Part shown: in pieces, positions 1-64,000 of the stretch
How positions within the stretch are numbered: position 1 is the first letter of the stretch
How the letters are laid out: every line of letters begins with the position of its first letter
From: Phragmitibacter flavus
Lineage (GTDB): Bacteria > Verrucomicrobiota > Verrucomicrobiia > Verrucomicrobiales > Verrucomicrobiaceae
DNA length: 64,000 nucleotides
Assembly: GCF_005780165.1 (NCBI RefSeq)
Contig: NZ_VAUV01000011.1
Span: 1 to 64,000 of the forward strand
Direction: 5' to 3'
The notes under the pieces: model-generated
What the model saw: the letters and a program-made list of their open reading frames with translations, nothing else
Database searches by the model: none
Told to the model about the DNA's origin: nothing
Program-made: the position numbers and the translations under genes

Positions 1-97
1 AACGCCCCAGGTATTGGCAACCCATCATCATTAAGGGCTGAAGGCCCGCCCTATCGATCGATCATGAGTATCAGGAGACAGATAGATAGTCCGCCAA

Positions 98-412
98 TCA
101 ATATGAAGAGAGTTGGTCCAAAAACACCTCAAACTGCATTTCTCCATTTTTGGCCGAAACATCCCAAGGACGTTCGGTGTCAATAATGCAACGACTCCTC
201 CCATTTTCATCAATCCACTCTCGAACCACCTCACAAGCGACAACACCCGGTAGTGGGTAGCAACTCTTTGCATCCAGAATCTCAGGCGTGAACACCGCAT
301 CTTTATCGATAAATGACCACTGATGCCCAAATGCATCGATAAGGACGCATTCGACAACACTCGGCTGGTGTTCCTCAACGAATCGGACAATCTGAACAGG
401 AACGGTGTGCAT
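98..412 (-). CDS. Hypothetical protein, 104 aa
   Basis: I do not recognise this protein. It is a compact acidic soluble protein with no signal peptide or membrane segment. The start is placed at the internal ATG (MHTVPVQIV) because the eight residues ahead of it look like an unstructured in-frame extension; a start at 436 is possible. The mix of hydrophobic strands (VPVQIVRFV, VECVLIDAFG) and polar turns resembles a small alpha/beta domain, similar in feel to immunity-type or host-specific small proteins, but that is only an impression. It reads the same way as the next small gene and is 39 bases from it, so the two may be co-transcribed. Confidence 0.55.
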   Translation of the reverse strand: MHTVPVQIVRFVEEHQPSVVECVLIDAFGHQWSFIDKDAVFTPEILDAKSCYPLPGVVACEVVREWIDENGRSRCIIDTERPWDVSAKNGEMQFEVFLDQLSSY

Positions 413-451
413 GATTGTCCTACTGGTTGGTCGCAAACTAATGATTTGAAC

Positions 452-637
452 TCATTTGTTTTGAAACGACACATACACAATAACTCCGAAGGCCAGAGCA
501 GAGGCCAGCAACGAGACGCCAGACGGCGCCATCGTGAAAGACTGGACGATCCCAATTACACCGACTGCGAAACAGCCGAAAACGGCCATTCCGGGAACCG
601 CCGATAACTTGACTGATGGTTTTTGATCGCTGGACAT
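452..637 (-). CDS. Small hydrophobic membrane protein, 61 aa
   Basis: A 61-residue protein whose middle and C-terminal halves are two hydrophobic stretches (about residues 16-34 and 42-58) separated by a short SFTMAP turn, so it probably forms a two-helix membrane hairpin. The ATG at 637 is chosen since the sequence before it is polar and low in conservation features; an upstream in-frame ATG at 697 would give 81 residues. No clear Shine-Dalgarno site precedes either. It lies just upstream of the 98-412 gene on the same strand. Function unknown. Confidence 0.5.
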   Translation of the reverse strand: MSSDQKPSVKLSAVPGMAVFGCFAVGVIGIVQSFTMAPSGVSLLASALAFGVIVYVSFQNK

Positions 638-852
638 AAATGATGCGGGCTCAACGTCCTTGTCTTGTTTCTGTGAACTCTGAATGGTTTGTAGCAACCA
701 GTATAAATGGTAAGCCTATCGAAGATCAACGAATTAATCCCACCCGCCACTATCGCCTGTTGCCTCAAAAATTCTGACACCGGGGGCGGGTTGGGTGGGC
801 GGAGGAAAAAATGTCGCTGACTCAAAAAGGATGACACCGGCACCCCATACTC

Positions 853-1065
853 ATGCCGATGAGTCAAAAAGTGCAAAGCCGCAACCCCGCCGCCGCTTCA
901 TGGACCGACCTCGGCACCGACATGTTCAGCCCCTTCGTCGACACCCGTCCCATCGAAACCCCCGGTCAGCCCCAGGTCCTCGAATACCGCGCCTGCTACC
1001 TCGTCTCCGACCAGCCCACCCTCGAATGGAGCAGCGTCCTCGTCGTCACCGTAAGCCCTTCGTGA
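853..1065 (+). pseudogene. C-terminal fragment of a hypothetical protein
   Basis: The reading frame encodes about 70 residues that look like the last beta-rich segment of a longer protein: motifs WTDLGTD, SPFVDTRP, GQPQVLEYRACYL and a final VVTVSPS. This pattern resembles C-terminal beta-sandwich segments in hypothetical proteins of Verrucomicrobiota and Bacteroidota. A whole protein of this kind would be about two to three times longer, and no credible N-terminal part lies upstream, so I read it as a truncated remnant. It sits immediately before a perfect inverted repeat at 1110-1243, which may mark the rearrangement that removed the rest. The family resemblance is from memory and not tested. 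Confidence 0.4.
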
Positions 1066-1109
1066 TGTCAAACCACGCAAAACGCGTCATGTCGCGTCCC
1101 CCCCATCTG

Positions 1110-1243
1110 CGGTAGGGATGCGCTGCGTCGCGTCCCAAAAATCCCGGGGGCGGAGGCGGCACGTTAGGGACAGGATGAATGCAGGACATCCACGCCTCCT
1201 CCGCTCAATCCCATTTCGGACGCGACGCAGCGCATCCCTACCG
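1110..1243. repeat. Perfect 26-bp inverted repeat, MITE/REP-like
   Basis: The arm at 1110-1135 (begins CGGTAGGGATGCGCTG) is the exact reverse complement of 1218-1243; 82 bases separate the arms. It occupies the gene-free stretch 1066-1404 (339 bases), between a gene remnant and the end of the sulfatase gene; I see nothing else there. The long perfect pairing and intergenic position suit a palindromic repeat family or a miniature mobile element. No target-site duplication was identified. It could also fold as a transcript-end hairpin for the sulfatase gene, though no T-run follows. Confidence 0.7.
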
Positions 1244-1404
1244 TAACCAAAATCCGTCCACGGAAAAACATTTCACGGATTACAATTAGGCCCGATATCT
1301 AGAATCTGGACGTAACGCTTCACTTCTGCTGATATCGACCAAACATTTTCCCAGGTAACCGATGCCATGGCCCAATAATATCGCACCAAGAATCTACTGG
1401 TTCA

Positions 1405-4146
1405 TCAATCAGGCTGACCCCAAACTTTGGGTGTAACATAACCACCAGGTTTGTCTGCCGATTTTGGAGGCACTGCCTGTTTCGCCAATTCATCGTAACG
1501 CGCCTGGAGATCCGCCAGCTTTTCTGGATTTTCAGCAGCGAGGTTCTTATTCTCGCCAACATCTTCCGCCAAATGAAAAAGCTCTACCCCTGCTAAGGTC
1601 CGCCTTGCCTTGCGACCCCTCTGCCCTGGTTCATTCACCACCAGTTTCCAATCGCCGACTCTGATGGCTCCCCCTTGCGGGCTGGTGTTTAAAAGGATCT
1701 GTTCATGTGGGGAAGCTGCCCCTTCCGTCAGCACCGCCAATACATTCCTGCCATCCACCGGCAGCTTTTGGTCCAATGACGCCCCGCCAATTTTCAGCAG
1801 GGTCGGATAGAGATCCATAATATGAATGGGCTCCTCGATCACCGATTGCTCCTTGATCTTCCCTGGCCAGCTGGCAAAGGCCGAGACCCGCACACCCCCT
1901 TCATACACCGTTCCCTTTCCGGCCCGGAGCGGCCCATTGTCGGTCAGTTCACCAGGATTCGGACCACCATTGTCACTGGTAAAAATCACCAGCGTGTTGT
2001 CGCCAATGCCCGCATCACTTAGTGCCTCGCTGATCTTGCCCACTGCTGCATCCAGTGACGCCACCATGCCTGCATAGGTCCGGCGCTTGGGCTTCAAGTG
2101 GGCATACGGCTCCTCAAAATGCGCGGGCACTTGCAGCGGAGCATGAACCCCATTGAAGGGCACATAAAGAAACAGTGGCTTGCCAACATCGCGCTCCTTG
2201 ATCCTGCGCACAGCCTCCTCAGCAATCAAATCGGTGCTGTAACCTTCGTCATGACTTACTTGATCATTGCGATGCCAGTCAAAACCACCTTCGCGATCAT
2301 GCGTAAAATAATCGATCGCCCCATTGTAATGTCCGTATTGGTGATCAAATCCTCGCTTCGTAGGCAGATAGGCGGGCTCAAAATGACCAAGATGCCACTT
2401 GCCTGAAATCGCGGTTTCATATCCCGCCTCCTGCAAACCTTCAGAAAGCAGTCTTTCTTCCAACGGCAATCCATACTGGGCCCAAGGTCTCACCACCCCA
2501 ACCTGGAAGCCATAACGAAAGGGATAACGCCCTGTTAGAAGTGCAGCCCGTGTTGGAGAGCAGACCGGCTGAACATAAAACTGGTTCAGCTGCGCCCCGG
2601 AACGGGCCAGCTTGTCGAGGTTCGGTGTTTTGATTTCACTGCCTCTCCAACCCACGTCATACGACCCCAGATCATCGGCCACCATCACCACGATGTTCGG
2701 TCGGGCTTCATGGTTGGGTGAAGGAGCTGCAGAATCTTTTGCCGCTGCCTTCGTCTTGTTTTTGTTCTTTCTTGTCTGCCCCTGCGGTTTGGCCGGTATC
2801 TCCTCGGCATCGTTGCCCGGCAAATGGGCAGCAAGCTGTGCTTTGATCCCTGCATGCTCAGGATCGTCAGCAAGATTGGTCCACTCATAAGGATCCTTTT
2901 TCTCATCATAGAGTTCCTCATCGCCATTTTGATAACGGATGTATCGCCAATCCTCCGAACGCACGGAGTGGTTGCCTCGAAGATAAGTGGTGATCGCCGG
3001 TTTGTCCCATTTGGCTGCGGGATCGGCGAGCAGTGGACGGATGCTGTCCCCTTCCACATGTGCAGGTTTTTCGATTCCGGCAAGATCGGTCAGTGTTGGA
3101 TAAATGCTCATCAAATCCACGGTTCTCTCTGACACGCCACCCGCCTTGGTCAGCCCCGGAACCACCCAAATCAAAGGCGTCCTGGTCGACTCTTCCCACA
3201 GGGCAAACTTCCGCCAGTGACTCTTCTCGCCGAGGTGCCAGCCGTGATCGCCCCACAACACGATGATCGTGTTGTCCGCGTAGGCCGATCTGTCCAGGGC
3301 CTCCAACAAACGACCGATCTGCGCGTCCGCATACGACACCGTCGCGAGGTAAGCCTGCACCGCCTCCTTCCATCGACCCGATTCCAGCATGCTCTTGTGA
3401 TCGCCCAGAGGTTTTGCCATTTTCAAACCTGCAGGAGGCACATCATCCAAATCACCCTCTTTGGTGGGTGGCAGCTCAATCTGATCCAGTGGATGCAGAT
3501 CAAAATACTTCTTCGGCACATACCACGGCATGTGTGGCTTGTGCAGACCAATGGTCAACAAGAACGGCTTGTCATGCTTCCTGCCGAGTTGCTCGATCCC
3601 GTAATTGACGATGCCGTAGTCCTCAATGTCCTCATCTTTGGCATCCACTGCTCCGAATTTGATCCCCCCGACCCCGTCACTTCCTTCAGGCACCGGTTGT
3701 TTGCCCTTTTTGCCCTTCAAATAATCATCCCACTCTTCCTGCCGGTCAAAAGCGCCATGATAAATTTTTCCCGCACCGAGGGCTACATATCCCGACTTGC
3801 GAAAAGTGCTGACCAGCGTCTTGTCAGCATCAATGAACGGCCTCCAGTCATTGCGATTTTCATAAACGCCGGTTGTCGAAGGGCGCATGCCCGACATCAA
3901 TGCCGCCCGCGACGGATTGCAGGAAGGTGATGCCGTGTAACTGTGCTTAAAACTCACCCCACGGGCAGCCAGTTTATCAATGTTTGGCGTGATGGTTTGT
4001 TTGTTTCTTCCCAAATAACCCACCCAATGATTCAAGTCGTCCACCGCAATGAACAGCACGTTGGGTTTTTGCGCACCAACCCCCTCCGCAAATAGCGGGA
4101 GGCCGATCAACAAGAAAAAAATGGCGGAGAGGAATCGAAAGCGCAT
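1405..4146 (-). CDS. Tandem two-domain sulfatase (iduronate-2-sulfatase-like plus arylsulfatase-like)
   Basis: A secreted 913-residue protein with two complete sulfatase domains. Residues 1-25 form a signal peptide. Domain 1 (about 27-445) resembles iduronate-2-sulfatase: metal-binding VDDLNH at 35-40 and formylglycine motif CNPSR with Cys76. Domain 2 (about 482-913) is arylsulfatase-like: VADDLG at 489-494 and CSPTR with Cys529. Between them, residues 447-480 form a Lys/Ala-rich flexible linker. Each Cys would be converted to formylglycine by a sulfatase-modifying enzyme encoded elsewhere. Both active sites look intact, so the enzyme may remove two different sulfate groups from one polysaccharide. 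The start at 4146 is chosen because it opens the signal peptide. The upstream neighbour is divergent, with 194 bases between them. Confidence 0.9.
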   Translation of the reverse strand: MRFRFLSAIFFLLIGLPLFAEGVGAQKPNVLFIAVDDLNHWVGYLGRNKQTITPNIDKLAARGVSFKHSYTASPSCNPSRAALMSGMRPSTTGVYENRNDWRPFIDADKTLVSTFRKSGYVALGAGKIYHGAFDRQEEWDDYLKGKKGKQPVPEGSDGVGGIKFGAVDAKDEDIEDYGIVNYGIEQLGRKHDKPFLLTIGLHKPHMPWYVPKKYFDLHPLDQIELPPTKEGDLDDVPPAGLKMAKPLGDHKSMLESGRWKEAVQAYLATVSYADAQIGRLLEALDRSAYADNTIIVLWGDHGWHLGEKSHWRKFALWEESTRTPLIWVVPGLTKAGGVSERTVDLMSIYPTLTDLAGIEKPAHVEGDSIRPLLADPAAKWDKPAITTYLRGNHSVRSEDWRYIRYQNGDEELYDEKKDPYEWTNLADDPEHAGIKAQLAAHLPGNDAEEIPAKPQGQTRKNKNKTKAAAKDSAAPSPNHEARPNIVVMVADDLGSYDVGWRGSEIKTPNLDKLARSGAQLNQFYVQPVCSPTRAALLTGRYPFRYGFQVGVVRPWAQYGLPLEERLLSEGLQEAGYETAISGKWHLGHFEPAYLPTKRGFDHQYGHYNGAIDYFTHDREGGFDWHRNDQVSHDEGYSTDLIAEEAVRRIKERDVGKPLFLYVPFNGVHAPLQVPAHFEEPYAHLKPKRRTYAGMVASLDAAVGKISEALSDAGIGDNTLVIFTSDNGGPNPGELTDNGPLRAGKGTVYEGGVRVSAFASWPGKIKEQSVIEEPIHIMDLYPTLLKIGGASLDQKLPVDGRNVLAVLTEGAASPHEQILLNTSPQGGAIRVGDWKLVVNEPGQRGRKARRTLAGVELFHLAEDVGENKNLAAENPEKLADLQARYDELAKQAVPPKSADKPGGYVTPKVWGQPD

Positions 4147-4340
4147 GGCGGCTGAATAACGATCAAAAACCAAACATCCTTCATCACAATGGAGCATTGT
4201 GAGAATTCGGATCGGCCTGGCCAACCCCCGCATTCGCCGACGCCTGTGCAGTGACATTGCTTGCAAGACTCTCCAAACCATAGCCTCACGTTTTCTTTCG
4301 TGCTAGTGATGGCCAATCCATCACAGAACAACCGAATCAC

Positions 4341-5600
4341 ATGCCTGCCTCCTTTTCACTCACCCGCCGCGCTGCCCTGGCTGGACTCTTCACGGCTGCC
4401 GCGACTCCAGGTTCGATGCTGCATGCGGCTGAGGTTGCGGCGACCATGGATGAACTGGCAAAGATTGCGGATGCACCGGTGTTGCAGCTCGATTTCATCA
4501 AGCAACCAGTGGTGGTGGAGTCCATCGAACTGCTGCGGAATGGCAAACACTGGCTGCTGCGCACGCGCTCGAAGGACGGACTGGAGGTCATCACGGTGCC
4601 ACATCAAGATAAAATGGCGCTCGCGTGGCCGCTGCTTCTCAAAACGGTGATTCCCGCGTTTATCGGCAAGGATGCGCGGAAACTTGAGGAACTGCAATGG
4701 CAGGCCTACCGCTCGGGCAGCAGCTACAAGATGCAGGGCATGTTGTTGTGGATCGCCCACATGGCCGTCGAGACGGCGCTGCTCGAACTGATGGGACGCG
4801 CCAGCGGCAGGCCGGTGGCCGATTTTTTTGGCGGCAGGAAGCAAAGCGACATCGCGGTGTATTATGCCAGCGGGAACCGCGGCAACACGCCCGCCCAGGA
4901 GATTGAGCACCTGCAGAAACTCGTCGCTGATTCCGGCGTCAAGGCGCTCAAGTTTCGACTGGGTGCCCGCATGAGCCGCAATGCGGATGCACCGCCGAAT
5001 CGCAGCGAGCAGCTCATCCCGCTGGTGCGCGAGAGTTTTGGCGATGCTTTCACGCTCTATGCCGATGCCAACAGCAGCTATCGCGACGCGAAAGAGGCCA
5101 TCCGCATTGGCCGCATCATGGAGGAACATCGCTATGCTTTCTTCGAGGAGCCCTGCGAGTTTGACGATCTCTGGAGCACCAAGCAGGTCGCCGATGCCCT
5201 CACCATGCCGGTCGCCATTGGTGAGCAGGAGTATTCCATGCATCGCTGGCGTTGGTGCATCGCCCATCGCGCCGCCGACATCATGCAGCCCGACCTGCAC
5301 TACGGCGGCGGTTTTATCCGGGCAACAAAGGTTGCGCGCATGGCCGCTGCAGCGGGCATGACCGTCGTTCCGCACATGAGCGGTGGTGGCCTGGGCTATC
5401 TCGATCTTGTCCATTTCGCCAGCTTCACGCCGAACATCGGCCCGCACATGGAGTTCAAAGGCAACACCGACCTCCCCGTCGTCTGCTCCACCTCCAGCTT
5501 GAAGTGTGAAAACGGCTTTGTCCGCTGCCCCGATGGTCCCGGCTTCGGAGTAGACATCGATCCCGCCTTCATCGCCAAAGCCAAGGTGGTGAATCCATAA
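4341..5600 (+). CDS. Mandelate racemase/muconate-lactonizing enzyme family protein (enolase superfamily)
   Basis: A 419-residue exported enolase-superfamily enzyme. The N-terminus has a twin-arginine-like signal (LTRRAALAG, residues 7-15) followed by an Ala-rich hydrophobic stretch. The barrel carries the expected features: a KFR pair at 204-206 in the KxK/KxR position, metal ligands Asp242 (YADAN), Glu269 (FFEEP) and Glu295 (GEQE), and His345 (VVPHMSGGG) as the likely second general base. Such enzymes abstract a proton alpha to a carboxylate and either racemise or dehydrate sugar acids. The periplasmic location and the divergent sulfatase suggest a role in carbohydrate breakdown, which is inference. 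The exact substrate cannot be read from the sequence. Confidence 0.88.
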   Translation: MPASFSLTRRAALAGLFTAAATPGSMLHAAEVAATMDELAKIADAPVLQLDFIKQPVVVESIELLRNGKHWLLRTRSKDGLEVITVPHQDKMALAWPLLLKTVIPAFIGKDARKLEELQWQAYRSGSSYKMQGMLLWIAHMAVETALLELMGRASGRPVADFFGGRKQSDIAVYYASGNRGNTPAQEIEHLQKLVADSGVKALKFRLGARMSRNADAPPNRSEQLIPLVRESFGDAFTLYADANSSYRDAKEAIRIGRIMEEHRYAFFEEPCEFDDLWSTKQVADALTMPVAIGEQEYSMHRWRWCIAHRAADIMQPDLHYGGGFIRATKVARMAAAAGMTVVPHMSGGGLGYLDLVHFASFTPNIGPHMEFKGNTDLPVVCSTSSLKCENGFVRCPDGPGFGVDIDPAFIAKAKVVNP

Positions 5601-5743
5601 ACTCCACGGACATTGTTCTCTATGTCGGTTCGGTGCCGAGGAGGGTGCCTACGCAGATTTGGATGGTGTGCGGGCATTCGTTCCGGGTGATTTGTCGAAG
5701 TCGCTGAAACTTTCCACCCTTCATCACTTTACTTTACTGCGCT

Positions 5744-6355
5744 GTGTATTCCCCACCATCCTTCAAAGTTGATGATCTTGCCACGCTGCACGCCTTCATG
5801 CGGCGGCACAGCTTTGCGACGATTGTCACTCATGATGGTGAAATTCCACACGCCACGCACATGCCGGTGTTGTTGGATGCCACCGGAGCCACCCTCGTAT
5901 CCCACATGGCGAGGGCAAATCCGCAATGGCAGCACTTCGCGGACGGGCACGAGGTGCTCGTCATTTTCACCGGTCCCCATGCCTACGTATCTCCCGCCTG
6001 GTATGCCACTGCTCCCGCCGTGCCGACGTGGAACTACACCGCCGTCCATGCTTATGGCCGTCCACGCATCGTGACTGATCACGAGTGCTTCGCAAAGATG
6101 CTGCATGATTTGATTGAGCGATATGAGAGTGGTCGGGAGAATCGCTGGCGGGGCGAATTGCCCGTCGACTTCCGCGACAAACTCATGCGCGGCATCGTTG
6201 GCATCGAGATCGAGATCACCCGTCTCGAAGGCAAATTTAAGCTCAGCCAGAACCGGCCTGAAGATGCGCCTGGTGTTATCAAGGCTCTCTCGGCGAGCAC
6301 CGACCCCATGGACCGTGAAGTGTCTGAATTGATGCAGGCTCTCGTAAAATTTTAA
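5744..6355 (+). CDS. paiB: PaiB-like FMN-binding protein
   Basis: A 203-residue cytosolic protein of the PaiB family, whose members bind FMN in a split-barrel fold and were first described in Bacillus as negative regulators of sporulation and protease genes. Supporting features are the N-terminal MYSPPSFKV opening, the HMPVLLD and HMARANPQW segments, HAYVSPAWY, VPTWNYTAVHAYG and the late GIEIEITRLEGKFKLSQNR stretch, all typical of the family. The GTG start at 5744 gives the family's usual N-terminus. It is a stand-alone gene 143 bases after the enolase-family enzyme. The role here may be an FMN-dependent reaction more than regulation. Confidence 0.88.
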   Translation: MYSPPSFKVDDLATLHAFMRRHSFATIVTHDGEIPHATHMPVLLDATGATLVSHMARANPQWQHFADGHEVLVIFTGPHAYVSPAWYATAPAVPTWNYTAVHAYGRPRIVTDHECFAKMLHDLIERYESGRENRWRGELPVDFRDKLMRGIVGIEIEITRLEGKFKLSQNRPEDAPGVIKALSASTDPMDREVSELMQALVKF

Positions 6356-6534
6356 GTTCCCCCGGATTGGTTTCCAAACGCCACGGCCCAATTTTCTTCA
6401 CTCATCGCCATCATTCATGAAATTCGTCCGCGCCCCCTTTGTCTTGTCCACGAGCTTTCAGAGCGGCACGGGCGGATGCATGTTGGGCGGACTTTTTACC
6501 CCTTCTGTTTAAAGCCTGGCAGACTCTTGCTTCC

Positions 6535-7686
6535 ATGAACCATCGCATCACTGACGAACCAGACCCTTTTCGCGAAGCGCGGAAGGCATCGCCCACTCTG
6601 CTATGTCCGTTTCAAGGAGAGACGATCCCCATGATCCTGCGACACGAGGATGTGCGACGCGCGGCGAAGGATTATTCGACTTATAGCTCGGATGCGCCCT
6701 GCCGAGTGCCGATTCCATCGGAGGAGGATGTGCGCTCGATGCGGCAGTTACCCCTGGAGATTGATCCGCCCGAACACGCTGAATATCGTGAACTTGTGGA
6801 GCCGTTCTTCCGTCGCGCCAAAGAACCGGCGGTTGCGGCGAAAGTGGAAGCTTTGATTGCGGACGCGCTGGATGACGCCCTTTGTCGCGAGTCCATTGAA
6901 GTCGTGCGCGAGTTTGCGTTGCCCGTGCAGTCGCGGGCGCTTACCCATCTCCTCAATGTGCCTGAGGCGGAGGCCGAAACGTGGATCAGTTGGGGCACCC
7001 ATGTGTTCCGCGATGGCGAAGGCAAACAAAAGGGCGCCGCACTCGAAGCTTATCTCCAGGCGCAATTCGACCTCGCCCTTGCACATCCCGGAGACGATTT
7101 TTTCAGCGCGCTGACGCGTTCCACTTTCCGCGGGCGGCCTCTTACTCGCGAGGAGATGATGGGTTTTGGCAATCTCACTTTTGCCGGTGGACGCGACACC
7201 ATTCTCAGTTCCATTTCGGGCGTCATTGGCTACATCGCCAGAAACCCAGATGCCCTGGAATTTCTGCGTGCCGATCCGAAGCGCATCATCGGCGCGAGCG
7301 AGGAGTTTTTCCGCGCCATCACCCCGCTCACGCACATCGCCCGTGTGTGTCCTTCGCACTCGGATGTCCACGGCGCAACGGTTGCAGCAGGCCAACGCGT
7401 CTCATTGGGCTGGGCCTCGGCCAATTACGACGAAACCGTTTTTGATCAACCCAACGAAGTCCGGCTCGACCGCAAACCCAACCCGCATGTCGCGTTTGGC
7501 TTCGGCACGCATCTGTGCCTCGGCGCACCGCACGCGCGATTGATCGTCCGCAGCCTGTTGAAGCTCCTCTGCGAACGGGTGGACACGATCACCGTGCTGC
7601 ACGCCACTGAACATTTGGAAAACGAAGCCCGCTATCAGCGCGCAGTGGGGTTCGAGTCTCTGACAGTGGCGTTCACCAGTGTCTGA
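6535..7686 (+). CDS. Cytochrome P450
   Basis: A soluble 383-residue bacterial P450 monooxygenase. Visible motifs are the I-helix FAGGRDT (216-222, with the Thr used in oxygen activation), the ExxR pair EFFR (257-260) and the haem-binding loop FGFGTHLCLG (321-330) with Cys328 as thiolate ligand. The start at 6535 is chosen over the in-frame position 6439 because the upstream extension has no P450 character and the DPFREAR opening is normal for class I enzymes. No ferredoxin or reductase gene is adjacent, so redox partners must be elsewhere. Substrate unknown. Some 180 bases separate it from paiB. Confidence 0.92.
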   Translation: MNHRITDEPDPFREARKASPTLLCPFQGETIPMILRHEDVRRAAKDYSTYSSDAPCRVPIPSEEDVRSMRQLPLEIDPPEHAEYRELVEPFFRRAKEPAVAAKVEALIADALDDALCRESIEVVREFALPVQSRALTHLLNVPEAEAETWISWGTHVFRDGEGKQKGAALEAYLQAQFDLALAHPGDDFFSALTRSTFRGRPLTREEMMGFGNLTFAGGRDTILSSISGVIGYIARNPDALEFLRADPKRIIGASEEFFRAITPLTHIARVCPSHSDVHGATVAAGQRVSLGWASANYDETVFDQPNEVRLDRKPNPHVAFGFGTHLCLGAPHARLIVRSLLKLLCERVDTITVLHATEHLENEARYQRAVGFESLTVAFTSV

Positions 7687-7830
7687 CACTGCTGACTCGA
7701 CCTGGTGATGCTCATTACCGTTGCGTGAATGTCCTTTTCCGTGGGATGTTCACACTGAGGAGCAGGGCAGCCATGCCGACGTTTTGTTCCAACCACACTG
7801 AATCAGCACGACCTACCGAACATCACCCGA

Positions 7831-8133
7831 TTAAAACTTATCGGGCCGCAGCACCCGCACATCACTTTCGTAGGCGACCATGGCGTATTGCTGGAACAGT
7901 TCGCCCTGAAGCCGGGCGAGCACCGTTTCCGCGACGGCAGGTTTGACGATCACTTGAAGTTGCACGTTGGCCGTTTCGGAGATGTCGGCATGGCGCTCTC
8001 CCTGACCTCCGCTGCCGTGGACCGGAAAGGCGGTGTGACCATGGGCCCCGGCCTCCCGGAGCAGTTCCACCACGCGCTCTTCGAGGATCGCCTCACACAC
8101 AATGGTGACCAGTTTCATGGGATGCATGTTCAT
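7831..8133 (-). CDS. sbtB: SbtB-like PII-family signalling protein
   Basis: A 100-residue PII-like protein. It opens with KLVTIVCEAILEERVVELL and GAHGHTAFPVHG, which matches the first strand-helix-strand of the PII fold and the region leading into the T-loop; the segment GGQGERHADIS occupies the loop position. It lies 10 bases after the SbtA-type transporter on the same strand. In cyanobacteria SbtB is a trimer that binds adenyl nucleotides and inhibits SbtA bicarbonate uptake. The C-terminal redox CGPEGC extension of many cyanobacterial SbtB proteins is absent here. ATGs at 8133, 8127 and 8118 are all possible; 8133 is the longest sensible choice. Confidence 0.8.
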   Translation of the reverse strand: MNMHPMKLVTIVCEAILEERVVELLREAGAHGHTAFPVHGSGGQGERHADISETANVQLQVIVKPAVAETVLARLQGELFQQYAMVAYESDVRVLRPDKF

Positions 8134-8143
8134 GTCAATTGAA

Positions 8144-9124
8144 TCAGGATTGAAGAAGTTTGGCCATTTCAAAAAACAGCGGAATACCGGCGGTGATGTT
8201 GAAAGGAAAGGTGATCGCAAGTGCTGCCGTCAATGAGTAAGTGGGGTTCGCCTCAGGAAGGGACAGTCGCACCGCCGCAGGTGCCGCAATGTAACTGGCA
8301 CTACCGGCAAGCACCCCCAACAGCGTGGCACCACCAACACTCAAACCAACCCAGGTGCCGAGCAGCACCCCGGCACTGCCATGAACGATCGGTGCCGTGA
8401 TCCCAAAGATCAAAAGGAAGACGCCCACCTTTCTCAGATCCCCCAACCGCCTTCCGGCAACCATGCCCATCTCCAGGAGAAAAAGCGCCAGCACCCCCTG
8501 AAAAGGCGTCACAAAAAATCCTTCCACCGAGTCCATTCCGCGCTTCCCACAGAGCGTCCCGATAATCATTGCACCAATGAGCAACAGCACCCCCTTCCCC
8601 AGCACGGCATCGCGCAGCGCATGACGCATGCTCTGGTCGGAGAAAGAAAACTTGCCGCTTAAAGCTCCCTTGCCGAGCATGACACCGACGATGATCGCGG
8701 GCGATTCCATCACCGCGAGAAATGCCGTTGCATAACTTTCGTATGGTTGATTGATGCTCTTCAGAAAGTTTGTCGCTGCGATGAAAGTCACCGCACTCAC
8801 GCTCCCATAATGGGCAGCGATGGCCCCTGAATCCGCCATGCTCAGTTTCCCCAGCTTGCGCAACGCCGGATACGTCCACAAGGGAATCAGTCCACCCAAA
8901 ATCATTGCCGCCAACGCTGGCAACCAAACGGCCCCGATCCCCGCCTCCTGGATCGCCACTCCCCCCTTGAAGCCAATGGCCGTGAGCAGATAGATCGTCA
9001 GTGTCGAATACAATGCTTCTGGAAACTTGAGATCACTTTTGGAGACCGCTGCAAAAACTCCGAGAACAAAAAACAACACCGGGGGGCTCAGCAGGTTCGA
9101 TTGAATGGCGGCAATAAATTCCAT
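8144..9124 (-). CDS. sbtA: Sodium-dependent bicarbonate transporter SbtA family
   Basis: A 326-residue polytopic inner-membrane protein made of about ten hydrophobic segments arranged as two halves. The opening (NLLSPPVLFFVLG, GVFAAVSKSDLKFPEAL, TIYLLTAIGFKGG) and the SGAIAAHYGSVSAVTF segment match the SbtA family, which imports bicarbonate with sodium in cyanobacteria and has relatives in many heterotrophs. The gene is followed at once by an SbtB-like PII protein, which supports the call. The ATG at 9124 gives the family start; an in-frame GTG at 9157 next to a GGAG-like site is an alternative. No carboxysome or RuBisCO gene is visible, so it may feed anaplerotic carboxylation or pH balance. 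Confidence 0.85.
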   Translation of the reverse strand: MEFIAAIQSNLLSPPVLFFVLGVFAAVSKSDLKFPEALYSTLTIYLLTAIGFKGGVAIQEAGIGAVWLPALAAMILGGLIPLWTYPALRKLGKLSMADSGAIAAHYGSVSAVTFIAATNFLKSINQPYESYATAFLAVMESPAIIVGVMLGKGALSGKFSFSDQSMRHALRDAVLGKGVLLLIGAMIIGTLCGKRGMDSVEGFFVTPFQGVLALFLLEMGMVAGRRLGDLRKVGVFLLIFGITAPIVHGSAGVLLGTWVGLSVGGATLLGVLAGSASYIAAPAAVRLSLPEANPTYSLTAALAITFPFNITAGIPLFFEMAKLLQS

Positions 9125-9205
9125 GATGAACTGATTTGCGCCGGAAGTTCGATTCACTCCAATTCATGTTTTGTCATTGATCGTTCGTTCTGCTAAAAGC
9201 ATGGC
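9125..9205. promoter_or_regulatory. Divergent sbtA / LysR-family promoter region
   Basis: The 81 bases between the sbtA ATG and the GTG of the LysR-type gene must contain both promoters and, by the usual LysR arrangement, the regulator's binding site. I see no unambiguous -35/-10 pair and only a loose ATTCA...TCAATGA dyad, so the operator is inferred from layout and not from a clear motif. Confidence 0.35.
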
Positions 9206-10090
9206 GTGGCTTTTTTGAACTACCATCACCTCCGCTATTTCCGGGCGATCGCCACGGAGGGCAGCCTTACCAGGGCAGCACAACACCTCAAACTCTCGCA
9301 GTCCGCACTCAGCGTGCAGCTTCGCCGTCTTGAGGAAAGTCTCGGACAGGCGTTGTTTGAACGGAAGCACAAGGCGCTCGTGCTTACCGAGGCAGGCCGC
9401 ATTGCCCTGGAATATGCGAATTCCATCTTCCGCAGCGGCGAGGAACTCACCGACCTGATGCAAAACCGCGCGGGCCGCAGCCGCAGCTTTCTTCGCGTCG
9501 GCGCATCCTCCAACCTCTCACGGAATTTCCAACTGAACTTTGTTCGTCCTCTCATCACGCGGGATCATGTGGAACTGGTCCTTCACTCGGGCACCTTGCG
9601 TGAACTCCTGGCACAACTTCACAACCACACGCTTGACGTGGTGCTGTCCAACACACCGGCGCGCAACGACGCCGACACTGGATGGCGCAATCATTTGCTC
9701 GATGAACAGTCGGTGAGCCTGGTCGGACGCAAAAGACGCGGCTTGAAGCCCTTTCGATTTCCTGAGGATCTGCGCACCACGCCCGTCGTGCTCCCGAGCC
9801 TGGAAAGCAGCATCCGGGCGGCGTTTGATGTGCTCATGGATCAATCCGGCATCCACCCGATCATTGCCGCCGAAGTGGACGACATGGCCATGCTGCGTCT
9901 CATGGCCCGTGAATCGAACGGGGTAACACTGGTGCCACCGGTGGTCGTCAAGGACGAGCTTGAAAGCGGTGCCCTGGTGGAGCGACATCGATTCCCGCAG
10001 ATCAAGGAATGCTTCTACGCCATCACCCCCAACCGGCGTTTTCCCAATGCCATTTTGCGGGAGCTGATGACGAAGAAAAAGCTGGCATGA
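9206..10090 (+). CDS. LysR-family transcriptional regulator, NhaR-like
   Basis: A 294-residue LysR-type regulator. The N-terminal winged helix-turn-helix (about residues 5-64) begins NYHHLRYFRAIA, with SLTRAAQHLKLSQSALSVQLRRLEE as the recognition region; the opening is closest to NhaR, the activator of the Na+/H+ antiporter gene nhaA. The rest is the periplasmic-binding-protein-like effector domain. The reading frame begins at a GTG; a nearby ATG at 9201 is out of frame. It is divergent from sbtA-sbtB, so it probably controls that pair, possibly in response to sodium, since SbtA transport is sodium-driven. That link is inference from position. Confidence 0.88.
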   Translation: MAFLNYHHLRYFRAIATEGSLTRAAQHLKLSQSALSVQLRRLEESLGQALFERKHKALVLTEAGRIALEYANSIFRSGEELTDLMQNRAGRSRSFLRVGASSNLSRNFQLNFVRPLITRDHVELVLHSGTLRELLAQLHNHTLDVVLSNTPARNDADTGWRNHLLDEQSVSLVGRKRRGLKPFRFPEDLRTTPVVLPSLESSIRAAFDVLMDQSGIHPIIAAEVDDMAMLRLMARESNGVTLVPPVVVKDELESGALVERHRFPQIKECFYAITPNRRFPNAILRELMTKKKLA

Positions 10091-10229
10091 CGGCTTCGAT
10101 CAGCCAGGGACGGTTGCAGTATGGCCGCTTGTATTGACCTAAAAAGCACGCTTCGACACGGAGTTTAGCAACCGGCGCTACTGGCCAGTGTTTACCAGCA
10201 CGCCCATGATCGCCCGACTTCAATTCCAC

Positions 10230-11495
10230 ATGCGGAACCTCCTCACTCCCTGTTCCCTCCTGATGCTCATGAGCGCTGCAACCCCCTTGAGTGCCGATGA
10301 TCCACGTGCGGCATTGCAGGCCGCCATGCTCGACGAAGATCTCGCCGCCATCAAAGCTGCCGTTGGGAAAGGCCGCGAACTTTTGGGAGATCAGGCGGGC
10401 GTTCCTGAAGCAACCGATGACCATCGTCCCGTGCCTGACAGCGCCCGACGCCTCACCGCTGACGAGGCTCGTTTGGCAGCACAAAAAAGTTTCTCCAAAC
10501 TGGATCAAATGGCGTTTTGGAAGATCGGTGTTGATCCCACCAGACTCACGTCACCATTGCGTGCTCCGGCGAGTGTCGTGGCTTGCATGATCGCCTTTCA
10601 TCGCGCGAAGCTCGGTGACGACACGAAGGCCCTGCAGCGCGCCACCAATGCGGCGGATTTCCTCATCTGGGCACAAGAACAGGCAGGCGCAGGTTGCTTC
10701 CCCTTCCCCGCCGCGAAAAACACCTCGCAAGATCGCGCCATGCAGGTTGCCACGCGATTTCTTGAACGTGCCGGGGAGGCCGGAAAGCTCGACGAGACCG
10801 TTCGCAACGGCTGGGCCTACGAAGATCACGGTGACGGCGGACTGCAGTTCGACAACGGTGAATGCGGCGTCGCCTTGCTGGAGCTTTATGAGGTCACACA
10901 GGATCAGCGATACCTCGACTCCGCCCTCAAAGCCGCCGACTGGACCATCACACGTCCATTATGCACCAACTGGAACTACAACAGCTTCAGCGTCCATTTG
11001 CTCGCCAAGGCGCATCAGGTCACCAAACAGCCCAAATACCTCGAAGCCGCTTTGAAAAAAGCACTGCTGGGAGTCATTCCCGGCCAGCTCACTGATGGTC
11101 CCCAGGCAGGACGTTGGATGGACCCACACAATGCCCGCCCCGCTTATCATTATGTCATGATGAGTTCTCTCGCCCGTCTTGCCAGCGAGCTTCGCGAGGA
11201 TCATCCCGACTTCCCCGTCGTAATGAAATCCCTCCGCCTCGGCCTCTCCTCCCGCAACCACGAAATCCTCACCTTGGGAGTGATGAACAAGGACAAGTCA
11301 GCCGAGTGCCTCACTCTGGTGAAAAATCTTTTCGCTGCCGACGAGAGCTTCCTCGTCGAAACCCACACCGTCGGAGCACTGGACATGGTCCATCGCCTGG
11401 CCTCAGAGGAATTCAGACGCGGCAAGTTCCCCCTCGGCCCGCGCGGCTGGGGCGAGCTCCTGGAGAAATGTGCGACCGTTGACAGCCTGCATTGA
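10230..11495 (+). CDS. Secreted probable alpha/alpha-toroid protein
   Basis: About 421 residues with a classical signal peptide (residues 1-22, ending PLSA). The mature part is helical with repeated short motifs of the six-hairpin glycosidase / terpenoid-cyclase-like toroid type: DHGDGGLQFDNGECGVALLELY, YLDSALKAADW, YLEAALKKAL, and a WNYNSFSVHLLAKA helix. Aromatic and acidic residues such as EDHGDGG could line a central cavity. I cannot name the family; a polysaccharide lyase, an unsaturated glycosyl hydrolase relative or a structural homologue are all possible. The ATG at 10206 would add eight residues; 10230 gives the cleaner signal. It stands alone, 139 bases after the LysR gene. Confidence 0.65.
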   Translation: MRNLLTPCSLLMLMSAATPLSADDPRAALQAAMLDEDLAAIKAAVGKGRELLGDQAGVPEATDDHRPVPDSARRLTADEARLAAQKSFSKLDQMAFWKIGVDPTRLTSPLRAPASVVACMIAFHRAKLGDDTKALQRATNAADFLIWAQEQAGAGCFPFPAAKNTSQDRAMQVATRFLERAGEAGKLDETVRNGWAYEDHGDGGLQFDNGECGVALLELYEVTQDQRYLDSALKAADWTITRPLCTNWNYNSFSVHLLAKAHQVTKQPKYLEAALKKALLGVIPGQLTDGPQAGRWMDPHNARPAYHYVMMSSLARLASELREDHPDFPVVMKSLRLGLSSRNHEILTLGVMNKDKSAECLTLVKNLFAADESFLVETHTVGALDMVHRLASEEFRRGKFPLGPRGWGELLEKCATVDSLH

Positions 11496-11868
11496 AATCG
11501 CCCAACGGCCAGCAGAAGATGTCGCAGCAACGCGACGAAGACGTCGATGGAATAACCGTGCAATTTTTCGATCAAACTGCACTTGGCGTTGCGCCCCACC
11601 GAGCCAATCAGTTGATCTGAATCCTTTATCCGCAGCTTTGAAAAAAGCCTTCATGCTGGAGCATAATCGTGTATTTACGTAACAAGTTGATGCATCAAAA
11701 AACTGGGCGTTATTGAATCAACAGCAAGAATTTCTTCGCGACTTTGGGCATCTCGGCGATTTTTCAATCTCAACGCTATTCACTCAGTCCGTCGCAAGCC
11801 GCCCTCCGACGATTCAGGTGGTGAAACTTCTCGGATGAACACCGTATGCAGCGATCAACATTGGCCAG
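11496..11868. other. Gene-free stretch
   Basis: I find no convincing gene, RNA or repeat in these 373 bases. Short open frames exist on both strands but lack coherent protein character. A 12-base palindrome TTGATGCATCAA occurs near 11690. The stretch leads into the remnant-rich patch that starts at 11869. Confidence 0.4.
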
Positions 11869-12009
11869 CTATGCCATGATCTTCTTGATTACTTTTGCTC
11901 CGTCCACGCCGGTGAGGCGGGCGTCAAGGCCCTGAAATTTGTGACTCAGCCGGCTGTGATCGATGCCAAGGCGATTTAGCATGGTAGCGTGCAGATCGTA
12001 AACGCTCAC
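11869..12009 (-). pseudogene. C-terminal remnant of a DUF1501 protein
   Basis: The minus strand encodes 46 residues with the strong C-terminal signature of DUF1501 (sulfatase-like) proteins: SVYDLHATMLNRLGIDHSR, then HKFQGLDARLTGVDG and a KVIKKI end. Full DUF1501 proteins are around 400-480 residues. Similarity stops abruptly near 12009, and on the opposite strand the autotransporter-type repeat protein begins within a few bases. So the first roughly 90 percent of the DUF1501 gene has been lost and the stump is joined head-on to another truncated gene. In complete genomes DUF1501 genes usually follow a DUF1549/DUF1553 cytochrome-like gene; none is here. Confidence 0.75.
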
Positions 12010-12040
12010 CGGTGGCGGGGCTACCACCAGCACCATCAAC

Positions 12041-12910
12041 GTGACCAAAGCCGGGCAAACGCTCAGCATGAGCGGTGCCTTCACCAGTGGCAGTGGCACG
12101 GGAGGCTGGACGTTCGGTGGCGCAGGCAATCTGGCCTTGTCGGGTGCCATCAGTAACAGTGGTGGAACCTCAGTCACCAAGACCGGCGCTGGTAAGCTGA
12201 CGCTCTCCAACGCATCCAATGCCTATGCTGGAGCCACCACCGTGACCGGCGGGAGTCTTCAAGTCGGCAGTGCTGGCGTAGGTGCCACGGGCACCGGCGC
12301 GGTGACGGTCCAGAACGGCGGCACCCTTCTTGGCACAGGCACCGTGAAGGGCAGCAGCTTTACCGCGCAGAGTGGCTCCACCGTGCATGCTGGTGACTCG
12401 ATTGGCACCTCAGTGGCAGGCGGGGACATCCTTACTCCGGGGAGCTTTGGCAATCTGAATTTTGCTCCAGTGTCAGGTGGCGGGAATTTTGATTTCCAGT
12501 CGGGCAGCATGATTCTCTTGGGGATCAATCCTGGCGGTGTTGGTGACTCGTTAAGTTTCGATGGTCTCTCAACGGTAAATTTGAAATTGAATGGCAACAT
12601 GACCGTCCAGGCTGACGGCTATACCCCGATCGGTGTCGATACCTTCAATTTGATCGAGTGGGTTAATGTCCCGTTAGCAGAATTTGACTCACGCTACAGC
12701 GCCGCTTCCTACAGCGGATATCTCTATGGGAATGGTGACGACAATCTTGGTTTTGATCTCCCGAACATCAGCGGATCCGGCTATGCTTGGGACATAAGCA
12801 CGTTTACCACTGATGGGAAAATTAGAACCGTGCTGGCGGTTCCAGAGCCCAGCTGCTCACTGCTCATTTTTTCCGGGATGTTGGCCCTGGCGATACGTCG
12901 TCGCCGGTAG
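12041..12910 (+). CDS. 5'-truncated PEP-CTERM protein with autotransporter-type beta repeats
   Basis: The frame is open from a stop at 11999 and reads GGGATTSTINVTKAGQTLS before the GTG at 12041, so the homology runs past any start and the true N-terminus, including a signal peptide, is missing. Residues 1-110 are Gly/Ser/Thr/Ala-rich autotransporter-associated beta-strand repeats (TKTGAGKLTLSNASNAYAGA; VTVQNGGTLLGTG). The C-terminus is a textbook PEP-CTERM sorting tag: VPEP, a hydrophobic helix, then RRRR, which directs anchoring and processing by exosortase. Intact homologues are large surface proteins of 1000 residues or more. Without a signal peptide this copy is probably not functional. 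Confidence 0.75.
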   Translation: MTKAGQTLSMSGAFTSGSGTGGWTFGGAGNLALSGAISNSGGTSVTKTGAGKLTLSNASNAYAGATTVTGGSLQVGSAGVGATGTGAVTVQNGGTLLGTGTVKGSSFTAQSGSTVHAGDSIGTSVAGGDILTPGSFGNLNFAPVSGGGNFDFQSGSMILLGINPGGVGDSLSFDGLSTVNLKLNGNMTVQADGYTPIGVDTFNLIEWVNVPLAEFDSRYSAASYSGYLYGNGDDNLGFDLPNISGSGYAWDISTFTTDGKIRTVLAVPEPSCSLLIFSGMLALAIRRRR

Positions 12911-13060
12911 TTCGCCCTTGGAATCTCAAAGCTACAACCTTCCGGGATGTCTTGTTGTGTCGAGTTCCTCGTGGCGAAGAACCTTGGATCCACCGACTCC
13001 TCAGGGGCTGCGAGAGTAGTCGTGGTCCTTCGCTCGCGAGCATCTTTGCTAATCCACGAC

Positions 13061-13236
13061 TTGCGCTGGCTCCCGGGCGACGACTGGTCAAACTGGATTG
13101 ATGGGCACCGGAAGCAGTGGGCGAGTTGTGCGAGCCCTATGAGGGCGAACTGGACACCTGCAAAGTCACTCCGCAAATGAACAATGGGCGCTTCGAAGAT
13201 CCAGAGGCGGCGGAGCCGTTTCGCGAGGTCTTGTGA
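13061..13236 (+). pseudogene. Probable frameshifted SRAP (YedK/HMCES-like) remnant
   Basis: Two frames together resemble the last third of a SOS response-associated peptidase: LPGDDWSNWIDG in one frame (compare the usual MPVILP..DW..WLD) and then, after a shift near 13100, GELCEPYEGELDTCKVTPQMNNGRFEDPEAAEPF in another, resembling the family's final V...VN...NDDP..IEP. Intact SRAP proteins are about 220 residues and begin with catalytic Cys2; neither that nor the central part can be found upstream. The call rests on remembered family patterns and is tentative. Confidence 0.4.
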
Positions 13237-13420
13237 GGCTTGGATCAACAACGGATGATAATTTTGAGAGCTTCATAAAGATGATGGCCGACTTATGCCG
13301 ACACTGTTGTTTTTGATGTCAAAGTGCGAACCAAACCGGCCACCGCCACCCGGTGAAAACAACGGGCTGGGTGGAAGGTATGGCTCTCTGCGGGGAAAGG
13401 TGACGCCAAGGAATGCATTG

Positions 13421-13830
13421 TTACCAGGCGTTGAACTTATCGTCGATGGAGACGAGTTCGGCCAGGTGGTTGACCGGCATTCCTTCGGCGTCGGTGATGG
13501 CCCACAGCGCTGCGATGTCAGCAGCACGACGGGCGGCGGTAAGGATGTCAACGGCTTCGGCGGTGCCGGTGATTTTAATCACGGTGACGGCGCTGGAGCT
13601 GCCTGCAAAATTCGGGGCAATGACGACGGCTGTGTGAATGAAAAGTCAAGGACGCAGGAACTCGGTCAACCGGCGTTTCAGATCGAGATCGATTTCGATC
13701 GGGGAAGTCTTCGCATGCTGCAGCAATGCTTCAGCAGCGGTGTGTCCGGCGGCGTTCGCGGTGTCGGAGAAGCACCTGAGACGCTTCCGACGGAGTCGTG
13801 GATTTTTTCAGCCAGACAATCCCGTCGACT
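13421..13830 (-). pseudogene. Broken gene of unknown function
   Basis: Reading the minus strand from about 13830 downward gives protein-like sequence interrupted twice. A first part (LAEKIHDSVGSVSG) appears to shift frame near 13755 into DTANAAGHTAAEALLQHAK and IDLDLKRRLTEFLRP, which ends at a TGA (13648-13646). In the same frame, sequence resumes with VVIAPNFAGSSSAVTVIKI, then AVDILTAARRAADIAALWAI and AELVSIDDKFNAW before TAA at 13423. The codon usage and amphipathic helices suggest a real gene once lay here. I do not recognise the family. Together with its neighbours it marks this area as decaying sequence. Confidence 0.4.
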
Positions 13831-13854
13831 ATGTCAATCCGAGGAGTTTTTATT

Positions 13855-14097
13855 CTAATGAGGTCGGTCCACCCAGCGAATGAAAGCAGACGCAACGGAA
13901 GCCACCAAGAATACGGCTAAGAGCGCGACAGACGCGTAGGCGAGTGATGCTGTGACACCTCGGAAACTGATAACACCCCGAGAGAGTCCGAGCACCGCAA
14001 ATAGGAGTGTGATTCCGTAGGAGGCGAATGTTGCCATAAGCAGGCCAAACGTGGCGCGGCCGAGCTGGCGATAGAGTGCGTCGAATGTCGTATTCAT
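13855..14097 (-). CDS. Small two-helix membrane protein, 80 aa
   Basis: Starting at the ATG at 14097 the protein is MNTTFDALYRQLG followed by two hydrophobic segments (about residues 14-36 and 47-72) and a basic/acidic tail ending IRWVDRPH. It looks like a genuine small inner-membrane protein with both ends on the same side. An in-frame start at 14157 would add a proline-rich 20-residue extension. No family is recognised. It lies inside the remnant-rich patch, just ahead of the broken gene on the same strand. Confidence 0.5.
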   Translation of the reverse strand: MNTTFDALYRQLGRATFGLLMATFASYGITLLFAVLGLSRGVISFRGVTASLAYASVALLAVFLVASVASAFIRWVDRPH

Positions 14098-14643
14098 AAT
14101 TCTATCGGTGTTGATTTGTGCTGGGACCGGCCCAGGTGGCGGAACTGGAAGGTTCAAGCGTTATCAAGACCATGATCCCTGATTGGCGTGAACAAACAAG
14201 AAAAATCCACTGCTCTGAGTTGCGGTCCACGATCCACATTCCGCACACCACCCCATTCCTACAAACATCCGGTGGCGAATTAGTCTTTCTATATCGCTCC
14301 GGCAGGGCAGAGAATCCACCCTGAAAGCTGCTGATTTCACCGGTTGAACGCCGAGCCAGCACCATGCAGGATTTCAGAGAGGCGAATCAAATGGCGATCA
14401 GTTCACAGCTTCAACTTTTATTGCAGCGGATCGTCAGTGGCATTGCGAAAACTTTGGTTGCTTAATCAGCCTACTTCAGCTTCTGCGAGCAAGGCGCCTA
14501 CCAGTTTCAATATACAATCAACGATTTCCTGCATTAAAAACCTAAGCAGTTTTTGATTCAATTATGCGCATTTTGGCGCAATTCCGCGCATTTCGAGGAC
14601 TCCTAGAATTAGACACGAACCGTTCATTATCAACACTTTAACC
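14098..14643. other. Gene-free stretch with a decamer triplet
   Basis: These 546 bases hold no gene I can support. The one visible structure is three GCGCA units at 14566, 14576 and 14586, exactly ten bases apart with AT-rich spacers, i.e. on one face of the helix, which could be a protein-binding array. The stretch borders the 3' end of tRNA-Arg. Confidence 0.45.
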
Positions 14644-14718
14644 TGGCGTCCCCGGCGGTAATCGAAACCACATCTAAGGTTTAGGAAACCCTTGTTCTAT
14701 CCGTTGAACTACGGGGAC
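14644..14718 (-). tRNA. tRNA-Arg (anticodon CCU)
   Basis: The minus strand folds into a complete cloverleaf of 75 bases with encoded CCA. Acceptor GTCCCCG pairs fully with CGGGGAC; D-stem GTTC/GAAC; anticodon stem AGGGT/ACCTT with a seven-base loop TTCCTAA giving anticodon CCU; four-base variable loop AGAT; T-arm GTGGT/ACCGC with loop TTCGATT; discriminator G and CCA end. It reads the arginine codon AGG. Its 3' side faces the patch of gene remnants at 11.9-14.1 kb, a common place for integration of mobile elements. It also shows that no protein start can lie upstream of the transglutaminase across this segment. Confidence 0.93.
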
Positions 14719-14928
14719 AATTTTAACCAACTGCTCGCGGTGGTCGCCAGTCAAAATCTCAACCAGGTCGATCGCGGACGGTTACTATGTTCAAGGACGG
14801 CAGTTTGGCAAGAAGAGCCTTTCATCAAATGGCTGGCACGTTGCACAGAGCAAAAAACGCAGAGTTTTGCTCATTCTGACGCGACCAAATGGTTTCCGCG
14901 CTCCGTTAGAGAAATAAAATTCAAAGAC

Positions 14929-15708
14929 ATGATTCTCAACGCTGGCTGCAAAATCGAACTCACGGCAATGTCGACCGCCCCATTGGTGTTGATGCTCCGC
15001 CCCCTTTCCGGCGGTGCGCAACAGGTGAATGCAAGTTTTGTGCAGGTCGAACCACCCACCTCACTGCGAGATTACACCGACACTTTCGGCAACAGTTGCC
15101 AACGGCTGATTCTTGAAGCGGGACCTTCCACCATCACCGCCACCTGCACGGTTGCGGTCGCCGACATGATCGACGCCGACCCGCAAGCGGGACTGATGCT
15201 GGTGTCGGGTCTCCCCGATGAGGTCCTCCAATACCTTCTGCCCAGCCGATATTGCCCGTCGGACATGATGCTTGCTGACGCGCAAAAGATCGTCGGTCAG
15301 GCTCTGCCCGGATACGGCCAGGTGGACGCGATCAACCAGTGGATTAAACGCAAAGTGCGCTACAAATACGGCGTCAGCAATGCCTCGACCACCGCATTGG
15401 AAACGCTGAAAAAGCGCAAAGGCGTTTGCCGCGATTTCGCGCATCTGGGCATCTCGTTGTGCCGGTCGCTGGGCATGCCGGCGCGCATGGTCTCCGGGTT
15501 TCTCTATGAACTTGATCCCATGGACCTTCACGCCTGGTTTGAGGTTTATGTTGGCGGACGCTGGTTCACCATTGATCCCACTCAAAAAGAGCCACGCGGC
15601 AACCGCATCGTGCTCGCCTATGGACGCGACGCGGCTGACATCGCCTTCTTGAGCGAGTATGGTCCCATCCAGATGGGAAGTTTGCAAGCGTGGGTGAATC
15701 TCGCGTAA
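14929..15708 (+). CDS. Transglutaminase-like cysteine peptidase family protein
   Basis: A 259-residue cytosolic protein with a beta-rich N-terminal domain (1-105) and a transglutaminase-like core. The catalytic triad is visible: Cys167 in KGVCRDFAHL, His201 in DLHAWFEVY and Asp216 in FTIDPT. The family includes bacterial proteases and amidases acting on peptides; it often sits beside alpha-E and circularly permuted ATP-grasp genes, but those neighbours are missing here. The start at ATG 14929 gives the usual MILN.GC opening; the open frame further upstream runs through tRNA-Arg and cannot be coding. It ends 5 bases before the convergent ABC exporter operon. Confidence 0.88.
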   Translation: MILNAGCKIELTAMSTAPLVLMLRPLSGGAQQVNASFVQVEPPTSLRDYTDTFGNSCQRLILEAGPSTITATCTVAVADMIDADPQAGLMLVSGLPDEVLQYLLPSRYCPSDMMLADAQKIVGQALPGYGQVDAINQWIKRKVRYKYGVSNASTTALETLKKRKGVCRDFAHLGISLCRSLGMPARMVSGFLYELDPMDLHAWFEVYVGGRWFTIDPTQKEPRGNRIVLAYGRDAADIAFLSEYGPIQMGSLQAWVNLA

Positions 15709-15713
15709 TACAA

Positions 15714-17576
15714 TCAGCTCCCGACGGGCAACCTTTCCAACAGGCTGTCCGCCTGCTCACTCTGGAACTGTCGGGTGTAGAGCGCGTAATAATGGCCCTG
15801 CGCTGCCATCAATGCCTGATGCGTTCCGCTTTCCAGGATGCGTCCTTTTTCGATCACCAAAATACGATCGGCCGTGCGGATCGTTGAAAGCCGGTGAGCA
15901 ATCACGAAACTGATCCGGCCACGAAAAATCGCCTGGAGCCCCTGCTGGATCAGCTGCTCCGTCTCGGTATCGATCGATGACGTTGCTTCATCCATGATGA
16001 AGATTCGTGGATCCGCCAACAAGGCACGGGCAAAGGAAATGAGCTGCTTTTGTCCTGTCGACAAACGGTTGCCGCCCTCACCCACATCGGTGTCATAGCC
16101 GTTCTCCAATGCGCGGATAAACCCATCCGCGTTCACACTGCGCGCGGCCATTTCCACCTCATCATCGCTCGCATCCAAACGCCCGTATCGAATGTTCTCA
16201 CGCACGCTGCCGCTGAACAAGTGTGGCCCCTGCAACACGATGCCAAGATTCGATTGATACCATTCGAGACTGCGGTCTTTCAGATCCCGGCCATTCACCA
16301 AAATCCGCCCGCCGGTCGGTTCATAAAAACGCGCCGCAAGGTTCACGATGGTGCTTTTCCCACCACCACTCGCGCCCACCAGCGCAATCGTCTGACCGGA
16401 CTGCACCTCAAGATTAAAATCCTTCAACACCGGCTCGCCGGTTTCATAAGAAAAGTCGACATTCTCGAAAGTGATGCTCTCAATGTCACGCGCATCCCCA
16501 TCCGGTGCCAAGTCCGCCGCGCGATCCGGCCTGTCCCACTCCGCAAGACGCGCACGCACCGCTTCGCTATCACGGATGGTCGGCACGGTGGCGAGCAGGC
16601 TGAGCACCCGTTCACCGGCTGCCTGGGCACCCTGCATTTGCACCAGCACCTGCGCGATCTGGTTGATCGGATTGAAAAACTGACCGGCATAAAAGATGAA
16701 AGCTACCAGGGTTCCCAGGCTCAGACTTCCATCCAATACCACCACGCCTCCACGCCACAATGCAATGCCCGCGGCCACACTACCCAAGGTCAAAACGATG
16801 GGGATATAGACCGCCGACTGCAACGCATTGCGGATCGACACCTCATACATTTGCGAGGACAAATTCTGGAATTCACGCAGGTTGTCTTCCTCTCTGACCA
16901 ATGACTTGGTGGTGCGCAATCCTTGCAGCGACTCGGCAAACGAGGCGGTGATCATCGAGTTGAACTTGCGAGTCTCGCGTGAGCTCAACAGCATCTTCTT
17001 CTGGAAAATCGCGCTGATAAAAATGAGCGGTGGCACCACGGAAAGCACCAGCAGTCCGAGCACCGGTTGCATCACCACCAACACTACCGAAATGACCAGC
17101 ACCAAGCAAACCGCCCACACCAGATCAAGGCTTCCCCATGCGATGATGCGGGCAAGTTTGTCGCAATCGGACGTCAATCGCGAGATCAACCAGCCCGTCG
17201 GACGGTAATCAAAATAAGCAAACTCAAGCTCCTGCAATCTTTTGAAACACGCTGCGCGGATGTCGTGGCTCATGTTGTTGGAAAGTCCGCCTGCCGAGTT
17301 GATGAACACCCAGACCCCGATCGACAACGCCAGCGTCAATCCCGTGTAAACCAGGATGAACGGCCACAGATTGATCTCGGTTTTGCCCGCAACCGAATCC
17401 ACCGCCCAGCGCGTCACCAGTGCGAAGCTCGCATCACAAAGCGCAATCACCACCGCAGCGACCGCCAGCGGCACCAGCAACCGACGGTGAGGCAGCGCAT
17501 GTCGAAACACCCGCGACCACAAGCTCAGATCAAGCCGTTCGCTGAATACATCCTCCTGGGGTTCGTCTTTCATCAT
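15714..17576 (-). CDS. ABC exporter half-transporter, catalytic subunit
   Basis: A 620-residue half-transporter: six membrane helices (about 35-330) and a C-terminal nucleotide-binding domain. Walker A is GASGGGKST (401-409), Walker B ends IMDE with an intact catalytic Glu530, and the switch is IAHRLS. Its signature motif is LSTGQ (505-509) and not LSGGQ. The partner encoded just upstream has the reverse set of changes, so the two form a heterodimer with one consensus and one degenerate ATP site, as in TM287/288 or BmrCD. The ATG at 17576 overlaps the partner's TGA by one base, implying translational coupling and equal dosage. Likely exports lipids, drugs or peptides. Confidence 0.9.
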   Translation of the reverse strand: MMKDEPQEDVFSERLDLSLWSRVFRHALPHRRLLVPLAVAAVVIALCDASFALVTRWAVDSVAGKTEINLWPFILVYTGLTLALSIGVWVFINSAGGLSNNMSHDIRAACFKRLQELEFAYFDYRPTGWLISRLTSDCDKLARIIAWGSLDLVWAVCLVLVISVVLVVMQPVLGLLVLSVVPPLIFISAIFQKKMLLSSRETRKFNSMITASFAESLQGLRTTKSLVREEDNLREFQNLSSQMYEVSIRNALQSAVYIPIVLTLGSVAAGIALWRGGVVVLDGSLSLGTLVAFIFYAGQFFNPINQIAQVLVQMQGAQAAGERVLSLLATVPTIRDSEAVRARLAEWDRPDRAADLAPDGDARDIESITFENVDFSYETGEPVLKDFNLEVQSGQTIALVGASGGGKSTIVNLAARFYEPTGGRILVNGRDLKDRSLEWYQSNLGIVLQGPHLFSGSVRENIRYGRLDASDDEVEMAARSVNADGFIRALENGYDTDVGEGGNRLSTGQKQLISFARALLADPRIFIMDEATSSIDTETEQLIQQGLQAIFRGRISFVIAHRLSTIRTADRILVIEKGRILESGTHQALMAAQGHYYALYTRQFQSEQADSLLERLPVGS

Positions 17577-19423
17577 CAGTCGGCGTTCGTAAGTTCCTGT
17601 TGTGAGGCATTTTGAATCGTCCAAAGCCTCTGATAAAGACCTTCACGACTCAGCAATTCCGCATGCGTGCCTTCTTGAATGATCCGACCTTTGTCGAGAA
17701 CGATCACCCGGTCCGCATGCGCCAGCGTGGAAAGACGATGGGCAATCACCAGCGTCGTCCGCCGGCCATGACGACTCCGCAACGCCTGCAAAATGTTCAT
17801 CTCCGTTTCCGCATCCACTGCGCTCAACGCATCGTCCAACAACAGCACCGGCGTCTCGCGCAGCAAAGCCCTTGCAAGCGCGACCCGCTGACGTTGACCT
17901 CCCGACAACGTCACTCCACGTTCGCCCACCAGGGTTGCATAGTCAGAAGGAAACCCACTGATCGTATCGTGAATATCCGCCAGACGGGCTGCATCACGAA
18001 TCGCCTCATTGGCCGCACCATTGCTGCCGAGACGAATGTTTTCACCAATGGTTTTGGAGAACAAAAACGGCTCCTGCATCACCACGCTGAACTGCGAGCG
18101 AACCCACTGCCGGTCCAGCTCATTCAACTCGCGTCCGTCCAGCCGGATCGAACCCGATTCGTAATCATACAGCCTCAACAGCAGATGCATCAGCGTGGAT
18201 TTACCCGAACCGGATGGACCCAGTATCGCCAACGTTTCTCCGGGCTCCACTTTGAACGAAATGCCGTTCAGCGCAGCGCCTTGCGGTCCGTGACCAAACA
18301 CCAGATCGGTCACTTCAATCCGTCCTTCAAACTTGAAAGGCATCTCCGTCTGATCCTTTGATTCCGGCTTGCTCTCCTCCGCCTCGGCAAGAATTTCGCC
18401 CATGCGATTGAGCGCGACGATGGATTTGCCCAAGTCGGTCAATGTCCGCCCCATCTGGCGCACCGGCCACAACAGCATGTTAAGGAACATCACAAACGCG
18501 AACAAAGTCCCCACCGTCATCGTGCCTTGAGAGATGAACCAGGCACCCGCAAACAACACCAGACCCTGCTGCATCAGCACAATGAAATCCGACGACGACC
18601 AATACCACGACATCAATCGCAGCAGTTTCAAACTGCGATCCCGATAGAGCCGGTTCGGTGCCGCAAATTTGTCGATCTCAAAGCTCTGTCTGGCGAAGGC
18701 ACGAACCACCCGCAAACCCGTCAGGTTCTCCTGCACCACCCGGGTCACCTGCCCTTCCGCCTCGTCCACCTCACGGAACAAATGCTTCACCCGGCCAATG
18801 TAAAAATATCCAAACAGAATGATCGGCACCACCAAAGTAAAGGAGATCAGCGTCATCCGGCCATCCAACAAAACCATCACGGGCACTGCCGTAATCAGCA
18901 GCAACACCGCGTTGCTGATGTCGACCACTTGGGTGGAAAGTGCCAGCCGCAAAGTTTCCACATCCGACGTGCATCTTTGGATCAAATCTCCCGTTTCTGC
19001 ACGGTCATGATACTTGGCGGGAAGCCGCTGCAAATGATCATAAAGCCGGTCCTTCAGACGACGCGCAATGCCATCCGAAGCCTTCGCCGCGAAGCGTCCC
19101 TTCAGGTAACTGAACCCTCCCGAAACAATCGTCAGCGCCACCATGATCAAGGCAGGCCACCACAAGTGATTCTTCACATACTCGGCCCCACCGATCCACG
19201 CAATAAGATGCGGCATCAGCATTCCCCCCTGCGGTTCCTGAGATAGAGCGAAGTCAATGGTCGCACTTGCCACCAACGGCGTCAGGTAGTTGATTGCTGT
19301 AACGATCAGCAGCGAGCCAATGGCCAGTCCATACAGACGGCGAAAACCGCGCATGAGCTGCCACAACAGCACGCTGGGTTTGGGTTGATCAGATTCAGGA
19401 TCAGATGGAGGAAGGTTTCCCAT
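17576..19423 (-). CDS. ABC exporter half-transporter, partner subunit with degenerate ATP site
   Basis: A 615-residue half-transporter with six membrane helices (about 32-330) and an ATPase domain. Walker A GPSGSGKST (402-410) and signature LSGGQ (506-510) are normal, but Walker B is LLLDD, so the catalytic Glu is replaced by Asp531. Paired with the LSTGQ signature of the downstream subunit this builds a non-hydrolysing site, while this protein's good signature completes the catalytic site of the partner. It is the first gene of a two-gene operon; the promoter should lie in 19424-19701, a 278-base interval where I see no clear motif. Confidence 0.9.
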   Translation of the reverse strand: MGNLPPSDPESDQPKPSVLLWQLMRGFRRLYGLAIGSLLIVTAINYLTPLVASATIDFALSQEPQGGMLMPHLIAWIGGAEYVKNHLWWPALIMVALTIVSGGFSYLKGRFAAKASDGIARRLKDRLYDHLQRLPAKYHDRAETGDLIQRCTSDVETLRLALSTQVVDISNAVLLLITAVPVMVLLDGRMTLISFTLVVPIILFGYFYIGRVKHLFREVDEAEGQVTRVVQENLTGLRVVRAFARQSFEIDKFAAPNRLYRDRSLKLLRLMSWYWSSSDFIVLMQQGLVLFAGAWFISQGTMTVGTLFAFVMFLNMLLWPVRQMGRTLTDLGKSIVALNRMGEILAEAEESKPESKDQTEMPFKFEGRIEVTDLVFGHGPQGAALNGISFKVEPGETLAILGPSGSGKSTLMHLLLRLYDYESGSIRLDGRELNELDRQWVRSQFSVVMQEPFLFSKTIGENIRLGSNGAANEAIRDAARLADIHDTISGFPSDYATLVGERGVTLSGGQRQRVALARALLRETPVLLLDDALSAVDAETEMNILQALRSRHGRRTTLVIAHRLSTLAHADRVIVLDKGRIIQEGTHAELLSREGLYQRLWTIQNASQQELTNAD

Positions 19424-19701
19424 GGGAAGATGAAGAATTGGAGAAAAAAGACCGCTTGTTGCGGGCGACTTCCAAAACTCATCTGGTGCTCAGCCCGCTT
19501 TTTGATTTCGGGGCTGGCAGGACTGGCTTTCACCCATCAGTCAGCACCCACTCCTGCAACCCAGGAGAAACGCATGCGATTGTGGTGAAGGACGTTCATG
19601 AAACGAAGTGGGCTTGAATTGGTTGCGAGCGCCAGATATAGCAGCGGCCTCACGATCTAGGCAAGCAAATAATTTGGCGATCTACCGTTGAAGCAAAAAA
19701 A

Positions 19702-21714
19702 TCATTCTACCAACGAAGGCATTGGCTCTCCACGAATGAGTCGTTTGAGCTCGTCAATGTTGACCGGTTTCACCAAGTGATGATGACAGCCGGCATTGAT
19801 TGCCCGTCGACGATCTTTTGGCTGACCATAACCCGTGACCGCAATGATGACGCATTTTTCGCAACTCGGTTCGAGGCGCATCCGCCTGGCCACTTCAAAC
19901 CCATCCATGCCCGGAAGCCCAATGTCCAACAATACGATCTCGGGTAAATGCTGCCGCGCTTTTTCGAGGGCCTGGGGACCGTCATACGCGACTTCAACCC
20001 CATGGCCAACCCGCTTCAGAAGACGCGCCATGCTGTTGGCCGTGTCCACGTTGTCATCCACAATCAGCACCCGACGTGTCGAGGTTTGACCATTCACTGG
20101 ACGCTCAGTCTGCTGGACAAAAGGTGCCGCCACCATCGGAAGATGAATCACAAAAGAACTTCCTTGATTGAGTCCCTCGCTTAGCGCTTCGATCCTGCCA
20201 CCGTGCATCTCCACCAGACGTTGCACAATGGTAAGTCCAATGCCCAAGCCGCCTTCACTACGGGCAATCGAGCGTTCCCCTTGTGCAAAAAGCTTGAACA
20301 TCTCCGGCAACAAGTGCGACGCAATCCCCACTCCATTGTCTTTGACCACCACCCTCACCTCTCCTTCGACTTTGCTCGCCATCAATTCAATGCGACCACC
20401 TGAAGGCGTGTATTTTGCTGCATTGGTAAGCAGGTTGAGGGCGATCTGCTCCATTCGCGTTGGGTCGGCCTTGATCCATAACTTGCCCGTTTCATATTTC
20501 TTGATGAGCTGATGCCCCCGCTCATGGATCAAAAGGTGGGCACCCTCACAAGCGCGATCCAGAACCAACGCCACATCAAGGACCTCCTCACGCAGTCGTA
20601 TCTTGCCAACCGTAATCCGCGACACGTCCAGCAGATCATCAATGAGATGCGTTAGTTGACCGTTCTGTCTTGTGATCACATCCGCTGCCCAGCTTCGGTC
20701 CTCAAGATTCGGACTTTCCAGCAGCGCCGCCGCGTTGGTCACTGCTGCGAGAGGATTGCGCAGTTCATGCGCCAGCATGGCCAGAAACTCATCCTTGCGA
20801 CGATCCGCCTCCCGTAACGCCTCCTCATTTCGACGTCTCTCCGATGTGTCCCGCGTCGAGGCCGCGACAACCTCAACCTCACCGTCATTGCCCAACACCG
20901 GAGTAAAGATATACTCATAATAACCCGTTCTCCCAGCCGGATTGGTGTAGGCCGTTTCATCCCTCAATATTTCGCCCGTTTGGAACACATGCTCAATCTG
21001 CCGTTCAAGACGAACGGCCAGGCCGCGCGGATAAGGCAGTTCCGAAAAAGTCTTACCCACCACATCTTTCAACTCCAATCCCAACAACTCCAGCGTGGCA
21101 CGATTCGCATAAATGAAGCGCAGCGAGCGGTCAAAGATATAAGTGAAGTCAGAAATGGAAGACAGCGTGGTGTCAAACACCCTGGCCTGCTGCTGAATCT
21201 GCAGCATCATCCCCTCCAGCTTGCTCAACAGATCCCGCACCTGATACTGCCGTCTTCGGGATCGCAGGGCGACCTCACAAGAACTGACCAGTGTTTCCGG
21301 CCGCACCGGGCGCTCAATCATCGAAACGTTCCCCATCTCCCCAAGCGCCGTGATCTGTCTGGCACGAGTTTGCGGCGTCACCCCCGAGGCAGTTATCAGC
21401 ATCAAAGGCAAGTCGGACCACGAAGGTTGTTCTTCGAGAATCTCAATCAACTTGTTTCCCGCGCCATTAACCAGAGCCTCTTCTGCCAGCAGCATCGCCC
21501 CGCAGCCAGCGCGAGACTGATCACAAAGGTCGTCGACACTGGGACAGATCTTTGCTGTAAATCCCGCCTTCTCAAGAAAGCGCGCCGTCAGACTCGCATC
21601 ATTGCTGGTCGGCGCAAGAATCAACACCCCCAAACCGTCCTCGGTCCTGGGCGCAGCCTGCTCGTCCCCTTCGTCAAATGGTGACGGCGTAAATGGTGGA
21701 GACGCTTCCATCAC
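19702..21714 (-). CDS. Hybrid histidine kinase (REC-like, PAS, HisKA, HATPase, REC)
   Basis: A 670-residue soluble hybrid kinase. Order: a degenerate receiver-like domain (about 28-155, phospho-acceptor region LLAEEALV without the usual Asp), a coiled segment, a PAS domain (about 177-295), a HisKA dimerisation helix with His316 in AHELRNPLA, a HATPase domain, and a C-terminal receiver with IVDDN and LLDIGLPGMDG. No transmembrane helix, so the signal is cytoplasmic. Its ATG overlaps the stop codon of the KaiC-like gene (ATGA), so the two are co-translated. In other bacteria KaiC-like proteins are linked to such kinases in light, redox or stress signalling. No output regulator is adjacent. Confidence 0.9.
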   Translation of the reverse strand: MMEASPPFTPSPFDEGDEQAAPRTEDGLGVLILAPTSNDASLTARFLEKAGFTAKICPSVDDLCDQSRAGCGAMLLAEEALVNGAGNKLIEILEEQPSWSDLPLMLITASGVTPQTRARQITALGEMGNVSMIERPVRPETLVSSCEVALRSRRRQYQVRDLLSKLEGMMLQIQQQARVFDTTLSSISDFTYIFDRSLRFIYANRATLELLGLELKDVVGKTFSELPYPRGLAVRLERQIEHVFQTGEILRDETAYTNPAGRTGYYEYIFTPVLGNDGEVEVVAASTRDTSERRRNEEALREADRRKDEFLAMLAHELRNPLAAVTNAAALLESPNLEDRSWAADVITRQNGQLTHLIDDLLDVSRITVGKIRLREEVLDVALVLDRACEGAHLLIHERGHQLIKKYETGKLWIKADPTRMEQIALNLLTNAAKYTPSGGRIELMASKVEGEVRVVVKDNGVGIASHLLPEMFKLFAQGERSIARSEGGLGIGLTIVQRLVEMHGGRIEALSEGLNQGSSFVIHLPMVAAPFVQQTERPVNGQTSTRRVLIVDDNVDTANSMARLLKRVGHGVEVAYDGPQALEKARQHLPEIVLLDIGLPGMDGFEVARRMRLEPSCEKCVIIAVTGYGQPKDRRRAINAGCHHHLVKPVNIDELKRLIRGEPMPSLVE

Positions 21715-23213
21715 AAATCGGCATCCTCCTCATCCGCCTTGCCATCGACAAATTCAGGAACACCTGTCAGCACTCCCTGAAGATTCCGCAATGGTTTGCC
21801 CAGCGAAATACCGTTTTTGCCCAGCCACATCTCACGGATGGTCCGCTCATGGTTTCCGCTCCGCTTCTTAATCACCGAGAGCGCCCTCTTCACCTCACCT
21901 CGCGATTCATAAAACCGCGAGAGCACCACCATGTCGGCAAGATAGGTGAGATCCACGGTAGACTTCATCAGTCCAATCAATCCCTGCTGGGCCAGCACCA
22001 TGATGGTGACAATCCCCTGCTGGTTGAGATAGGCAAGCAACTCGTGCAACTGAAGGGTGAGATATCTCGCTTCAGGCATCGCGTTGAGATAACCATTGAT
22101 GCTGTCGATCACCACCATCTTCACCCCCTCCTCGGAAACACACTGGCGGATGCGATGAACCATTTCGCCGGGAGATATCTCAGCCGGATCGATCTGTTGT
22201 ATCTGGATAAGTCCATTTTCCTCATGCTTCTCCAGATCAAGACCCACCTGCGCCGCCCGGTTTTTGAGCGTTCCAGTGGTCTCGTCAAAAATAAACATCA
22301 TCGACTTTTCCCCACGCTCCGCCGCAGAGATCGCAAACTGCAACGCCAGCGTTGATTTACCAGTTCCTGGAGGGCCCATGAACATGTTGCTGGTGCCCCG
22401 GCCCAGCCCCCCACCCATCAAGGCATCCAGTTCCTTGTTGCCACTGGCGAAATCCTCCCGGACGAAATCACTGTGATGCTCCCCTGCGACAAGACGAGGA
22501 AAAACCATCAGGCCGCCCCGGCGCAAAACAAAGTCGTGCGTTCCCTCGCGGTATTCTGATCCGCGTATCTTCAGCACCCTCAACTGCCGGCGCGACACGC
22601 CATATTCCGGCGACTCACTCGTCAGACAGAGCACCCCATGGGCAATGCTTTCAACCTGAAGGTCATGCTTGCCAGAAGACCGGTCATCCAAAAAAATCAC
22701 CGTGCAATTCCGTCCGGCGAAAAACTGCTTCAATTGCAGAATTTGCCGACGATACCGCAGCGGCGTGTCCGCCAGCATGCGCATTTCCGAAAGCGAATCA
22801 AATACGACACGAACGGGATTTACCCGTTCCACTTCCGCGATCAACGCGCCAATGGTGCGATTCAGTTCCACTTCGGAAGGATGAAAAAAGGTGCTCTCGC
22901 TGTCACCCCGAATTTGTTCTTCGATGGTGGAGAGTTCATACAATTGGATTTGCGACAGATCCCAGCCATGCGACCGCGCAACAATCTCAATCTCCTCGCG
23001 TGTTTCGGACAAGGTTACATAAAGCCCCGATTCACCCTTGCGCACCCCTTCGAGCAAAAATTGCATGGCAAGCGTTGTCTTGCCCACTCCGGGATCACCC
23101 TGGACCAGATACAACCGCCTTGATGGCAATCCACCATCCAATACCGCATCCAGCCCTGGAACCCCCATGGAACTCCGTTCAACATCCTTTGAAGCTGCTA
23201 AAGCACTCATCAC
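21711..23213 (-). CDS. KaiC-like double RecA-domain ATPase
   Basis: A 500-residue protein with two KaiC domains. Walker A motifs are GDPGVGKTT (39-47) and GPPGTGKST (280-288); Glu pairs typical of KaiC follow each (LSETREE; FDETTG). In clock KaiC the second domain carries Ser431-Thr432; the aligned position here reads DLTYLADMVV, i.e. Thr423-Tyr424, so phosphorylation at the first residue is possible but the Ser/Thr pair is not kept. No kaiA or kaiB is nearby, so a circadian oscillator is unlikely. It overlaps a hybrid histidine kinase by four bases and probably serves as its nucleotide- or redox-responsive partner. Start may also be the second ATG at 23210. Confidence 0.88.
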   Translation of the reverse strand: MMSALAASKDVERSSMGVPGLDAVLDGGLPSRRLYLVQGDPGVGKTTLAMQFLLEGVRKGESGLYVTLSETREEIEIVARSHGWDLSQIQLYELSTIEEQIRGDSESTFFHPSEVELNRTIGALIAEVERVNPVRVVFDSLSEMRMLADTPLRYRRQILQLKQFFAGRNCTVIFLDDRSSGKHDLQVESIAHGVLCLTSESPEYGVSRRQLRVLKIRGSEYREGTHDFVLRRGGLMVFPRLVAGEHHSDFVREDFASGNKELDALMGGGLGRGTSNMFMGPPGTGKSTLALQFAISAAERGEKSMMFIFDETTGTLKNRAAQVGLDLEKHEENGLIQIQQIDPAEISPGEMVHRIRQCVSEEGVKMVVIDSINGYLNAMPEARYLTLQLHELLAYLNQQGIVTIMVLAQQGLIGLMKSTVDLTYLADMVVLSRFYESRGEVKRALSVIKKRSGNHERTIREMWLGKNGISLGKPLRNLQGVLTGVPEFVDGKADEEDADL

Positions 23214-23318
23214 CCATTAAATCGTAAATTCCTCGCGAATGGATCGCACAAATTTTCATCTTTGGACCTGCATGCGTCGAAAAGTCTGCCCCACCTCCCG
23301 TCGGGTCTGTGGACGCAA

Positions 23319-23708
23319 TTAAAAAGTCCCCGTGCGCAACATCACCAAGGTGCAGCCATGAACCACCTCGATGCCCGCCGATTCGGCCTGCCGGGCAAGC
23401 TCCTCGTTTTCTGCCCCGGGATTCATCACAACTCGCTGCGGTTTCGCCGCGAGAATTTCGTCAATCAACGGCGACGAGCGCGCAGCTCCCAGATACAAAG
23501 TCACCGTATGAATTGGACCCGGAACTTCGGCAATGCTGGCAAAACACTTCTCACCCAGAACCTCTTCAAACGCCGGATTCACCGGCACCGCATGCTCGCC
23601 ATGCTCCATGAGCTGGTGCATCGCCATGTTTGCGTAACGATCTTCCTTGGGCGAAGCCCCCAGCACGACAATGGTTCTCCCGGACATAACAAGAGTTACG
23701 CTCGTCAT
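23319..23708 (-). CDS. CoA-binding domain protein (YccU-like)
   Basis: A single-domain Rossmann-type CoA-binding protein of about 129 residues. The glycine-rich nucleotide loop is VVLGASPKEDRYANMA, followed by HAVPVNP, the TLYLG segment, VVMNPGAENEE and a C-terminal VVHGCTLVML with the conserved Cys. This matches the YccU/PF13380 family, related to the CoA-binding domain of succinyl-CoA synthetase; the physiological role is not established. Starts at 23708 or 23687 are both reasonable, neither with a good ribosome site. It is divergent from the AAA ATPase gene, 53 bases apart, and lies downstream of nothing obvious functionally. Confidence 0.85.
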   Translation of the reverse strand: MTSVTLVMSGRTIVVLGASPKEDRYANMAMHQLMEHGEHAVPVNPAFEEVLGEKCFASIAEVPGPIHTVTLYLGAARSSPLIDEILAAKPQRVVMNPGAENEELARQAESAGIEVVHGCTLVMLRTGTF

Positions 23709-23761
23709 TTTGTTTTTTGAATTGCAATGCTGAGCATCCACACGTTTTTGCTTCTACTCCG

Positions 23762-24901
23762 ATGCTGAAAACCCTGCACATCCGCCATTGCCGATCCCTG
23801 CTCGATTTGCGACTCAGATTGGGACGAGTCACAGTCATCACTGGCGAGAACGGTGTTGGCAAATCCAACGTCTACCGCTCACTCGCCATGCTGCAAAGAC
23901 TGGCCGCCGGACGATTTGCTGAAGCCATTGCCCAGGAGGGCGGCATGCCGAGCCTGCTGTGGTCGGGCAAACGAGACCTCAAGAAGCCTCTGCGTGTCAG
24001 TTGGAAGATCGAACACGACTTCTTTCTCTACGAAATGGAGTGTGGCCTGGTCCCCAACGCGCCCGGTGACATCACCAAGTTCCGCACCGATCCCGATGTA
24101 AAACTGGAAACCCTGCAACTTCATCAGCGCGGAAAAAGCCACGTCATTGCGAAGCGCAAGGGCCCGATGATCGATCTGCGCGATGCCGACGGTCGCTTCG
24201 AGACCGCTCCGTTTCCTCTTCACTCACCGGAATCGATGTTGTCGGAAATCCGCGACGCCGCCCGTTATCCCGGTCTGGCTGCCGCACGTGAGATCCTGCT
24301 GTCCTGGCGGTTCTACCATCAGTTTCGCACCGATGCCGACTCCGCCCTGCGCCGTCCTGTGATCGGTTCCTGGTCACCCGTATTGTCCCACGATGGCGCC
24401 AATCTCGCCGCAACCTTGCAAACCATTGTTGAAGCCCGTCGCGGAGAACCCCTCGATGAAATCGTCGAAAACGCCTTCCCGGAAACCCGATGGCGCGCCT
24501 GCGACGACCAGGACCGGTTTCAGCTCCAGATCCTGCGTCCCGGCCTCAAACGCTGGCTGGATGCCTCGGAAGTTTCCGATGGCACCCTGCGTTTCTTCTG
24601 CCTCTTCGCCGCTTTGTTGAGCCCCAAACCGCCACCCCTGCTGGTGTTGAACGAGCCAGAAACCAGCCTTCATCCCCAGCTGTTTTCCACCCTTGCAAAT
24701 CTGGTGGCCCAGGTGCCGGAAGAAACCCAAATCATAATCGTCACCCACTCCCAAACCCTGGCTGAGGCACTCGATGCCGTCCTCCCCTGCAAACGTATTG
24801 AACTTGTCAGCTACGAAGGAGAAACCCGGCGGGCCGTTGAAGGCACCGGACCCCGCGTCCAAGTCTTCGATGACGGAGACGAAGACGATCAGGAAAACTA
24901 A
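23762..24901 (+). CDS. AAA family ATPase (RecF/OLD-like)
   Basis: A 379-residue ATPase of the SMC/RecF type. The opening LKTLHIRHCRSLLDLRL plus Walker A GENGVGKSN (about 28-36), a middle helical region, Walker B LLVLNEPETSLHP near 295 and the switch histidine IIVTHSQTLAEA near 335 are all present. There is no TOPRIM domain, unlike true OLD nucleases, and no partner nuclease next to it; the C-terminus is a short acidic tail (FDDGDEDDQE). Family members act in DNA repair or phage defence, but many single-gene members remain uncharacterised. It ends 2 bases from the convergent small ribbon-helix-helix-like gene. Confidence 0.82.
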   Translation: MLKTLHIRHCRSLLDLRLRLGRVTVITGENGVGKSNVYRSLAMLQRLAAGRFAEAIAQEGGMPSLLWSGKRDLKKPLRVSWKIEHDFFLYEMECGLVPNAPGDITKFRTDPDVKLETLQLHQRGKSHVIAKRKGPMIDLRDADGRFETAPFPLHSPESMLSEIRDAARYPGLAAAREILLSWRFYHQFRTDADSALRRPVIGSWSPVLSHDGANLAATLQTIVEARRGEPLDEIVENAFPETRWRACDDQDRFQLQILRPGLKRWLDASEVSDGTLRFFCLFAALLSPKPPPLLVLNEPETSLHPQLFSTLANLVAQVPEETQIIIVTHSQTLAEALDAVLPCKRIELVSYEGETRRAVEGTGPRVQVFDDGDEDDQEN

Positions 24902-24903
24902 AA

Positions 24904-25107
24904 TCAGCAGGCAAACACCATCATGTCCGCATCGCGGGTGATGTGTTCGGTGCGCGCCCATTCGAGCAAGGTGCCCACCAGCATGGAAGGGCTGATGCCC
25001 ATTTGCGCGGACTCCTCGTCCAGCCATGAAGCAAGTTCCGCATCCAGGTGGATGCGTTTGCTGACAAACTCGCCAGCGTGGGTGGGATCAATCTCTAAAG
25101 CAGTCAT
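24904..25107 (-). CDS. Small ribbon-helix-helix-like protein, 67 aa
   Basis: A 67-residue protein with the shape of an Arc/MetJ-type DNA-binding domain: a basic strand KRIHLDAELASWLDEESAQM, a turn GISPSMLVG, and a second helix TLLEWARTEH. Such proteins bind DNA as dimers and are often antitoxins or autoregulators. No toxin gene lies beside it, since the neighbour on one side is the convergent AAA ATPase and on the other, across 213 to 228 bases, the divergent sigma factor gene. It might regulate that promoter region; that is speculation. Confidence 0.6.
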   Translation of the reverse strand: MTALEIDPTHAGEFVSKRIHLDAELASWLDEESAQMGISPSMLVGTLLEWARTEHITRDADMMVFAC

Positions 25108-25335
25108 TATCGTAGGGAATCTGACCCGTAAATCGCCACATCGTTCGACGGTGCGCTTGTTAATCTTTGCAAATTAACTGTGATTTGATTCCGCCGAATC
25201 GCTTCATCAGCCCGGTATTGCTTGCCAGCCGACGCTTTCCTGTGGAAAATGCCTCCTTCCTGCGCAGCCTTCCCAAACCGTTCATTCCCTAAGAAAAACA
25301 CCTGCTGATCCGTTCTTGTTGTGAGCAATGCCAAC

Positions 25336-25869
25336 ATGCCATCACAGCCAAGCAAACACCCAGCCGGCGAACTGGTGCAGGAAGCCCTTGCCCAGCACGA
25401 AAGCAACCTCATTGCCTACGCCTGCGGCATTCTCGGTGGAGACGAAGAACGCGCCCGTGATGTTGTGCAGGACACCCTCCTCAAACTGCACCTCGCCGAT
25501 CCCGATCGTGTCCGCGAAAACCTCAAGGCCTGGCTCTACGCCGTCTGCCGCAACCGCGCCTTCGATGTCCTGCGCAAGGAACACCGCATCCGCTTCACTG
25601 ACGACGACGACCATCTCGACTGGCTCGACGAATGGCAACCCGACCCCAGCGAGGACGCCAGTCGCGATGAAATGCTCGAACATGTGTGGGCCGCCCTCGA
25701 ACAGCTCCCGCAAAACCAGCGCGAAGTCATCCGCCTCAAATTCCAACACGGCCTCAGCTACAAGGAAATCAGCACCGTCACCAGCCTCAGCGTCACCAAC
25801 GTCGGTTTTCTGCTGCATACCGCCATCAAACGCCTGCGTAAACTGATGAACCACGCCTGCGCCGAATAA
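25336..25869 (+). CDS. ECF-type RNA polymerase sigma factor
   Basis: A 177-residue sigma-70 family protein with only regions 2 and 4. Region 2: ERARDVVQDTLLKLHLA and LKAWLYAVCRNRAFDVLRKE, the core-binding and -10 recognition part. Region 4: WAALEQLPQNQREVIRLKFQHGLSYKEIS with helix-turn-helix that reads the -35. ATG at 25336 is used; an in-frame GTG lies at 25321. The next gene, 37 bases on, encodes an anti-sigma-type N-terminus with a membrane helix, so the pair is likely an envelope-signal switch that controls its own promoter, as is usual for this class. Confidence 0.9.
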   Translation: MPSQPSKHPAGELVQEALAQHESNLIAYACGILGGDEERARDVVQDTLLKLHLADPDRVRENLKAWLYAVCRNRAFDVLRKEHRIRFTDDDDHLDWLDEWQPDPSEDASRDEMLEHVWAALEQLPQNQREVIRLKFQHGLSYKEISTVTSLSVTNVGFLLHTAIKRLRKLMNHACAE

Positions 25870-25906
25870 CTCACTTTCTCTCCCCCATCCTTCCTTTTTT
25901 TCTTTC

Positions 25907-27343
25907 ATGAATCCCTCCTCCGACTTCGATTCCTACGACGATCCTGACTTCACCGCCTATGCCCTGGGTGAAGCCGATCTGGAGCAAAGCACCCGCGTGC
26001 GCCAGCGTCTCGCCAACGACCCTGTCGCCCGCGCTCGCTTCGACGACCTCCAACAAACCATTGACGCCCTTCAGCAGGCTCCGCTGCCTCCCCGCCGCGC
26101 CCTTCATCCTCGTCAGCGCGAGACCGTCCTCACCATGGGCCAGATCAAGTCGCTGCCCGCCTCCACCCTGCGTCCCCTTCATCACCCGAAACGGTCCAAA
26201 AACGTCGTCTGGCAGATCAGCAAATTCGCAGCCGCCGCCTGTCTCGCCATCGGTGCCTTCTTCGTCGGTCAACGCGTCTCTTCAGCCGACAAAAGCCGTC
26301 CAATGCTGGCGTCGAATGTTGGCCTCGATCAAACCCAAACACCCCCGCCCTCCAAGCCAGCCCTGATGGAGCCGGCTGCACCAACCGTGACCTTGATCGC
26401 CGCGCCGGAACTTCAGAACCACAAGCCGGAAGTCCCGACCGACAGAGCCCTGCTGCCACAGCCTGCGATGCAACCACCCTCCATGGTGCAGCTTCCTCCC
26501 GCATCCATGCTCAATTCCCCCCCGTCCGCATCCGCCCCTCCCGCCGCGAAAGTCGAAATCGCCGCCGCCGCCGCCCCCCAAAAAGCAGTCTCCACCGCTG
26601 GTTTCATCCTCACCACCGACGTTTCAGAATCGCGCTTCGTCTTCAAACCCAACGATGCACGGCCCAAACCCGCAGAATTCGCCGGGATCATCCTTGCCTC
26701 TCCCACCCCCATCATCACCGCTCCTGCCCCTAAAAAATCGACCAAACGCGAGGCCCCCCAGCCACCACTTCAAGTCCGCTCGTGGAAAGCCGAAATTGCC
26801 TCGTGCCCCTGGGATACCGACCGACGTCTGATGCGCCTCGTCGTGCAGATCCCCGTCGACCAGCCCGCCATTGAGTTCAACGAAGCCGAATACCAACTTC
26901 AAACCACTTTCGATCCCAAACAGGTCAGAGCACACCGTCTCGTCGCCGAAAAACACATCCGCCCCACCAGCGGTCGCAACCAGGCCACCCGCATTGTCTG
27001 GTATGAAATCGTTCCCAATACCGGATTCAGCGCCTCCGACGATGCTCCCGCCACTCTTGGCCGACTGAATATCATTCAACCCCGCAACAGTAAATCTGCC
27101 GACGAAAGCAACCTGCCTCTGATGGATCGTGGCGCCATCTGGAAGGACGCACGCGAAGATTTCATTTTTGAAACCGCCATGGTTGGCTTCGGTCTCCTCC
27201 TTCAAGGCAAGGAGAACATCGGCCATCTCAATCACGATCTCGTTCTCAACCTCGCCGAAGAAAGCAGCAGCGAAGTCCCCCAAGGCGAACGCGCCCGCTT
27301 CATCCAAAGCGTCCGCCAAGCCCAAAGGGCCGCAGGGCTCTAA
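25907..27343 (+). CDS. Membrane anti-sigma-like protein with C-terminal DUF3520-like domain
   Basis: A 478-residue protein. Residues 1-55 look like a zinc-less anti-sigma head (DPDFTAYALGEADLEQSTRVRQRLANDP). A membrane helix follows at about 103-122 (FAAAACLAIGAFFVGQRV), then a long Pro/Ala-rich region to about 290. The C-terminus (LMRLVVQIPVDQPA, IVWYEIVPNTGF, GFGLLLQGKENIG) resembles the DUF3520 domain that normally ends YfbK-type proteins. In relatives a von Willebrand factor A domain lies between; here it is absent. It probably binds the sigma factor encoded just upstream and transmits a periplasmic cue. The anti-sigma role is inferred from order and from the N-terminus. Confidence 0.72.
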   Translation: MNPSSDFDSYDDPDFTAYALGEADLEQSTRVRQRLANDPVARARFDDLQQTIDALQQAPLPPRRALHPRQRETVLTMGQIKSLPASTLRPLHHPKRSKNVVWQISKFAAAACLAIGAFFVGQRVSSADKSRPMLASNVGLDQTQTPPPSKPALMEPAAPTVTLIAAPELQNHKPEVPTDRALLPQPAMQPPSMVQLPPASMLNSPPSASAPPAAKVEIAAAAAPQKAVSTAGFILTTDVSESRFVFKPNDARPKPAEFAGIILASPTPIITAPAPKKSTKREAPQPPLQVRSWKAEIASCPWDTDRRLMRLVVQIPVDQPAIEFNEAEYQLQTTFDPKQVRAHRLVAEKHIRPTSGRNQATRIVWYEIVPNTGFSASDDAPATLGRLNIIQPRNSKSADESNLPLMDRGAIWKDAREDFIFETAMVGFGLLLQGKENIGHLNHDLVLNLAEESSSEVPQGERARFIQSVRQAQRAAGL

Positions 27344-27463
27344 AAAATTGGCAGAGGAAAACGCGAGTTGGCCGAGCGGGTGACCCGTCACGTTACGAAA
27401 CAGGGAACTGTTCGCACCTCCCGGGATTGGATGTAACCTCATCGCCACCTTCCCAATTTCCCC

Positions 27464-28507
27464 ATGAAACGCAACCGGCTCGGCAAAAGTGGCATCGTCG
27501 TCAGCGAGATCTGTCTTGGCACCATGACGTTCGGACTCCAGGCCGATGAAAAAACTTCATTCGCCATGATGGACCGCGCCGTTGAGGCCGGCATCGACTT
27601 CTTCGACACCGCCGAAATCTACCCGGTCCCGCCCGATGCTGCCACGTTCGGCATCACCGAGGAAATCATCGGCAAATGGATTCAATCACGCGGCAATCGC
27701 GAGCACCTCATCATCGCCAGCAAAGTCACCGGTCCCGGTCACGGCTGGTTCAGACCGCCAGTGCGAGGCGGATTCACGGCGCTCGACCGCCGCCAGATTC
27801 ACCGCGCCTGCGAAGCCAGTCTCAAAAGGCTCAATACCGACTACCTCGACCTATACCAGACCCACTGGCCCGACCACGGCATGCGCCAGCAGGACACCCT
27901 AGAAGCCCTCACCGAGCTCATCCAGCAAGGCAAGGTCCGCACTATCGGAGCCAGCAACGAAACTTCCTGGGGCCTCATGAAAAATCTCTGGGAGTCCGAA
28001 AAGCACGGCTTCGCCCGCTTCGACACCGTCCAAAACAATTTCTCGCTGATCAACCGTCGCTGCGAAAGCGAACTCGCCCAAGTGTGTCGCCAGGAAGGTA
28101 TCAGCCTGCTCCCCTACTCTCCACTCGGAGGCGGCGTGCTGACCGGCAAATACAACGACGGTGCCCTTCCTCAGGGAGCCCGCTTCAGCGACTATCTCGT
28201 TACCGGCGGACCGCGCCAGCAACGCATGGCCCGTCGCTTCGTCAATGAACGCACCACCGAGACCACCCATCAACTTTCCCTCATCGCCGCCGACCTGGGC
28301 ATTTCAGTCACCACCCTCGCCGTCGCCTGGAGCAAACAACATGATTTCGTCGGCTCCACCATCATCGGTGCCACCACTGTCGATCAACTGACCGACTCAC
28401 TTGCCGCAGCCGATCTTGTCCTCGACTCGTCCACTCTCGAACGCATCAATCAAATCGACGAAGCCATCCCCAATCCCATGACCGAAGACGGCCTGCGCCG
28501 CCTCTGA
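27464..28507 (+). CDS. Aldo/keto reductase (Tas-like)
   Basis: A 347-residue NADPH-dependent oxidoreductase with a TIM-barrel fold. The catalytic tetrad is Asp48 (FFDTAEIY), Tyr53, Lys87 (IASKV) and His134 (YQTHWPDHG). The overall pattern, with [17 protein letters not shown] and [14 protein letters not shown], is closest to E. coli Tas. Reduces aldehydes or ketones; natural substrate unknown. Free-standing: 120 bases after the anti-sigma gene and convergent with the ExbD operon. Confidence 0.9.
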
Positions 28508-28530
28508 CAGGTGAGTTTCCGCCATCAGCT

Positions 28531-28564
28531 ACGATTCATCGTAGGCTGGGGTGGAGCCCCAGTC
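28531..28564. repeat. Two adjacent hairpins between convergent genes
   Basis: ACGAT-TC-ATCGT (28531-28542) is followed by CTGGGG / CCCCAG (28546-28562) with a TGGAG loop. They lie in the 78-base gap between the aldo/keto reductase and the last ExbD gene. They may end or protect transcripts from both sides or be a member of a dispersed palindromic family; no U-run follows. Confidence 0.45.
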
Positions 28565-28585
28565 ATCGAACAAACCCACAGCCGA

Positions 28586-29713
28586 TCAATCCAATCCCGT
28601 CTTAGGGGCTGGAATACGGATCTGCCCAGGCGGAGGAGGCGGTGGCGGCTTGGCCGGCACAAAATCCACCTCAAATGTCGTCAACTGTCGCTGATAAAAA
28701 TCATTGTTCGTCAGCTCCCACGCACAAGCCGCGTTTGCTGAATCGGCGATCTCTCGAGCCGCCAGATAGGTAGGAATCGCGTCTTTGAACACATAGAACC
28801 AAACCACCGTGTTCGGCTCGCTCCCAAACTTGCGCATGGCCCGCTGAAACACCGATCCCGGTTGTTTCATCGTTGCCACATCCTCGCCACCTCCCGGCTG
28901 CATGCTCAATTTCATGCTCAAGCGACTGCCGTTCGGCGTGCCTGTCAGTTCCACCTTCAAATCCCGCGTGCTCAACCTCATCCGGTCCGCGAAAAAGGCC
29001 GCCAGCTTGCGGCGATCCACAAACTCTTTGGGTTTCCCTCCAGCCATGATGACTTCCCCAAACAAATCCTTGATCTGCCCTTCAAACATCAGAGACTTTT
29101 TCTGTTTTTCTATACCATCAGTGATCACCCGGTAGAACTCCTCGTCATTCAGATAGACCACCTTGGTTCCCACCACCAGAAACCTTTGGATCAAAGCATT
29201 CTCTGGGATGGGTCGCGGATTGGGCAGTTTTACCACGGTCGCTGCTGGCGGAATGTAAACAGGCGTGGTGTCCAGCAGCGCCTTGGTCTTTTCCAGCTCC
29301 TCCAACATGTTCTCAATCACCACCTTGCGCTCATCCCGCACCTTGGTGTTTTTCTCAAGTTGCGCCCGCAGCTCATCGATGTCCACCATCTTCGTTACCT
29401 GGGACTCATCCGTCGTATCCAGCGTCTTCAACTCTTCATCGGACTTTTTGAGATTGTCCTTCGTCAGCAACATCTCCTCCTCAAGCTTCTTCGGATCAAG
29501 CTGCGGTTTCTCCTTCACCAATTCCTCCTTCAATGCTTCAAACTGCTCAACCGTCACCGGTGGCAGTTCGGACAGGATCTTTTCGATCGACACCGCAATG
29601 TTCAAACTGACCATGATCAACACGATCATCAACACCCCCACCACGTTGGTGACGGTATCCATCAGCGAATCCAGGTTCAGTGCGCCATCGCCGTCTGATT
29701 TGCGTTTTGCCAT
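28586..29713 (-). CDS. ExbD/TolR-like protein with extended coiled coil, Asp-bearing
   Basis: A 375-residue single-pass membrane protein. After MAKRKSDGDG comes a membrane helix (about 13-36) with Asp19 in LDSLMDT, the position of the proton-path Asp of ExbD and TolR. A long charged coiled coil (about 45-150) and a periplasmic C-terminal domain follow, with a proline run near the end. ExbD is usually about 140 residues, so this is much longer. It is the last gene of an operon with a second ExbD-like protein and an ExbB-like channel. Such complexes convert the proton gradient into movement or force on a periplasmic target; the target here is unknown. Confidence 0.75.
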   Translation of the reverse strand: MAKRKSDGDGALNLDSLMDTVTNVVGVLMIVLIMVSLNIAVSIEKILSELPPVTVEQFEALKEELVKEKPQLDPKKLEEEMLLTKDNLKKSDEELKTLDTTDESQVTKMVDIDELRAQLEKNTKVRDERKVVIENMLEELEKTKALLDTTPVYIPPAATVVKLPNPRPIPENALIQRFLVVGTKVVYLNDEEFYRVITDGIEKQKKSLMFEGQIKDLFGEVIMAGGKPKEFVDRRKLAAFFADRMRLSTRDLKVELTGTPNGSRLSMKLSMQPGGGEDVATMKQPGSVFQRAMRKFGSEPNTVVWFYVFKDAIPTYLAAREIADSANAACAWELTNNDFYQRQLTTFEVDFVPAKPPPPPPPGQIRIPAPKTGLD

Positions 29714-29742
29714 CGAAGTTTAGTTTGCAGGTAGGAGGTTGA

Positions 29743-30675
29743 TTAGTTGGTCACCGATGCGGTGGGTGCCGGAGCAGCCGCCGGCGGTTTCGGCTCGACC
29801 AGCTTCACGCCTTCCGGAGGCGGAATGGTGCCAAGAAATTCGTTGAACATCTTCAAATCCACCTCACCACGTCCCGGCAAGGGCAGGCGGCCAATCTGGT
29901 CCGCACTGAACTGGTAGGTCGACATCGCCCAGCCCGCCGCCTTGTTAAATGCGTTCATGCCATCGTCCCTCAAAAGGAAAATGATCTTCGATTTGGGCAT
30001 GGCCTTCACCTGTTTCAAATACTCGTTGAAGGCAACGTCCGCCACCACCACCTCATCTGCCGCACTCAGCACCGTCTTCTTCTCGGCATCCCAGTAAACC
30101 GTGATCCTGCCTCCAGAAACCTCCACAAAAAACACCTTGCTCCCCGCCGCCAAACCTGAACCACCTGGCTGCACCACCACCGGCGGAATTGGCTTGTCTT
30201 TCGGAATCTGACGCTTGTTCAACTCCGCCATCAAAAGCTCAAGCTCTTTCTTGATCTCCACCTCCTGTTTCTTGAACCCGTCAATTTCCAACAACAGGTT
30301 GTCCAGCTCCTTCAGCAATTCCTGACTGATCTGCTGGTTCATCTCCTTGATGCTCGCATCCGTCGTCAGCAGCTTCCGCAACCGCGCCACACGCTCCGAC
30401 TTCTGTGCCAGCTCAGCCTTCAGCTTCTCCAGTTGCTCCACCTTTTGATCCACATCCTTCGTCAACTCCTGCTGCTCCTTCTGCTGCTCCAGCATCTTCT
30501 GGTAGTCCTGCGCCAGCTTCATCTCTTCCGGCGTCCTCCCTCCCGTCTCCTGGGATTGTGACACCGCAAGCACCACAATGATCATGATCAACGCGCCAAT
30601 GAGACACGCCAAGATGCTCAGGAACGGAAAAAGCGACACCTCATCACCAGAGGACTTGGAACGACGTTTGGCCAT
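29743..30675 (-). CDS. ExbD-like protein with coiled coil, lacking the Asp
   Basis: A 310-residue single-pass protein. The membrane helix (about 14-37, SLFPFLSILACLIGALIMI) aligns with the Asp-bearing helix of the next gene, but the acidic residue is Ser20 here. A coiled coil (about 50-140, rich in Gln, Lys and Glu) leads to a periplasmic domain (VFFVEVSGGRITVYW) and a Pro/Ala tail. It sits 29 bases upstream of the other ExbD-like gene. A hetero-pair of ExbD-type subunits with only one proton-active member is plausible. The MAKRRSKSSGDE opening is a basic cytoplasmic lead like that of its partner. Confidence 0.75.
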   Translation of the reverse strand: MAKRRSKSSGDEVSLFPFLSILACLIGALIMIIVVLAVSQSQETGGRTPEEMKLAQDYQKMLEQQKEQQELTKDVDQKVEQLEKLKAELAQKSERVARLRKLLTTDASIKEMNQQISQELLKELDNLLLEIDGFKKQEVEIKKELELLMAELNKRQIPKDKPIPPVVVQPGGSGLAAGSKVFFVEVSGGRITVYWDAEKKTVLSAADEVVVADVAFNEYLKQVKAMPKSKIIFLLRDDGMNAFNKAAGWAMSTYQFSADQIGRLPLPGRGEVDLKMFNEFLGTIPPPEGVKLVEPKPPAAAPAPTASVTN

Positions 30676-30721
30676 GATCGATTATGCGGGACTATAACAA
30701 TAGGGGTATCTGTCAGATGGA

Positions 30722-30751
30722 GTTCCCGCCGGGCGCCTGCCCGACTGGAAC
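30722..30751. repeat. Hairpin in the exbB-exbD gap
   Basis: CGGGC (30730-30734) pairs with GCCCG (30739-30743) around a GCCT loop, and outside that GTTCC (30722) pairs with GGAAC (30747). It lies in the 93 bases between the two operon genes and could tune the relative amounts of channel and ExbD-like subunits by transcript processing or attenuation. Confidence 0.45.
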
Positions 30752-30768
30752 ACGGCATCAGTCAGTCA

Positions 30769-32190
30769 TCAGTCGCGGCCGAACCAGCCCTTCTTCTTGA
30801 CGGTCTGCTGCACGATCACCTGTTTCTCACCAAGCTCCTTCAACACCGTGTTCAACCCGCGAATTCCAGTCTCCAGACCACCAATGTATTGGGAAGTCTG
30901 ACGCAAGGTGTCCTTGAGAGACTCCTGCATCTCAGAACGCATGAGCGTCGTGTTGTTGATGAATTCCTTGGTGACCACAGCTTGAAAAGTGTCAGAACGT
31001 TTGTCCAAATTATTGGCATATTCGTTCATTCGTTTTGAAAGCTCGTTCAAATCCACCAAAAATTCCTTCTGCGCACCAGCCACTGCCTGAACCAGCGCAT
31101 CCGCCAGACCGGCAGGCTCCTGATTCCCACCCATGGTCTCCTCCAAACGCGGCAGCAGGATGTCGTTACAAAACGCATCAATGTCGTTGAGGTTGTCATC
31201 TTCCTTCTTGGAGAGCGAACTCATCGGGAACTGAAGAATCATCGCCAGAACCAGACCAAGAAGAGTCGTATCAAACGCCGTGCCCAAACCGCTGGTCACC
31301 TGGCTGATGGAACCGATGATCTTGTCCACGTCTTTTGCATCCGACAAATCCATGCTTCCGATGGCCTGCGACAGACCGAGAACGGTTCCGATGAAACCCA
31401 GAATTGGAATTGCCCAAAGGAACACCTTCAACAGCGCATAACTACCGCCCACGCGGTTGGCATCAATGTCCGACTGGCTCGACATCATTCCACCCACAGC
31501 CGAGGTGCTTTGCTTGATCTCAAACAACTCCAGCCCCTTGCGAATGCGGTTCACCATCAAGCTGTCACGCAAACGGTGAGGAAGGTTGTAAACGTGGTCA
31601 ATGAAGCTTCCGATGTTCTTGGAGTTGATCTCACGACCCAGCTCCATCGGCAGCACATCCAGCAACAACGCCTCACGCTGATGACGCAACTTCTGCAATT
31701 TCAAATACACAATGCCCATCGCCCAGGTGAAGAAGAACGTTTCTGCAAAGTTCACCCAGGTGCGCTGAATGAACATCGCCGCCAGATACTGCATGAAATT
31801 GTATTCTGAAGACGGCGTCTCAGGACTTGGATTGAACGGATACAAGATCCCATACCATGCCACGAACAACACCGCGCCAATCCCCAAGCTCAACCAGATG
31901 CTCGGGTTCGCAGGATCGGCCTCTTTCCAGCCCTCGCGCTGCGGTTTGGATTGTTGAAAACTCAAATCACCACCTGAGGTGGAAGAATAATCCCCGTGTG
32001 TGGTCGACGCAGCCGCCGGAGCGCTCGCAGCTCCCAAAGCAGGACCCGCCGCATCAGGAGCAGGCATCTCAGCCGCCGGATCTCCAGGAATTTGTAGCTT
32101 CGTGTTGCAGCCAGGGCATCGCACAACTTTACCGACCCATTCAGGCTCGGCCTTCAAACTCATTGAACAGGAGGGGCACTTAAACTTCAT
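30769..32190 (-). CDS. MotA/TolQ/ExbB-type proton channel with N-terminal zinc ribbon
   Basis: A 473-residue protein. It starts with a zinc ribbon: Cys5-x2-Cys8 and Cys25-x2-Cys28 (MKFKCPSC, RCPGC). An Ala-rich linker follows, then a first membrane helix (about 100-120), a second (about 140-165) and the conserved ExbB/TolQ pair of helices (FLWAIPILGFIGTVLGLSQAI and TSGLGTAFDTTLLGLVLAMIL). The C-terminal 120 residues are a coiled coil with heptads. The start at 32190 puts the ribbon at the N-terminus. It is first in a three-gene operon with two ExbD-like genes; the promoter should be in 32191-32350. Confidence 0.85.
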   Translation of the reverse strand: MKFKCPSCSMSLKAEPEWVGKVVRCPGCNTKLQIPGDPAAEMPAPDAAGPALGAASAPAAASTTHGDYSSTSGGDLSFQQSKPQREGWKEADPANPSIWLSLGIGAVLFVAWYGILYPFNPSPETPSSEYNFMQYLAAMFIQRTWVNFAETFFFTWAMGIVYLKLQKLRHQREALLLDVLPMELGREINSKNIGSFIDHVYNLPHRLRDSLMVNRIRKGLELFEIKQSTSAVGGMMSSQSDIDANRVGGSYALLKVFLWAIPILGFIGTVLGLSQAIGSMDLSDAKDVDKIIGSISQVTSGLGTAFDTTLLGLVLAMILQFPMSSLSKKEDDNLNDIDAFCNDILLPRLEETMGGNQEPAGLADALVQAVAGAQKEFLVDLNELSKRMNEYANNLDKRSDTFQAVVTKEFINNTTLMRSEMQESLKDTLRQTSQYIGGLETGIRGLNTVLKELGEKQVIVQQTVKKKGWFGRD

Positions 32191-32350
32191 ATATCGGGTT
32201 GATTTAGGGAAACTGACCAACAACTCGCTGGCCGAGTCGGGCAGTAAAGCTACGAAAGACGTTGCTCTGACACAAGAACAAAACGTGTTCTTTTGAAGAT
32301 ATTGTGACCTTCGCCATCACCCGCGCCAGCCCCTTTCACCCAACTGTCAA

Positions 32351-33352
32351 TTAATCTACCTCAGGACGCGGGTCCCGGCTGAACAATTCCCGCAGCGCCT
32401 CGCGCGGCGATTTTTGCTCATACAGAACTGCATGCACCTCGTCCAGCAACGGGGTGCGCACGCCGCGACCTCTCGCGCAAAGCCACAAACTCTCCGTGTT
32501 TGGGACACCTTCCGCCACCATTCGCATCCCGCCCATGATGTCGCTCAAACTCCTGCCCTGACCCAACATCAGTCCCACGCGGTGATTTCGACTGTGCTCC
32601 GAATAACACGTCGCCACCAAATCCCCCACCCCGCTCAAGCCATAAAAAGTTTCCGTCCGCCCCCCGCTCGCCACCCCGAGCCTCACCATCTCCGCCAACG
32701 CTCTTGTCACCAGCGCCGCAATGGCGTTGTCCCCCAGTCCCAAACCCTTCGCAATCCCGGCCGCGATCGCATACGGATTTTTCATCGCCCCCGCCCACTC
32801 CACCCCCAGCACATCCGTGCTCGTGTAACAACGAAACCACGGCAGCGAAAACGTCTGCTGCAACCTGATCGCCATTCCTTCATCCAAACACCCCACCACC
32901 GCCGCCGAAGGCATCCGGCGCGCAATTTCCTCCGCATGATTCGGCCCTGAAAGCGCCGCCACCGTCACTTGCGGAAACACCCCATGCAAAATCTCCGTCA
33001 TGCACCGCCCTGTTCCCAACTCCACCCCCTTGCTGCATGACAACAACACCGTGCTTTCATCCACCAATCCAAGCGAACCCATTTCCGCCGCCAGTGCCGC
33101 CATCGATTTCGAGGGCGTCACAAACACCACCAGGGGTGCCGGGCGCAGCGCCTGCAAAGACGACACCGGCTCCACCTCCGCCGGAATCTCCACATCCGTG
33201 AGATACCGGCCATTGCGACGCGTCACCGCCATCTCCGCCATCAACGCCTCATCACGACCGTAAAACTGCACCCGCAAACCGCGCGCTGCCAACATCGCCG
33301 CGAGTGCCGTTCCCCAACTTCCCGCACCCAACACTGTCGCCGATTCCATCAT
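32351..33352 (-). CDS. gpsA: Glycerol-3-phosphate dehydrogenase [NAD(P)+]
   Basis: A 333-residue cytosolic enzyme that reduces dihydroxyacetone phosphate to sn-glycerol 3-phosphate, the backbone of phospholipids. The nucleotide loop is VLGAGSWGTA (about 7-16), the catalytic Lys lies in EWAGAMKNPYAIAAG, and LSGPNHAEEIA and LSGVGDLVATCYSEHSRNHRVG are family signatures. It overlaps plsY by four bases (ATGA), so product and next enzyme are made together. Start may be the first or second ATG. Confidence 0.96.
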   Translation of the reverse strand: MMESATVLGAGSWGTALAAMLAARGLRVQFYGRDEALMAEMAVTRRNGRYLTDVEIPAEVEPVSSLQALRPAPLVVFVTPSKSMAALAAEMGSLGLVDESTVLLSCSKGVELGTGRCMTEILHGVFPQVTVAALSGPNHAEEIARRMPSAAVVGCLDEGMAIRLQQTFSLPWFRCYTSTDVLGVEWAGAMKNPYAIAAGIAKGLGLGDNAIAALVTRALAEMVRLGVASGGRTETFYGLSGVGDLVATCYSEHSRNHRVGLMLGQGRSLSDIMGGMRMVAEGVPNTESLWLCARGRGVRTPLLDEVHAVLYEQKSPREALRELFSRDPRPEVD

Positions 33353-34002
33353 GGCTTCTCCTTCTTATTCTTTTTCTCAAAACGGTTTTCCTTGCCCTGC
33401 AACAATCTCTGAAGGTTCGATCGGTGACGCACCACCACCAACACCCCCAGCACAATCCCCAAACCCAGCAGCACCAGATTCCAGCGCTCGTCGATCGTCA
33501 TGATTACCGCCATCGCCACCGGCAGGGAAATCGCCGAGACCACCGAGGCCAGCGCCACATACCTTGTGGTGTAAAAAATCACCAGCCACACCACCAATGC
33601 CACCACCAACGCCCAGGGTGCAAGCCCAATCAGCGCCCCTGCCGACGTCGCCACGCCCTTCCCTCCTTTAAATCCCAGCCAAAAGGTGAACGAGTGCCCC
33701 AAGACTGCCGCCGCAGCACATAAAACTTCCACCAATCCCACGGTGTTGGCCTCAGCCCCGTTCAACCAACTGCTCCATGATACCAACAGCACCGGCAACA
33801 ACCCCTTCAACATGTCCAACGCAAACACCGGAATCCCCGCCTTCTTGCCCAACACCCGCAACACATTTGTCGCCCCGATATTGCCGCTCCCATGCTTGCG
33901 AATATCAATCCCATGCCACTTCCCCATCAAATAACCAAATGGCAGCGACCCGCAAAACCACGCAATAGCGATCAGCAACACAGCGGCAGGGAGAAAAGAC
34001 AT
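33349..34002 (-). CDS. plsY: Acyl phosphate:glycerol-3-phosphate acyltransferase
   Basis: A 217-residue inner-membrane enzyme with about five helices that transfers an acyl group from acyl phosphate to glycerol 3-phosphate, the first step of phospholipid synthesis in most bacteria. Signatures are SGNIGATNVLRV in the first loop, the GLLPVLL helix and FKGGKGVATSAG. It is slightly longer than the usual 200 residues, with a basic C-terminal tail (KKNKKEKP). First gene of the plsY-gpsA operon; the divergent gene is an LPS-transport type protein, an envelope-biogenesis context. Confidence 0.95.
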   Translation of the reverse strand: MSFLPAAVLLIAIAWFCGSLPFGYLMGKWHGIDIRKHGSGNIGATNVLRVLGKKAGIPVFALDMLKGLLPVLLVSWSSWLNGAEANTVGLVEVLCAAAAVLGHSFTFWLGFKGGKGVATSAGALIGLAPWALVVALVVWLVIFYTTRYVALASVVSAISLPVAMAVIMTIDERWNLVLLGLGIVLGVLVVVRHRSNLQRLLQGKENRFEKKNKKEKP

Positions 34003-34165
34003 TCCCTATCTCTAAACAGGTTTCAGCAATAGGCAAGCGCACTCAAAAAACCCCCGATCGACACAGCATTTGCCAGCATGACCACTCTTATATTACCCAA
34101 CCACACCACTGCATTCTAGAGAATCCATAAAAACACACATCTGTTAAACAATCCCATATCAGCTA

Positions 34166-34194
34166 TTGACACAATCTGAATATTCCTTAACAAT
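34166..34194 (+). promoter_or_regulatory. Candidate promoter for the LptA-type gene
   Basis: TTGACA at 34166-34171 is followed after 17 bases by AACAAT in an AT-rich segment, 26 bases before the GTG of the LptA-type gene. The -35 box is perfect by the E. coli standard and the -10 is weak. The 218-base divergent gap toward plsY is otherwise unremarkable. Confidence 0.35.
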
Positions 34195-34220
34195 TAACAT
34201 AAATTAGCCGATTCCCTGCC

Positions 34221-35069
34221 GTGTCCCCGACAAGTTACCTCATCGCGCTGCCCGTTAGCATCATCGCCGTATCCGGTTGGATGGTGAAAATGGAGAATGA
34301 CACTTTCCTCCACAACCAAAGGTCGGAGCAATCCTTTTACTCTCCGGAATCCAATTACCGGGCGGTCAACTCTTCCCACAGCGTTCATAACGCTGCCCGT
34401 CTTGACCACGATCGTTACGGTCAAAACTTCGACAGCGCCAATTCCCTCGGCGAATCCATCATCAGCCGTCCCATCGGCGAACGTGCTTCAAAAACAAGCC
34501 AGCCATGGCTCGCTTCCCATCAAACACGCGCCCATTCCTCCAACCCGGTCGAGCTGCTGGACATCCCCGGGTTCATTCCTCCGACCGATAAAGTGGACGA
34601 ACATTTTCAAACCGTCCCGGTTGAATCTGGATTCCACATCACCGCCGACGAAGCCACGAAGGTCGACATGGCCGGTCAGAACGTCATCTTCAACGGCAAC
34701 GTCACCCTCACCTCCCCCCAATTCAAAATGTCATCGAACCGCCTCAAGGTTCACATGTCCGATGACAAAAAGAGTTTCCGCCTGGCCGAAGCCGAGGGCA
34801 ACGTTCATGTGCAACTCACCGGCGTGACCGACGACAAAAAATACCGCGGCCAGTCCAACGCCGCCATCTACGAGCCAGAAAAATCCAAACTCACCATGAC
34901 CGGCTGGCCCCGCATTCAAGGCCAGGGACAAGAACTCATTGCTGCAGAAGCCAGCACCAAAGTCTTTCTCTACCCCGATACCGGCAGAATGGACACCCAG
35001 GGTCGCGCCCAAACCCGCGTCGCCAAACAGTTCATGGTCAATGAATCGCCCGTGATGCAAAACCGGTAG
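34221..35069 (+). CDS. lptA: LptA/OstA-like periplasmic protein
   Basis: A 282-residue exported protein. N-terminal hydrophobic signal or anchor (SYLIALPVSIIAVSGWMV), then about 110 residues of polar, low-structure sequence, then the beta-jellyroll LptA/OstA domain (about 135-270): FHITADEATKVDMAGQ, VIFNGNVTLTSPQ, FKMSSNRLKVHM and FRLAEAEGNVHVQL. LptA bridges the periplasm and carries lipopolysaccharide to the outer membrane. A longer N-terminus than the usual 170-200 residues is the unusual part. It starts at GTG 34221. A small membrane protein gene follows 13 bases later. Confidence 0.72.
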   Translation: MSPTSYLIALPVSIIAVSGWMVKMENDTFLHNQRSEQSFYSPESNYRAVNSSHSVHNAARLDHDRYGQNFDSANSLGESIISRPIGERASKTSQPWLASHQTRAHSSNPVELLDIPGFIPPTDKVDEHFQTVPVESGFHITADEATKVDMAGQNVIFNGNVTLTSPQFKMSSNRLKVHMSDDKKSFRLAEAEGNVHVQLTGVTDDKKYRGQSNAAIYEPEKSKLTMTGWPRIQGQGQELIAAEASTKVFLYPDTGRMDTQGRAQTRVAKQFMVNESPVMQNR

Positions 35070-35082
35070 CCCCCATCTCCAG

Positions 35083-35526
35083 GTGGTAGACTTCGACGAC
35101 TACCCTTACTCCCAGATCCGCGCCGCTGGCAGCACTTTGTTCGGTCGCCTTATTGTCTTGGCCGCCGCCTTCATTCTTGGAGCCATGATCGGCGTGATCA
35201 GTAGCGCTGACTCATGGGCAGAGATTCGGGACAACATCATTGAGATACCCTTGATCATTGTTTCTTCTCTTCTTTTCGGTCGCGGACTCATCGTGTTTCC
35301 TGTAATGCTCGTCCTCGCCGTTCTCTTTATCCGGTGGGAATGGCCGCTTTGGATCGCGATCGTCGTTACTCTACTGATGTGGTGGAACACTCACAAAACT
35401 CTGCAGTTCGTGACATTCAGCGACCCCATCGACAGGGCGATGAAAAAATACGACGCCGACAAGAAAAAAGCCAACGAACAAAGGGAAGCGAGACGCGCCC
35501 TCGACGAAGGCAAAGCCGAGAATTGA
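35083..35526 (+). CDS. Membrane protein with three helices, 147 aa
   Basis: A 147-residue inner-membrane protein with three hydrophobic segments (about 20-40, 52-74 and 80-100) and a highly charged, Lys/Glu/Asp-rich cytoplasmic tail (MKKYDADKKKANEQREARR). I do not recognise the family. It starts at GTG 35083, 13 bases after the LptA-type gene, so the two are probably one transcription unit. It ends 7 bases from the convergent DUF502 gene. Confidence 0.65.
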   Translation: MVDFDDYPYSQIRAAGSTLFGRLIVLAAAFILGAMIGVISSADSWAEIRDNIIEIPLIIVSSLLFGRGLIVFPVMLVLAVLFIRWEWPLWIAIVVTLLMWWNTHKTLQFVTFSDPIDRAMKKYDADKKKANEQREARRALDEGKAEN

Positions 35527-35533
35527 TTCAGCC

Positions 35534-36403
35534 TCACTTCTTCCGCCAAGGCAGGAAAGATGACTTCTCCTGTGGTGCCGCCGCTCCCGCCAGTTCGCGC
35601 TCCTCGCCTTTCATTCCAGTCTCATCCACCTCCTCCGGTTCCACATAATCCTCCGCCTGCGGCAAACCCGCAAACTCATCCCCACGCTTCCGTCCCTTCA
35701 CCCGCTTCGGCACTGGACGCACCAACGGCGCATTTGCCGAATCCGGACCAATCAACCCGCCTGAAAAAACCATCTTCATCGCCTCCTCCAACGTCAGGGG
35801 AGCATCAATCAACGTGTGCGTCTCCGCCACAATCAAAAGTCCCGTCATCGGACTCAAAGCCCCCGGCACAAACACCATCGTCATCGACTTCTGCGTCTTC
35901 TCATCCATGAACTGACCCGTCACAAATCCCACCAGTTTCATCCCCGGCGACGGATACTCCACATACACCACCCGCTTAAAATTGCGCGTATCGCCAAACC
36001 CCCGAAACGCCTCAATCACCTGCTTCAACGATTTATAAATGAACGAGATCATCGGAATGCGCAGCAACAGCTTGTCCATCGCCGAAACCACCCGCACCCC
36101 CAGCACGTTGGTCGCCATGACCCCGAGCGCCACCAGCACCACCACCGGCACCAGGAAACCGACAAAACGCGTCAACATCAGGAACGTTTCCCCGGTCAAA
36201 TCGATCTGCAACGCCGGTCCCACCGTCTGATTGTAAATGGACCCCATCGAAATCAGCAACGGCGTGCTCATTCCCAACAGGAACTCATAGACAAACCGTA
36301 AAATCCAAAACGTCACCACCAGCGGCACCACCAGCGCCAACCCGGCCAGGAACTTGTTACGAAGCCAGATCACAGGGTGGCGTATGGGAGAAGTATCAGT
36401 CAT
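35534..36403 (-). CDS. DUF502 family membrane protein
   Basis: A 289-residue protein of the DUF502 family: two membrane helices (about 17-38 and 80-104) with the conserved WLRNKFLAGLALVVPLVVTFW opening and the later LLRIPMISFIYKSLKQVIEAF segment, followed by a soluble domain (VVYVEYPSPGMKLVGFVTG, MVFVPGALSPMTG). The final 60 residues are charged and rich in Glu and Pro. The function of DUF502 proteins is not established; COV (continuous vascular ring) proteins of plants are distant relatives. Free-standing, 71 bases from the next gene. Confidence 0.85.
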   Translation of the reverse strand: MTDTSPIRHPVIWLRNKFLAGLALVVPLVVTFWILRFVYEFLLGMSTPLLISMGSIYNQTVGPALQIDLTGETFLMLTRFVGFLVPVVVLVALGVMATNVLGVRVVSAMDKLLLRIPMISFIYKSLKQVIEAFRGFGDTRNFKRVVYVEYPSPGMKLVGFVTGQFMDEKTQKSMTMVFVPGALSPMTGLLIVAETHTLIDAPLTLEEAMKMVFSGGLIGPDSANAPLVRPVPKRVKGRKRGDEFAGLPQAEDYVEPEEVDETGMKGEERELAGAAAPQEKSSFLPWRKK

Positions 36404-36474
36404 GCAAAAAAACGAAACCTAAGAGCACAGACAACCTTAGCTCCCCGTCATTCAATCCACAACCGACATCTCCC

Positions 36475-36786
36475 TTATCCTTTCCCAAACGTCTCCCACA
36501 TCGTCCCCTCATGAAAAGCCGCTGGCATCTCCGCCAGCCATTTCCCTACCAGCCACGACATCAACCAAAGCAACCCCATTCCCATAACCACCTGCATCGC
36601 GACGGTCAGTAAATACCAATCCTTCTTTGCCACTGCCTCAACCGTCGTCTTCTCCCGATAACACGCGCCGCAAACCATCTTCCCCTCCAGACTCGTCACG
36701 CACTCACGACAAAAAACCTGCGCACAAGCCGTGCAACGGGCCGCCGCCTCACGCTTGGGATGATTGAGACACTGCACCTGAGCCAT
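36475..36786 (-). CDS. B-box-type zinc-binding membrane protein, 103 aa
   Basis: A 103-residue protein. Residues 1-44 form a B-box-like zinc finger (CLNHPKREAAARCTACAQVFCRECV and MVCGACYRE, eight Cys/His), and residues 57-83 a membrane helix. Proteins with this N-terminus in bacteria are usually small and membrane-anchored, of unknown role. It lies 6 bases after the next gene on the same strand and is the last of a run of zinc-ribbon and GYF_2 genes. Confidence 0.72.
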   Translation of the reverse strand: MAQVQCLNHPKREAAARCTACAQVFCRECVTSLEGKMVCGACYREKTTVEAVAKKDWYLLTVAMQVVMGMGLLWLMSWLVGKWLAEMPAAFHEGTMWETFGKG

Positions 36787-36792
36787 ACTTCC

Positions 36793-37893
36793 TCATCCTC
36801 CTTCATTTGAATCATCCTGCAAAGGACGCAGTTCCGTTTGGCCACCCGACGCCACCATCGGCGGTGGCACCGCCGCCTGGGGCACTTTTCTCCACCAGCC
36901 GCCCGCCACCATCAACACGCCCAATACCGCTAGCAATCCGCCCAGGCCCATCATCAAAAAGCCCCAGACACCCGCCTGCTCCATGGAGAAATTAGCCGCT
37001 CCCTCCGCCATCTCGGGCAGTGTCAACGTTCTTCCCCCACTCCCGGCATTGACCCCCGACATCACACTTACGGCAATGAACATCACATACAACCCCACCC
37101 CCGACAACACCTGCAACACCACTGATGTCCACATCAATCCTTTCAAACCCGGAGAAGTGGAAAACGACATCACCCTCACCAGCCCCACCAACACCAGCAA
37201 GAATGCCACCAGCCCCAGCAAAACGTCGGTCACTAAAAACGCCACGCCATTGACCCACAGTTCACCCGCCACCGCCAGCCCCCAAAGCAACATCGTTACC
37301 CCCGCCGCCATCACCCAGGCCGATCCCGGCCACGCCGGTTTCCCATGAGCCGTTGGCAATCCTGGTGGTCCGGGAACCGCAGTCGCCAAAGGCACCGCTG
37401 ACACTTCCGATGAAGGCATCTCCCCCTGCCTCTCCAAACAGATCTTCTCCAACGCATCCATCACCCGAAGCGCCTGCCGCTCCCGCTTCAGCGCCTTCAG
37501 CTTCAACACCTGCACGGACGTCTGCACCATGCACCGGCACGAAGGCCCCTTTTGCAGATGCACCACCAACACGAGCAACAATCCCAGCGCCGCAATGGCC
37601 AAAGTCAGCGCCAACCCCGACATCTCCCCATACGCCAACCATGCGCCCATCCCCAAACCTGCCACCCCCATTGCCTGCAGCACGCCCAGCCAGATCCACG
37701 AAGAAGTCCTCACCAAACTCAGCGCCTGAATGTTTTTGTAATCGATGCGCCGATACCGCTCCACAAACGCCCAAAACACCCCCCGTCCCTCGACCACCAA
37801 CATATGGTCCGTCCCCTGCCACAAACTACCTCGAACTCCATGAGTCCCCGCCAGCCATCGGTAGTCTTCAAACGCCTTTTTCATTTTGTTCAA
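36793..37893 (-). CDS. Polytopic membrane protein, 366 aa
   Basis: I do not recognise this protein. It has a soluble N-terminal 60 residues (YRWLAGTHGVRGSLWQGTDHMLVVE), two membrane helices (about 67-110), a soluble middle with a Cys pair (GPSCRCMVQTSVQ), a Pro-rich linker and four more helices (about 190-340), with a short polar tail. The opening segment looks like a small beta domain similar to a PH or bPH-type fold. It lies between two zinc-ribbon membrane proteins, 9 bases from one and 6 from the other, so it is part of the same operon. Confidence 0.68.
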   Translation of the reverse strand: MNKMKKAFEDYRWLAGTHGVRGSLWQGTDHMLVVEGRGVFWAFVERYRRIDYKNIQALSLVRTSSWIWLGVLQAMGVAGLGMGAWLAYGEMSGLALTLAIAALGLLLVLVVHLQKGPSCRCMVQTSVQVLKLKALKRERQALRVMDALEKICLERQGEMPSSEVSAVPLATAVPGPPGLPTAHGKPAWPGSAWVMAAGVTMLLWGLAVAGELWVNGVAFLVTDVLLGLVAFLLVLVGLVRVMSFSTSPGLKGLMWTSVVLQVLSGVGLYVMFIAVSVMSGVNAGSGGRTLTLPEMAEGAANFSMEQAGVWGFLMMGLGGLLAVLGVLMVAGGWWRKVPQAAVPPPMVASGGQTELRPLQDDSNEGG

Positions 37894-37902
37894 CTCATCA
37901 AC

Positions 37903-38544
37903 TCACAGCTCCGTCCAGAAATGCACCAACGCAACCACCCCGACCACCCAGGCAAGCAACTGCAACACTGCGAGACCCACTCCCATCATCAGCCGACCGC
38001 GCCCTCTCGGCACCAAACCCCTCGGTGCATTCCAATACCTCAACCCCAGAAACAACGCCGCCGGAGCCGCCACCAACGTCAGCATGATCGAAAATACCGC
38101 GAACGCATAAAACAATACCGTGAACACAAAAATCAGCGACAACAGCCATGGCCCCACCGACAGCCCCAGCACCACGTTGTCCCATAACACCCGTTTCGCC
38201 TGAAACTTCGTATCTGCCCCCTTCGTCCGCAATTCATCCAGACACTTCAAACAGACCACTTCCTCCCCCCACGTCGCCACCCAGGCGTCCGAAACAAAAA
38301 CCCCGCAATGCGAGCAACTCTTGGTCGCCACCCTGACAGGATCATAAAAACACCGCGTCTCCCCCAACTGAATTTCGCCTTCATTTGATGGAAGCGCCGG
38401 TGGCCGGCTCGCCACTCCAAACACTGCCGGCAAAACCCGCACCTCCAGCCGACGCCGACACGTGCCGCAGCTCGACACCGGCTGACCGCGAAAAATCGCC
38501 GCCTGCTGCGTCGCCCCGCATCCCGCGCATCTCACCCAGGCCAT
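37903..38544 (-). CDS. Zinc-ribbon membrane protein, 213 aa
   Basis: A 213-residue protein with two zinc-binding modules at the N-terminus: CAGCGA...CGTCRR (about 6-30) and CSHCGVF...CLKCLDE (about 76-104), followed by two long hydrophobic segments (about 125-175) and a third near the C-terminus (about 185-212). The cysteine spacing is that of double-zinc ribbons and B-box-like fingers. Unknown role; probably acts with the flanking membrane proteins. 28 bases separate it from the upstream RDD gene. Confidence 0.7.
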   Translation of the reverse strand: MAWVRCAGCGATQQAAIFRGQPVSSCGTCRRRLEVRVLPAVFGVASRPPALPSNEGEIQLGETRCFYDPVRVATKSCSHCGVFVSDAWVATWGEEVVCLKCLDELRTKGADTKFQAKRVLWDNVVLGLSVGPWLLSLIFVFTVLFYAFAVFSIMLTLVAAPAALFLGLRYWNAPRGLVPRGRGRLMMGVGLAVLQLLAWVVGVVALVHFWTEL

Positions 38545-38572
38545 GATCCAAAATAAGGCTCACCAACTGGGA

Positions 38573-39325
38573 CTACTTGCGCACCACCCGCGTCGCGCAG
38601 ATGTGATCATGCAACGCCCGCTTCTGCGGCTCGTCAAATGCCACCATCAAATACAGCAACTGGCAAACGGCATAGCTGATCAAGTCCGCAAAAGCCCGTC
38701 CAACCGCACGACCGAACGTCACCTTGCCGCCATCCGCCGTCACCACCCGGATTCCCACTGCCAGTTTTCCTAGAGTGCCCCCCCACATGGCCACCATCAC
38801 GGCATTGTAGGCAACCACTGCCCCCCAGATGACCACCATGAAGCCAAGCTGAAACATCGCCATCGCCATCGCTACTTCTGGATCGTTCTCCATCCTTCCC
38901 GAAGACAGGCTCTCAAAAAATTCCGCACCCACTCCCAGCCCCATGACCCCTATCAACGCCACGATCACCATGAAAATTGTCAAAACCACCCAGTCGATCA
39001 ACTTCGCCCCCACCCGAATCCAAAAACCCGCATAAGGCAGATCCGTTGCCGATCCAGTAGCGCCCACCCCAATCACCGCCCCTTCGCGCAACTGCTGCAC
39101 CAAGACATCCTTGTTCTCCTCCGGAACCGCCACCCCGCCAATCACCGGTGCATTCGAAACCACCATCAGATCAGGTCGCGCCTTCTCCAATGCCTGCCAT
39201 TCCGGCTGCCCTTCCCGCCAGACCAGCGTCTTGGGAAGAATGACACCATCACGAACAAGCGTCGTGAACTCCATGTCCGAAACCGGACCCTTTTGTTGCC
39301 CACCGAGCGCGTAATACCAGTTCAT
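38573..39325 (-). CDS. GYF_2-RDD membrane protein
   Basis: A 250-residue protein. Residues 1-50 are a GYF_2 domain (NWYYALGGQQKGPVSDMEF, TLVWREGQPEW), a small module thought to bind proline-rich peptides. After a linker, residues about 105-245 are an RDD domain: three membrane helices with YAGFWIRVGAKLIDWVVL carrying the conserved Arg and Asp, and the later WGGTLGKLAVGIRVV loop. RDD proteins have been proposed as ion transporters. The start at 39325 is chosen because it opens the GYF_2 fold. Next to a second GYF_2 gene, 71 bases away. Confidence 0.85.
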   Translation of the reverse strand: MNWYYALGGQQKGPVSDMEFTTLVRDGVILPKTLVWREGQPEWQALEKARPDLMVVSNAPVIGGVAVPEENKDVLVQQLREGAVIGVGATGSATDLPYAGFWIRVGAKLIDWVVLTIFMVIVALIGVMGLGVGAEFFESLSSGRMENDPEVAMAMAMFQLGFMVVIWGAVVAYNAVMVAMWGGTLGKLAVGIRVVTADGGKVTFGRAVGRAFADLISYAVCQLLYLMVAFDEPQKRALHDHICATRVVRK

Positions 39326-39396
39326 AAGATCGAGTAAATCCAGGTGCATCCAAGCGCAAGTCGGTGACTTGCGCCATCAAAAAATAGCCAGTGTCC

Positions 39397-39801
39397 CTAC
39401 CTCTTAAAAATCTTACCCCATAAACCCTTCTTCTCCTCCAGCTTTTCCGTCTTCACCCCCACCGGAATCGCCCCCATGCCTCCTCCTTTTGAAACACTCG
39501 CCCCACTTCCCGCCTTTCCACCTTTTACCAACGACTCCAACACCACCTTCCCCGTCTTACGGATGTCCGGCGCTTTCTTCTCAGATGCAACGACAACCGC
39601 CGCCACTGCCACAGGCTCCGGCTCCGTTTTCAACCAATCGGGACTGACCTTCTCCACCTCATTCCACCTGTCCATCTCCGGCTTCCAAATTAAACTTTGA
39701 GCCGAAACCTTGCCCTCCTTGATCAATGCCTTCATCTCCGTCTCCGAAACCGGCCCCAAAGCCTTGCCATTCAGAGCATGATACCAACGCGTTTCACTCA
39801 T
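39397..39801 (-). CDS. GYF_2 domain protein, 134 aa
   Basis: A 134-residue soluble protein: GYF_2 domain at 1-55 (RWYHALNGKALGPVSETEM, SLIWKPEMDRWNEV) and a Lys/Ala/Gly-rich, probably unstructured tail. The tail may contact membranes or acidic partners. It is the first gene of the minus-strand run of GYF_2, RDD and zinc-ribbon genes. No enzyme motif. The GYF_2 domain repeats that of the neighbouring RDD protein, suggesting a duplication. Confidence 0.78.
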   Translation of the reverse strand: MSETRWYHALNGKALGPVSETEMKALIKEGKVSAQSLIWKPEMDRWNEVEKVSPDWLKTEPEPVAVAAVVVASEKKAPDIRKTGKVVLESLVKGGKAGSGASVSKGGGMGAIPVGVKTEKLEEKKGLWGKIFKR

Positions 39802-39861
39802 GAGACTGGATAATACCTAAACCATCAGTCGAAAAGCAAAATTCACCACATCCCAAATATC

Positions 39862-40620
39862 TCAACCACCCGCATCCACCGGCGGCGAAGATTTCCCAAT
39901 CCTTACCTCCGGCCCCAAAAATCTTGGATCAGTCTTGAAAACTTCCACATCCAGCACCGCCATCATCCTCGCGCCCACTTCCCGAACCCGCACCTTCCAG
40001 CCCGTGTTCACCGCAGGCATCGCCGCATCAAACGCCACCACGTCCGGCATCCCGTTGCGACGCGCAATATACAAGGCCCGCTCATTGTGAAACCGCTGCG
40101 CAATCACCATGAACTCCTCCATTCCAAAAACCTTCTTCGCCCGCACCACACTGTCCAACGTCCGAAACCCCGCATAATCACAATACACCCGCTCCGCCGG
40201 CACCCCCGCCTTCACCAACGCTTTTTTCATCTCTGCCGGTTCATTGTAACCCGCCCTCGCATTGTCTCCGCTGACTATCAAATACTGCACCTTGCCGGCA
40301 TGATACAACTTCGCTGCCGCCTCCATGCGCGTGGTAAAAAACAAATTGTCCCGAATGCCCACCTTTGGCGCCGTCCCCAGCACCAGCCCCACCAGTCGCG
40401 CCGGCACCTCATCCACCACTGCATGACAACGACCGCGCGCCATTCCATAAACCACCAGATAACAGGCAGCCACCACCACCACCACGTGCAAAAGAAAAAA
40501 CATCGTTCGAAACATCCAAAGCTTGATCAATTCATCCAACCACACCATCCAGCGCCCTACCCCGTCCACACAGCGCCCCCACCACGAACCCTTTCGTCCT
40601 GCCGAAATTTTCTGATTCAT
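39862..40620 (-). CDS. SanA/ElyC/YdcF family membrane protein (DUF218)
   Basis: A 252-residue protein with a membrane helix at about 38-62 and a DUF218 domain: LVGLVLGTAPK, FFTTRMEAAAKLYHAGKVQYLIVSGDNA, EPAEMKKALVKAGVPAERV, AGFRTLDSVVRAKKVF and IAQRFHNERALYIAR. SanA in E. coli affects vancomycin sensitivity and envelope permeability, and ElyC affects peptidoglycan. The catalytic chemistry of the family is not settled. It is divergent from dtd with 109 bases between. Confidence 0.87.
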   Translation of the reverse strand: MNQKISAGRKGSWWGRCVDGVGRWMVWLDELIKLWMFRTMFFLLHVVVVVAACYLVVYGMARGRCHAVVDEVPARLVGLVLGTAPKVGIRDNLFFTTRMEAAAKLYHAGKVQYLIVSGDNARAGYNEPAEMKKALVKAGVPAERVYCDYAGFRTLDSVVRAKKVFGMEEFMVIAQRFHNERALYIARRNGMPDVVAFDAAMPAVNTGWKVRVREVGARMMAVLDVEVFKTDPRFLGPEVRIGKSSPPVDAGG

Positions 40621-40729
40621 CGACTATGAAAACTCCCCCTCCGTCACAACGGTATCCTTCCAGCCATACATCCATCGACATTCTCGTTGCGACATAACCA
40701 TCCATCAATTTCGAATCCACCCTTGCCTC

Positions 40730-41182
40730 ATGCGACTCCTAGTTCAACGAGTTTCTCAAGCCAGCGTCCACATCCATGGTCAGCTTCACGACCACATCCA
40801 GCGCGGCCTCCTCATCTTCGTCGGCATCGAAGCCGTCGACACTCTCGAAGACGCCACCTGGCTTGCCTCCAAGATTGCCAAAATTCGGCTCTTCCCCGAC
40901 GACCAAGCCCCGATCAACGCCGACCTCGCCGCCGTCAACGGCCAGCTTCTCGTCATCAGCCAGTTCACCCTCCACGCCAGCACGCGCAAAGGCAACCGCC
41001 CCTCCTTCATCCGCGCCGCCCGACCCGAGCACGCCGAACCCCTTTACCAAAATTTCCTCCAACTCCTTGAAAACCTCACCAACACCGAAGTCAAACGCGG
41101 CGTCTTCGGAGCCGACATGCAAATCAGCCTCATCAACGACGGACCCGTCACCATCTGGATCGACTCCCAAAATCGCGAGTAA
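40730..41182 (+). CDS. dtd: D-aminoacyl-tRNA deacylase
   Basis: A 150-residue enzyme that hydrolyses D-aminoacyl-tRNA and so keeps D-amino acids out of proteins. Signatures are MRLLVQRVSQASV, SQFTLHASTRKGNRPSF with the catalytic Thr region, and NDGPVTIWIDS containing the cross-subunit Gly-Pro motif. Length is standard. The next gene, 118 bases on, is a cell-wall amidase. Confidence 0.96.
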   Translation: MRLLVQRVSQASVHIHGQLHDHIQRGLLIFVGIEAVDTLEDATWLASKIAKIRLFPDDQAPINADLAAVNGQLLVISQFTLHASTRKGNRPSFIRAARPEHAEPLYQNFLQLLENLTNTEVKRGVFGADMQISLINDGPVTIWIDSQNRE

Positions 41183-41300
41183 AAAAACCCGCGAAAATTG
41201 AACCCCAATCCCCCCATTGGCGTCTTCAACTCTCTCCATCATTCGTTGCAACAGCACTGTTCATTGCCAACTCCCCCTTATCGTGTAAACGTTTCCGCTC

Positions 41301-43001
41301 GTGAATCCGCCTGCCAAGCCCACCCCACTCCACATGATCGCCGTCTGTGCCGGCCTCATCATGCTCTTCGTGGGCACCTGGTTTCTCGTCAAGAAAAGCA
41401 GTCCCAACGACGAAACCCCATCATCCGCTCCCGTTGCAGCACCTGCCATCGTCTCGTCTCCATCTCCAGTTCCGGCTCCGTCTCCAATTGCATCACCCGC
41501 TCCTATTCCTCCTCAAGAATCTCCCATTCCGCCAGTAGAGGAAGCCAAACCAACGCCGCCGCCCCCCGCCATCACCATGCGCGAACCGGACCTGGCGATC
41601 CCCATCACACCGCCCCCAGCCGCTGTTCCTGCTCCTGCTCCAGCTCCAGCTGTCGAAGCCATGGCGGCGGCCCCTGCCCCTCCGCCCACACCTGAGATCC
41701 CCGAGCCCATTCCCGCTGCTTCTGCTCCTTCCGATCCACCAGTCGCCATCGCAGGCCCCTTTGAAATCCACGGCCCTCTCAAGCCCGCCGACCAACCCCT
41801 CCTCGTCATCGCGCCCATCACACCCGATCCCGCCACCGTCGATCCCAACGCCGTCCCTTTCCCTCCTGCCGCCGAATCCCCCACGCAAATGCCCATGTCC
41901 GAAACCGGCATGGCGAACAACAGCACCAACACCGCCCCGGGCGGCATCAGGGACGTCACCAATTCCCACGCCACCGACCACGATATGGAAGGCGATCCCG
42001 AAGACGGTCCCGTCAATCCCAAAAACGCCGTCGCCGAAAAAACCACCGACATCAAACCCACCACCAGCGCCGCCATGCCCGGTTGGGAACTGCTGAATTA
42101 CCAGTCCCGCGACTACATCACCGCCAACAGCATCCAGCGCTTCTACCGCTTCAACAACCTCAAGGTCGAGAGCAAAAACGTCTGGTTCACCTCCCCCGTG
42201 CTCATCATGAAGGCGAACCTTGGCAGCCACGAACTGCTTATCAACAACATCAAATTCGTCCTGAGCTACCCCGTGGTAATGCTCAACAACAAACCCTGTT
42301 TTTCCCGACTCGACCTCTGCAAACTCATCGATCCCGTCCTCCGTCCCAGCTACATCGGCAACGCCAAACTCTTTGACACTGTCGTCATCGATCCCGGCCA
42401 TGGCGGCAGCGATGGTGGAGCGCGCGGCATCTACGGCCACGAAAAAGATTTCGCCCTCAAGCTTGGCCTGCTTCTCAAACGCTCCCTCGAACAACGCGGC
42501 ATCAAGGTCGTCATGACCCGCAGCACCGACGTCTTCCTCTCCCTCCCCGCCCGCGTTGCCATCGCCAACAAAATCCCCAACTGCATCTACGTCAGCCTCC
42601 ACTACAACTCGGGCCCGAGCACTGCCACCGGCATCGAAACCTTTGCCCTCTCGCCGCAAGGCAGCTCCTCCATCTACGGTCGTCGCAGTGTTGACGCCGT
42701 CGCCTTCCAGGGCAACCAGCTCGACTCCGAAAACATCGCCCTCGCCACCGCCGTCCATGCCGGCGTTGTTCATCACTTCAAACTTGTCGATCGCGGCGTC
42801 AAACGCGCCCGCTGGCGCGTCCTCACCGGCCTCCAACGTCCCGGCATTCTGTTCGAAGGCGGCTTCGTCACCAATGCCAACGACGGCAAACTTATCGCCG
42901 CCGACAACTTCCGGGTGGAACTCGCCAACACCATCGCCCAATCCATCATCAACTACCGCAACGCCCTAAAACCCCGCGCCCGCACGACTACGAGCCGATA
43001 G
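41301..43001 (+). CDS. N-acetylmuramoyl-L-alanine amidase with long Pro-rich stalk
   Basis: A 566-residue membrane-anchored peptidoglycan hydrolase. Residues 12-30 are a membrane helix, 35-250 a Pro/Ala-rich stalk, 255-350 a small domain (GWELLNYQSRDYITANSIQRF) and 355-555 an Amidase_3 catalytic domain that cleaves the amide between muramic acid and the stem peptide. Zinc ligands are His in DPGHGG, Glu in GHEKDF and His in SLHYNS; the late Glu is in ILFEGGFVTN. Starts at GTG 41301. The 200-residue stalk could reach across the periplasm to the wall. It ends 12 bases from the convergent cutA. Confidence 0.88.
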   Translation: MNPPAKPTPLHMIAVCAGLIMLFVGTWFLVKKSSPNDETPSSAPVAAPAIVSSPSPVPAPSPIASPAPIPPQESPIPPVEEAKPTPPPPAITMREPDLAIPITPPPAAVPAPAPAPAVEAMAAAPAPPPTPEIPEPIPAASAPSDPPVAIAGPFEIHGPLKPADQPLLVIAPITPDPATVDPNAVPFPPAAESPTQMPMSETGMANNSTNTAPGGIRDVTNSHATDHDMEGDPEDGPVNPKNAVAEKTTDIKPTTSAAMPGWELLNYQSRDYITANSIQRFYRFNNLKVESKNVWFTSPVLIMKANLGSHELLINNIKFVLSYPVVMLNNKPCFSRLDLCKLIDPVLRPSYIGNAKLFDTVVIDPGHGGSDGGARGIYGHEKDFALKLGLLLKRSLEQRGIKVVMTRSTDVFLSLPARVAIANKIPNCIYVSLHYNSGPSTATGIETFALSPQGSSSIYGRRSVDAVAFQGNQLDSENIALATAVHAGVVHHFKLVDRGVKRARWRVLTGLQRPGILFEGGFVTNANDGKLIAADNFRVELANTIAQSIINYRNALKPRARTTTSR

Positions 43002-43013
43002 TCGGAGATCACA

Positions 43014-43337
43014 TCATCCTCCCGTCGCGCCAGTCACCCAGTGCAGGTATTCCGGCAAACCCGCCACCACCGGCACCGCCACAATCTCCGGCACCTCATA
43101 CGGATGCAGTTCACGGAGTCGAACTTCAAGATCGGCATACCTTTCGCGCGTCGTTTTCATCACTGCCAGCACCTCCGAGGCCGTTTCCACCTTACCCTCC
43201 CATCGGTAAATCGATTCCACGGATGGACACAAATTGACACACGCCACCAGTTGCGATTCCACTAGAACTGTGGCAATTTGTCGCGCTTTCTCGACCGACG
43301 GCATCGTGCAAAAAACGATCAAAATCTCTGTATCCAT
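43014..43337 (-). CDS. cutA: CutA family protein
   Basis: A 107-residue trimeric PII-like protein of the CutA family, linked to divalent-cation tolerance in E. coli. Signatures are VFCTMPSVEKARQIA, LVACVNLCPSVESIYRWEGKV and LHPYEVPEIVAVPV. The ATG at 43337 gives the standard length; the frame stays open far beyond it, but that extension is antisense to the kinase gene. Its start is 12 bases from the divergent kinase start, so the two promoters overlap the opposite genes. Confidence 0.93.
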   Translation of the reverse strand: MDTEILIVFCTMPSVEKARQIATVLVESQLVACVNLCPSVESIYRWEGKVETASEVLAVMKTTRERYADLEVRLRELHPYEVPEIVAVPVVAGLPEYLHWVTGATGG

Positions 43338-43349
43338 GCCTTCCACTAT

Positions 43350-44483
43350 ATGAAATCCGGCTTCTTCGACAAGCTCGTCAAACGCATGGACCACCTGGAG
43401 CCTGCCGACATGCAGCGCTATCTCCAGCGCCTCGTGCAGGAGAAAGGACTGTTTGAAAAAGTGTTCGAAGCCTTGCAGGAAGGCGTCATTCTCCTCGACC
43501 AAGAAGGCAAGGTCACCTACGTCAACTCCGCCGCCTGCAACCTCTTTGGACTTCAACGCGACAACATCCACGGCCAGCAGCTGACCCAAGGCCTGCAAGG
43601 CTTCGACTGGAATGCCCTCCTCAAATCCGGCGGTGCTGTCAGTCGCGACCTGGAAATTTTCTACCCCGAAAATCGCTACCTCAACTTTTACGTCACCCCC
43701 ATCGACGAACACGAAGACCTCGGCTTCGTCATGCTCATCCGTGACATCACCCTTACGCGCAAACTCACCGAGGAAAAAATCGAAAGCGAACGCATCACCG
43801 CCCTCACCATGCTCGCCGCCGGTGTTGCCCACGAACTCGGCAACCCGCTCAACTCCCTCACCATCCACCTCCAACTGCTTTCCCGCCGCCTCCGCAAACT
43901 CGACAAAAAATCCAGTGGCAACCTCGAAGAACTCCTCGAGGTGGCCCAGGGAGAAATCAAACGCATGGACGGCATCATCAGTCAGTTCCTCGCCGCCATC
44001 CGACCCACCCAGCCCCAGCTCCAGCGCCTGCACCTCAACGATCTTCTCCACGAAACCCTCAAGGTCCTTAAACCGGAAATCAAACAGGCCAACGTCCGCA
44101 TCAAACTCGACCTCCGCAGCGACCTCCCCGCCATGCTTCTCGATGGCGATCAAATCAAGCAAGCCTTCTATAACCTTATCCGCAACGCCTGCCAGGCCAT
44201 GCCCAACGGCGGCAGACTGACCATCAGCGGCACCTTTACCGATTTCGAAATCCGTCTCAGCTTCCACGATCAGGGCAAAGGCATCACCTCCGAAAACATG
44301 GGCAACCTCTTCCAGCCGTTCTTCACCACCCGCAAATCCGGCACCGGGCTCGGCCTCCTCATCGTCCGTCGAATCATCCGCGAGCACGGCGGCGAAATCG
44401 AAATCGAAAGCAAAGTCGCCGAAGGCACCCGCATCAATCTCTACCTCCCCCTCACCGAAAAACGCATGCGGTATCTTGAGTAA
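43350..44483 (+). CDS. PAS-domain histidine kinase (NtrB-like)
   Basis: A 377-residue soluble sensor kinase. A PAS domain (about 33-140, EGVILLDQEGKVTYVNSAAC) precedes the HisKA helix with His161 (GVAHELGNPLNSL) and a HATPase domain with N-box NLIRNACQAM, GKGI and GTGLGLLIVRRI. No membrane helix. It lies 35 bases before a sigma-54 response regulator, its obvious partner. Organisation matches NtrB/NtrC- or AtoS/AtoC-type pairs. The signal read by the PAS domain is unknown. Confidence 0.93.
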   Translation: MKSGFFDKLVKRMDHLEPADMQRYLQRLVQEKGLFEKVFEALQEGVILLDQEGKVTYVNSAACNLFGLQRDNIHGQQLTQGLQGFDWNALLKSGGAVSRDLEIFYPENRYLNFYVTPIDEHEDLGFVMLIRDITLTRKLTEEKIESERITALTMLAAGVAHELGNPLNSLTIHLQLLSRRLRKLDKKSSGNLEELLEVAQGEIKRMDGIISQFLAAIRPTQPQLQRLHLNDLLHETLKVLKPEIKQANVRIKLDLRSDLPAMLLDGDQIKQAFYNLIRNACQAMPNGGRLTISGTFTDFEIRLSFHDQGKGITSENMGNLFQPFFTTRKSGTGLGLLIVRRIIREHGGEIEIESKVAEGTRINLYLPLTEKRMRYLE

Positions 44484-44518
44484 ACCACTCGCATCAATCC
44501 TTATCCTCTAGCCCCTTC

Positions 44519-45913
44519 ATGGATCCCACAATCCTCATCGTTGACGACGAAAAACACACCCGCGAAGGCCTTCGTCTCTCGCTTGAAGACGACTTCGACG
44601 TCTACGTCGCCAGCAACAGCGCCGAGGCCATGGAGATTCTGCGCCACGACAACGTCCAGCTCATGCTCACCGATCTCCGACTCGGCGGTGAATCCGGCAT
44701 GGACCTCATCCAAAGCGCCCTCGCCCTCCCGCAGCCCCCCATCTGCGTGATGATGACCGCCTACGGCTCCGTCGACACCGCCGTCGAAGCCATGAAGCAG
44801 GGGGCCTACGATTTCGTCACCAAACCCCTCAACCTGGACGAGGTCGAAATTCTCATCAAGCGCGCCCTCAAAAACCGCGCCACCGAAAAAGAAAACGTCG
44901 AACTCAAACGCCAGGTTGAACGCAAATACACCATCGACGGTATCCTCGGTCAGGCCGAGAACATGAAACCCGTTTTCGAGATCATCGAACAAGTCGCCCC
45001 CACCCGCGCCACCGTGCTCATTGATGGCGAATCCGGCACCGGCAAAGAACTCGTCGCCCGCGCCATCCATAACCTCTCCGGTCGCCCCAAGGCAAAACTC
45101 GTCACCGTCCACTGCGCCGCTCTCTCCCCCAACGTCCTCGAATCCGAACTCTTCGGCCATGAAAAAGGTGCATTCACCGGAGCCCAGGACAAGCGCATCG
45201 GCCGCTTCGAACTCGCCGATGGCGGCACCTTGTTTCTCGACGAAATCGGCGAGATCGACGCCAACATCCAGGTCAAACTCCTTCGTGCCCTTGGCGAACA
45301 GACCATCGAACGTGTCGGCGGCTCCAAACCCATCCACGTCGACGTCCGCGTCGTCACCGCAACCAACAAAGACCTCGCCGCCCTTGTCAAAGAAGGCAAA
45401 TTTCGCGAAGACCTTTATTGGCGCCTCCACGTTGTCCGCATCCATCTTCCCCCTCTTCGCGAGCGCAAACCCGACATCCCCGTCCTCGCCGATGCCTTCC
45501 TGCGCGAACTCGCTGAGCTCAACAACAAACCCTACAAACCCCTCAGCGAAGAAGCCCTGCAAGCCCTCCTCGCTTACAACTGGCCTGGCAATGTGCGAGA
45601 ACTCCGTGCCGCCATCGAACACGGCATCGTCATGTGCAACAGCGCGCGCGTCGGCCTAAAAAATCTTCCGCCTACCGTCACCGGTGGCAGCTTCATCTCC
45701 TTCAACTCCACTTCATCAACGACTGCACCAGCGGAAGTTCCTCTCATCGACCTGAACCTCGAAACCATGGAACGCCGACTCATTGACGAAGCCCTTGTCC
45801 GTTCCGGCGACAACCGCACCGAAGCCGCCGAACTCCTCGGCCTCAGCCGCCGCACCCTGCAACGCAAACTCAAAGAAATGAACCGCGTCAAGCGCATCCG
45901 CCGCTCCGAGTAA
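44519..45913 (+). CDS. Sigma-54-dependent response regulator (NtrC family)
   Basis: A 464-residue activator. Receiver domain 1-120 with phospho-acceptor Asp52 (LMLTDLRLGG); AAA+ domain with Walker A GESGTGKE (170-177), the sigma-54 contact loop GAFTGA (217-222) and Walker B LFLDEIGE (238-245); C-terminal Fis-type helix-turn-helix (NRTEAAELLGLSRRTLQRKLKE). It uses ATP to open sigma-54 promoters. Its cognate kinase is the gene just before it. Its targets cannot be identified here, and I found no clear -24/-12 sigma-54 site nearby. Confidence 0.96.
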   Translation: MDPTILIVDDEKHTREGLRLSLEDDFDVYVASNSAEAMEILRHDNVQLMLTDLRLGGESGMDLIQSALALPQPPICVMMTAYGSVDTAVEAMKQGAYDFVTKPLNLDEVEILIKRALKNRATEKENVELKRQVERKYTIDGILGQAENMKPVFEIIEQVAPTRATVLIDGESGTGKELVARAIHNLSGRPKAKLVTVHCAALSPNVLESELFGHEKGAFTGAQDKRIGRFELADGGTLFLDEIGEIDANIQVKLLRALGEQTIERVGGSKPIHVDVRVVTATNKDLAALVKEGKFREDLYWRLHVVRIHLPPLRERKPDIPVLADAFLRELAELNNKPYKPLSEEALQALLAYNWPGNVRELRAAIEHGIVMCNSARVGLKNLPPTVTGGSFISFNSTSSTTAPAEVPLIDLNLETMERRLIDEALVRSGDNRTEAAELLGLSRRTLQRKLKEMNRVKRIRRSE

Positions 45914-45919
45914 CGATCC

Positions 45920-45977
45920 TACTCTTACTCTTACTCTTACTCCTCCTCTTACTCTTACTCTTACTCTTACTCCTACT
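45920..45977. repeat. TTACTC hexamer tandem array
   Basis: About nine copies of TTACTC or the variant TCCTCC/TACTCC lie end to end just after the response regulator stop codon. The strand is entirely pyrimidine-rich and could form unusual DNA structure or vary by slippage. It lies in the 325-base gene-free stretch before the DUF721 gene, which also holds the inverted repeat listed next. Confidence 0.75.
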
Positions 45978-46023
45978 CCCCACACTAAATCCCGCCACCT
46001 TCCTCGTCCCCAAATTTCCCCAC

Positions 46024-46188
46024 TCGTCCTCGTCCTCGTTCTCCTACTCGTCCTCGACACTCAACGCCTCAATTTCACCCGCGCAAAAAAACACCCAAAC
46101 CTCCCTACACCCGCCATCCCCACTCGTTCCCCGTTCTCCCAACACCCACCACCATCGGGGACGAGTAGGAGAACGAGGACGAGGACGA
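46024..46188. repeat. Perfect 30-bp inverted repeat
   Basis: The arm 46024-46053 (begins TCGTCCTCGTCCTCG) is the exact reverse complement of 46159-46188; 105 bases lie between. The arms are imperfect trinucleotide-like repeats (TCGTCC / GGACGA). The arms are homopurine on one strand of each side, so triplex or long hairpin formation is possible. It ends 50 bases before the DUF721 start and may influence its transcription. Confidence 0.75.
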
Positions 46189-46238
46189 TTACCTCTCCTT
46201 GACCCATCACCCCAACCCCCTTACCCTGTCCCACATCC

Positions 46239-46610
46239 ATGCGCTACGCCACCCGCGAACAACGCCTGCGCCACCGCCTCATCAATCAATGGCGCAACGC
46301 CGAAGGTGCGCCGTTGCAGGACCTTCCGACTCTCACTCCCGACAACCTTCTTCCACAAATTCTCAAAACGTGGAAGCTCGATGACCGCCTCCGGGCCGAA
46401 GAAATGACAGCCGCGTGGCAGGACATCGTTGGAGCCTTCGTCGCCCAGCACACCGCGCCCGATGGTATCAAACGCGCCGTCCTTACCATCCGCCTTGCCC
46501 AACCCGCCATCCATCACACCCTCATGATGAAAAAAGCCGAACTTCTCCAGCGCCTGCAGGATCGTTTTGGCGAAAAAACCATCAAAGACATCCGCTTCCG
46601 TCACGGTTGA
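46239..46610 (+). CDS. DUF721 (DciA-like) protein
   Basis: A 123-residue protein with the DUF721 pattern in its middle: LLPQILKTWKLDDRLRAEEMTAAWQDIVG and later AVLTIRLAQPAIHHTLMMKKAELLQRLQDRFGEKTIKDIRF. DciA proteins load the replicative helicase DnaB in most bacteria that lack DnaC. The N-terminal part is positively charged and could bind DNA. Role inferred from family; no replication genes are adjacent. Confidence 0.78.
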   Translation: MRYATREQRLRHRLINQWRNAEGAPLQDLPTLTPDNLLPQILKTWKLDDRLRAEEMTAAWQDIVGAFVAQHTAPDGIKRAVLTIRLAQPAIHHTLMMKKAELLQRLQDRFGEKTIKDIRFRHG

Positions 46611-46678
46611 TGACGTGAGTTCAGGGACAATCTGCACCCATCGAATCTTCCATCTCCGCGACACCGTCGTTTCCGCTC

Positions 46679-48055
46679 ATGTGGCATCAACTGCTAAAAA
46701 CCTCCCATGTCAGAGCCGTTGAAGAAACGGATCGCGAAAACCACATCTGGCCGCAAGAAACCCGCCGGGCCGCCACCCAGCAAACCAGAAACGAATTCCC
46801 CAACATCGCGCTGCCGAAGTTCCTCACCGAGCGCTCCCGCATTCTTCTTGAAAAACCTTCCGCCAAACCCGTCCCACCCCAGCTAGACCTCCCACGCATC
46901 CCCTCCTGGCTCGGCTTCAATGGTTGGATCGCCGCGATCATCGTCGGATGGTTCCTCGCCGCCCTCGGTCAGGAAAGCGAAATCAATCTCCTCGCGCTTC
47001 CCCTCATCGGCCTGCTGCTTTGGAACGGCATCGTCATGCTCCTCAGCCTCATCTCCGGCGGCAAATCCACAGCACCTGATGCCGTTGCCAATTATCTCAT
47101 ACAACGCGCCAGAGCCCATCAATCCCCGATCTCGACCCGCTTCATCGAACTCATTCAACGCCCCTGGCTGCAACGTTTCACCTACCGCTTCCGCGCCTGG
47201 CTGCACATTGCCGCCGCCCTCCTTGCCCTCGGCAGCATCAGCGGCATGTATGCCCGCGGCTGGTCCAAAGAATACCGCGCCGTCTGGGAAAGCACCCTGC
47301 TCAACGACCAAAGCGCCACCACCTTCTTCAACACCCTCTTCCAACCTGCCTCCCAACTCCTCAACATCCCCGTTCCCACCTCCGACATCCGTGCGATGCG
47401 ACGTGGCATCAACCTCACCGCCCGCCAGCCCGCCGCCGCCCTCCCCTGGATCCACCTTTACGCCGGCACCCTCGCCCTTTTCATCATTCTTCCTCGTGGA
47501 CTCCTCGCCCTACTCGAATGGCAACGCTCCCGACAAGCCATCGCGCGCGCGCTGCAAACCGAAGACTGGCAAAACTACGCCACCCGGCTCCTCGCGCTCA
47601 CCGATGGCTCCGGCTCTGCCGTGCAAATCCTTGTCCACGGTTTCATCAGCACCGACCGCGAATCCCAGGACCGTTGGCGCCTCATCGCCCATCGCCAATG
47701 GCCCGACATGGGACACTGCCAGTTCGAGCAGGTAACGGTTGGCAACGAAGTCGCCTTCATCGAATCCTGGAATCCCCCCGCTAGTTCAACCGTCCTGCTC
47801 ATCTTCAACCTCGCCGCGGTGCCGGAAATTGAAATCCATCGTTGGCTGGCCGAATCCATCCTCGAAAAATGGCGCACGGTAAAAAGCCATCCCTCACTGA
47901 TTGTCGCCCTCGATGACAGCGCTCTCTCCAAACGCTGGTCCAGCTTCGGAGACTATCCCCAACGCCTCGACCAGCGCCGACAGAACTGGAGTCAAATTCT
48001 TGAGGGACTCCCCATCGAAATCGTCTCGGATCGGAACGTGCATATCCAGCCATAA
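46679..48055 (+). CDS. DUF2868 family membrane protein
   Basis: A 458-residue membrane protein. Four hydrophobic segments are visible (about 82-98, 101-122, 180-195 and 261-280) in the pattern NGWIAAIIVGWFLAALG, LLALPLIGLLLWNGIV and LPWIHLYAGTLALFIILPRGLL. This matches DUF2868 proteins, often paired with a DUF3482 GTPase gene; no such partner follows here. The C-terminal 170 residues are cytoplasmic (ILVHGFISTDRESQDRWRL). Function not established. It is 68 bases after DUF721. Confidence 0.75.
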   Translation: MWHQLLKTSHVRAVEETDRENHIWPQETRRAATQQTRNEFPNIALPKFLTERSRILLEKPSAKPVPPQLDLPRIPSWLGFNGWIAAIIVGWFLAALGQESEINLLALPLIGLLLWNGIVMLLSLISGGKSTAPDAVANYLIQRARAHQSPISTRFIELIQRPWLQRFTYRFRAWLHIAAALLALGSISGMYARGWSKEYRAVWESTLLNDQSATTFFNTLFQPASQLLNIPVPTSDIRAMRRGINLTARQPAAALPWIHLYAGTLALFIILPRGLLALLEWQRSRQAIARALQTEDWQNYATRLLALTDGSGSAVQILVHGFISTDRESQDRWRLIAHRQWPDMGHCQFEQVTVGNEVAFIESWNPPASSTVLLIFNLAAVPEIEIHRWLAESILEKWRTVKSHPSLIVALDDSALSKRWSSFGDYPQRLDQRRQNWSQILEGLPIEIVSDRNVHIQP

Positions 48056-48069
48056 CTCACCAACTCCAA

Positions 48070-48588
48070 ATGAGAAACTGTATGGAGATCAGCCGCTGGA
48101 CTCTGGTAGTCGGAGTTGCCTGCCTAGCGCTACTGCTGACAGGATCGTGTGTTTCCCATGTCAGTCATGAGAAATGGTCATCAAACAGCAGCTTGATTCA
48201 ACTCAAGGATGGGAAGCTTGGTATCAACTTCGTTGGCGCTCCAGGCGGAAACAAAACAAGTGCCCCATTCAAATTGCAATTCACCCTTACCGCCCGACCA
48301 GAGGCTTATTCACAAGTTTTCATCCGGTCGTTGAAAGTAACTTTTGCCCCTAACCGTACGATCGAAACAAAGGATCTCACCATTCTGATCGGTAAGTCGG
48401 GTTTTGGTCAGAGCCTCACTGAACCAATCGTCAGCGAACTGTTCCAAACGAACAGCGACCTTACGATTTCTTTCAACGCAATCGTCGTGGGAAAATCCAG
48501 CGCTGAAAAATCTCGTGTCAAAATGAAGTTTGTGAAAAAAGTTGAATCCGGAGTTGTTATATTCAATCCACTAACTGATTTCACTTAA
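48070..48588 (+). CDS. Putative lipoprotein, 172 aa
   Basis: A 172-residue exported protein with a lipoprotein signal: hydrophobic stretch ending LLLTGSC, so Cys27 would be lipidated. The mature part is beta-rich with Lys-rich segments (SHEKWSSNSSLIQLKDGKLG, VKMKFVKKVESGVVIF). No known domain. A start at the second ATG (48082) would also work. It lies 14 bases after the DUF2868 gene, so the pair may be co-expressed. Confidence 0.68.
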   Translation: MRNCMEISRWTLVVGVACLALLLTGSCVSHVSHEKWSSNSSLIQLKDGKLGINFVGAPGGNKTSAPFKLQFTLTARPEAYSQVFIRSLKVTFAPNRTIETKDLTILIGKSGFGQSLTEPIVSELFQTNSDLTISFNAIVVGKSSAEKSRVKMKFVKKVESGVVIFNPLTDFT

Positions 48589-48681
48589 ATGACTCGCTGG
48601 ACGCTCAATGAATGGCGGCGAGGCCTGGGGCTTCAATTGATCTGCAAGTTTGCGTTTCGCCACGATTCAACAGTTTGAAAT

Positions 48682-48906
48682 ATGACCACGCCAATCTTCG
48701 GAGTAGTGACTGCTGTGGTCGCTTTCATCGCAATTCTGATTCGGGATCGGTTAAAAAATCGGACACCGACAGCTTGGACTTTCCTTACTTCACTCTGGGT
48801 GATTGGATTTTTCTTTCGTTGCTTGTTTGATATTCTCGATGGCGATTGGATAATGGCATCGCTGTTTATAACTCTTTTTGCAGGTCTATTCGCAGTGTAT
48901 TGGTGA
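48682..48906 (+). CDS. Small membrane protein, 74 aa
   Basis: A 74-residue hydrophobic protein with three probable membrane helices (about 4-20, 32-48 and 56-72) separated by short polar loops (RDRLKNRTPTA; DILDGDW). No family recognised. It lies 93 bases after the lipoprotein gene. The composition and well-placed charges suggest a true small membrane protein and not chance sequence. Confidence 0.55.
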   Translation: MTTPIFGVVTAVVAFIAILIRDRLKNRTPTAWTFLTSLWVIGFFFRCLFDILDGDWIMASLFITLFAGLFAVYW

Positions 48907-48972
48907 ACCCTTCAAAAAGCTTCACAGTTCAGAACGCTGCCTCATCGCCTCCGCAGATATCCACTTTGGGAC

Positions 48973-49005
48973 GAAAAAAGCGCTGACACCTTCGTGCCAG
49001 CGCTT
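48973..49005 (-). terminator. Rho-independent terminator of the HtrA gene
   Basis: On the minus strand AAGCGCTGGCAC pairs with GTGTCAGCGCTT around a GAAG loop (12 pairs with one mismatch) and is followed by TTTTTT. It lies 34 bases after the protease stop codon. Confidence 0.85.
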
Positions 49006-49038
49006 CTCAAATTAAATAACTTCGTCTGCCAACTCGAC

Positions 49039-50655
49039 TCAGTTCTTCACCGGAAGAAACTTCGTCTGACCTTCACGGAAGATCTCCAACAGCATCACCG
49101 AACCGGCTTCGCCACGCAGCGATTTGGCTTCCGCCGTGGTCTTGACCGCTTTACGATTGACCTTGGTGATCACATCACCCTCAAGCAGTCCGACCTTGCC
49201 AGCGGGACTGTCTTCCTCCACCGAAGTGACCACCAGACCTTCAACCTCTTCGGGCACGCCGTAATCTGCACGCAGTTGCTCATTCAAGCTAACGACTCGC
49301 ACCCCTTTGAGGAACTCGTTGCCTTTCAATGCTGGAGCATTCTGACCGCCAGGACCTCGTTGCATGCCAGCCAGCACCTTCTCGCCATCCAGCGATTGAA
49401 GCACGGCCTGGAGCTCAATGTCCTCAGGTTTTTTGGTCTCTTCGTTAAAGCGCTTCGCTCCAAACTTCACCGTCTCGCCCGACCGCTTGGAACCAATCAG
49501 CAAACGCAGCTTCACATAGTCTTCCACCTCGCTGCCATCCACCGTCACGATCACATCGCCGCTTTGGAATCCCGCCTTGGCCGCCGGTGAATCATCCACC
49601 ACTGCCGTCACTGTCACGCCTCGATCATCCTTCAGACCGAGAAATTCCGCCATGCCGGAATCCACGTCACCCATCTGGATGCCGAGAAAACCACGTTCCA
49701 CTTTTCCATCACCGGCCAGATCAAGCGCAATCGCCACCGCCATGTTGGAAGGAATGGAGAGGCCAATGCCGGCAAACATGCCGGTGCGGGTTTGGATCGC
49801 CGTGTTCACGCCAATCACCCGACCCTTCGCATCCACCAAGGGCCCACCCGAGTTGCCCGGATTGATGGCGGCATCGGTCTGGATAAAATCCTCATACCCC
49901 CCCATCTGCCCCTGACCACTAAGAATCTGCAATTGCGAACGCCCCTTGGCACTCACGATTCCCTGGGTCACCGACTGATCGAGCCCCATCGGAGAACCCA
50001 TCGCCAGCACCACATCCCCAACACGCACTTTCGAACTGTCGCCAATCTTCGCAGGAATCAACCCCTTCGCGTCAATTTTGATCAGCGCCACATCCGATTG
50101 CGGATCTTTCCCGACCACTTTCGCCGTGTATTCGCGGCTGGCATTCCCGACCGTAACTTTCAGTTCATCAGAGTTGTCGACCACGTGATTGTTCGTCACG
50201 ATGTAACCATCTTCCGTCAACACAAACCCTGATCCCAAACCGGTGCGCACGGGAGCCTGCTGGCGCTGCCGACGCTGATTGCGAGGGCTCTGCTGCTCCT
50301 CACCCTGCGGCCCGTTCCGCTCCATGTAATCGCGGAAAAACTCACGAAACATTGGAGGCAGGGCTTCCAGATCCTCTTCATCCAACTGACGCTGTCCACC
50401 AGGACCGCGCTGCTGACCCGGCTTGGCGAAAGTGCTGATGCTTGCCACACTTGGCAGCACCTGTTCCACCACATCGGCATAACTCATCACCAACTGTCCG
50501 GAATTGGCAATCTCCGAGTGATCATAAGCAATCTTGGACTCGATATTTTCAACCTTCGCTTCTTCAGTCTTGACCTCCTCCGCATAGAGGAAGGCTGCCA
50601 GTCCGGCCAGGCCAACTCCAGCATAGGTCAATGTTCTAAATCGTGGCTTTTTCAT
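49039..50655 (-). CDS. HtrA/DegP-type periplasmic serine protease with two PDZ domains
   Basis: A 538-residue exported protease and probable chaperone. After a signal sequence (RTLTYAGVGLAGLAAFLYA) the trypsin-like domain carries His157 (TNNHVVD), Asp188 (SDVALIKID) and Ser269 (NPGNSGGP). PDZ 1 spans about 300-395 and PDZ 2 about 430-530 (VVTSVEEDSPAGKVGLLEGDV). A Gln/Arg/Gly-rich insert (QQRGPGGQRQ, RNQRRQRQQ) lies before the protease core. Degrades misfolded envelope proteins. The start at 50655 gives the signal peptide. The promoter should lie in the 188 bases toward the Sel1 gene. Confidence 0.93.
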   Translation of the reverse strand: MKKPRFRTLTYAGVGLAGLAAFLYAEEVKTEEAKVENIESKIAYDHSEIANSGQLVMSYADVVEQVLPSVASISTFAKPGQQRGPGGQRQLDEEDLEALPPMFREFFRDYMERNGPQGEEQQSPRNQRRQRQQAPVRTGLGSGFVLTEDGYIVTNNHVVDNSDELKVTVGNASREYTAKVVGKDPQSDVALIKIDAKGLIPAKIGDSSKVRVGDVVLAMGSPMGLDQSVTQGIVSAKGRSQLQILSGQGQMGGYEDFIQTDAAINPGNSGGPLVDAKGRVIGVNTAIQTRTGMFAGIGLSIPSNMAVAIALDLAGDGKVERGFLGIQMGDVDSGMAEFLGLKDDRGVTVTAVVDDSPAAKAGFQSGDVIVTVDGSEVEDYVKLRLLIGSKRSGETVKFGAKRFNEETKKPEDIELQAVLQSLDGEKVLAGMQRGPGGQNAPALKGNEFLKGVRVVSLNEQLRADYGVPEEVEGLVVTSVEEDSPAGKVGLLEGDVITKVNRKAVKTTAEAKSLRGEAGSVMLLEIFREGQTKFLPVKN

Positions 50656-50843
50656 AGATATGGGTATTAGTTTCTCAGTAAGTATACGCACAGGTCACTC
50701 AAGTCCTGCTGCAACATAACAGACGAATTTCATTCAAAAGCGTTGAATCAATTTTTTCTCCTTTTGTTTGAACAAACTACAACCGTCAAGGTTGCATCAT
50801 TCGTTGACACAAAAGCGCCAATTCGACGCGACCTCTCGCCCGC

Positions 50844-53800
50844 TCAATAGGCCACCCGCTTCTCGCTGCACCATCGCACCGCTTCTGCATTACCCTTTCG
50901 TGCAGCGGCACGATACCACTGGGTCGCCTGCTCCAGATTCACCCTCGTGCCGTTGCCATATTCCAGACACTGCGCCAGTGCGAACATGCTTTCCGAATGT
51001 CCGAGCTCCGCTCCTTCCGTGAAAAGCAGCACCGCTTTTTCCGCATCCGGTGCCACTCCCTGACCGCGCAAATACATCGCCCCGAGATTGCCCCTCGCAC
51101 TCGTCACTCCGGCACGATAAGCCTGCTCCGACAACTGAAAAGCTTTCACATCGTCCTTCTGGGTGCCTATCCCCCGCGCGTAACAAACCGAAAGCTTGTC
51201 CTGTGCCTCAGGCACCCCCTGATCCGCCGCCCCCTGCAGCAACTGCACCGCCCTTGACGGACTCACCGCCACACCGCGCCCCTGCAAATAAACATCCGCC
51301 AGCGTCACCATCGCCTGGGGATTGCCAGTATTTACCGACTTCTCAAGCCATTCCAATCCCGCCTGCTCGTCCACCCGTCCCGCATCGCCCCTCATCAGCG
51401 ACTGGCCCATCGCCAGCATCGCCTCACCATTGCCCGACTGCGCCGCGCTCTCTGCCCGCTGCCTCATCGCCGGAGACAATTTCTCCCCCCTCTGACGCGC
51501 GTCCCGCAATTCCTTCGTCAAACCATCTTCCGCCTCTTCCTCCACCGGCAGCGCCACCGAAGGGGCCGCCATCGGAGCAGAGGCTGGAGCTGGCGTTGGA
51601 TTAGGAACTGGAGCCGGAGTTGGCTCCACTACCGACGGCGGCGACATCGGTTCCGCAGAGCTGGAACCGCTGCTATCCGCACCCGGTTTAGGCGCCTCAG
51701 GCACGGTCGGCACCGGCAAATCCAGCACCAGTTCCGCCTTCACCGGCTGCGCTGGAATTTCCGTGCGCTCTACTGGCACTGGAGCCATCTGCCAGATCGC
51801 GCGGCCCGACCAGTGCGCCAACGCCGCACCGACGATCATCGAACCCGTCAACATCAGCAAAAAATTGAGCAAAAACGGACGCTCATCACGCATGTTCACC
51901 CACGAACTATCCGTGCTGTAGGCATCGTCATCCCCATTGTCACTCCCGGCATGGAAGATGGACCGCAATCCCTCCCTCGGAGCCTCCGCGGACGACTGCC
52001 CATTGCCAATCAACATCTCCGCAAACCCCATTGACCCCTCATGCACGGCCTCATGCTCAGCCACCGTCATCATTGGCGCTGCCGTCGCCATCTGCCTCAA
52101 CCCCTTCTTCACCGGGGCGGGGGCCGGAGCAGGACGCGCCACCTCTCTCGACACCTCCTCCGCACGGTCCTGCGCACTGGTTGAGCCACTCAGTTCCGTC
52201 CAAAATCCCCCTGCGTGGGTAAACTGCGCCAAATGAAATTGCTGCATGACGCGCGCGAATCTGGAAAGAAACGCCGCCCTTCCCGAAGCTTCTCCACGAG
52301 CCGCCCGACCCAGCTCATCATCAAAAAGCCGGAACACCGTATCAATCTCCGCCACCCCCGTCTCGCGTCTCATCGCTGATCGCGCCGACCCTGACATCCC
52401 CGCCATCACACTGCCCAAAGCCGCCATCCAGCCACCATGCCAGACCGGCTCCACCCCGGCACCTCCACCCTGGTTCAGCGGCATCAACGTCGCCGGATCA
52501 AACCCACGTCCGCCCATCGAATGCAAACTGTTGTGCACCCGCAGCACGATCGAAAACCCTGGCCATTCATCAAGCTTCTGCACCAACAATTCCGCCACGC
52601 CTTCAGCCTCCTTCGCGGCCCCCGTGAACAAAAACACATCTTCCACCCGCAATCTTCTCACCCCCAGCTTGGCCTTCTCCAACTGGGTCAAGGCCGCATC
52701 CACCCCAGCCAGCACCAGATACGTCTCCTGCACATCCAGCTTGCCCCGTGCCTCCAACAACTCCTTCAAAGAAACGCCATTCACCGCCGCTTCCGCCACA
52801 CAACGCACACCCTTGTGCTCCTCCACAAACACCAGGGGCACCAAATTGGGAAACTTGCCCGCCTTGTGCAAATTCTTCACCTCATCCAACGCCTCTACCG
52901 CCGGCGGACCAGTTAAAGAAGCCGAAGGAAGCGGCTCCACCATCACCGGCTGACCGCTTTTCATCAGCAGCCCTCTCAACGCATACGGCTGGGCCGGATC
53001 CACACGCTGACTCTGCATCTTCACCTGCAGCGCCGCACACTGCGCCACCTGTTGCGCAGTTGGCAACTGCGATCCCAGCAGCGTCACCGGCTTCAACGCG
53101 CCTTCCAAATCCGGCACCTTCGTCAACGTCTCCGCAAACGCCCGCCACTTCCCAAGCCACTCCTCAATCGTTCCTTCAACCCCGGGCTCACAGGCCAGCA
53201 GCAACGCCTTCAACCATTTCGCGAACTCAGCCGCCGACACCCCATCAGCTCCCCCTTTTTCCTTCTGCGCCTGCAAAAGTCCCTCATGCAGCACTCCCGC
53301 TCTACTCTTGAACTCCGCCTTTAACGCCGAACTTTTGGGGGGCTTGCCGCTCTTCAAGGCGTTCAATCGAAAATCCGCCACCCGCAACTCCAAACTCGAT
53401 GCCCCGCTCTGCAACACCCCAATCGCCTCCAGTGGCTCATCCATGATGAAATCCCCGACCGATACCAGCGATTGCGCCGCCTCCATCGCCTCCATCGCCA
53501 ACCCTACCGCGAGCCTCAATGGAAGCTTGTCCTGCCTGCCCAAATATTCTCCCAACGTCTCGCCATCCACCAACGTGGTGATGTAAAACGTATTCCCCTC
53601 GTCCTCACCCGACTCGAAAACCTTCGCCAGCTTCGGCAAGCCGCTCGACTGCAACTTGCGCAGCCTCTCCGCAAAATCCGCCGCGTTGTTCAGTTGCTTC
53701 AGCAACACTCGACACACCACAAACAGCTGCCTCACTCCGTCAAACGCCAGCACCGCCACCTGCTCATCATTGCGCACGACCTCGATATGATGGCCCTCCG

Positions 53801-53846
53801 CATCTTGAGAGATGTGATATTGTCGAAACTGCGTAGGACCTGCCAT
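50844..53846 (-). CDS. Membrane protein with tandem pseudokinase-like domains and Sel1 repeats
   Basis: A 1000-residue single-pass protein. Residues 30-270 resemble a protein kinase with worn motifs (VDGETLGEYLGRQDKLPLRLAVGLAMEAMEAAQSL in the region normally between the lobes). A second similar region spans about 285-500 (VAEAAVNGVSLKELLEARGKLDV). Neither has an obvious HRD or DFG motif, so both look inactive. A membrane helix lies at about 655-677, then a Pro-rich stretch, then five or so Sel1 repeats to the end (AMVTLADVYLQGRGVAVSP, ARGNLGAMYLRGQGVAPD). Sel1 repeats bind proteins in the periplasm. A sensor or scaffold role is inferred. Next to HtrA by 188 bases. Confidence 0.78.
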   Translation of the reverse strand: MAGPTQFRQYHISQDAEGHHIEVVRNDEQVAVLAFDGVRQLFVVCRVLLKQLNNAADFAERLRKLQSSGLPKLAKVFESGEDEGNTFYITTLVDGETLGEYLGRQDKLPLRLAVGLAMEAMEAAQSLVSVGDFIMDEPLEAIGVLQSGASSLELRVADFRLNALKSGKPPKSSALKAEFKSRAGVLHEGLLQAQKEKGGADGVSAAEFAKWLKALLLACEPGVEGTIEEWLGKWRAFAETLTKVPDLEGALKPVTLLGSQLPTAQQVAQCAALQVKMQSQRVDPAQPYALRGLLMKSGQPVMVEPLPSASLTGPPAVEALDEVKNLHKAGKFPNLVPLVFVEEHKGVRCVAEAAVNGVSLKELLEARGKLDVQETYLVLAGVDAALTQLEKAKLGVRRLRVEDVFLFTGAAKEAEGVAELLVQKLDEWPGFSIVLRVHNSLHSMGGRGFDPATLMPLNQGGGAGVEPVWHGGWMAALGSVMAGMSGSARSAMRRETGVAEIDTVFRLFDDELGRAARGEASGRAAFLSRFARVMQQFHLAQFTHAGGFWTELSGSTSAQDRAEEVSREVARPAPAPAPVKKGLRQMATAAPMMTVAEHEAVHEGSMGFAEMLIGNGQSSAEAPREGLRSIFHAGSDNGDDDAYSTDSSWVNMRDERPFLLNFLLMLTGSMIVGAALAHWSGRAIWQMAPVPVERTEIPAQPVKAELVLDLPVPTVPEAPKPGADSSGSSSAEPMSPPSVVEPTPAPVPNPTPAPASAPMAAPSVALPVEEEAEDGLTKELRDARQRGEKLSPAMRQRAESAAQSGNGEAMLAMGQSLMRGDAGRVDEQAGLEWLEKSVNTGNPQAMVTLADVYLQGRGVAVSPSRAVQLLQGAADQGVPEAQDKLSVCYARGIGTQKDDVKAFQLSEQAYRAGVTSARGNLGAMYLRGQGVAPDAEKAVLLFTEGAELGHSESMFALAQCLEYGNGTRVNLEQATQWYRAAARKGNAEAVRWCSEKRVAY

Positions 53847-53959
53847 GTTTTTTGTAAGGATGTGACCCCCGTCACACCAGTTTAAAATTGCAGCATCATC
53901 CTAGCACAGAACACGCCATCCAATCAAATGCCGAAGCAAGAATTCAGGCTCTTGAACCC

Positions 53960-53990
53960 TTATCCTTTATCCTTTAGCCCTTATCCTTTC
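53960..53990. repeat. TTATCCT-type short tandem repeat
   Basis: Four imperfect copies of a CCTTTA/TTATCC unit follow one another in the 148 bases between the Sel1 gene start and the end of guaA. Pyrimidine-rich like the TTACTC array at 45.9 kb, but short and imperfect. Confidence 0.5.
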
Positions 53991-53994
53991 AATC

Positions 53995-55524
53995 TCACTC
54001 CCACTCAATGCTTGCCGGTGGTTTCGTGGAAATGTCATAAAGCACGCGGTTGACCCCTTTCACCTCGTTCAAAATCCGGTGTGAGATCACCCGCAATACT
54101 TCATGCGGCAACTCCACCCAATCCGCCGTCATCGCGTCTTCGCTGATCACTGCCCGAATCGACACCGCCGCCTCATAACTGCGCTCATCCCCCTTCACGC
54201 CCACCGTTTTCACCGGCAGCACCGCCGCATAAGCCTGCCAGGTCCGCTCATACCAACCTGAACGCCGCAATTCTTCGATGAAAATCGCATCCGCTTCACG
54301 GCAAATCTCCAATCGCTCCTCCGTCACCTCGCCAGGAACACGCACCGCCAGACCAGGCCCGGGAAACGGATGACGCCACAAAGCCTTGTGTGGAATTCCC
54401 AACTCAGCGCCTAAGGCGCGCACCTCGTCCTTGAACAACTCCGCCAACGGCTCAATCACCCGGCCCTGTTTTTTCAACTCCATCGCCCGGTCCACCCGAT
54501 TGTGATGCGTCTTGATTTTGCTGGCAATCGACCCGCTCGTCGCACTCTCAATCACGTCCGGATACAAAGTCCCCTGCGCCATCACCTCAATGTGATCCGC
54601 CGCGCCAAAAAACACATCCAGAAACAAGTTCCCAATGATCTTGCGCTTCGCCTCAGGATCAGACACCCCGCTCAGCGCATTCAAAAACAGCTCCCTCGCA
54701 TCCACCACTTCAATCGGCACCCCCACTTCTTTAAACTGCGCCACCACATCCTCACGTTCGTTCTTGCGCAACAAACCATTATCCACAAACAAGCATCGCT
54801 GCTTCACCCCCGCCTTGTGCAAGAGCACCGCCAAAACCGTCGAATCGACCCCACCCGAAACCCCGCAAATCACCTCGCGATCCGCCACCTCCCGACGAAT
54901 CTCCTCAATCATCTGATCCTTGAAATCCGTGATGCTGAACTTCGCCAGTTTGCCTTCCGCCAGGCTCAGGAAATTTTTGAGAATCTTGGTCCCCTCATGT
55001 GAATGCGTCACCTCTGGGTGAAACTGAATCCCAAAACACGTCTCACTCCACTGCAACGCCACCGGCACGCTGTCCTGGTTTGTCGCAATCACCTTCGTTC
55101 CGCTCGACAAATTCTGCACCGTATCACTGTGCGACATCCAAATCTGCGAATCATGCGGCAACCCATCAAACAACGGCGCCTTGTTGTCCTCTTTCACCAC
55201 CAGCCGCGCCGGACCATACTCCCGAGTCACCCCCGGTTTCACCGTGCCGCCATGCTTGATGTTCAGCAATTGCATCCCATAACAAACCCCCAAGATCGGC
55301 ACTCCAAACGCCATGAGCGCCTCAAAATCCACATCCGGCGCCCCCACCTCACTGGTGCTGCGCGGACCTCCGCTCAGAATCACCGCACCCGGCTGGTTCA
55401 GCGTTGCGAGCTGATCCGGCGGATACAAATGTGAAACAAAACCCAGTTCGCGCACACGCCGAACAATCAACTGGCTGTATTGCGAGCCATAGTCCAAAAC
55501 TGCCACTTCGCCTTCGGTAATCAT
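53995..55524 (-). CDS. guaA: GMP synthase (glutamine-hydrolysing)
   Basis: A 509-residue enzyme that converts XMP to GMP. Class I glutamine amidotransferase domain with Cys81 (GVCYGMQ) and the FHPEVTH His/Glu pair, then the ATP-pyrophosphatase domain with P-loop SGGVDST and the GMP synthetase dimerisation domain ending KPPASIEWE. The start at 55524 is chosen over the longer frame because the upstream part has no family character. It is divergent from the ParA gene. Confidence 0.97.
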   Translation of the reverse strand: MITEGEVAVLDYGSQYSQLIVRRVRELGFVSHLYPPDQLATLNQPGAVILSGGPRSTSEVGAPDVDFEALMAFGVPILGVCYGMQLLNIKHGGTVKPGVTREYGPARLVVKEDNKAPLFDGLPHDSQIWMSHSDTVQNLSSGTKVIATNQDSVPVALQWSETCFGIQFHPEVTHSHEGTKILKNFLSLAEGKLAKFSITDFKDQMIEEIRREVADREVICGVSGGVDSTVLAVLLHKAGVKQRCLFVDNGLLRKNEREDVVAQFKEVGVPIEVVDARELFLNALSGVSDPEAKRKIIGNLFLDVFFGAADHIEVMAQGTLYPDVIESATSGSIASKIKTHHNRVDRAMELKKQGRVIEPLAELFKDEVRALGAELGIPHKALWRHPFPGPGLAVRVPGEVTEERLEICREADAIFIEELRRSGWYERTWQAYAAVLPVKTVGVKGDERSYEAAVSIRAVISEDAMTADWVELPHEVLRVISHRILNEVKGVNRVLYDISTKPPASIEWE

Positions 55525-55649
55525 GAGAAGGCGGTATTCATTCGCTCGGATTCCACCCATGTCAAAAAAAGAAAAGATGCCGCCCAACTGCAATCCAAGC
55601 CTTGCCACCCCCTCCATTTCCCTGTAGCTTGTCGAGAAATTTCTTTCCG

Positions 55650-56543
55650 ATGGCCGCCAAAGCAATCGCCTTCATCAACTTCAAAGGAGGTGTCGGGAAA
55701 ACCGCCGCCACCGTGAACCTCGGCGCCGCCCTCGCCTACCACGAAGGCAAAAAAGTCCTCATCGTCGACCTCGACGCCCAGTGCAACTCCAGCTTCTGGC
55801 TCATGCAGCCCCACGCCTGGCGCGACCACATCAAAAACGGCAAACACTCCACCTACCAGATCTTTCAAGACCACCTCCAGGGCACCAAACTCTTCAACTT
55901 CGAACAAAGCACCCTCTTCGGCATGCCGCGCCGCGAGGTCCCCCTCATCAAAAATCTCGACCTCCTCCCCGCCGCCGTCGAACTCATCAAAATCGAAGAC
56001 AGCATCCAGCAAAGCAAACACACCCGCTATTTCGAGATCCTGCAAAAGACCCTCGAACCCCATTATCAGGACTACGACTACATCTTCTTTGACTGTCCAC
56101 CCAACATCTATTCCGTTACCAAAAACGCCCTTTTCGCTGCCGACTACTGCGTTATCCCCTACCTTCCCGACTTCCTCTCCCTCGCCGGCTTCCAGGTCTT
56201 CGCCAAACTCGTCGACGAGTTCAACGACAAGGTCGCCAGTCATAAAAAGCACTACAAAAAAGCCAGCATCGCCGCCGTCATCGTCAGCCATTTTCGCATC
56301 GGCCTCAAAGATCACGAGCGCAACCTCATGGACCTCAGCCTCATCCTCTCCCACCTGAGAGGCCAGAAACTCGTTCACAACAAAGCCGCCCTGCTCACCC
56401 CTCCCGTTCGTTACAACGTCAAAGTCGCCGAGTCGACCAACGCGCACCAGCCCGTCATCCTTTACGATCCCGGCAGCATCGGTGCCGACGACTACCGCCA
56501 CCTCGCCAAATCCTTCCACTACCATTTCAACAGCCTGCCATGA
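55650..56543 (+). CDS. ParA/Soj-family ATPase
   Basis: A 297-residue deviant Walker ATPase: KGGVGKTAAT (12-21) with the signature Lys, DLDAQCN for switch I and FFDCPPN for Walker B. Chromosomal and plasmid ParA proteins move DNA or protein complexes on the nucleoid. No parB follows; the next gene overlaps by four bases (ATGA) and encodes a different, SAP-like protein. The long helical middle (HKKHYKKASIAAVIVSHFRIGLKDHER) is typical of orphan ParA proteins that position cytoplasmic cargo. ATG 55650 is the natural start. Confidence 0.88.
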   Translation: MAAKAIAFINFKGGVGKTAATVNLGAALAYHEGKKVLIVDLDAQCNSSFWLMQPHAWRDHIKNGKHSTYQIFQDHLQGTKLFNFEQSTLFGMPRREVPLIKNLDLLPAAVELIKIEDSIQQSKHTRYFEILQKTLEPHYQDYDYIFFDCPPNIYSVTKNALFAADYCVIPYLPDFLSLAGFQVFAKLVDEFNDKVASHKKHYKKASIAAVIVSHFRIGLKDHERNLMDLSLILSHLRGQKLVHNKAALLTPPVRYNVKVAESTNAHQPVILYDPGSIGADDYRHLAKSFHYHFNSLP

Positions 56544-57166
56544 GCGACCTCCTGAAACAGCTTCAGACCGTCACCGACGCGCTCCAAAAACACGGACCCA
56601 ACCTCGACGGCCCCGTCTGGAACAAAACCGTCGCCACCTTCGGCAAAGCCCTCGAAAAATTCGACAGCGCACTGCAAGCCAGCATCCAGGGCACCGCCCC
56701 CGGCATGCGCGAACTCGAGACCCTGTTGACCAAATCCTCCGACAAAAAACTGCTCGACGAATCCTTCATCACCAAACTCAGCAAGGAGATCCTCGGCCAC
56801 AAACCCGAAAAAACCACCGCATCAAAAATGCGCACCGATTTCCTCAAAGAAATCAAGTCAGGCAACGGATCCGCCAAAAAAGCCCTCGCCTACACCCAGG
56901 ACTTTCTGCACACCGCCAAAGCCCCCAAACAAAAACTTCCCACCAAAGACGACGAAGCTTTGCGTCGTGAATGGACCCGCCTTGGCGGACTCGACGACGA
57001 CCAACTCAGCTACGAAGTCAAAAACCGTTACTCTGGCGTCTCCGATCTCAAACTCCTCGCCAAAGCCTCCGGCCTCCCCCTTCCCAAAGGCATCGCCAAA
57101 CCCGATCTCATCAAACTGATCGTCACCAACGCCCGCCGCGTCCACTCCCACATCCTCTACCCCTAA
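56540..57166 (+). CDS. Partner of ParA with C-terminal SAP-like segment
   Basis: I do not recognise the family. The 208-residue protein is helical and lysine-rich, with a coiled-coil-like N-terminal 70 residues (LKQLQTVTDALQKHG, VATFGKALEKFDSAL) and a C-terminal stretch (LKLLAKASGLPLPKGIAKPDLIKLI) that resembles a SAP DNA-binding motif. It overlaps the ParA gene by four bases, so it is very likely its partner and could be a stand-in for ParB or an adaptor that loads cargo on the nucleoid. Evidence for DNA binding is only the motif resemblance. Confidence 0.62.
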   Translation: MSDLLKQLQTVTDALQKHGPNLDGPVWNKTVATFGKALEKFDSALQASIQGTAPGMRELETLLTKSSDKKLLDESFITKLSKEILGHKPEKTTASKMRTDFLKEIKSGNGSAKKALAYTQDFLHTAKAPKQKLPTKDDEALRREWTRLGGLDDDQLSYEVKNRYSGVSDLKLLAKASGLPLPKGIAKPDLIKLIVTNARRVHSHILYP

Positions 57167-57174
57167 GGCCAATC

Positions 57175-57240
57175 ATGGAGCGCCGATGTGTCATCGGCAA
57201 AACCCCCGTATTGGACAACCGACGTTCCGTCGGCCTCCAT
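57175..57240. repeat. Three-way-junction palindrome, REP-like
   Basis: An outer stem ATGGAG/CTCCAT (57175-57180 with 57235-57240) encloses two hairpins: GCCGATG-TGT-CATCGGC (57182-57198) and CCGAC-GTTCC-GTCGG (57219-57233). It fills the 83-base gap between the convergent ParA-partner and yraN genes. This compact cruciform layout is typical of dispersed palindromic repeats and could also end transcription in both directions. Confidence 0.65.
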
Positions 57241-57249
57241 TCGCACCCG

Positions 57250-57642
57250 TCACCAATCCAGCTCCCTGCCCCTCTCCCGCATCTTCAACGCCCCCTCAAT
57301 CACCGTCACCTTCGGCAACTCCCCCTCCCTCAACAGCACCTCCACAATGTCCACCCGGCGCGGAATCTCCTTCGTCTCGTCCAACATCCTCAACCACGCC
57401 TGCGCCCCCTTAAGAATCAGCTTCTCCTTCGCCGCATTGACCGCCATCGCCGCCCGCTCCCTCCCCTCAAACGTCCGCGTTTTCACTTCCACGAACGTCA
57501 GCATCGCTCCATGGCGGCAAACAATGTCCACCTCGCCACCACCTGGTGCCCGGTAGTTCCGATACAACACCTTCCGGCCGTTTCTCCGCAACCACTGCGC
57601 CGCCAGATCCTCCCCCCATTGACCGATCGCCGCCGAATCCAC
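57250..57642 (-). CDS. YraN family (UPF0102) nuclease-fold protein
   Basis: A 130-residue protein of the YraN family with a restriction-endonuclease-like fold: GQWGEDLAAQWLRRNG, VLYRNYRAPGGGEVDIVCRHG (Glu-Val-Asp) and LTFVEVKTRTF (Glu-Val-Lys) form the expected ExD...ExK site. The exact function is not established, although DNA-processing roles are suspected. GTG 57642 is chosen as start since a GGGAG site precedes it and the homology begins there; the open frame extends upstream into rnhB. Follows rnhB by 10 bases. Confidence 0.88.
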   Translation of the reverse strand: MDSAAIGQWGEDLAAQWLRRNGRKVLYRNYRAPGGGEVDIVCRHGAMLTFVEVKTRTFEGRERAAMAVNAAKEKLILKGAQAWLRMLDETKEIPRRVDIVEVLLREGELPKVTVIEGALKMRERGRELDW

Positions 57643-57652
57643 CCGGCTCCCA

Positions 57653-58318
57653 TCAGGCTGCGTCAAACGAGAAAGTGAGTTGAGCGACGGGCGAAAACGA
57701 AATCCGGTGATGAACGCACGGACCATGCTCCTGCAACGCCGCCAGATGCGCCGCAGTGCCGTATCCTTTGTGCCGTTCGAAGCCATATTCAGGAAACTCC
57801 TTCGCCAACTCCCGCATATACCGGTCGCGCGAAACTTTTGCAATCACACTCGCCGCCGCAATCGACAAACTACGCGCATCCCCCTTCACCAAAGCCTCCT
57901 GTCGAAACGGAAAATCCGGCACCTCCAGCCCATCCACCAACACCACCTCCGGCACCGGCTGCAACGCCAGCACTGCCCTTCGCATCCCCACCCGCGCCGC
58001 CTGCAAAACATTGATCCGATCCACCTCCAACACCTCCACCACCACCAGCGACCACGCCACATCCGCCCGACCCGTCAACTCCTCAAAAATTCGCTCTCGT
58101 GCCGCTTCGCTCAGCTGCTTCGAATCATGCAAATCCGCATGCTCAAACCCATCCGGCAACACCACCGCCGCCACATGCACCGGACCCGCCAACGGCCCAC
58201 GGCCCGCTTCATCCACCCCTGCCACACGAGCAAAACCCCGTTCCCGCCAGCTTCGTTCATGCGCCATGTCAGGCCGCTCCGGCAGCTCGAAAATTTGCTT
58301 CACCCGACCCCGGCTCAC
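57653..58318 (-). CDS. rnhB: Ribonuclease HII
   Basis: A 221-residue enzyme that removes ribonucleotides from DNA. The active site is set by GVDEAGRGPLAGPV (Asp and Glu), DSKQLSEAAR, ALQPVPEVVLVDGLEVP and the late VSRDRYM. GTG at 58318 overlaps the stop of the MBL gene (GTGA); an ATG at 58267 (MAHERSW) is also possible. It is the third gene of a coupled run PAS-MBL-rnhB-yraN. rnhB and yraN are often adjacent in bacteria. Confidence 0.95.
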   Translation of the reverse strand: MSRGRVKQIFELPERPDMAHERSWRERGFARVAGVDEAGRGPLAGPVHVAAVVLPDGFEHADLHDSKQLSEAARERIFEELTGRADVAWSLVVVEVLEVDRINVLQAARVGMRRAVLALQPVPEVVLVDGLEVPDFPFRQEALVKGDARSLSIAAASVIAKVSRDRYMRELAKEFPEYGFERHKGYGTAAHLAALQEHGPCVHHRISFSPVAQLTFSFDAA

Positions 58319-59157
58319 CCCCGCACCTCCATCGTTTCCCCTTCACGCGCTGGCGTCACCGGATACGCCGGATTCACCGCCGCAATGTTCTCCTTCAGCA
58401 TCGTCTCCAACACCTCATCCCCATGCGTCGGATCATAATGAAAGGGCACCAAATGCCGCACCTCCGTCATCCGCGCGAACTCCATCGCCTGCTTCATCGA
58501 CGAATGCCCCCAGCCCACCCGCGCCGCATACTCCTCATCGGTATACTGCGCATCATGAATCAATAAATCCACCTCCTTCGCCACCGCCGCCCCCGACACC
58601 CAGTCCCGATCCGGCAACAACCTCGTCGCCCCAATCGCCGGCTCATGATCCGGCATATACGCCAGCGAACCCTTCGGACCCACCAGCCGGTAACCCACCG
58701 TCGGACCCGGATGACAAATCATCCGCGACGACACCCTAAACTCCCCGATCTGCACATCCGCATCCGACGCATCATGCACAAAAAGCCGGCACTCCAAATC
58801 GCGCAAATGCACCGGAAACAATGGCGGCGAAAGATACCGCATCAATCTCCCTCGCAGATCCTGAGTCGTGCTCCTTGGACCCCACAAATGCACCTCCATG
58901 TCCCGATTGTAAAACGGCGAAAAGAATCCCAACCCCTGGATATGATCCATGTGCAAATGCGTCAGCAACACATCCACCCGCTTCAATCCCGGCGGAAAAT
59001 TCAGCGACATCTCACGCATCCCTGTCCCTGCATCCAACACCACCATTGTCCCCTGATCTCCAATCACCTGCACACAAGACGTGTTCCCCCCATACTTCAG
59101 CGTCGCCTTCCCCGGCGTCGCCAGCGAACCACGCGTCCCCCAAAAACGCACCTTCAT
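58315..59157 (-). CDS. Metallo-beta-lactamase-fold hydrolase
   Basis: A 280-residue soluble MBL-fold protein. It opens KVRFWGTRGSLATPGKATLKYGGNTSCV, common in members related to phosphodiesterases and RNase Z-like enzymes, and carries the zinc motif THLHMDHIQG with later ligands in CHPGPT, MPDHEP and HDAQY. ATG 59157 overlaps the stop of the PAS gene (ATGA), and its own stop overlaps the rnhB start. Such proteins have been linked to cyclic nucleotide hydrolysis; substrate unknown here. Confidence 0.86.
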   Translation of the reverse strand: MKVRFWGTRGSLATPGKATLKYGGNTSCVQVIGDQGTMVVLDAGTGMREMSLNFPPGLKRVDVLLTHLHMDHIQGLGFFSPFYNRDMEVHLWGPRSTTQDLRGRLMRYLSPPLFPVHLRDLECRLFVHDASDADVQIGEFRVSSRMICHPGPTVGYRLVGPKGSLAYMPDHEPAIGATRLLPDRDWVSGAAVAKEVDLLIHDAQYTDEEYAARVGWGHSSMKQAMEFARMTEVRHLVPFHYDPTHGDEVLETMLKENIAAVNPAYPVTPAREGETMEVRG

Positions 59158-59546
59158 CCCTTCACCTCCTGGATCATCGTCACCGCCCCCACCAGCCGCC
59201 CCGTCTGCCCCATCAATGGAAACGCCGTCGCCTCCACCTGCTTCTTCGAGCCATCCAGACTCTTGATCCAGAACCGCTTCTGCGCCGGCACCTTTTTGCG
59301 CAGCGCAATCACCAGCGGCAACGCCTCCGGCAGAATCTCCCGACCTCGACCATCGCGCGGTGAAAAAATCGTCGACCACAACCCCACCGGCATCGACCCC
59401 GTCTCCTCAAACCGCCGACCCAAAATCGCCTCCGCATGCTCGTTGTAAAACACCAGATTCCCTTGTGGATCGACCAAAAAAACCGGCGTCGCCAGACAAC
59501 TCGCCAGCTGGCGCATCAGAATCAGTTCGATGTCTTTTTGAGGCAT
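59154..59546 (-). CDS. Stand-alone PAS domain protein, 130 aa
   Basis: A single PAS domain: CLATPVFLVDPQGNLVFYNEHAEAILGRRF at the start, then SPRDGRGREILPEALPLVIALRK and a final strand set AVTMIQEVKG. No output domain is attached, so it would sense a ligand or redox state and act on another protein, perhaps the MBL enzyme whose gene overlaps its stop. It heads the four-gene run that ends with yraN. The 198 bases upstream are shared with the divergent phosphodiesterase gene. Confidence 0.8.
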   Translation of the reverse strand: MPQKDIELILMRQLASCLATPVFLVDPQGNLVFYNEHAEAILGRRFEETGSMPVGLWSTIFSPRDGRGREILPEALPLVIALRKKVPAQKRFWIKSLDGSKKQVEATAFPLMGQTGRLVGAVTMIQEVKG

Positions 59547-59744
59547 TCAGAAAAGGAAATTTGATTAATCAACAAGCCTCCGACTGCCCGGAAAACATCG
59601 GCAACCCATGTTCCTCCCATTAAGCAGCCTCCCCCCTGTTAAGAAAGCAGAAAATGCATCTGTCCCACACTTTTCGCACCTTTTGATAAGCCCTTGTTGC
59701 TACTGGAAAAAAATTCCTATTGCCGCCGTAAGGATCATCTCCCT

Positions 59745-61118
59745 ATGCACCCTCTCCTTCTCGCCTTCTTCATCATCACCTCCTCTCTCGTCTGTTCTGC
59801 GCAGACTCAAATTACCAACCCTGCCAAGCGTCCTCGCGTCATCCTCATCAGCATCGATGGATTTCCCGCCTGGATCTGGAAAGACCCCAGCCTCCCGGCC
59901 CCCAACCTTCGCCAACTCGCCGCCAACGGAGCCTCCACCGAGGCCATGACCGTCTCCAATCCTTCCATCACCTGGATCAACCACACCACCCTCATCACGG
60001 GAGTCAGCCCGCGCAAACACGGTGTCCTCTTCAACGGTCTCCTCGTCCGCCAAGGTCCCGGCAAACATCCGAAAGTCGAACAATGGGTCGACAAAGACCA
60101 AATGGTTTTCGCCCCCACCCTCTACGATCTCGCCCACGCCAAAGGCCTCACCACCGGCGAAGTCAACTGGGTCGCCGTCACCAATGCCAAAACCATCGCC
60201 CACTCCTTTCCCGAACGCCCCCGTCTCGAAGGCCCCATCGAAAAAGCCATGATCGACAAAGGCATCCTCACCACCGACGACATTCTCGGCTACCAATCCG
60301 GCCCCACCTCCCGCAACATCGCCTGGCGCGACGAAACCTGGACCAAAGCCGCCATCCACATCCTTCGCGAACACCAGCCCGACCTGCTCCTCTACCATAC
60401 CCTCAATACCGACGCCATCCATCACCGCCACGGTCCCGCCACCTGGGCCAGCTACACCGCGCTCGCTTATGCTGACCGACTCGTCGGCGACCTCGTCGAT
60501 GCCGTCGATGAGGCAGGCCTCGCCGATCAAACCACCTTCATCATCACCACCGATCACGGCTTCAAAAAAGTCACCCACTACGTCTATCCGAACATCGCCC
60601 TCAAACAAGCCAGATACCTCAAAGCCCTCGGACCCACGATCACCAGCGCCGACGTCTCCGCCGTCACCCAAGGCGGCATGGCTTTCGTCTACATCAACCG
60701 TCCCGAACGCCGGACCGAACTCCTCCCTCAGATCAAAGCACTTCTCCAACAAACCGAAGGCATCGACCAAGTCATTGAAGGCAAGGACGCCAACTCGCTT
60801 GGCATGCCTACTCCCGAAGAGAACCAGGGCACCGGCGACCTCATCCTCTACGCCAAACCCGGCTACGCCTTCAATGCCAACGCCGCCGGCGACGCCATCA
60901 CCGGCCCCGCCGAGAACTACGGCGGCACCCATGGCTACCCCGCCAGCGATCCCGAACTCGACGGCATCTTCATCGCCTCCGGCCCCGCCATCAAAAAAGG
61001 CATCCTCCTCCCCCGCATGGCCAACCTGGATGTCGCCCCCACCATCGCCAAAATCCTCAACCTCGAAATCCCCAATCCCGAAGGAAAAGTCCTCACCGAG
61101 GTCCTCACCGGCCAATAA
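59745..61118 (+). CDS. Ectonucleotide pyrophosphatase/phosphodiesterase (ENPP family)
   Basis: A 457-residue exported enzyme of the alkaline phosphatase superfamily. After a signal peptide (residues 1-20) come metal ligand Asp38 (ISIDGFP), nucleophile Thr76 (SITWINHTTLITG), and later ligands in TITTDHGFKKV and THGYPAS. These enzymes hydrolyse nucleotide phosphodiester bonds, for example NTP to NMP. Start ATG 59745 has a nearby AAGGA-like ribosome site. Divergent from the PAS gene. Confidence 0.9.
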   Translation: MHPLLLAFFIITSSLVCSAQTQITNPAKRPRVILISIDGFPAWIWKDPSLPAPNLRQLAANGASTEAMTVSNPSITWINHTTLITGVSPRKHGVLFNGLLVRQGPGKHPKVEQWVDKDQMVFAPTLYDLAHAKGLTTGEVNWVAVTNAKTIAHSFPERPRLEGPIEKAMIDKGILTTDDILGYQSGPTSRNIAWRDETWTKAAIHILREHQPDLLLYHTLNTDAIHHRHGPATWASYTALAYADRLVGDLVDAVDEAGLADQTTFIITTDHGFKKVTHYVYPNIALKQARYLKALGPTITSADVSAVTQGGMAFVYINRPERRTELLPQIKALLQQTEGIDQVIEGKDANSLGMPTPEENQGTGDLILYAKPGYAFNANAAGDAITGPAENYGGTHGYPASDPELDGIFIASGPAIKKGILLPRMANLDVAPTIAKILNLEIPNPEGKVLTEVLTGQ

Positions 61119-61210
61119 CCTGGAGCAACAGCGCTTGATCGGAAAAAAATCAAGCCTATAACCCAAGACCAAATTGTAGCTGGGAAACTTCCTCGGCCCT
61201 CTTTTCTGCC

Positions 61211-61714
61211 ATGCATGCGCCCAAGCCATCATTCACGCTCTTGCTACTGGCACTCTTGATTGTTCCATTCCTTTGCCGAATCTTCCTGGCTGAGCCCTAA
61301 CCTGCCATCATCCTTCCAGACGGCGCAACGACGATCAAACGAACTGAACAGCAGGTCTCGTTCGAAATTCGCCAGATCCTCGCAACCAATTTTCAAGGGG
61401 CCGAGGTAACCCTCAAACCCAGCGAACTCCTCTCTCCGGCGCCCCCGGTCTATTTCCACGCCATCATGAACAATGATTTCGGCCTTAATCCCATCAACCG
61501 ACAACGGCACGGTTTCGCAAACCTTCTATTTCGGTAAACCCGCACGCCCGAAGAGATTTTGTTTGCCAAACAGTGGTATGCCCGTCGGCTCCAAACCCTG
61601 CGCCTCCAGAATCAATCATTTTCTACTAGGGTGAAATACGTCACGTTCGATCCATCAACCCGTCAACCCATTGCGGAACAATTGGTGCGAACCAAAGCCT
61701 ATGAGCTTCGCTAA
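61211..61714 (+). pseudogene. Broken gene upstream of the HTTM-like protein
   Basis: From ATG 61211 a signal-like stretch (FTLLLLALLIVPFLCRIFLAEP) ends at TAA 61298. Past that stop the same frame continues (VSFEIRQILATNFQGAEVTLKP), and after one or two shifts near 61490-61550 it resumes as TPEEILFAKQWYARRLQTLRL and VKYVTFDPSTRQPIAEQLVR, ending TAA at 61712-61714. So an exported or anchored protein of about 165 residues has been broken by one stop and at least one frameshift. The last bases overlap the next gene's start by 14. The pattern suggests it once was the co-operonic partner of the following membrane protein. Confidence 0.65.
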
Positions 61715-62642
61715 ACGCTGGCACGATGGGGTCTGGAACCGGCTCATCGCTTCCACCATCACCGATGATCTCACCCTATCCAAGGTGCGCATCGCAACTG
61801 CCATTTTGACGCTGTTGTTCTTCGATCTTCACTTCGCTTGGATCACCGATCTGCCACCATCCCTCTTTGCCCCGCATAAGCTCTCTTTAGCCATTCTCTT
61901 CAAAGACATGCCCGGAAAATTGTGCTTCCAGATCGGCGAAATTTTGTTGGTTTTTTCAGTGTTCTGCGTCGCGATCGGCCTCAAGTCCCGCATCAATTGC
62001 CTGCTCTTTGCCTTCACATACATTTGTCTGTGCTCGTTCAAATACAGTTTCGGAAAAATTGATCATACCATCATGCTTCCGGCTGCTTTCTTCTGTCTTG
62101 CATTGACTAATGCCGGCTGTCGATGGGCGATCATTCCCGACCGCGAAAAGTCATTCGTCCCCCGAGGTGAAACCTTGCTCTCCATCACGCTTGCTTTTGG
62201 GATGTTCACAGCGGGATTACCGAAAGCCATCCACTGGCTTGACTTCGATTTAACTCACAATGGTTTCCTCTCATGGTTCTATCGGGGTTACTTCTCGATG
62301 GAGCGGCAGCCTTTCGGTGCTTCATTGGTGTTTCAAATGCCAGCATGGCTCACCGAGGTCTTTGACTACTGCGCGGTGGCCTTCGAGCTCTCCCCGTTCT
62401 TCTGCCTTCTGCTTGGTCGCACCTACTGGCGCACTTGGATCGTGGTAGCCTGCCTGTTTCATACATTCAACACCATCTTGTTGGGCATTCCATTTTTCAT
62501 CAACATCGTTGCTTATCTTCCGTTCATCTTGTTGGATCGTCAGGCTATCGCTGCCCCACGCAAAAACCCTTTTGTAAGTCTTGTCGTCGTTTCTTTTGCA
62601 CTCGCGGCTCTAACCATGCATTTCGCGCAAACCTTCAAATGA
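61701..62642 (+). CDS. HTTM-like polytopic membrane protein
   Basis: A 313-residue inner-membrane protein with about eight hydrophobic segments. Charged features such as FKYSFGKIDHTIMLP, FSMERQPFGASLVFQMP and ACLFHTFNTILLG resemble HTTM-type (horizontally transferred transmembrane, vitamin K carboxylase-like) proteins. The family link is tentative. ATG 61701 is the natural start and overlaps the end of the broken gene by 14 bases. The product of that gene, when intact, would have been its partner. Confidence 0.62.
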   Translation: MSFAKRWHDGVWNRLIASTITDDLTLSKVRIATAILTLLFFDLHFAWITDLPPSLFAPHKLSLAILFKDMPGKLCFQIGEILLVFSVFCVAIGLKSRINCLLFAFTYICLCSFKYSFGKIDHTIMLPAAFFCLALTNAGCRWAIIPDREKSFVPRGETLLSITLAFGMFTAGLPKAIHWLDFDLTHNGFLSWFYRGYFSMERQPFGASLVFQMPAWLTEVFDYCAVAFELSPFFCLLLGRTYWRTWIVVACLFHTFNTILLGIPFFINIVAYLPFILLDRQAIAAPRKNPFVSLVVVSFALAALTMHFAQTFK

Positions 62643-62816
62643 ATGGAGTTTCATTCGATTGCTCAATACTGCGTCAACCCCGACTACATCGCGCCACTCC
62701 TCGCGACGCTCTGGGCTTTGTGCGGACTTTTTGCCGCCAGAAACCTATGGCTCTCACATATGAACCCGTCCCCAGAGGCTAATTTTCCCCCCTCTCCTTC
62801 CGCTTCACCGCGATGA
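62643..62816 (+). CDS. Small ORF, possible membrane peptide, 57 aa
   Basis: The ATG follows directly on the TGA of the HTTM-like gene (TGAATG). The 57 residues begin MEFHSIAQYCVNPDYIAPLL and contain one hydrophobic segment (about 15-35). The last 38 bases overlap the convergent glycosidase gene. Whether it is translated is uncertain; it could be a remnant of a longer C-terminal part. Confidence 0.35.
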   Translation: MEFHSIAQYCVNPDYIAPLLATLWALCGLFAARNLWLSHMNPSPEANFPPSPSASPR

Positions 62817-63801
62817 ACACCGGCGACCTCTCCGGCTGCAACGGCTCTTTCTCGATGTCCAGCCAAGTATTAAACGCATGAAAATGATGCGGCAAACCCG
62901 TGAACCGCATCGAATACTGCAACGCCTTTCCCCCATCCAGCAGCGTCGCATGCTGCACGTTTAACTTCCGCGCCAGTTCCGCCGCCTCGCCAATGTTCAT
63001 CAATCCCCCATTGCCCGACAATACCATTACCACCCGTCCATCCTGCCTCACCCCCGCCAGCGCACGATACGTCAGCCGGTCGCCATTAAAATACTTGTTT
63101 GGCGCCAGATCCACGTAGGAAAACACCGTGTGATTTTTTAACACCGACGGATACCCCTGCGAAGCCTCCGTCAATACCCCCGGCGTCTCTTCAAACAACG
63201 ACTTCGGCCCAAACCATGGTCGCCCGTCCTTCACAAAAAAATAACCGGTCCATGCCGTGAAAGGACGGCTCACCTGCTGACCCTTGCTCACCACCAGCCC
63301 CAATGGTTTGCCTTCAGGATCGCGAAAATTCGCCGTGATCGCAAACACCGCCTCTTCGGCCCCCAATCTTTCCCGCGCCGTCGTCAACTCAAACTTCTCC
63401 CGGAAACTCGTCACGAACTCATACTGCGCCGGATCAAACTCCACCACGTGGACCTCCGCCCCGATCACCGCCTGCGTCACATGCTGCCACAATCTCTGCG
63501 CCGGCCTGCGCACCTCCAGCGTTTTCCAAGTCGCCCCCGGCGTCCGTGCCTGATCATGCAACGCGCCGAAAAGCTCACTCATCCCCACCGACGCCACGTC
63601 CTTCCACTCGCCCGAATCCAATCTCACCTGCAACGCCTTCTTCGAATCCCGAAACGCCACAAACGTCAGGTTCCCCCGCAAGTTGAACACATAATCCACC
63701 GCCACCAGCGCCAGCACCCCGGCCAGCACCGCCAGCAATACCAGTTTGGTCAAACAGCCGAAACGAAACCGTCTGCGTTTGGATTTCCGGGGTTTTGTCA
63801 C
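62779..63801 (-). CDS. Phosphodiester glycosidase family protein (NAGPA-like)
   Basis: A 340-residue protein with an N-terminal membrane anchor (about 13-35) and a phosphodiester glycosidase domain: EAVFAITANFRDPEGKPLG, GYFFVKDGRPWFG, the VVMVLSGNGGLMNIGEAAELARKL segment and HATLLDGGKALQYSM. The human relative uncovers mannose 6-phosphate by removing GlcNAc; bacterial members act on phospho-sugars in the envelope, with unknown substrates. It starts with GTG at 63801, overlapping the helicase stop (GTGA). Confidence 0.82.
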   Translation of the reverse strand: MTKPRKSKRRRFRFGCLTKLVLLAVLAGVLALVAVDYVFNLRGNLTFVAFRDSKKALQVRLDSGEWKDVASVGMSELFGALHDQARTPGATWKTLEVRRPAQRLWQHVTQAVIGAEVHVVEFDPAQYEFVTSFREKFELTTARERLGAEEAVFAITANFRDPEGKPLGLVVSKGQQVSRPFTAWTGYFFVKDGRPWFGPKSLFEETPGVLTEASQGYPSVLKNHTVFSYVDLAPNKYFNGDRLTYRALAGVRQDGRVVMVLSGNGGLMNIGEAAELARKLNVQHATLLDGGKALQYSMRFTGLPHHFHAFNTWLDIEKEPLQPERSPVFIAVKRKERGEN

Positions 63802-64000
63802 GACGAGAAACTACGCACGTTCCACACCTCCATCAACTCCTCAGGCAACTCTTCCACAAATCGCGACAACCGCACCATGATGTTCCCATCCCGCGCCTGA
63901 AAATTCACCATCGGACACAGCAAATACAACTCATCCTTCGCCCTGGTCAAGGTCACAAAAAACACCCGCCGCTCCTCCTCAATCGCCTCCAGACCGCCAC
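63798..64000 (-). CDS. UvrD/PcrA-type DNA helicase, C-terminal part only
   Basis: The last 67 residues of a superfamily 1 helicase. Motif VI is visible: EEERRVFFVTLTRAKDELYL, followed by a short tail (RFVEELPEELMEVWN). The rest lies beyond the window edge. The stop overlaps the start of the glycosidase gene. The call rests on one strong motif. Confidence 0.85.
   Translation of the reverse strand, partial: GGLEAIEEERRVFFVTLTRAKDELYLLCPMVNFQARDGNIMVRLSRFVEELPEELMEVWNVRSFSS

Follow-up and report, generated by a model that had tools for sequence, protein, structure and literature searches.

The window, i.e. the whole 64,000-nucleotide stretch of DNA analysed here, carries three open reading frames on its reverse strand, in the order exbB, exbS and exbD, with intergenic gaps of 93 nt (exbB-exbS) and 29 nt (exbS-exbD) (Table 1). 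Here ExbS denotes the 310-residue ExbD-like protein with Ser20, and ExbD the 375-residue one with Asp19. An earlier note on this DNA had described a three-gene operon at these positions, and all three reading frames, their strand and their order are confirmed.

Table 1. Positions of the genes and features in the window.
Feature	Positions	Strand	Description
exbB	30769..32190	-	long MotA/TolQ/ExbB-type channel subunit, 473 aa from ATG; Pfam MotA_ExbB
Zinc ribbon, Cys5 to Cys28	32107..32178	-	invariant Cys, LysW-like
ExbB Thr269	31384..31386	-	aligned (weakly) to PomA T158; invariant in the 44-homologue alignment
ExbB Asp307-Thr308-Thr309, last membrane helix	31264..31272	-	Thr308 is Ala in the Asp version; aligned (weakly) to PomA
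exbS	29743..30675	-	ExbD-like putative axle subunit, 310 aa, without membrane Asp
ExbS Ser20	30616..30618	-	replaced by Asp in the Asp version
ExbS predicted 107-residue helix, residues 49-155	30211..30531	-	AlphaFold2 model, mean pLDDT 89.4
ExbS C-terminal domain, residues 172-281	29833..30162	-	likely TolR/ExbD-like fold, by structure match of the model
exbD	28586..29713	-	ExbD-like putative axle subunit, 375 aa, with Asp15 and Asp19
ExbD Asp15	29669..29671	-	Val in the other version
ExbD Asp19	29657..29659	-	kept in both versions
ExbD C-terminal domain, residues 172-349	28667..29200	-	likely TolR-like core with insertions, by structure match of the model

ExbB belongs to the channel family, matching Pfam MotA_ExbB (PF01618) at 46.5 bits against a cut-off of 22.9. 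As read from the sequence, it contains four membrane helices, an N-terminal zinc ribbon and a C-terminal tail that ends in GWFGRD. The four cysteines that the earlier note had assigned to the ribbon (Cys5, 8, 25 and 28) are invariant in an alignment of 44 homologues, and the C-x2-C...C-x2-C pattern is present in 105 of the 109 loci with an ExbB of the same family; the other four (L064, L111, L146 and L162) have half of the pattern only or a later protein start. By phmmer, the ribbon is similar to LysW (E 0.0023).

Pfam ExbD (PF02472) matches neither ExbS nor ExbD of the window at E values up to 1, and is absent among the matches listed for 59 ExbS members (25 of 37 families) and for 42 ExbD members (21). 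The genome itself has eight Pfam ExbD matches, none of them within the exbB-exbS-exbD operon. Scans of ExbS and ExbD against Pfam, NCBIfam and PADLOC return weak matches, mostly to coiled coils. The long coiled coils previously claimed for both proteins are in agreement with the long helices predicted in both, i.e. the single helix of ExbS listed in Table 1 and residues 55-68, 74-97 and 112-149 of ExbD. Judging from the predicted single-chain structures, the C-terminal domains may share the ExbD/TolR fold. The first VIA match of the ExbS domain is TolR 5by4 (Z 7.5, rmsd 3.6 over 88 residues), followed by the unrelated 7yea at Z 6.1, and TolR 5by4 is also the first match of the ExbD domain (Z 5.8, rmsd 3.2 over 93 residues; next entry 3.7), both Z-scores being below 8. 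Foldseek ranks TolR first for the ExbS model and only 40th for the ExbD model, which yields no convincing match.

The three-gene operon recurs in Verrucomicrobiaceae and their relatives. A match to exbD is present in 33 of 36 genomes of the family, the own genome counted. All three genes occur together in 108 of the 121 loci with any match; these loci come from two collections, so that some contigs are counted twice, and of the 291 relatives reported by the genome_contigs scan the best 80 were used. The complete loci keep the same strand, the same order and short gaps in 107 of 108 cases; in L136, the lone exception, the called start creates an overlap of 274 nt. Ten of the 13 incomplete loci stop at a contig end beside the missing gene, and the other three (L067-L069) belong to other families. 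This recurrence implies that the trio is more than a chance arrangement. A plasmid search with ExbD gave no match.

The earlier note had set Ser20 of the 310-residue protein against Asp19 of the 375-residue protein on two closely aligning membrane helices. Both residues are as described, and the helices are alignable and co-vary across homologues. The earlier note had overlooked Asp15 of ExbD, which sits one helical turn from Asp19, and the exchange of this second acid between the two proteins among homologues. Removal of 16 repeats from 115 rows leaves 99 distinct ExbS/ExbD pairs, four of which are unreadable (ORF cut or start called late); the count covers loci that have both exbS and exbD and excludes L067-L069. 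All 95 readable pairs fit one of two patterns, and the versions are never mixed. The Asp version (54 of 95) combines Asp in ExbS with Val-x3-Asp in ExbD, and the Ser version (41 of 95, including the window) combines Ser in ExbS with Asp-x3-Asp in ExbD. The membrane-helix Asp is thus present in ExbD of both versions and missing from ExbS in those 41 pairs, while the second acid moves between the subunits, so that each ExbS/ExbD pair has two acids in either version. The earlier note held that an acid in place of Ser20 in homologues would speak against its reading, and this is half the case: the residue is Asp itself in 54 of 95 pairs, and therefore the asymmetry is one of two versions, compensated by Asp15 of the partner, rather than a fixed property.

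The switch extends to the channel. After removal of columns with too many gaps, 13 of 1,038 alignment columns split the versions completely, with no shared residue, and these are spread over all three proteins: ExbB 143, 144, 145, 150, 256 and 308, ExbS 14, 16 and 20, and ExbD 13, 15, 16 and 36. All 13 lie in or beside membrane segments, and the coiled coils and heads contain no such column. At ExbB 308, all 40 Ser-type rows have Thr and all 52 Asp-type rows have Ala. Neither the two-acid rule nor the link to the threonine is general, as the sister families show. Seven of 21 pairs there have one acid at these positions, which breaks the rule, and all three trios of family f18 have three. Arg143 and Thr308-Thr309 occur in every outgroup ExbB aligned, including L213, L214, L067 and L069, in which the first subunit has Asp. 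Therefore, the channel part of the link is specific to this family.

The history of the versions was followed on a tree of 92 rows from which the ExbS and ExbD membrane segments had been removed. On this quick tree, which carries long-branch warnings and includes the version-tracking ExbB columns in its input, the version changes at least four times; both genes switch together in all four independent contrasts, for which a sign test gives only 0.125. A single origin of the 52 Asp-type rows is rejected (p-AU 0.000174). Within one genus, the bodies of L052 (Ser) and L054 (Asp) are 71% (ExbS) and 82% (ExbD) identical, and the window, of Ser type, is closer to Asp-type L045 (ExbS 58%, ExbD 54%) than to Ser-type L055 (45% and 40%).

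Models of ExbBD, TolQR and MotAB assume two like Asp residues, one per axle helix, which alternate. We propose, with a probability of roughly 0.6, that the three proteins form a rotary-type energiser of the 5:2 class driven by ions, an ExbB pentamer surrounding an axle of ExbS and ExbD (5:1:1), and that the whole ion path exists in two versions. Five ExbB subunits would enclose one ExbS helix and one ExbD helix, both of which would extend into the periplasm as long helices, that of ExbS spanning roughly 16 nm (107 residues x 0.15 nm), and the TolR/ExbD-like heads at their ends would contact peptidoglycan or an outer-membrane partner. Ion flow through the channel would drive the axle and the pentamer relative to each other. 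Each proposed axle helix bears one acid in the Asp version, whereas in the Ser version, that of the window, the ExbS helix is acid-free and the ExbD helix holds two acids one turn apart. The linked switch of the acid between the subunits speaks in favour of ExbS and ExbD pairing as a heterodimer inside a single channel. Force generation and trans-envelope reach are suggested by the family and by the predicted length. An asymmetric, force-generating trans-envelope machine had been proposed in the earlier note; one subunit does lack the Asp, but the asymmetry holds in only one of the two versions.

Instead, a single ExbB could serve two distinct homodimeric axles, with the Ser-type ExbS complex acting as a non-conducting regulatory or structural form. 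An acid-free axle could not carry ions under the usual scheme, and the available part of PMC9389320 likewise leaves the mutual pairing of AglQ and AglS open. However, the ExbS and ExbD versions are unmixed in 95 pairs and a single ExbB sequence would have to fit both homodimers in both versions, which makes this arrangement unlikely in our view. Somewhat less probable still is the idea that the versions are old alleles swapped as blocks by recombination or transfer, the subunits having no present functional linkage. It would account for a repeated reversal of 13 sites, which is unlikely by single mutations, and misplaced contigs are possible in metagenome bins. Nevertheless, the sites lie in three genes, and the diverged bodies between them do not track the version, so several tracts would need to move together. 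Synonymous codons of the membrane segments, compared in 28 of the 92 rows, give no sign of recent exchange, the likeness being 0.36-0.57 between Ser-type and 0.36-0.62 between Asp-type clades; they look saturated, which leaves room for an old exchange.

The proposed heterodimeric motor may be extended by a reading that we put forward tentatively, namely that the linked switch alters which ion drives it, Na+ in the Ser version and H+ in the Asp version. The Ser version would have three pore threonines as in PomA, with Asp15, Ser16 and Asp19 as ligands, and the Asp version Ala at the position of PomA T185 and Ala at ExbD 16. According to the available part of PMC10374538, PomA T158, T185 and T186 coordinate Na+, as does PomB T21, and H+ stators have Ala in place of T158 and T185; T158A, T185A and T186A each abolish motility, as stated in the part of PMC6677748 at hand. 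ExbB T269, T308 and T309 align with these three PomA residues, T269 and T309 being kept in the 44 aligned homologues, although this is a weak alignment (E 0.005, ranking below coiled-coil matches to apolipoproteins that look like chance). Since the flipping residue 308 is the one aligned with T185, a Na+/H+ switch is conceivable. In addition, ExbD Ser16/Ala16 is three residues ahead of the Asp, like PomB T21, and ExbB 143-150 and ExbD 36, which we place on the periplasmic side, also flip. On the other hand, motility is kept in PomB-T21A and PomA-T185A also impairs complex formation (PMC6677748, available part), so the site may serve assembly. Moreover, T269 is Thr in both versions, unlike in H+ stators, the sister trio L213 has Thr-Thr despite its Asp pattern, and Thr also stands at that position in one canonical ExbB encoded by the own genome (L169). 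NqrB, a marker of sodium energetics, was found in none of 41 genomes of both versions by a search that detects it in 4 of 14 control genomes. PomAB also differs from the present system, whose axle would combine two distinct long proteins, each with a TolR-like head, and PomA has Leu in place of ExbB Asp307.

A shade more doubtful is the complete scheme, in which the axle is an obligate heterodimer and the three proteins flip between acids split over both helices with a proton-type pore and acids on one helix with a sodium-type threonine pore. If it is true, the acid pair driving 5:2 motors need not be split across the axle halves, and ion choice would be a 13-residue, three-protein module. One acid has changed helix repeatedly, and the channel has changed to match; such natural variants allow tests of the number of acids that a motor requires, of the need for separate helices and of the residues that determine the ion. 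The switch likewise lends support to a heterodimeric axle in operons that combine a single channel gene with two axle genes.

Sets of one channel gene and two distinct TolR-like genes are already known. In the PVC group, a TolQ-like gene accompanies paired heterologous TolR-like genes together with TPR and vWA genes, and heterologous axle-protein pairs are proposed there (PMC12204202, available part). The present operon shares the superphylum and the combination of a channel gene with two TolR-like genes, but TPR and vWA genes are not among its scanned neighbours. The own genome has a locus of that appearance elsewhere (L169; vWA by reading), whose ExbDs are short, both with Asp and with no acid four residues before it. 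Similarly, AglRQS, the Myxococcus gliding motor, has one MotA homologue and two MotB homologues whose pairing is unresolved, and AglQ and AglS are both described with Asp (PMC9389320, available part), whereas one axle subunit here is without it. ExbBD and TolQR share the channel family and perhaps the C-terminal fold, but differ in the length of their axle proteins (310 and 375 residues here) and in that no Pfam ExbD is listed for ExbS or ExbD. A full-text literature search, judged by title and start of abstract, returned no Asp-less ExbD paired with a D-x3-D partner, and the available parts of PMC12505986 and PMC12215075 contain nothing on such a pair; in the former, ExbD and TolR homologues are mostly below the detection thresholds of that study.

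The earlier note regarded the system as distinct from TonB, Tol, Mot and Zorya. The tests run place it outside Tol, Mot and Zorya and apart from ordinary ExbD operons; with regard to TonB, no tonB is found among the ten Pfam-scanned neighbours. For Tol-Pal, TolB_N has no match in the own genome, by a search that detects it in 3 of 14 control genomes. A Zorya-like defence module seems hardly credible. ExbB matches PADLOC ZorA2 at 6.5e-14 and, like ZorA, runs on into a long C-terminal tail, but it reaches only 25.7 of the 100 bits of the NCBIfam ZorA cut-off. Furthermore, there are two axle genes, Pfam lists no ZorB-type OmpA domain for ExbS or ExbD, and none of the ten scanned neighbours is a zor gene.

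The target and role were not visible to the earlier note, and the neighbour survey names no target either. The genes adjoining the operon in the window are gpsA, plsY and an aldo/keto reductase gene. Over the loci of 92 rows, no gene occurs in more than 15 loci; the counts are lower bounds because many contigs are short. The commonest flank clusters, each named by reading one representative, are an unnamed one (at least 15), an ABC-type ATPase (at least 13) and nusB-like (at least 11), ftsY-like (at least 10) and ribH-like (at least 9) genes, with gpsA in at least 8 and plsY in at least 6 flanks. In five other loci, the gene just upstream is BatA-like by reading.

The operon is best read as encoding an ExbB/MotA-type motor with a heterodimeric axle (Table). 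The earlier note had described an ExbB with two ExbD-like proteins, one of them lacking the Asp, and this observation was right; the open reading frames and Ser20 of ExbS are confirmed. Intergenic gaps are 93 nt (exbB-exbS) and 29 nt (exbS-exbD), and 160 nt separate the operon from the upstream gpsA. The four Cys of the zinc ribbon at the ExbB N-terminus are invariant in 44 aligned homologues, and the pattern is found in 105 of 109 loci. The ExbD family model gives no match to ExbS or ExbD of the window at E up to 1, and does not appear in the family listings of 59 ExbS and 42 ExbD homologues; its eight matches in the whole genome all lie outside the operon.

The exbB-exbS-exbD operon and the alignment columns that completely split its two versions
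Gene	Position	Strand	Product	Splitting columns
exbB	30769-32190	-	MotA/TolQ/ExbB family channel protein	143, 144, 145, 150, 256, 308
exbS	29743-30675	-	axle protein with Ser20	14, 16, 20
exbD	28586-29713	-	axle protein with Asp19	13, 15, 16, 36

The axle asymmetry proposed in the note is real, but it is only one of two linked versions. Both sites could be read in 95 of 99 distinct ExbS/ExbD pairs: 54 combine ExbS Asp with ExbD Val-x3-Asp (Asp-type) and 41 combine ExbS Ser with ExbD Asp-x3-Asp (Ser-type, as in the window), with no third acid combination among them. A tree of 92 loci, inferred from ExbB plus the ExbS and ExbD bodies (both without their membrane segments), places at least four version changes on strongly supported branches; it is a quick LG tree with long-branch warnings, and the included ExbB membrane columns would, if anything, pull equal versions together. 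exbS and exbD switch the same way in 4/4 contrasts, where the floor of the sign test is 0.125 (n = 4), and a single grouping of all 52 Asp-type rows is rejected (log-likelihood 769 lower, p-AU 0.000174). The plainest case is that of L052 (Ser) and L054 (Asp), loci of one genus, which carry both membrane segments in opposite versions despite similar bodies (identity 71% for ExbS and 82% for ExbD). Likewise, the window shares 58% (ExbS) and 54% (ExbD) body identity with the Asp-type locus L045, and less, 45% and 40%, with the Ser-type locus L055.

The switch also reaches the channel. Of 1,038 columns tested (417 ExbB, 269 ExbS, 352 ExbD), 13 split the versions completely, and all of them are located in or beside membrane helices, none in coiled coils or heads, with helices placed by AlphaFold2 for ExbS and ExbD and by hydrophobic stretches read by eye for ExbB. 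ExbB 308 is Thr in 40/40 Ser-type and Ala in 52/52 Asp-type rows. A weak profile alignment (E 0.005; numbers from chain positions) matches ExbB Thr269, Thr308 and Thr309 to T158, T185 and T186 of PomA, and ExbB Asp307, nearly invariant in this family, to a Leu.

In the sodium stator PomAB, Na+ is coordinated by these three PomA threonines, Ala occupies the T158 and T185 positions of proton stators, and PomB T21 and D24 form a second Na+ site (excerpts of PMC10374538). Motility is lost in each of the three PomA Thr-to-Ala mutants, with complex formation also impaired in T185A, and is kept in PomB-T21A (excerpts of PMC6677748). All three threonines are present in the Ser-type ExbB, and the Ser-type ExbD carries Ser16 at the PomB T21 place, while Asp-type proteins have Ala at ExbB 308 and ExbD 16; by analogy, this pattern suggests that the Ser-type may be a sodium version and the Asp-type a proton version. 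However, ExbB Thr269 does not flip between versions, the threonine and acid patterns are uncoupled in the sister trio L213, Thr also stands at the position of Thr308 in one canonical ExbB of the window's own genome, and NqrB was found in 0/41 genomes. The aligned outgroup ExbBs have Arg143 and Thr308-Thr309 throughout, even where the first subunit carries Asp (L213, L214, L067, L069), so that the link between channel residues and acid pattern does not extend beyond the window's family. This weakens the generality of the threonine link. The outgroup residues hint that the Ser-type channel is the older state; the tree itself gives no direction.

A sister family of shorter trios occurs in the same phylum, with the partner seen in 21 of the 22 loci retrieved. 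In 12/21 pairs the first subunit has no acid at the Asp20 place and the second has Asp-x3-Asp; in two, Asp is at that place and the second subunit has no acid four residues before its Asp. The remaining seven, all of family f32 (L231-L233, L235-L238), combine Asn with Ser-x3-Asp, leaving one acid at these places, and could possibly be one-acid motors. Three acids (Asp and Glu-x3-Asp) are found in 3/3 trios of family f18. An axle with one acid-less subunit therefore occurs in several families, while two acids per pair hold as a strict rule in the window's family alone. The Asp of the second subunit is kept in every pair read. The window's genome also encodes canonical ExbB-ExbD-ExbD trios on contigs C2 (L169) and C12 (L170), with Asp in both ExbDs and no acid four before. 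L169 is preceded by a long protein and followed by a vWA-like protein (read by eye), resembling the PVC transducer operons of PMC12204202.

In the AlphaFold2 model of ExbS (mean pLDDT 89.4), residues 16-44 form a membrane helix and residues 49-155 a single helix, followed by a C-terminal domain; in that of ExbD (81.0), a helix spans residues 14-49, the helices from there to residue 149 are broken, and the C-terminal domain is larger. Both C-terminal domains have TolR 5by4 as their first VIA match, a moderate one in each case (Z 7.5 and rmsd 3.6 over 88 residues for ExbS; Z 5.8 and rmsd 3.2 over 93 for ExbD). For ExbS, the unrelated 7yea follows at 6.1 and ExbD structures at 6.0, 5.9 and 5.8; for ExbD, the second-placed entry scores 3.7. 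Foldseek ranks TolR 1st for ExbS (E 0.0038) and 40th for ExbD. A conserved basic KKGWF motif closes ExbB (30769-30800; consensus of aligned homologues), and a conserved PK-x-x-LD-like tail ends ExbD (28586-28600 and homologues), its last Asp being invariant in 18 proteins and >90% conserved in 42. L055, L061 and other Prosthecobacter-type loci have a ~140-residue insert in the ExbD C-terminal region, giving proteins of ~510-520 aa.

Excerpts of PMC12204202 describe, for the PVC group, a tolQ-like gene accompanied by TPR and vWA genes and by tolR-like genes in heterologous pairs, with vWA axles mostly in heterologous pairs. A conserved Asp is predicted in both AglQ and AglS, whose pairing is not known according to PMC9389320, and exbD1/exbD2 systems are on record. 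Our literature searches gave no account of an axle subunit that lacks the Asp while its partner has taken over the acid.

Among 121 loci with any match, 108 have complete trios, 107 of them with the genes adjacent and in the same order; of the 13 incomplete loci, 10 are cut by contig ends and 3 belong to other families. The window's ExbD was matched in 40/57 near genomes, including 33/36 of its own family (a hand count from the table, own genome included). Across a sample of 387 genomes from the phylum, a search with alignment A1 at E 0.001 matched 28, several of them by weak matches to other ExbD-like families. The genome_contigs scan gave 291 relatives, and titles among the best 80 of 291 include Verrucomicrobium, Phragmitibacter, Prosthecobacter, Brevifollis, Chthoniobacter, Spartobacteria, Akkermansiaceae, Roseibacillus and one Opitutus MAG, among others. 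Plasmids gave no match. The operon would encode an envelope-spanning energiser, and one that is probably dispensable in some lineages, because the rows listed contain no match in family f2 for genus g12, whose genomes measure 2.2-3.3 Mb.

No neighbour is widely shared, the commonest flank cluster being present in 15/92 loci, and TolB_N has no match in the genome. Ten neighbours scanned with Pfam comprise an AAA protein, an ECF sigma factor, a YfbK_C protein, an aldo/keto reductase, gpsA, plsY, an LptA/LptD_N protein, a DUF502 protein and two without a match. Five loci, each of the Ser-type, encode a protein that looks BatA-like by eye immediately upstream of the trio (e.g. L134:3937-5751), a possible partner in view of the published vWA transducers. 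At 25321-27343, the ECF sigma factor is followed by the YfbK_C protein, which has no vWA match and is perhaps an anti-sigma factor. A short run of proteins at 36475-38544, of which the two scanned have no Pfam match, combines Cys-rich, zinc-finger-like ends with hydrophobic stretches.
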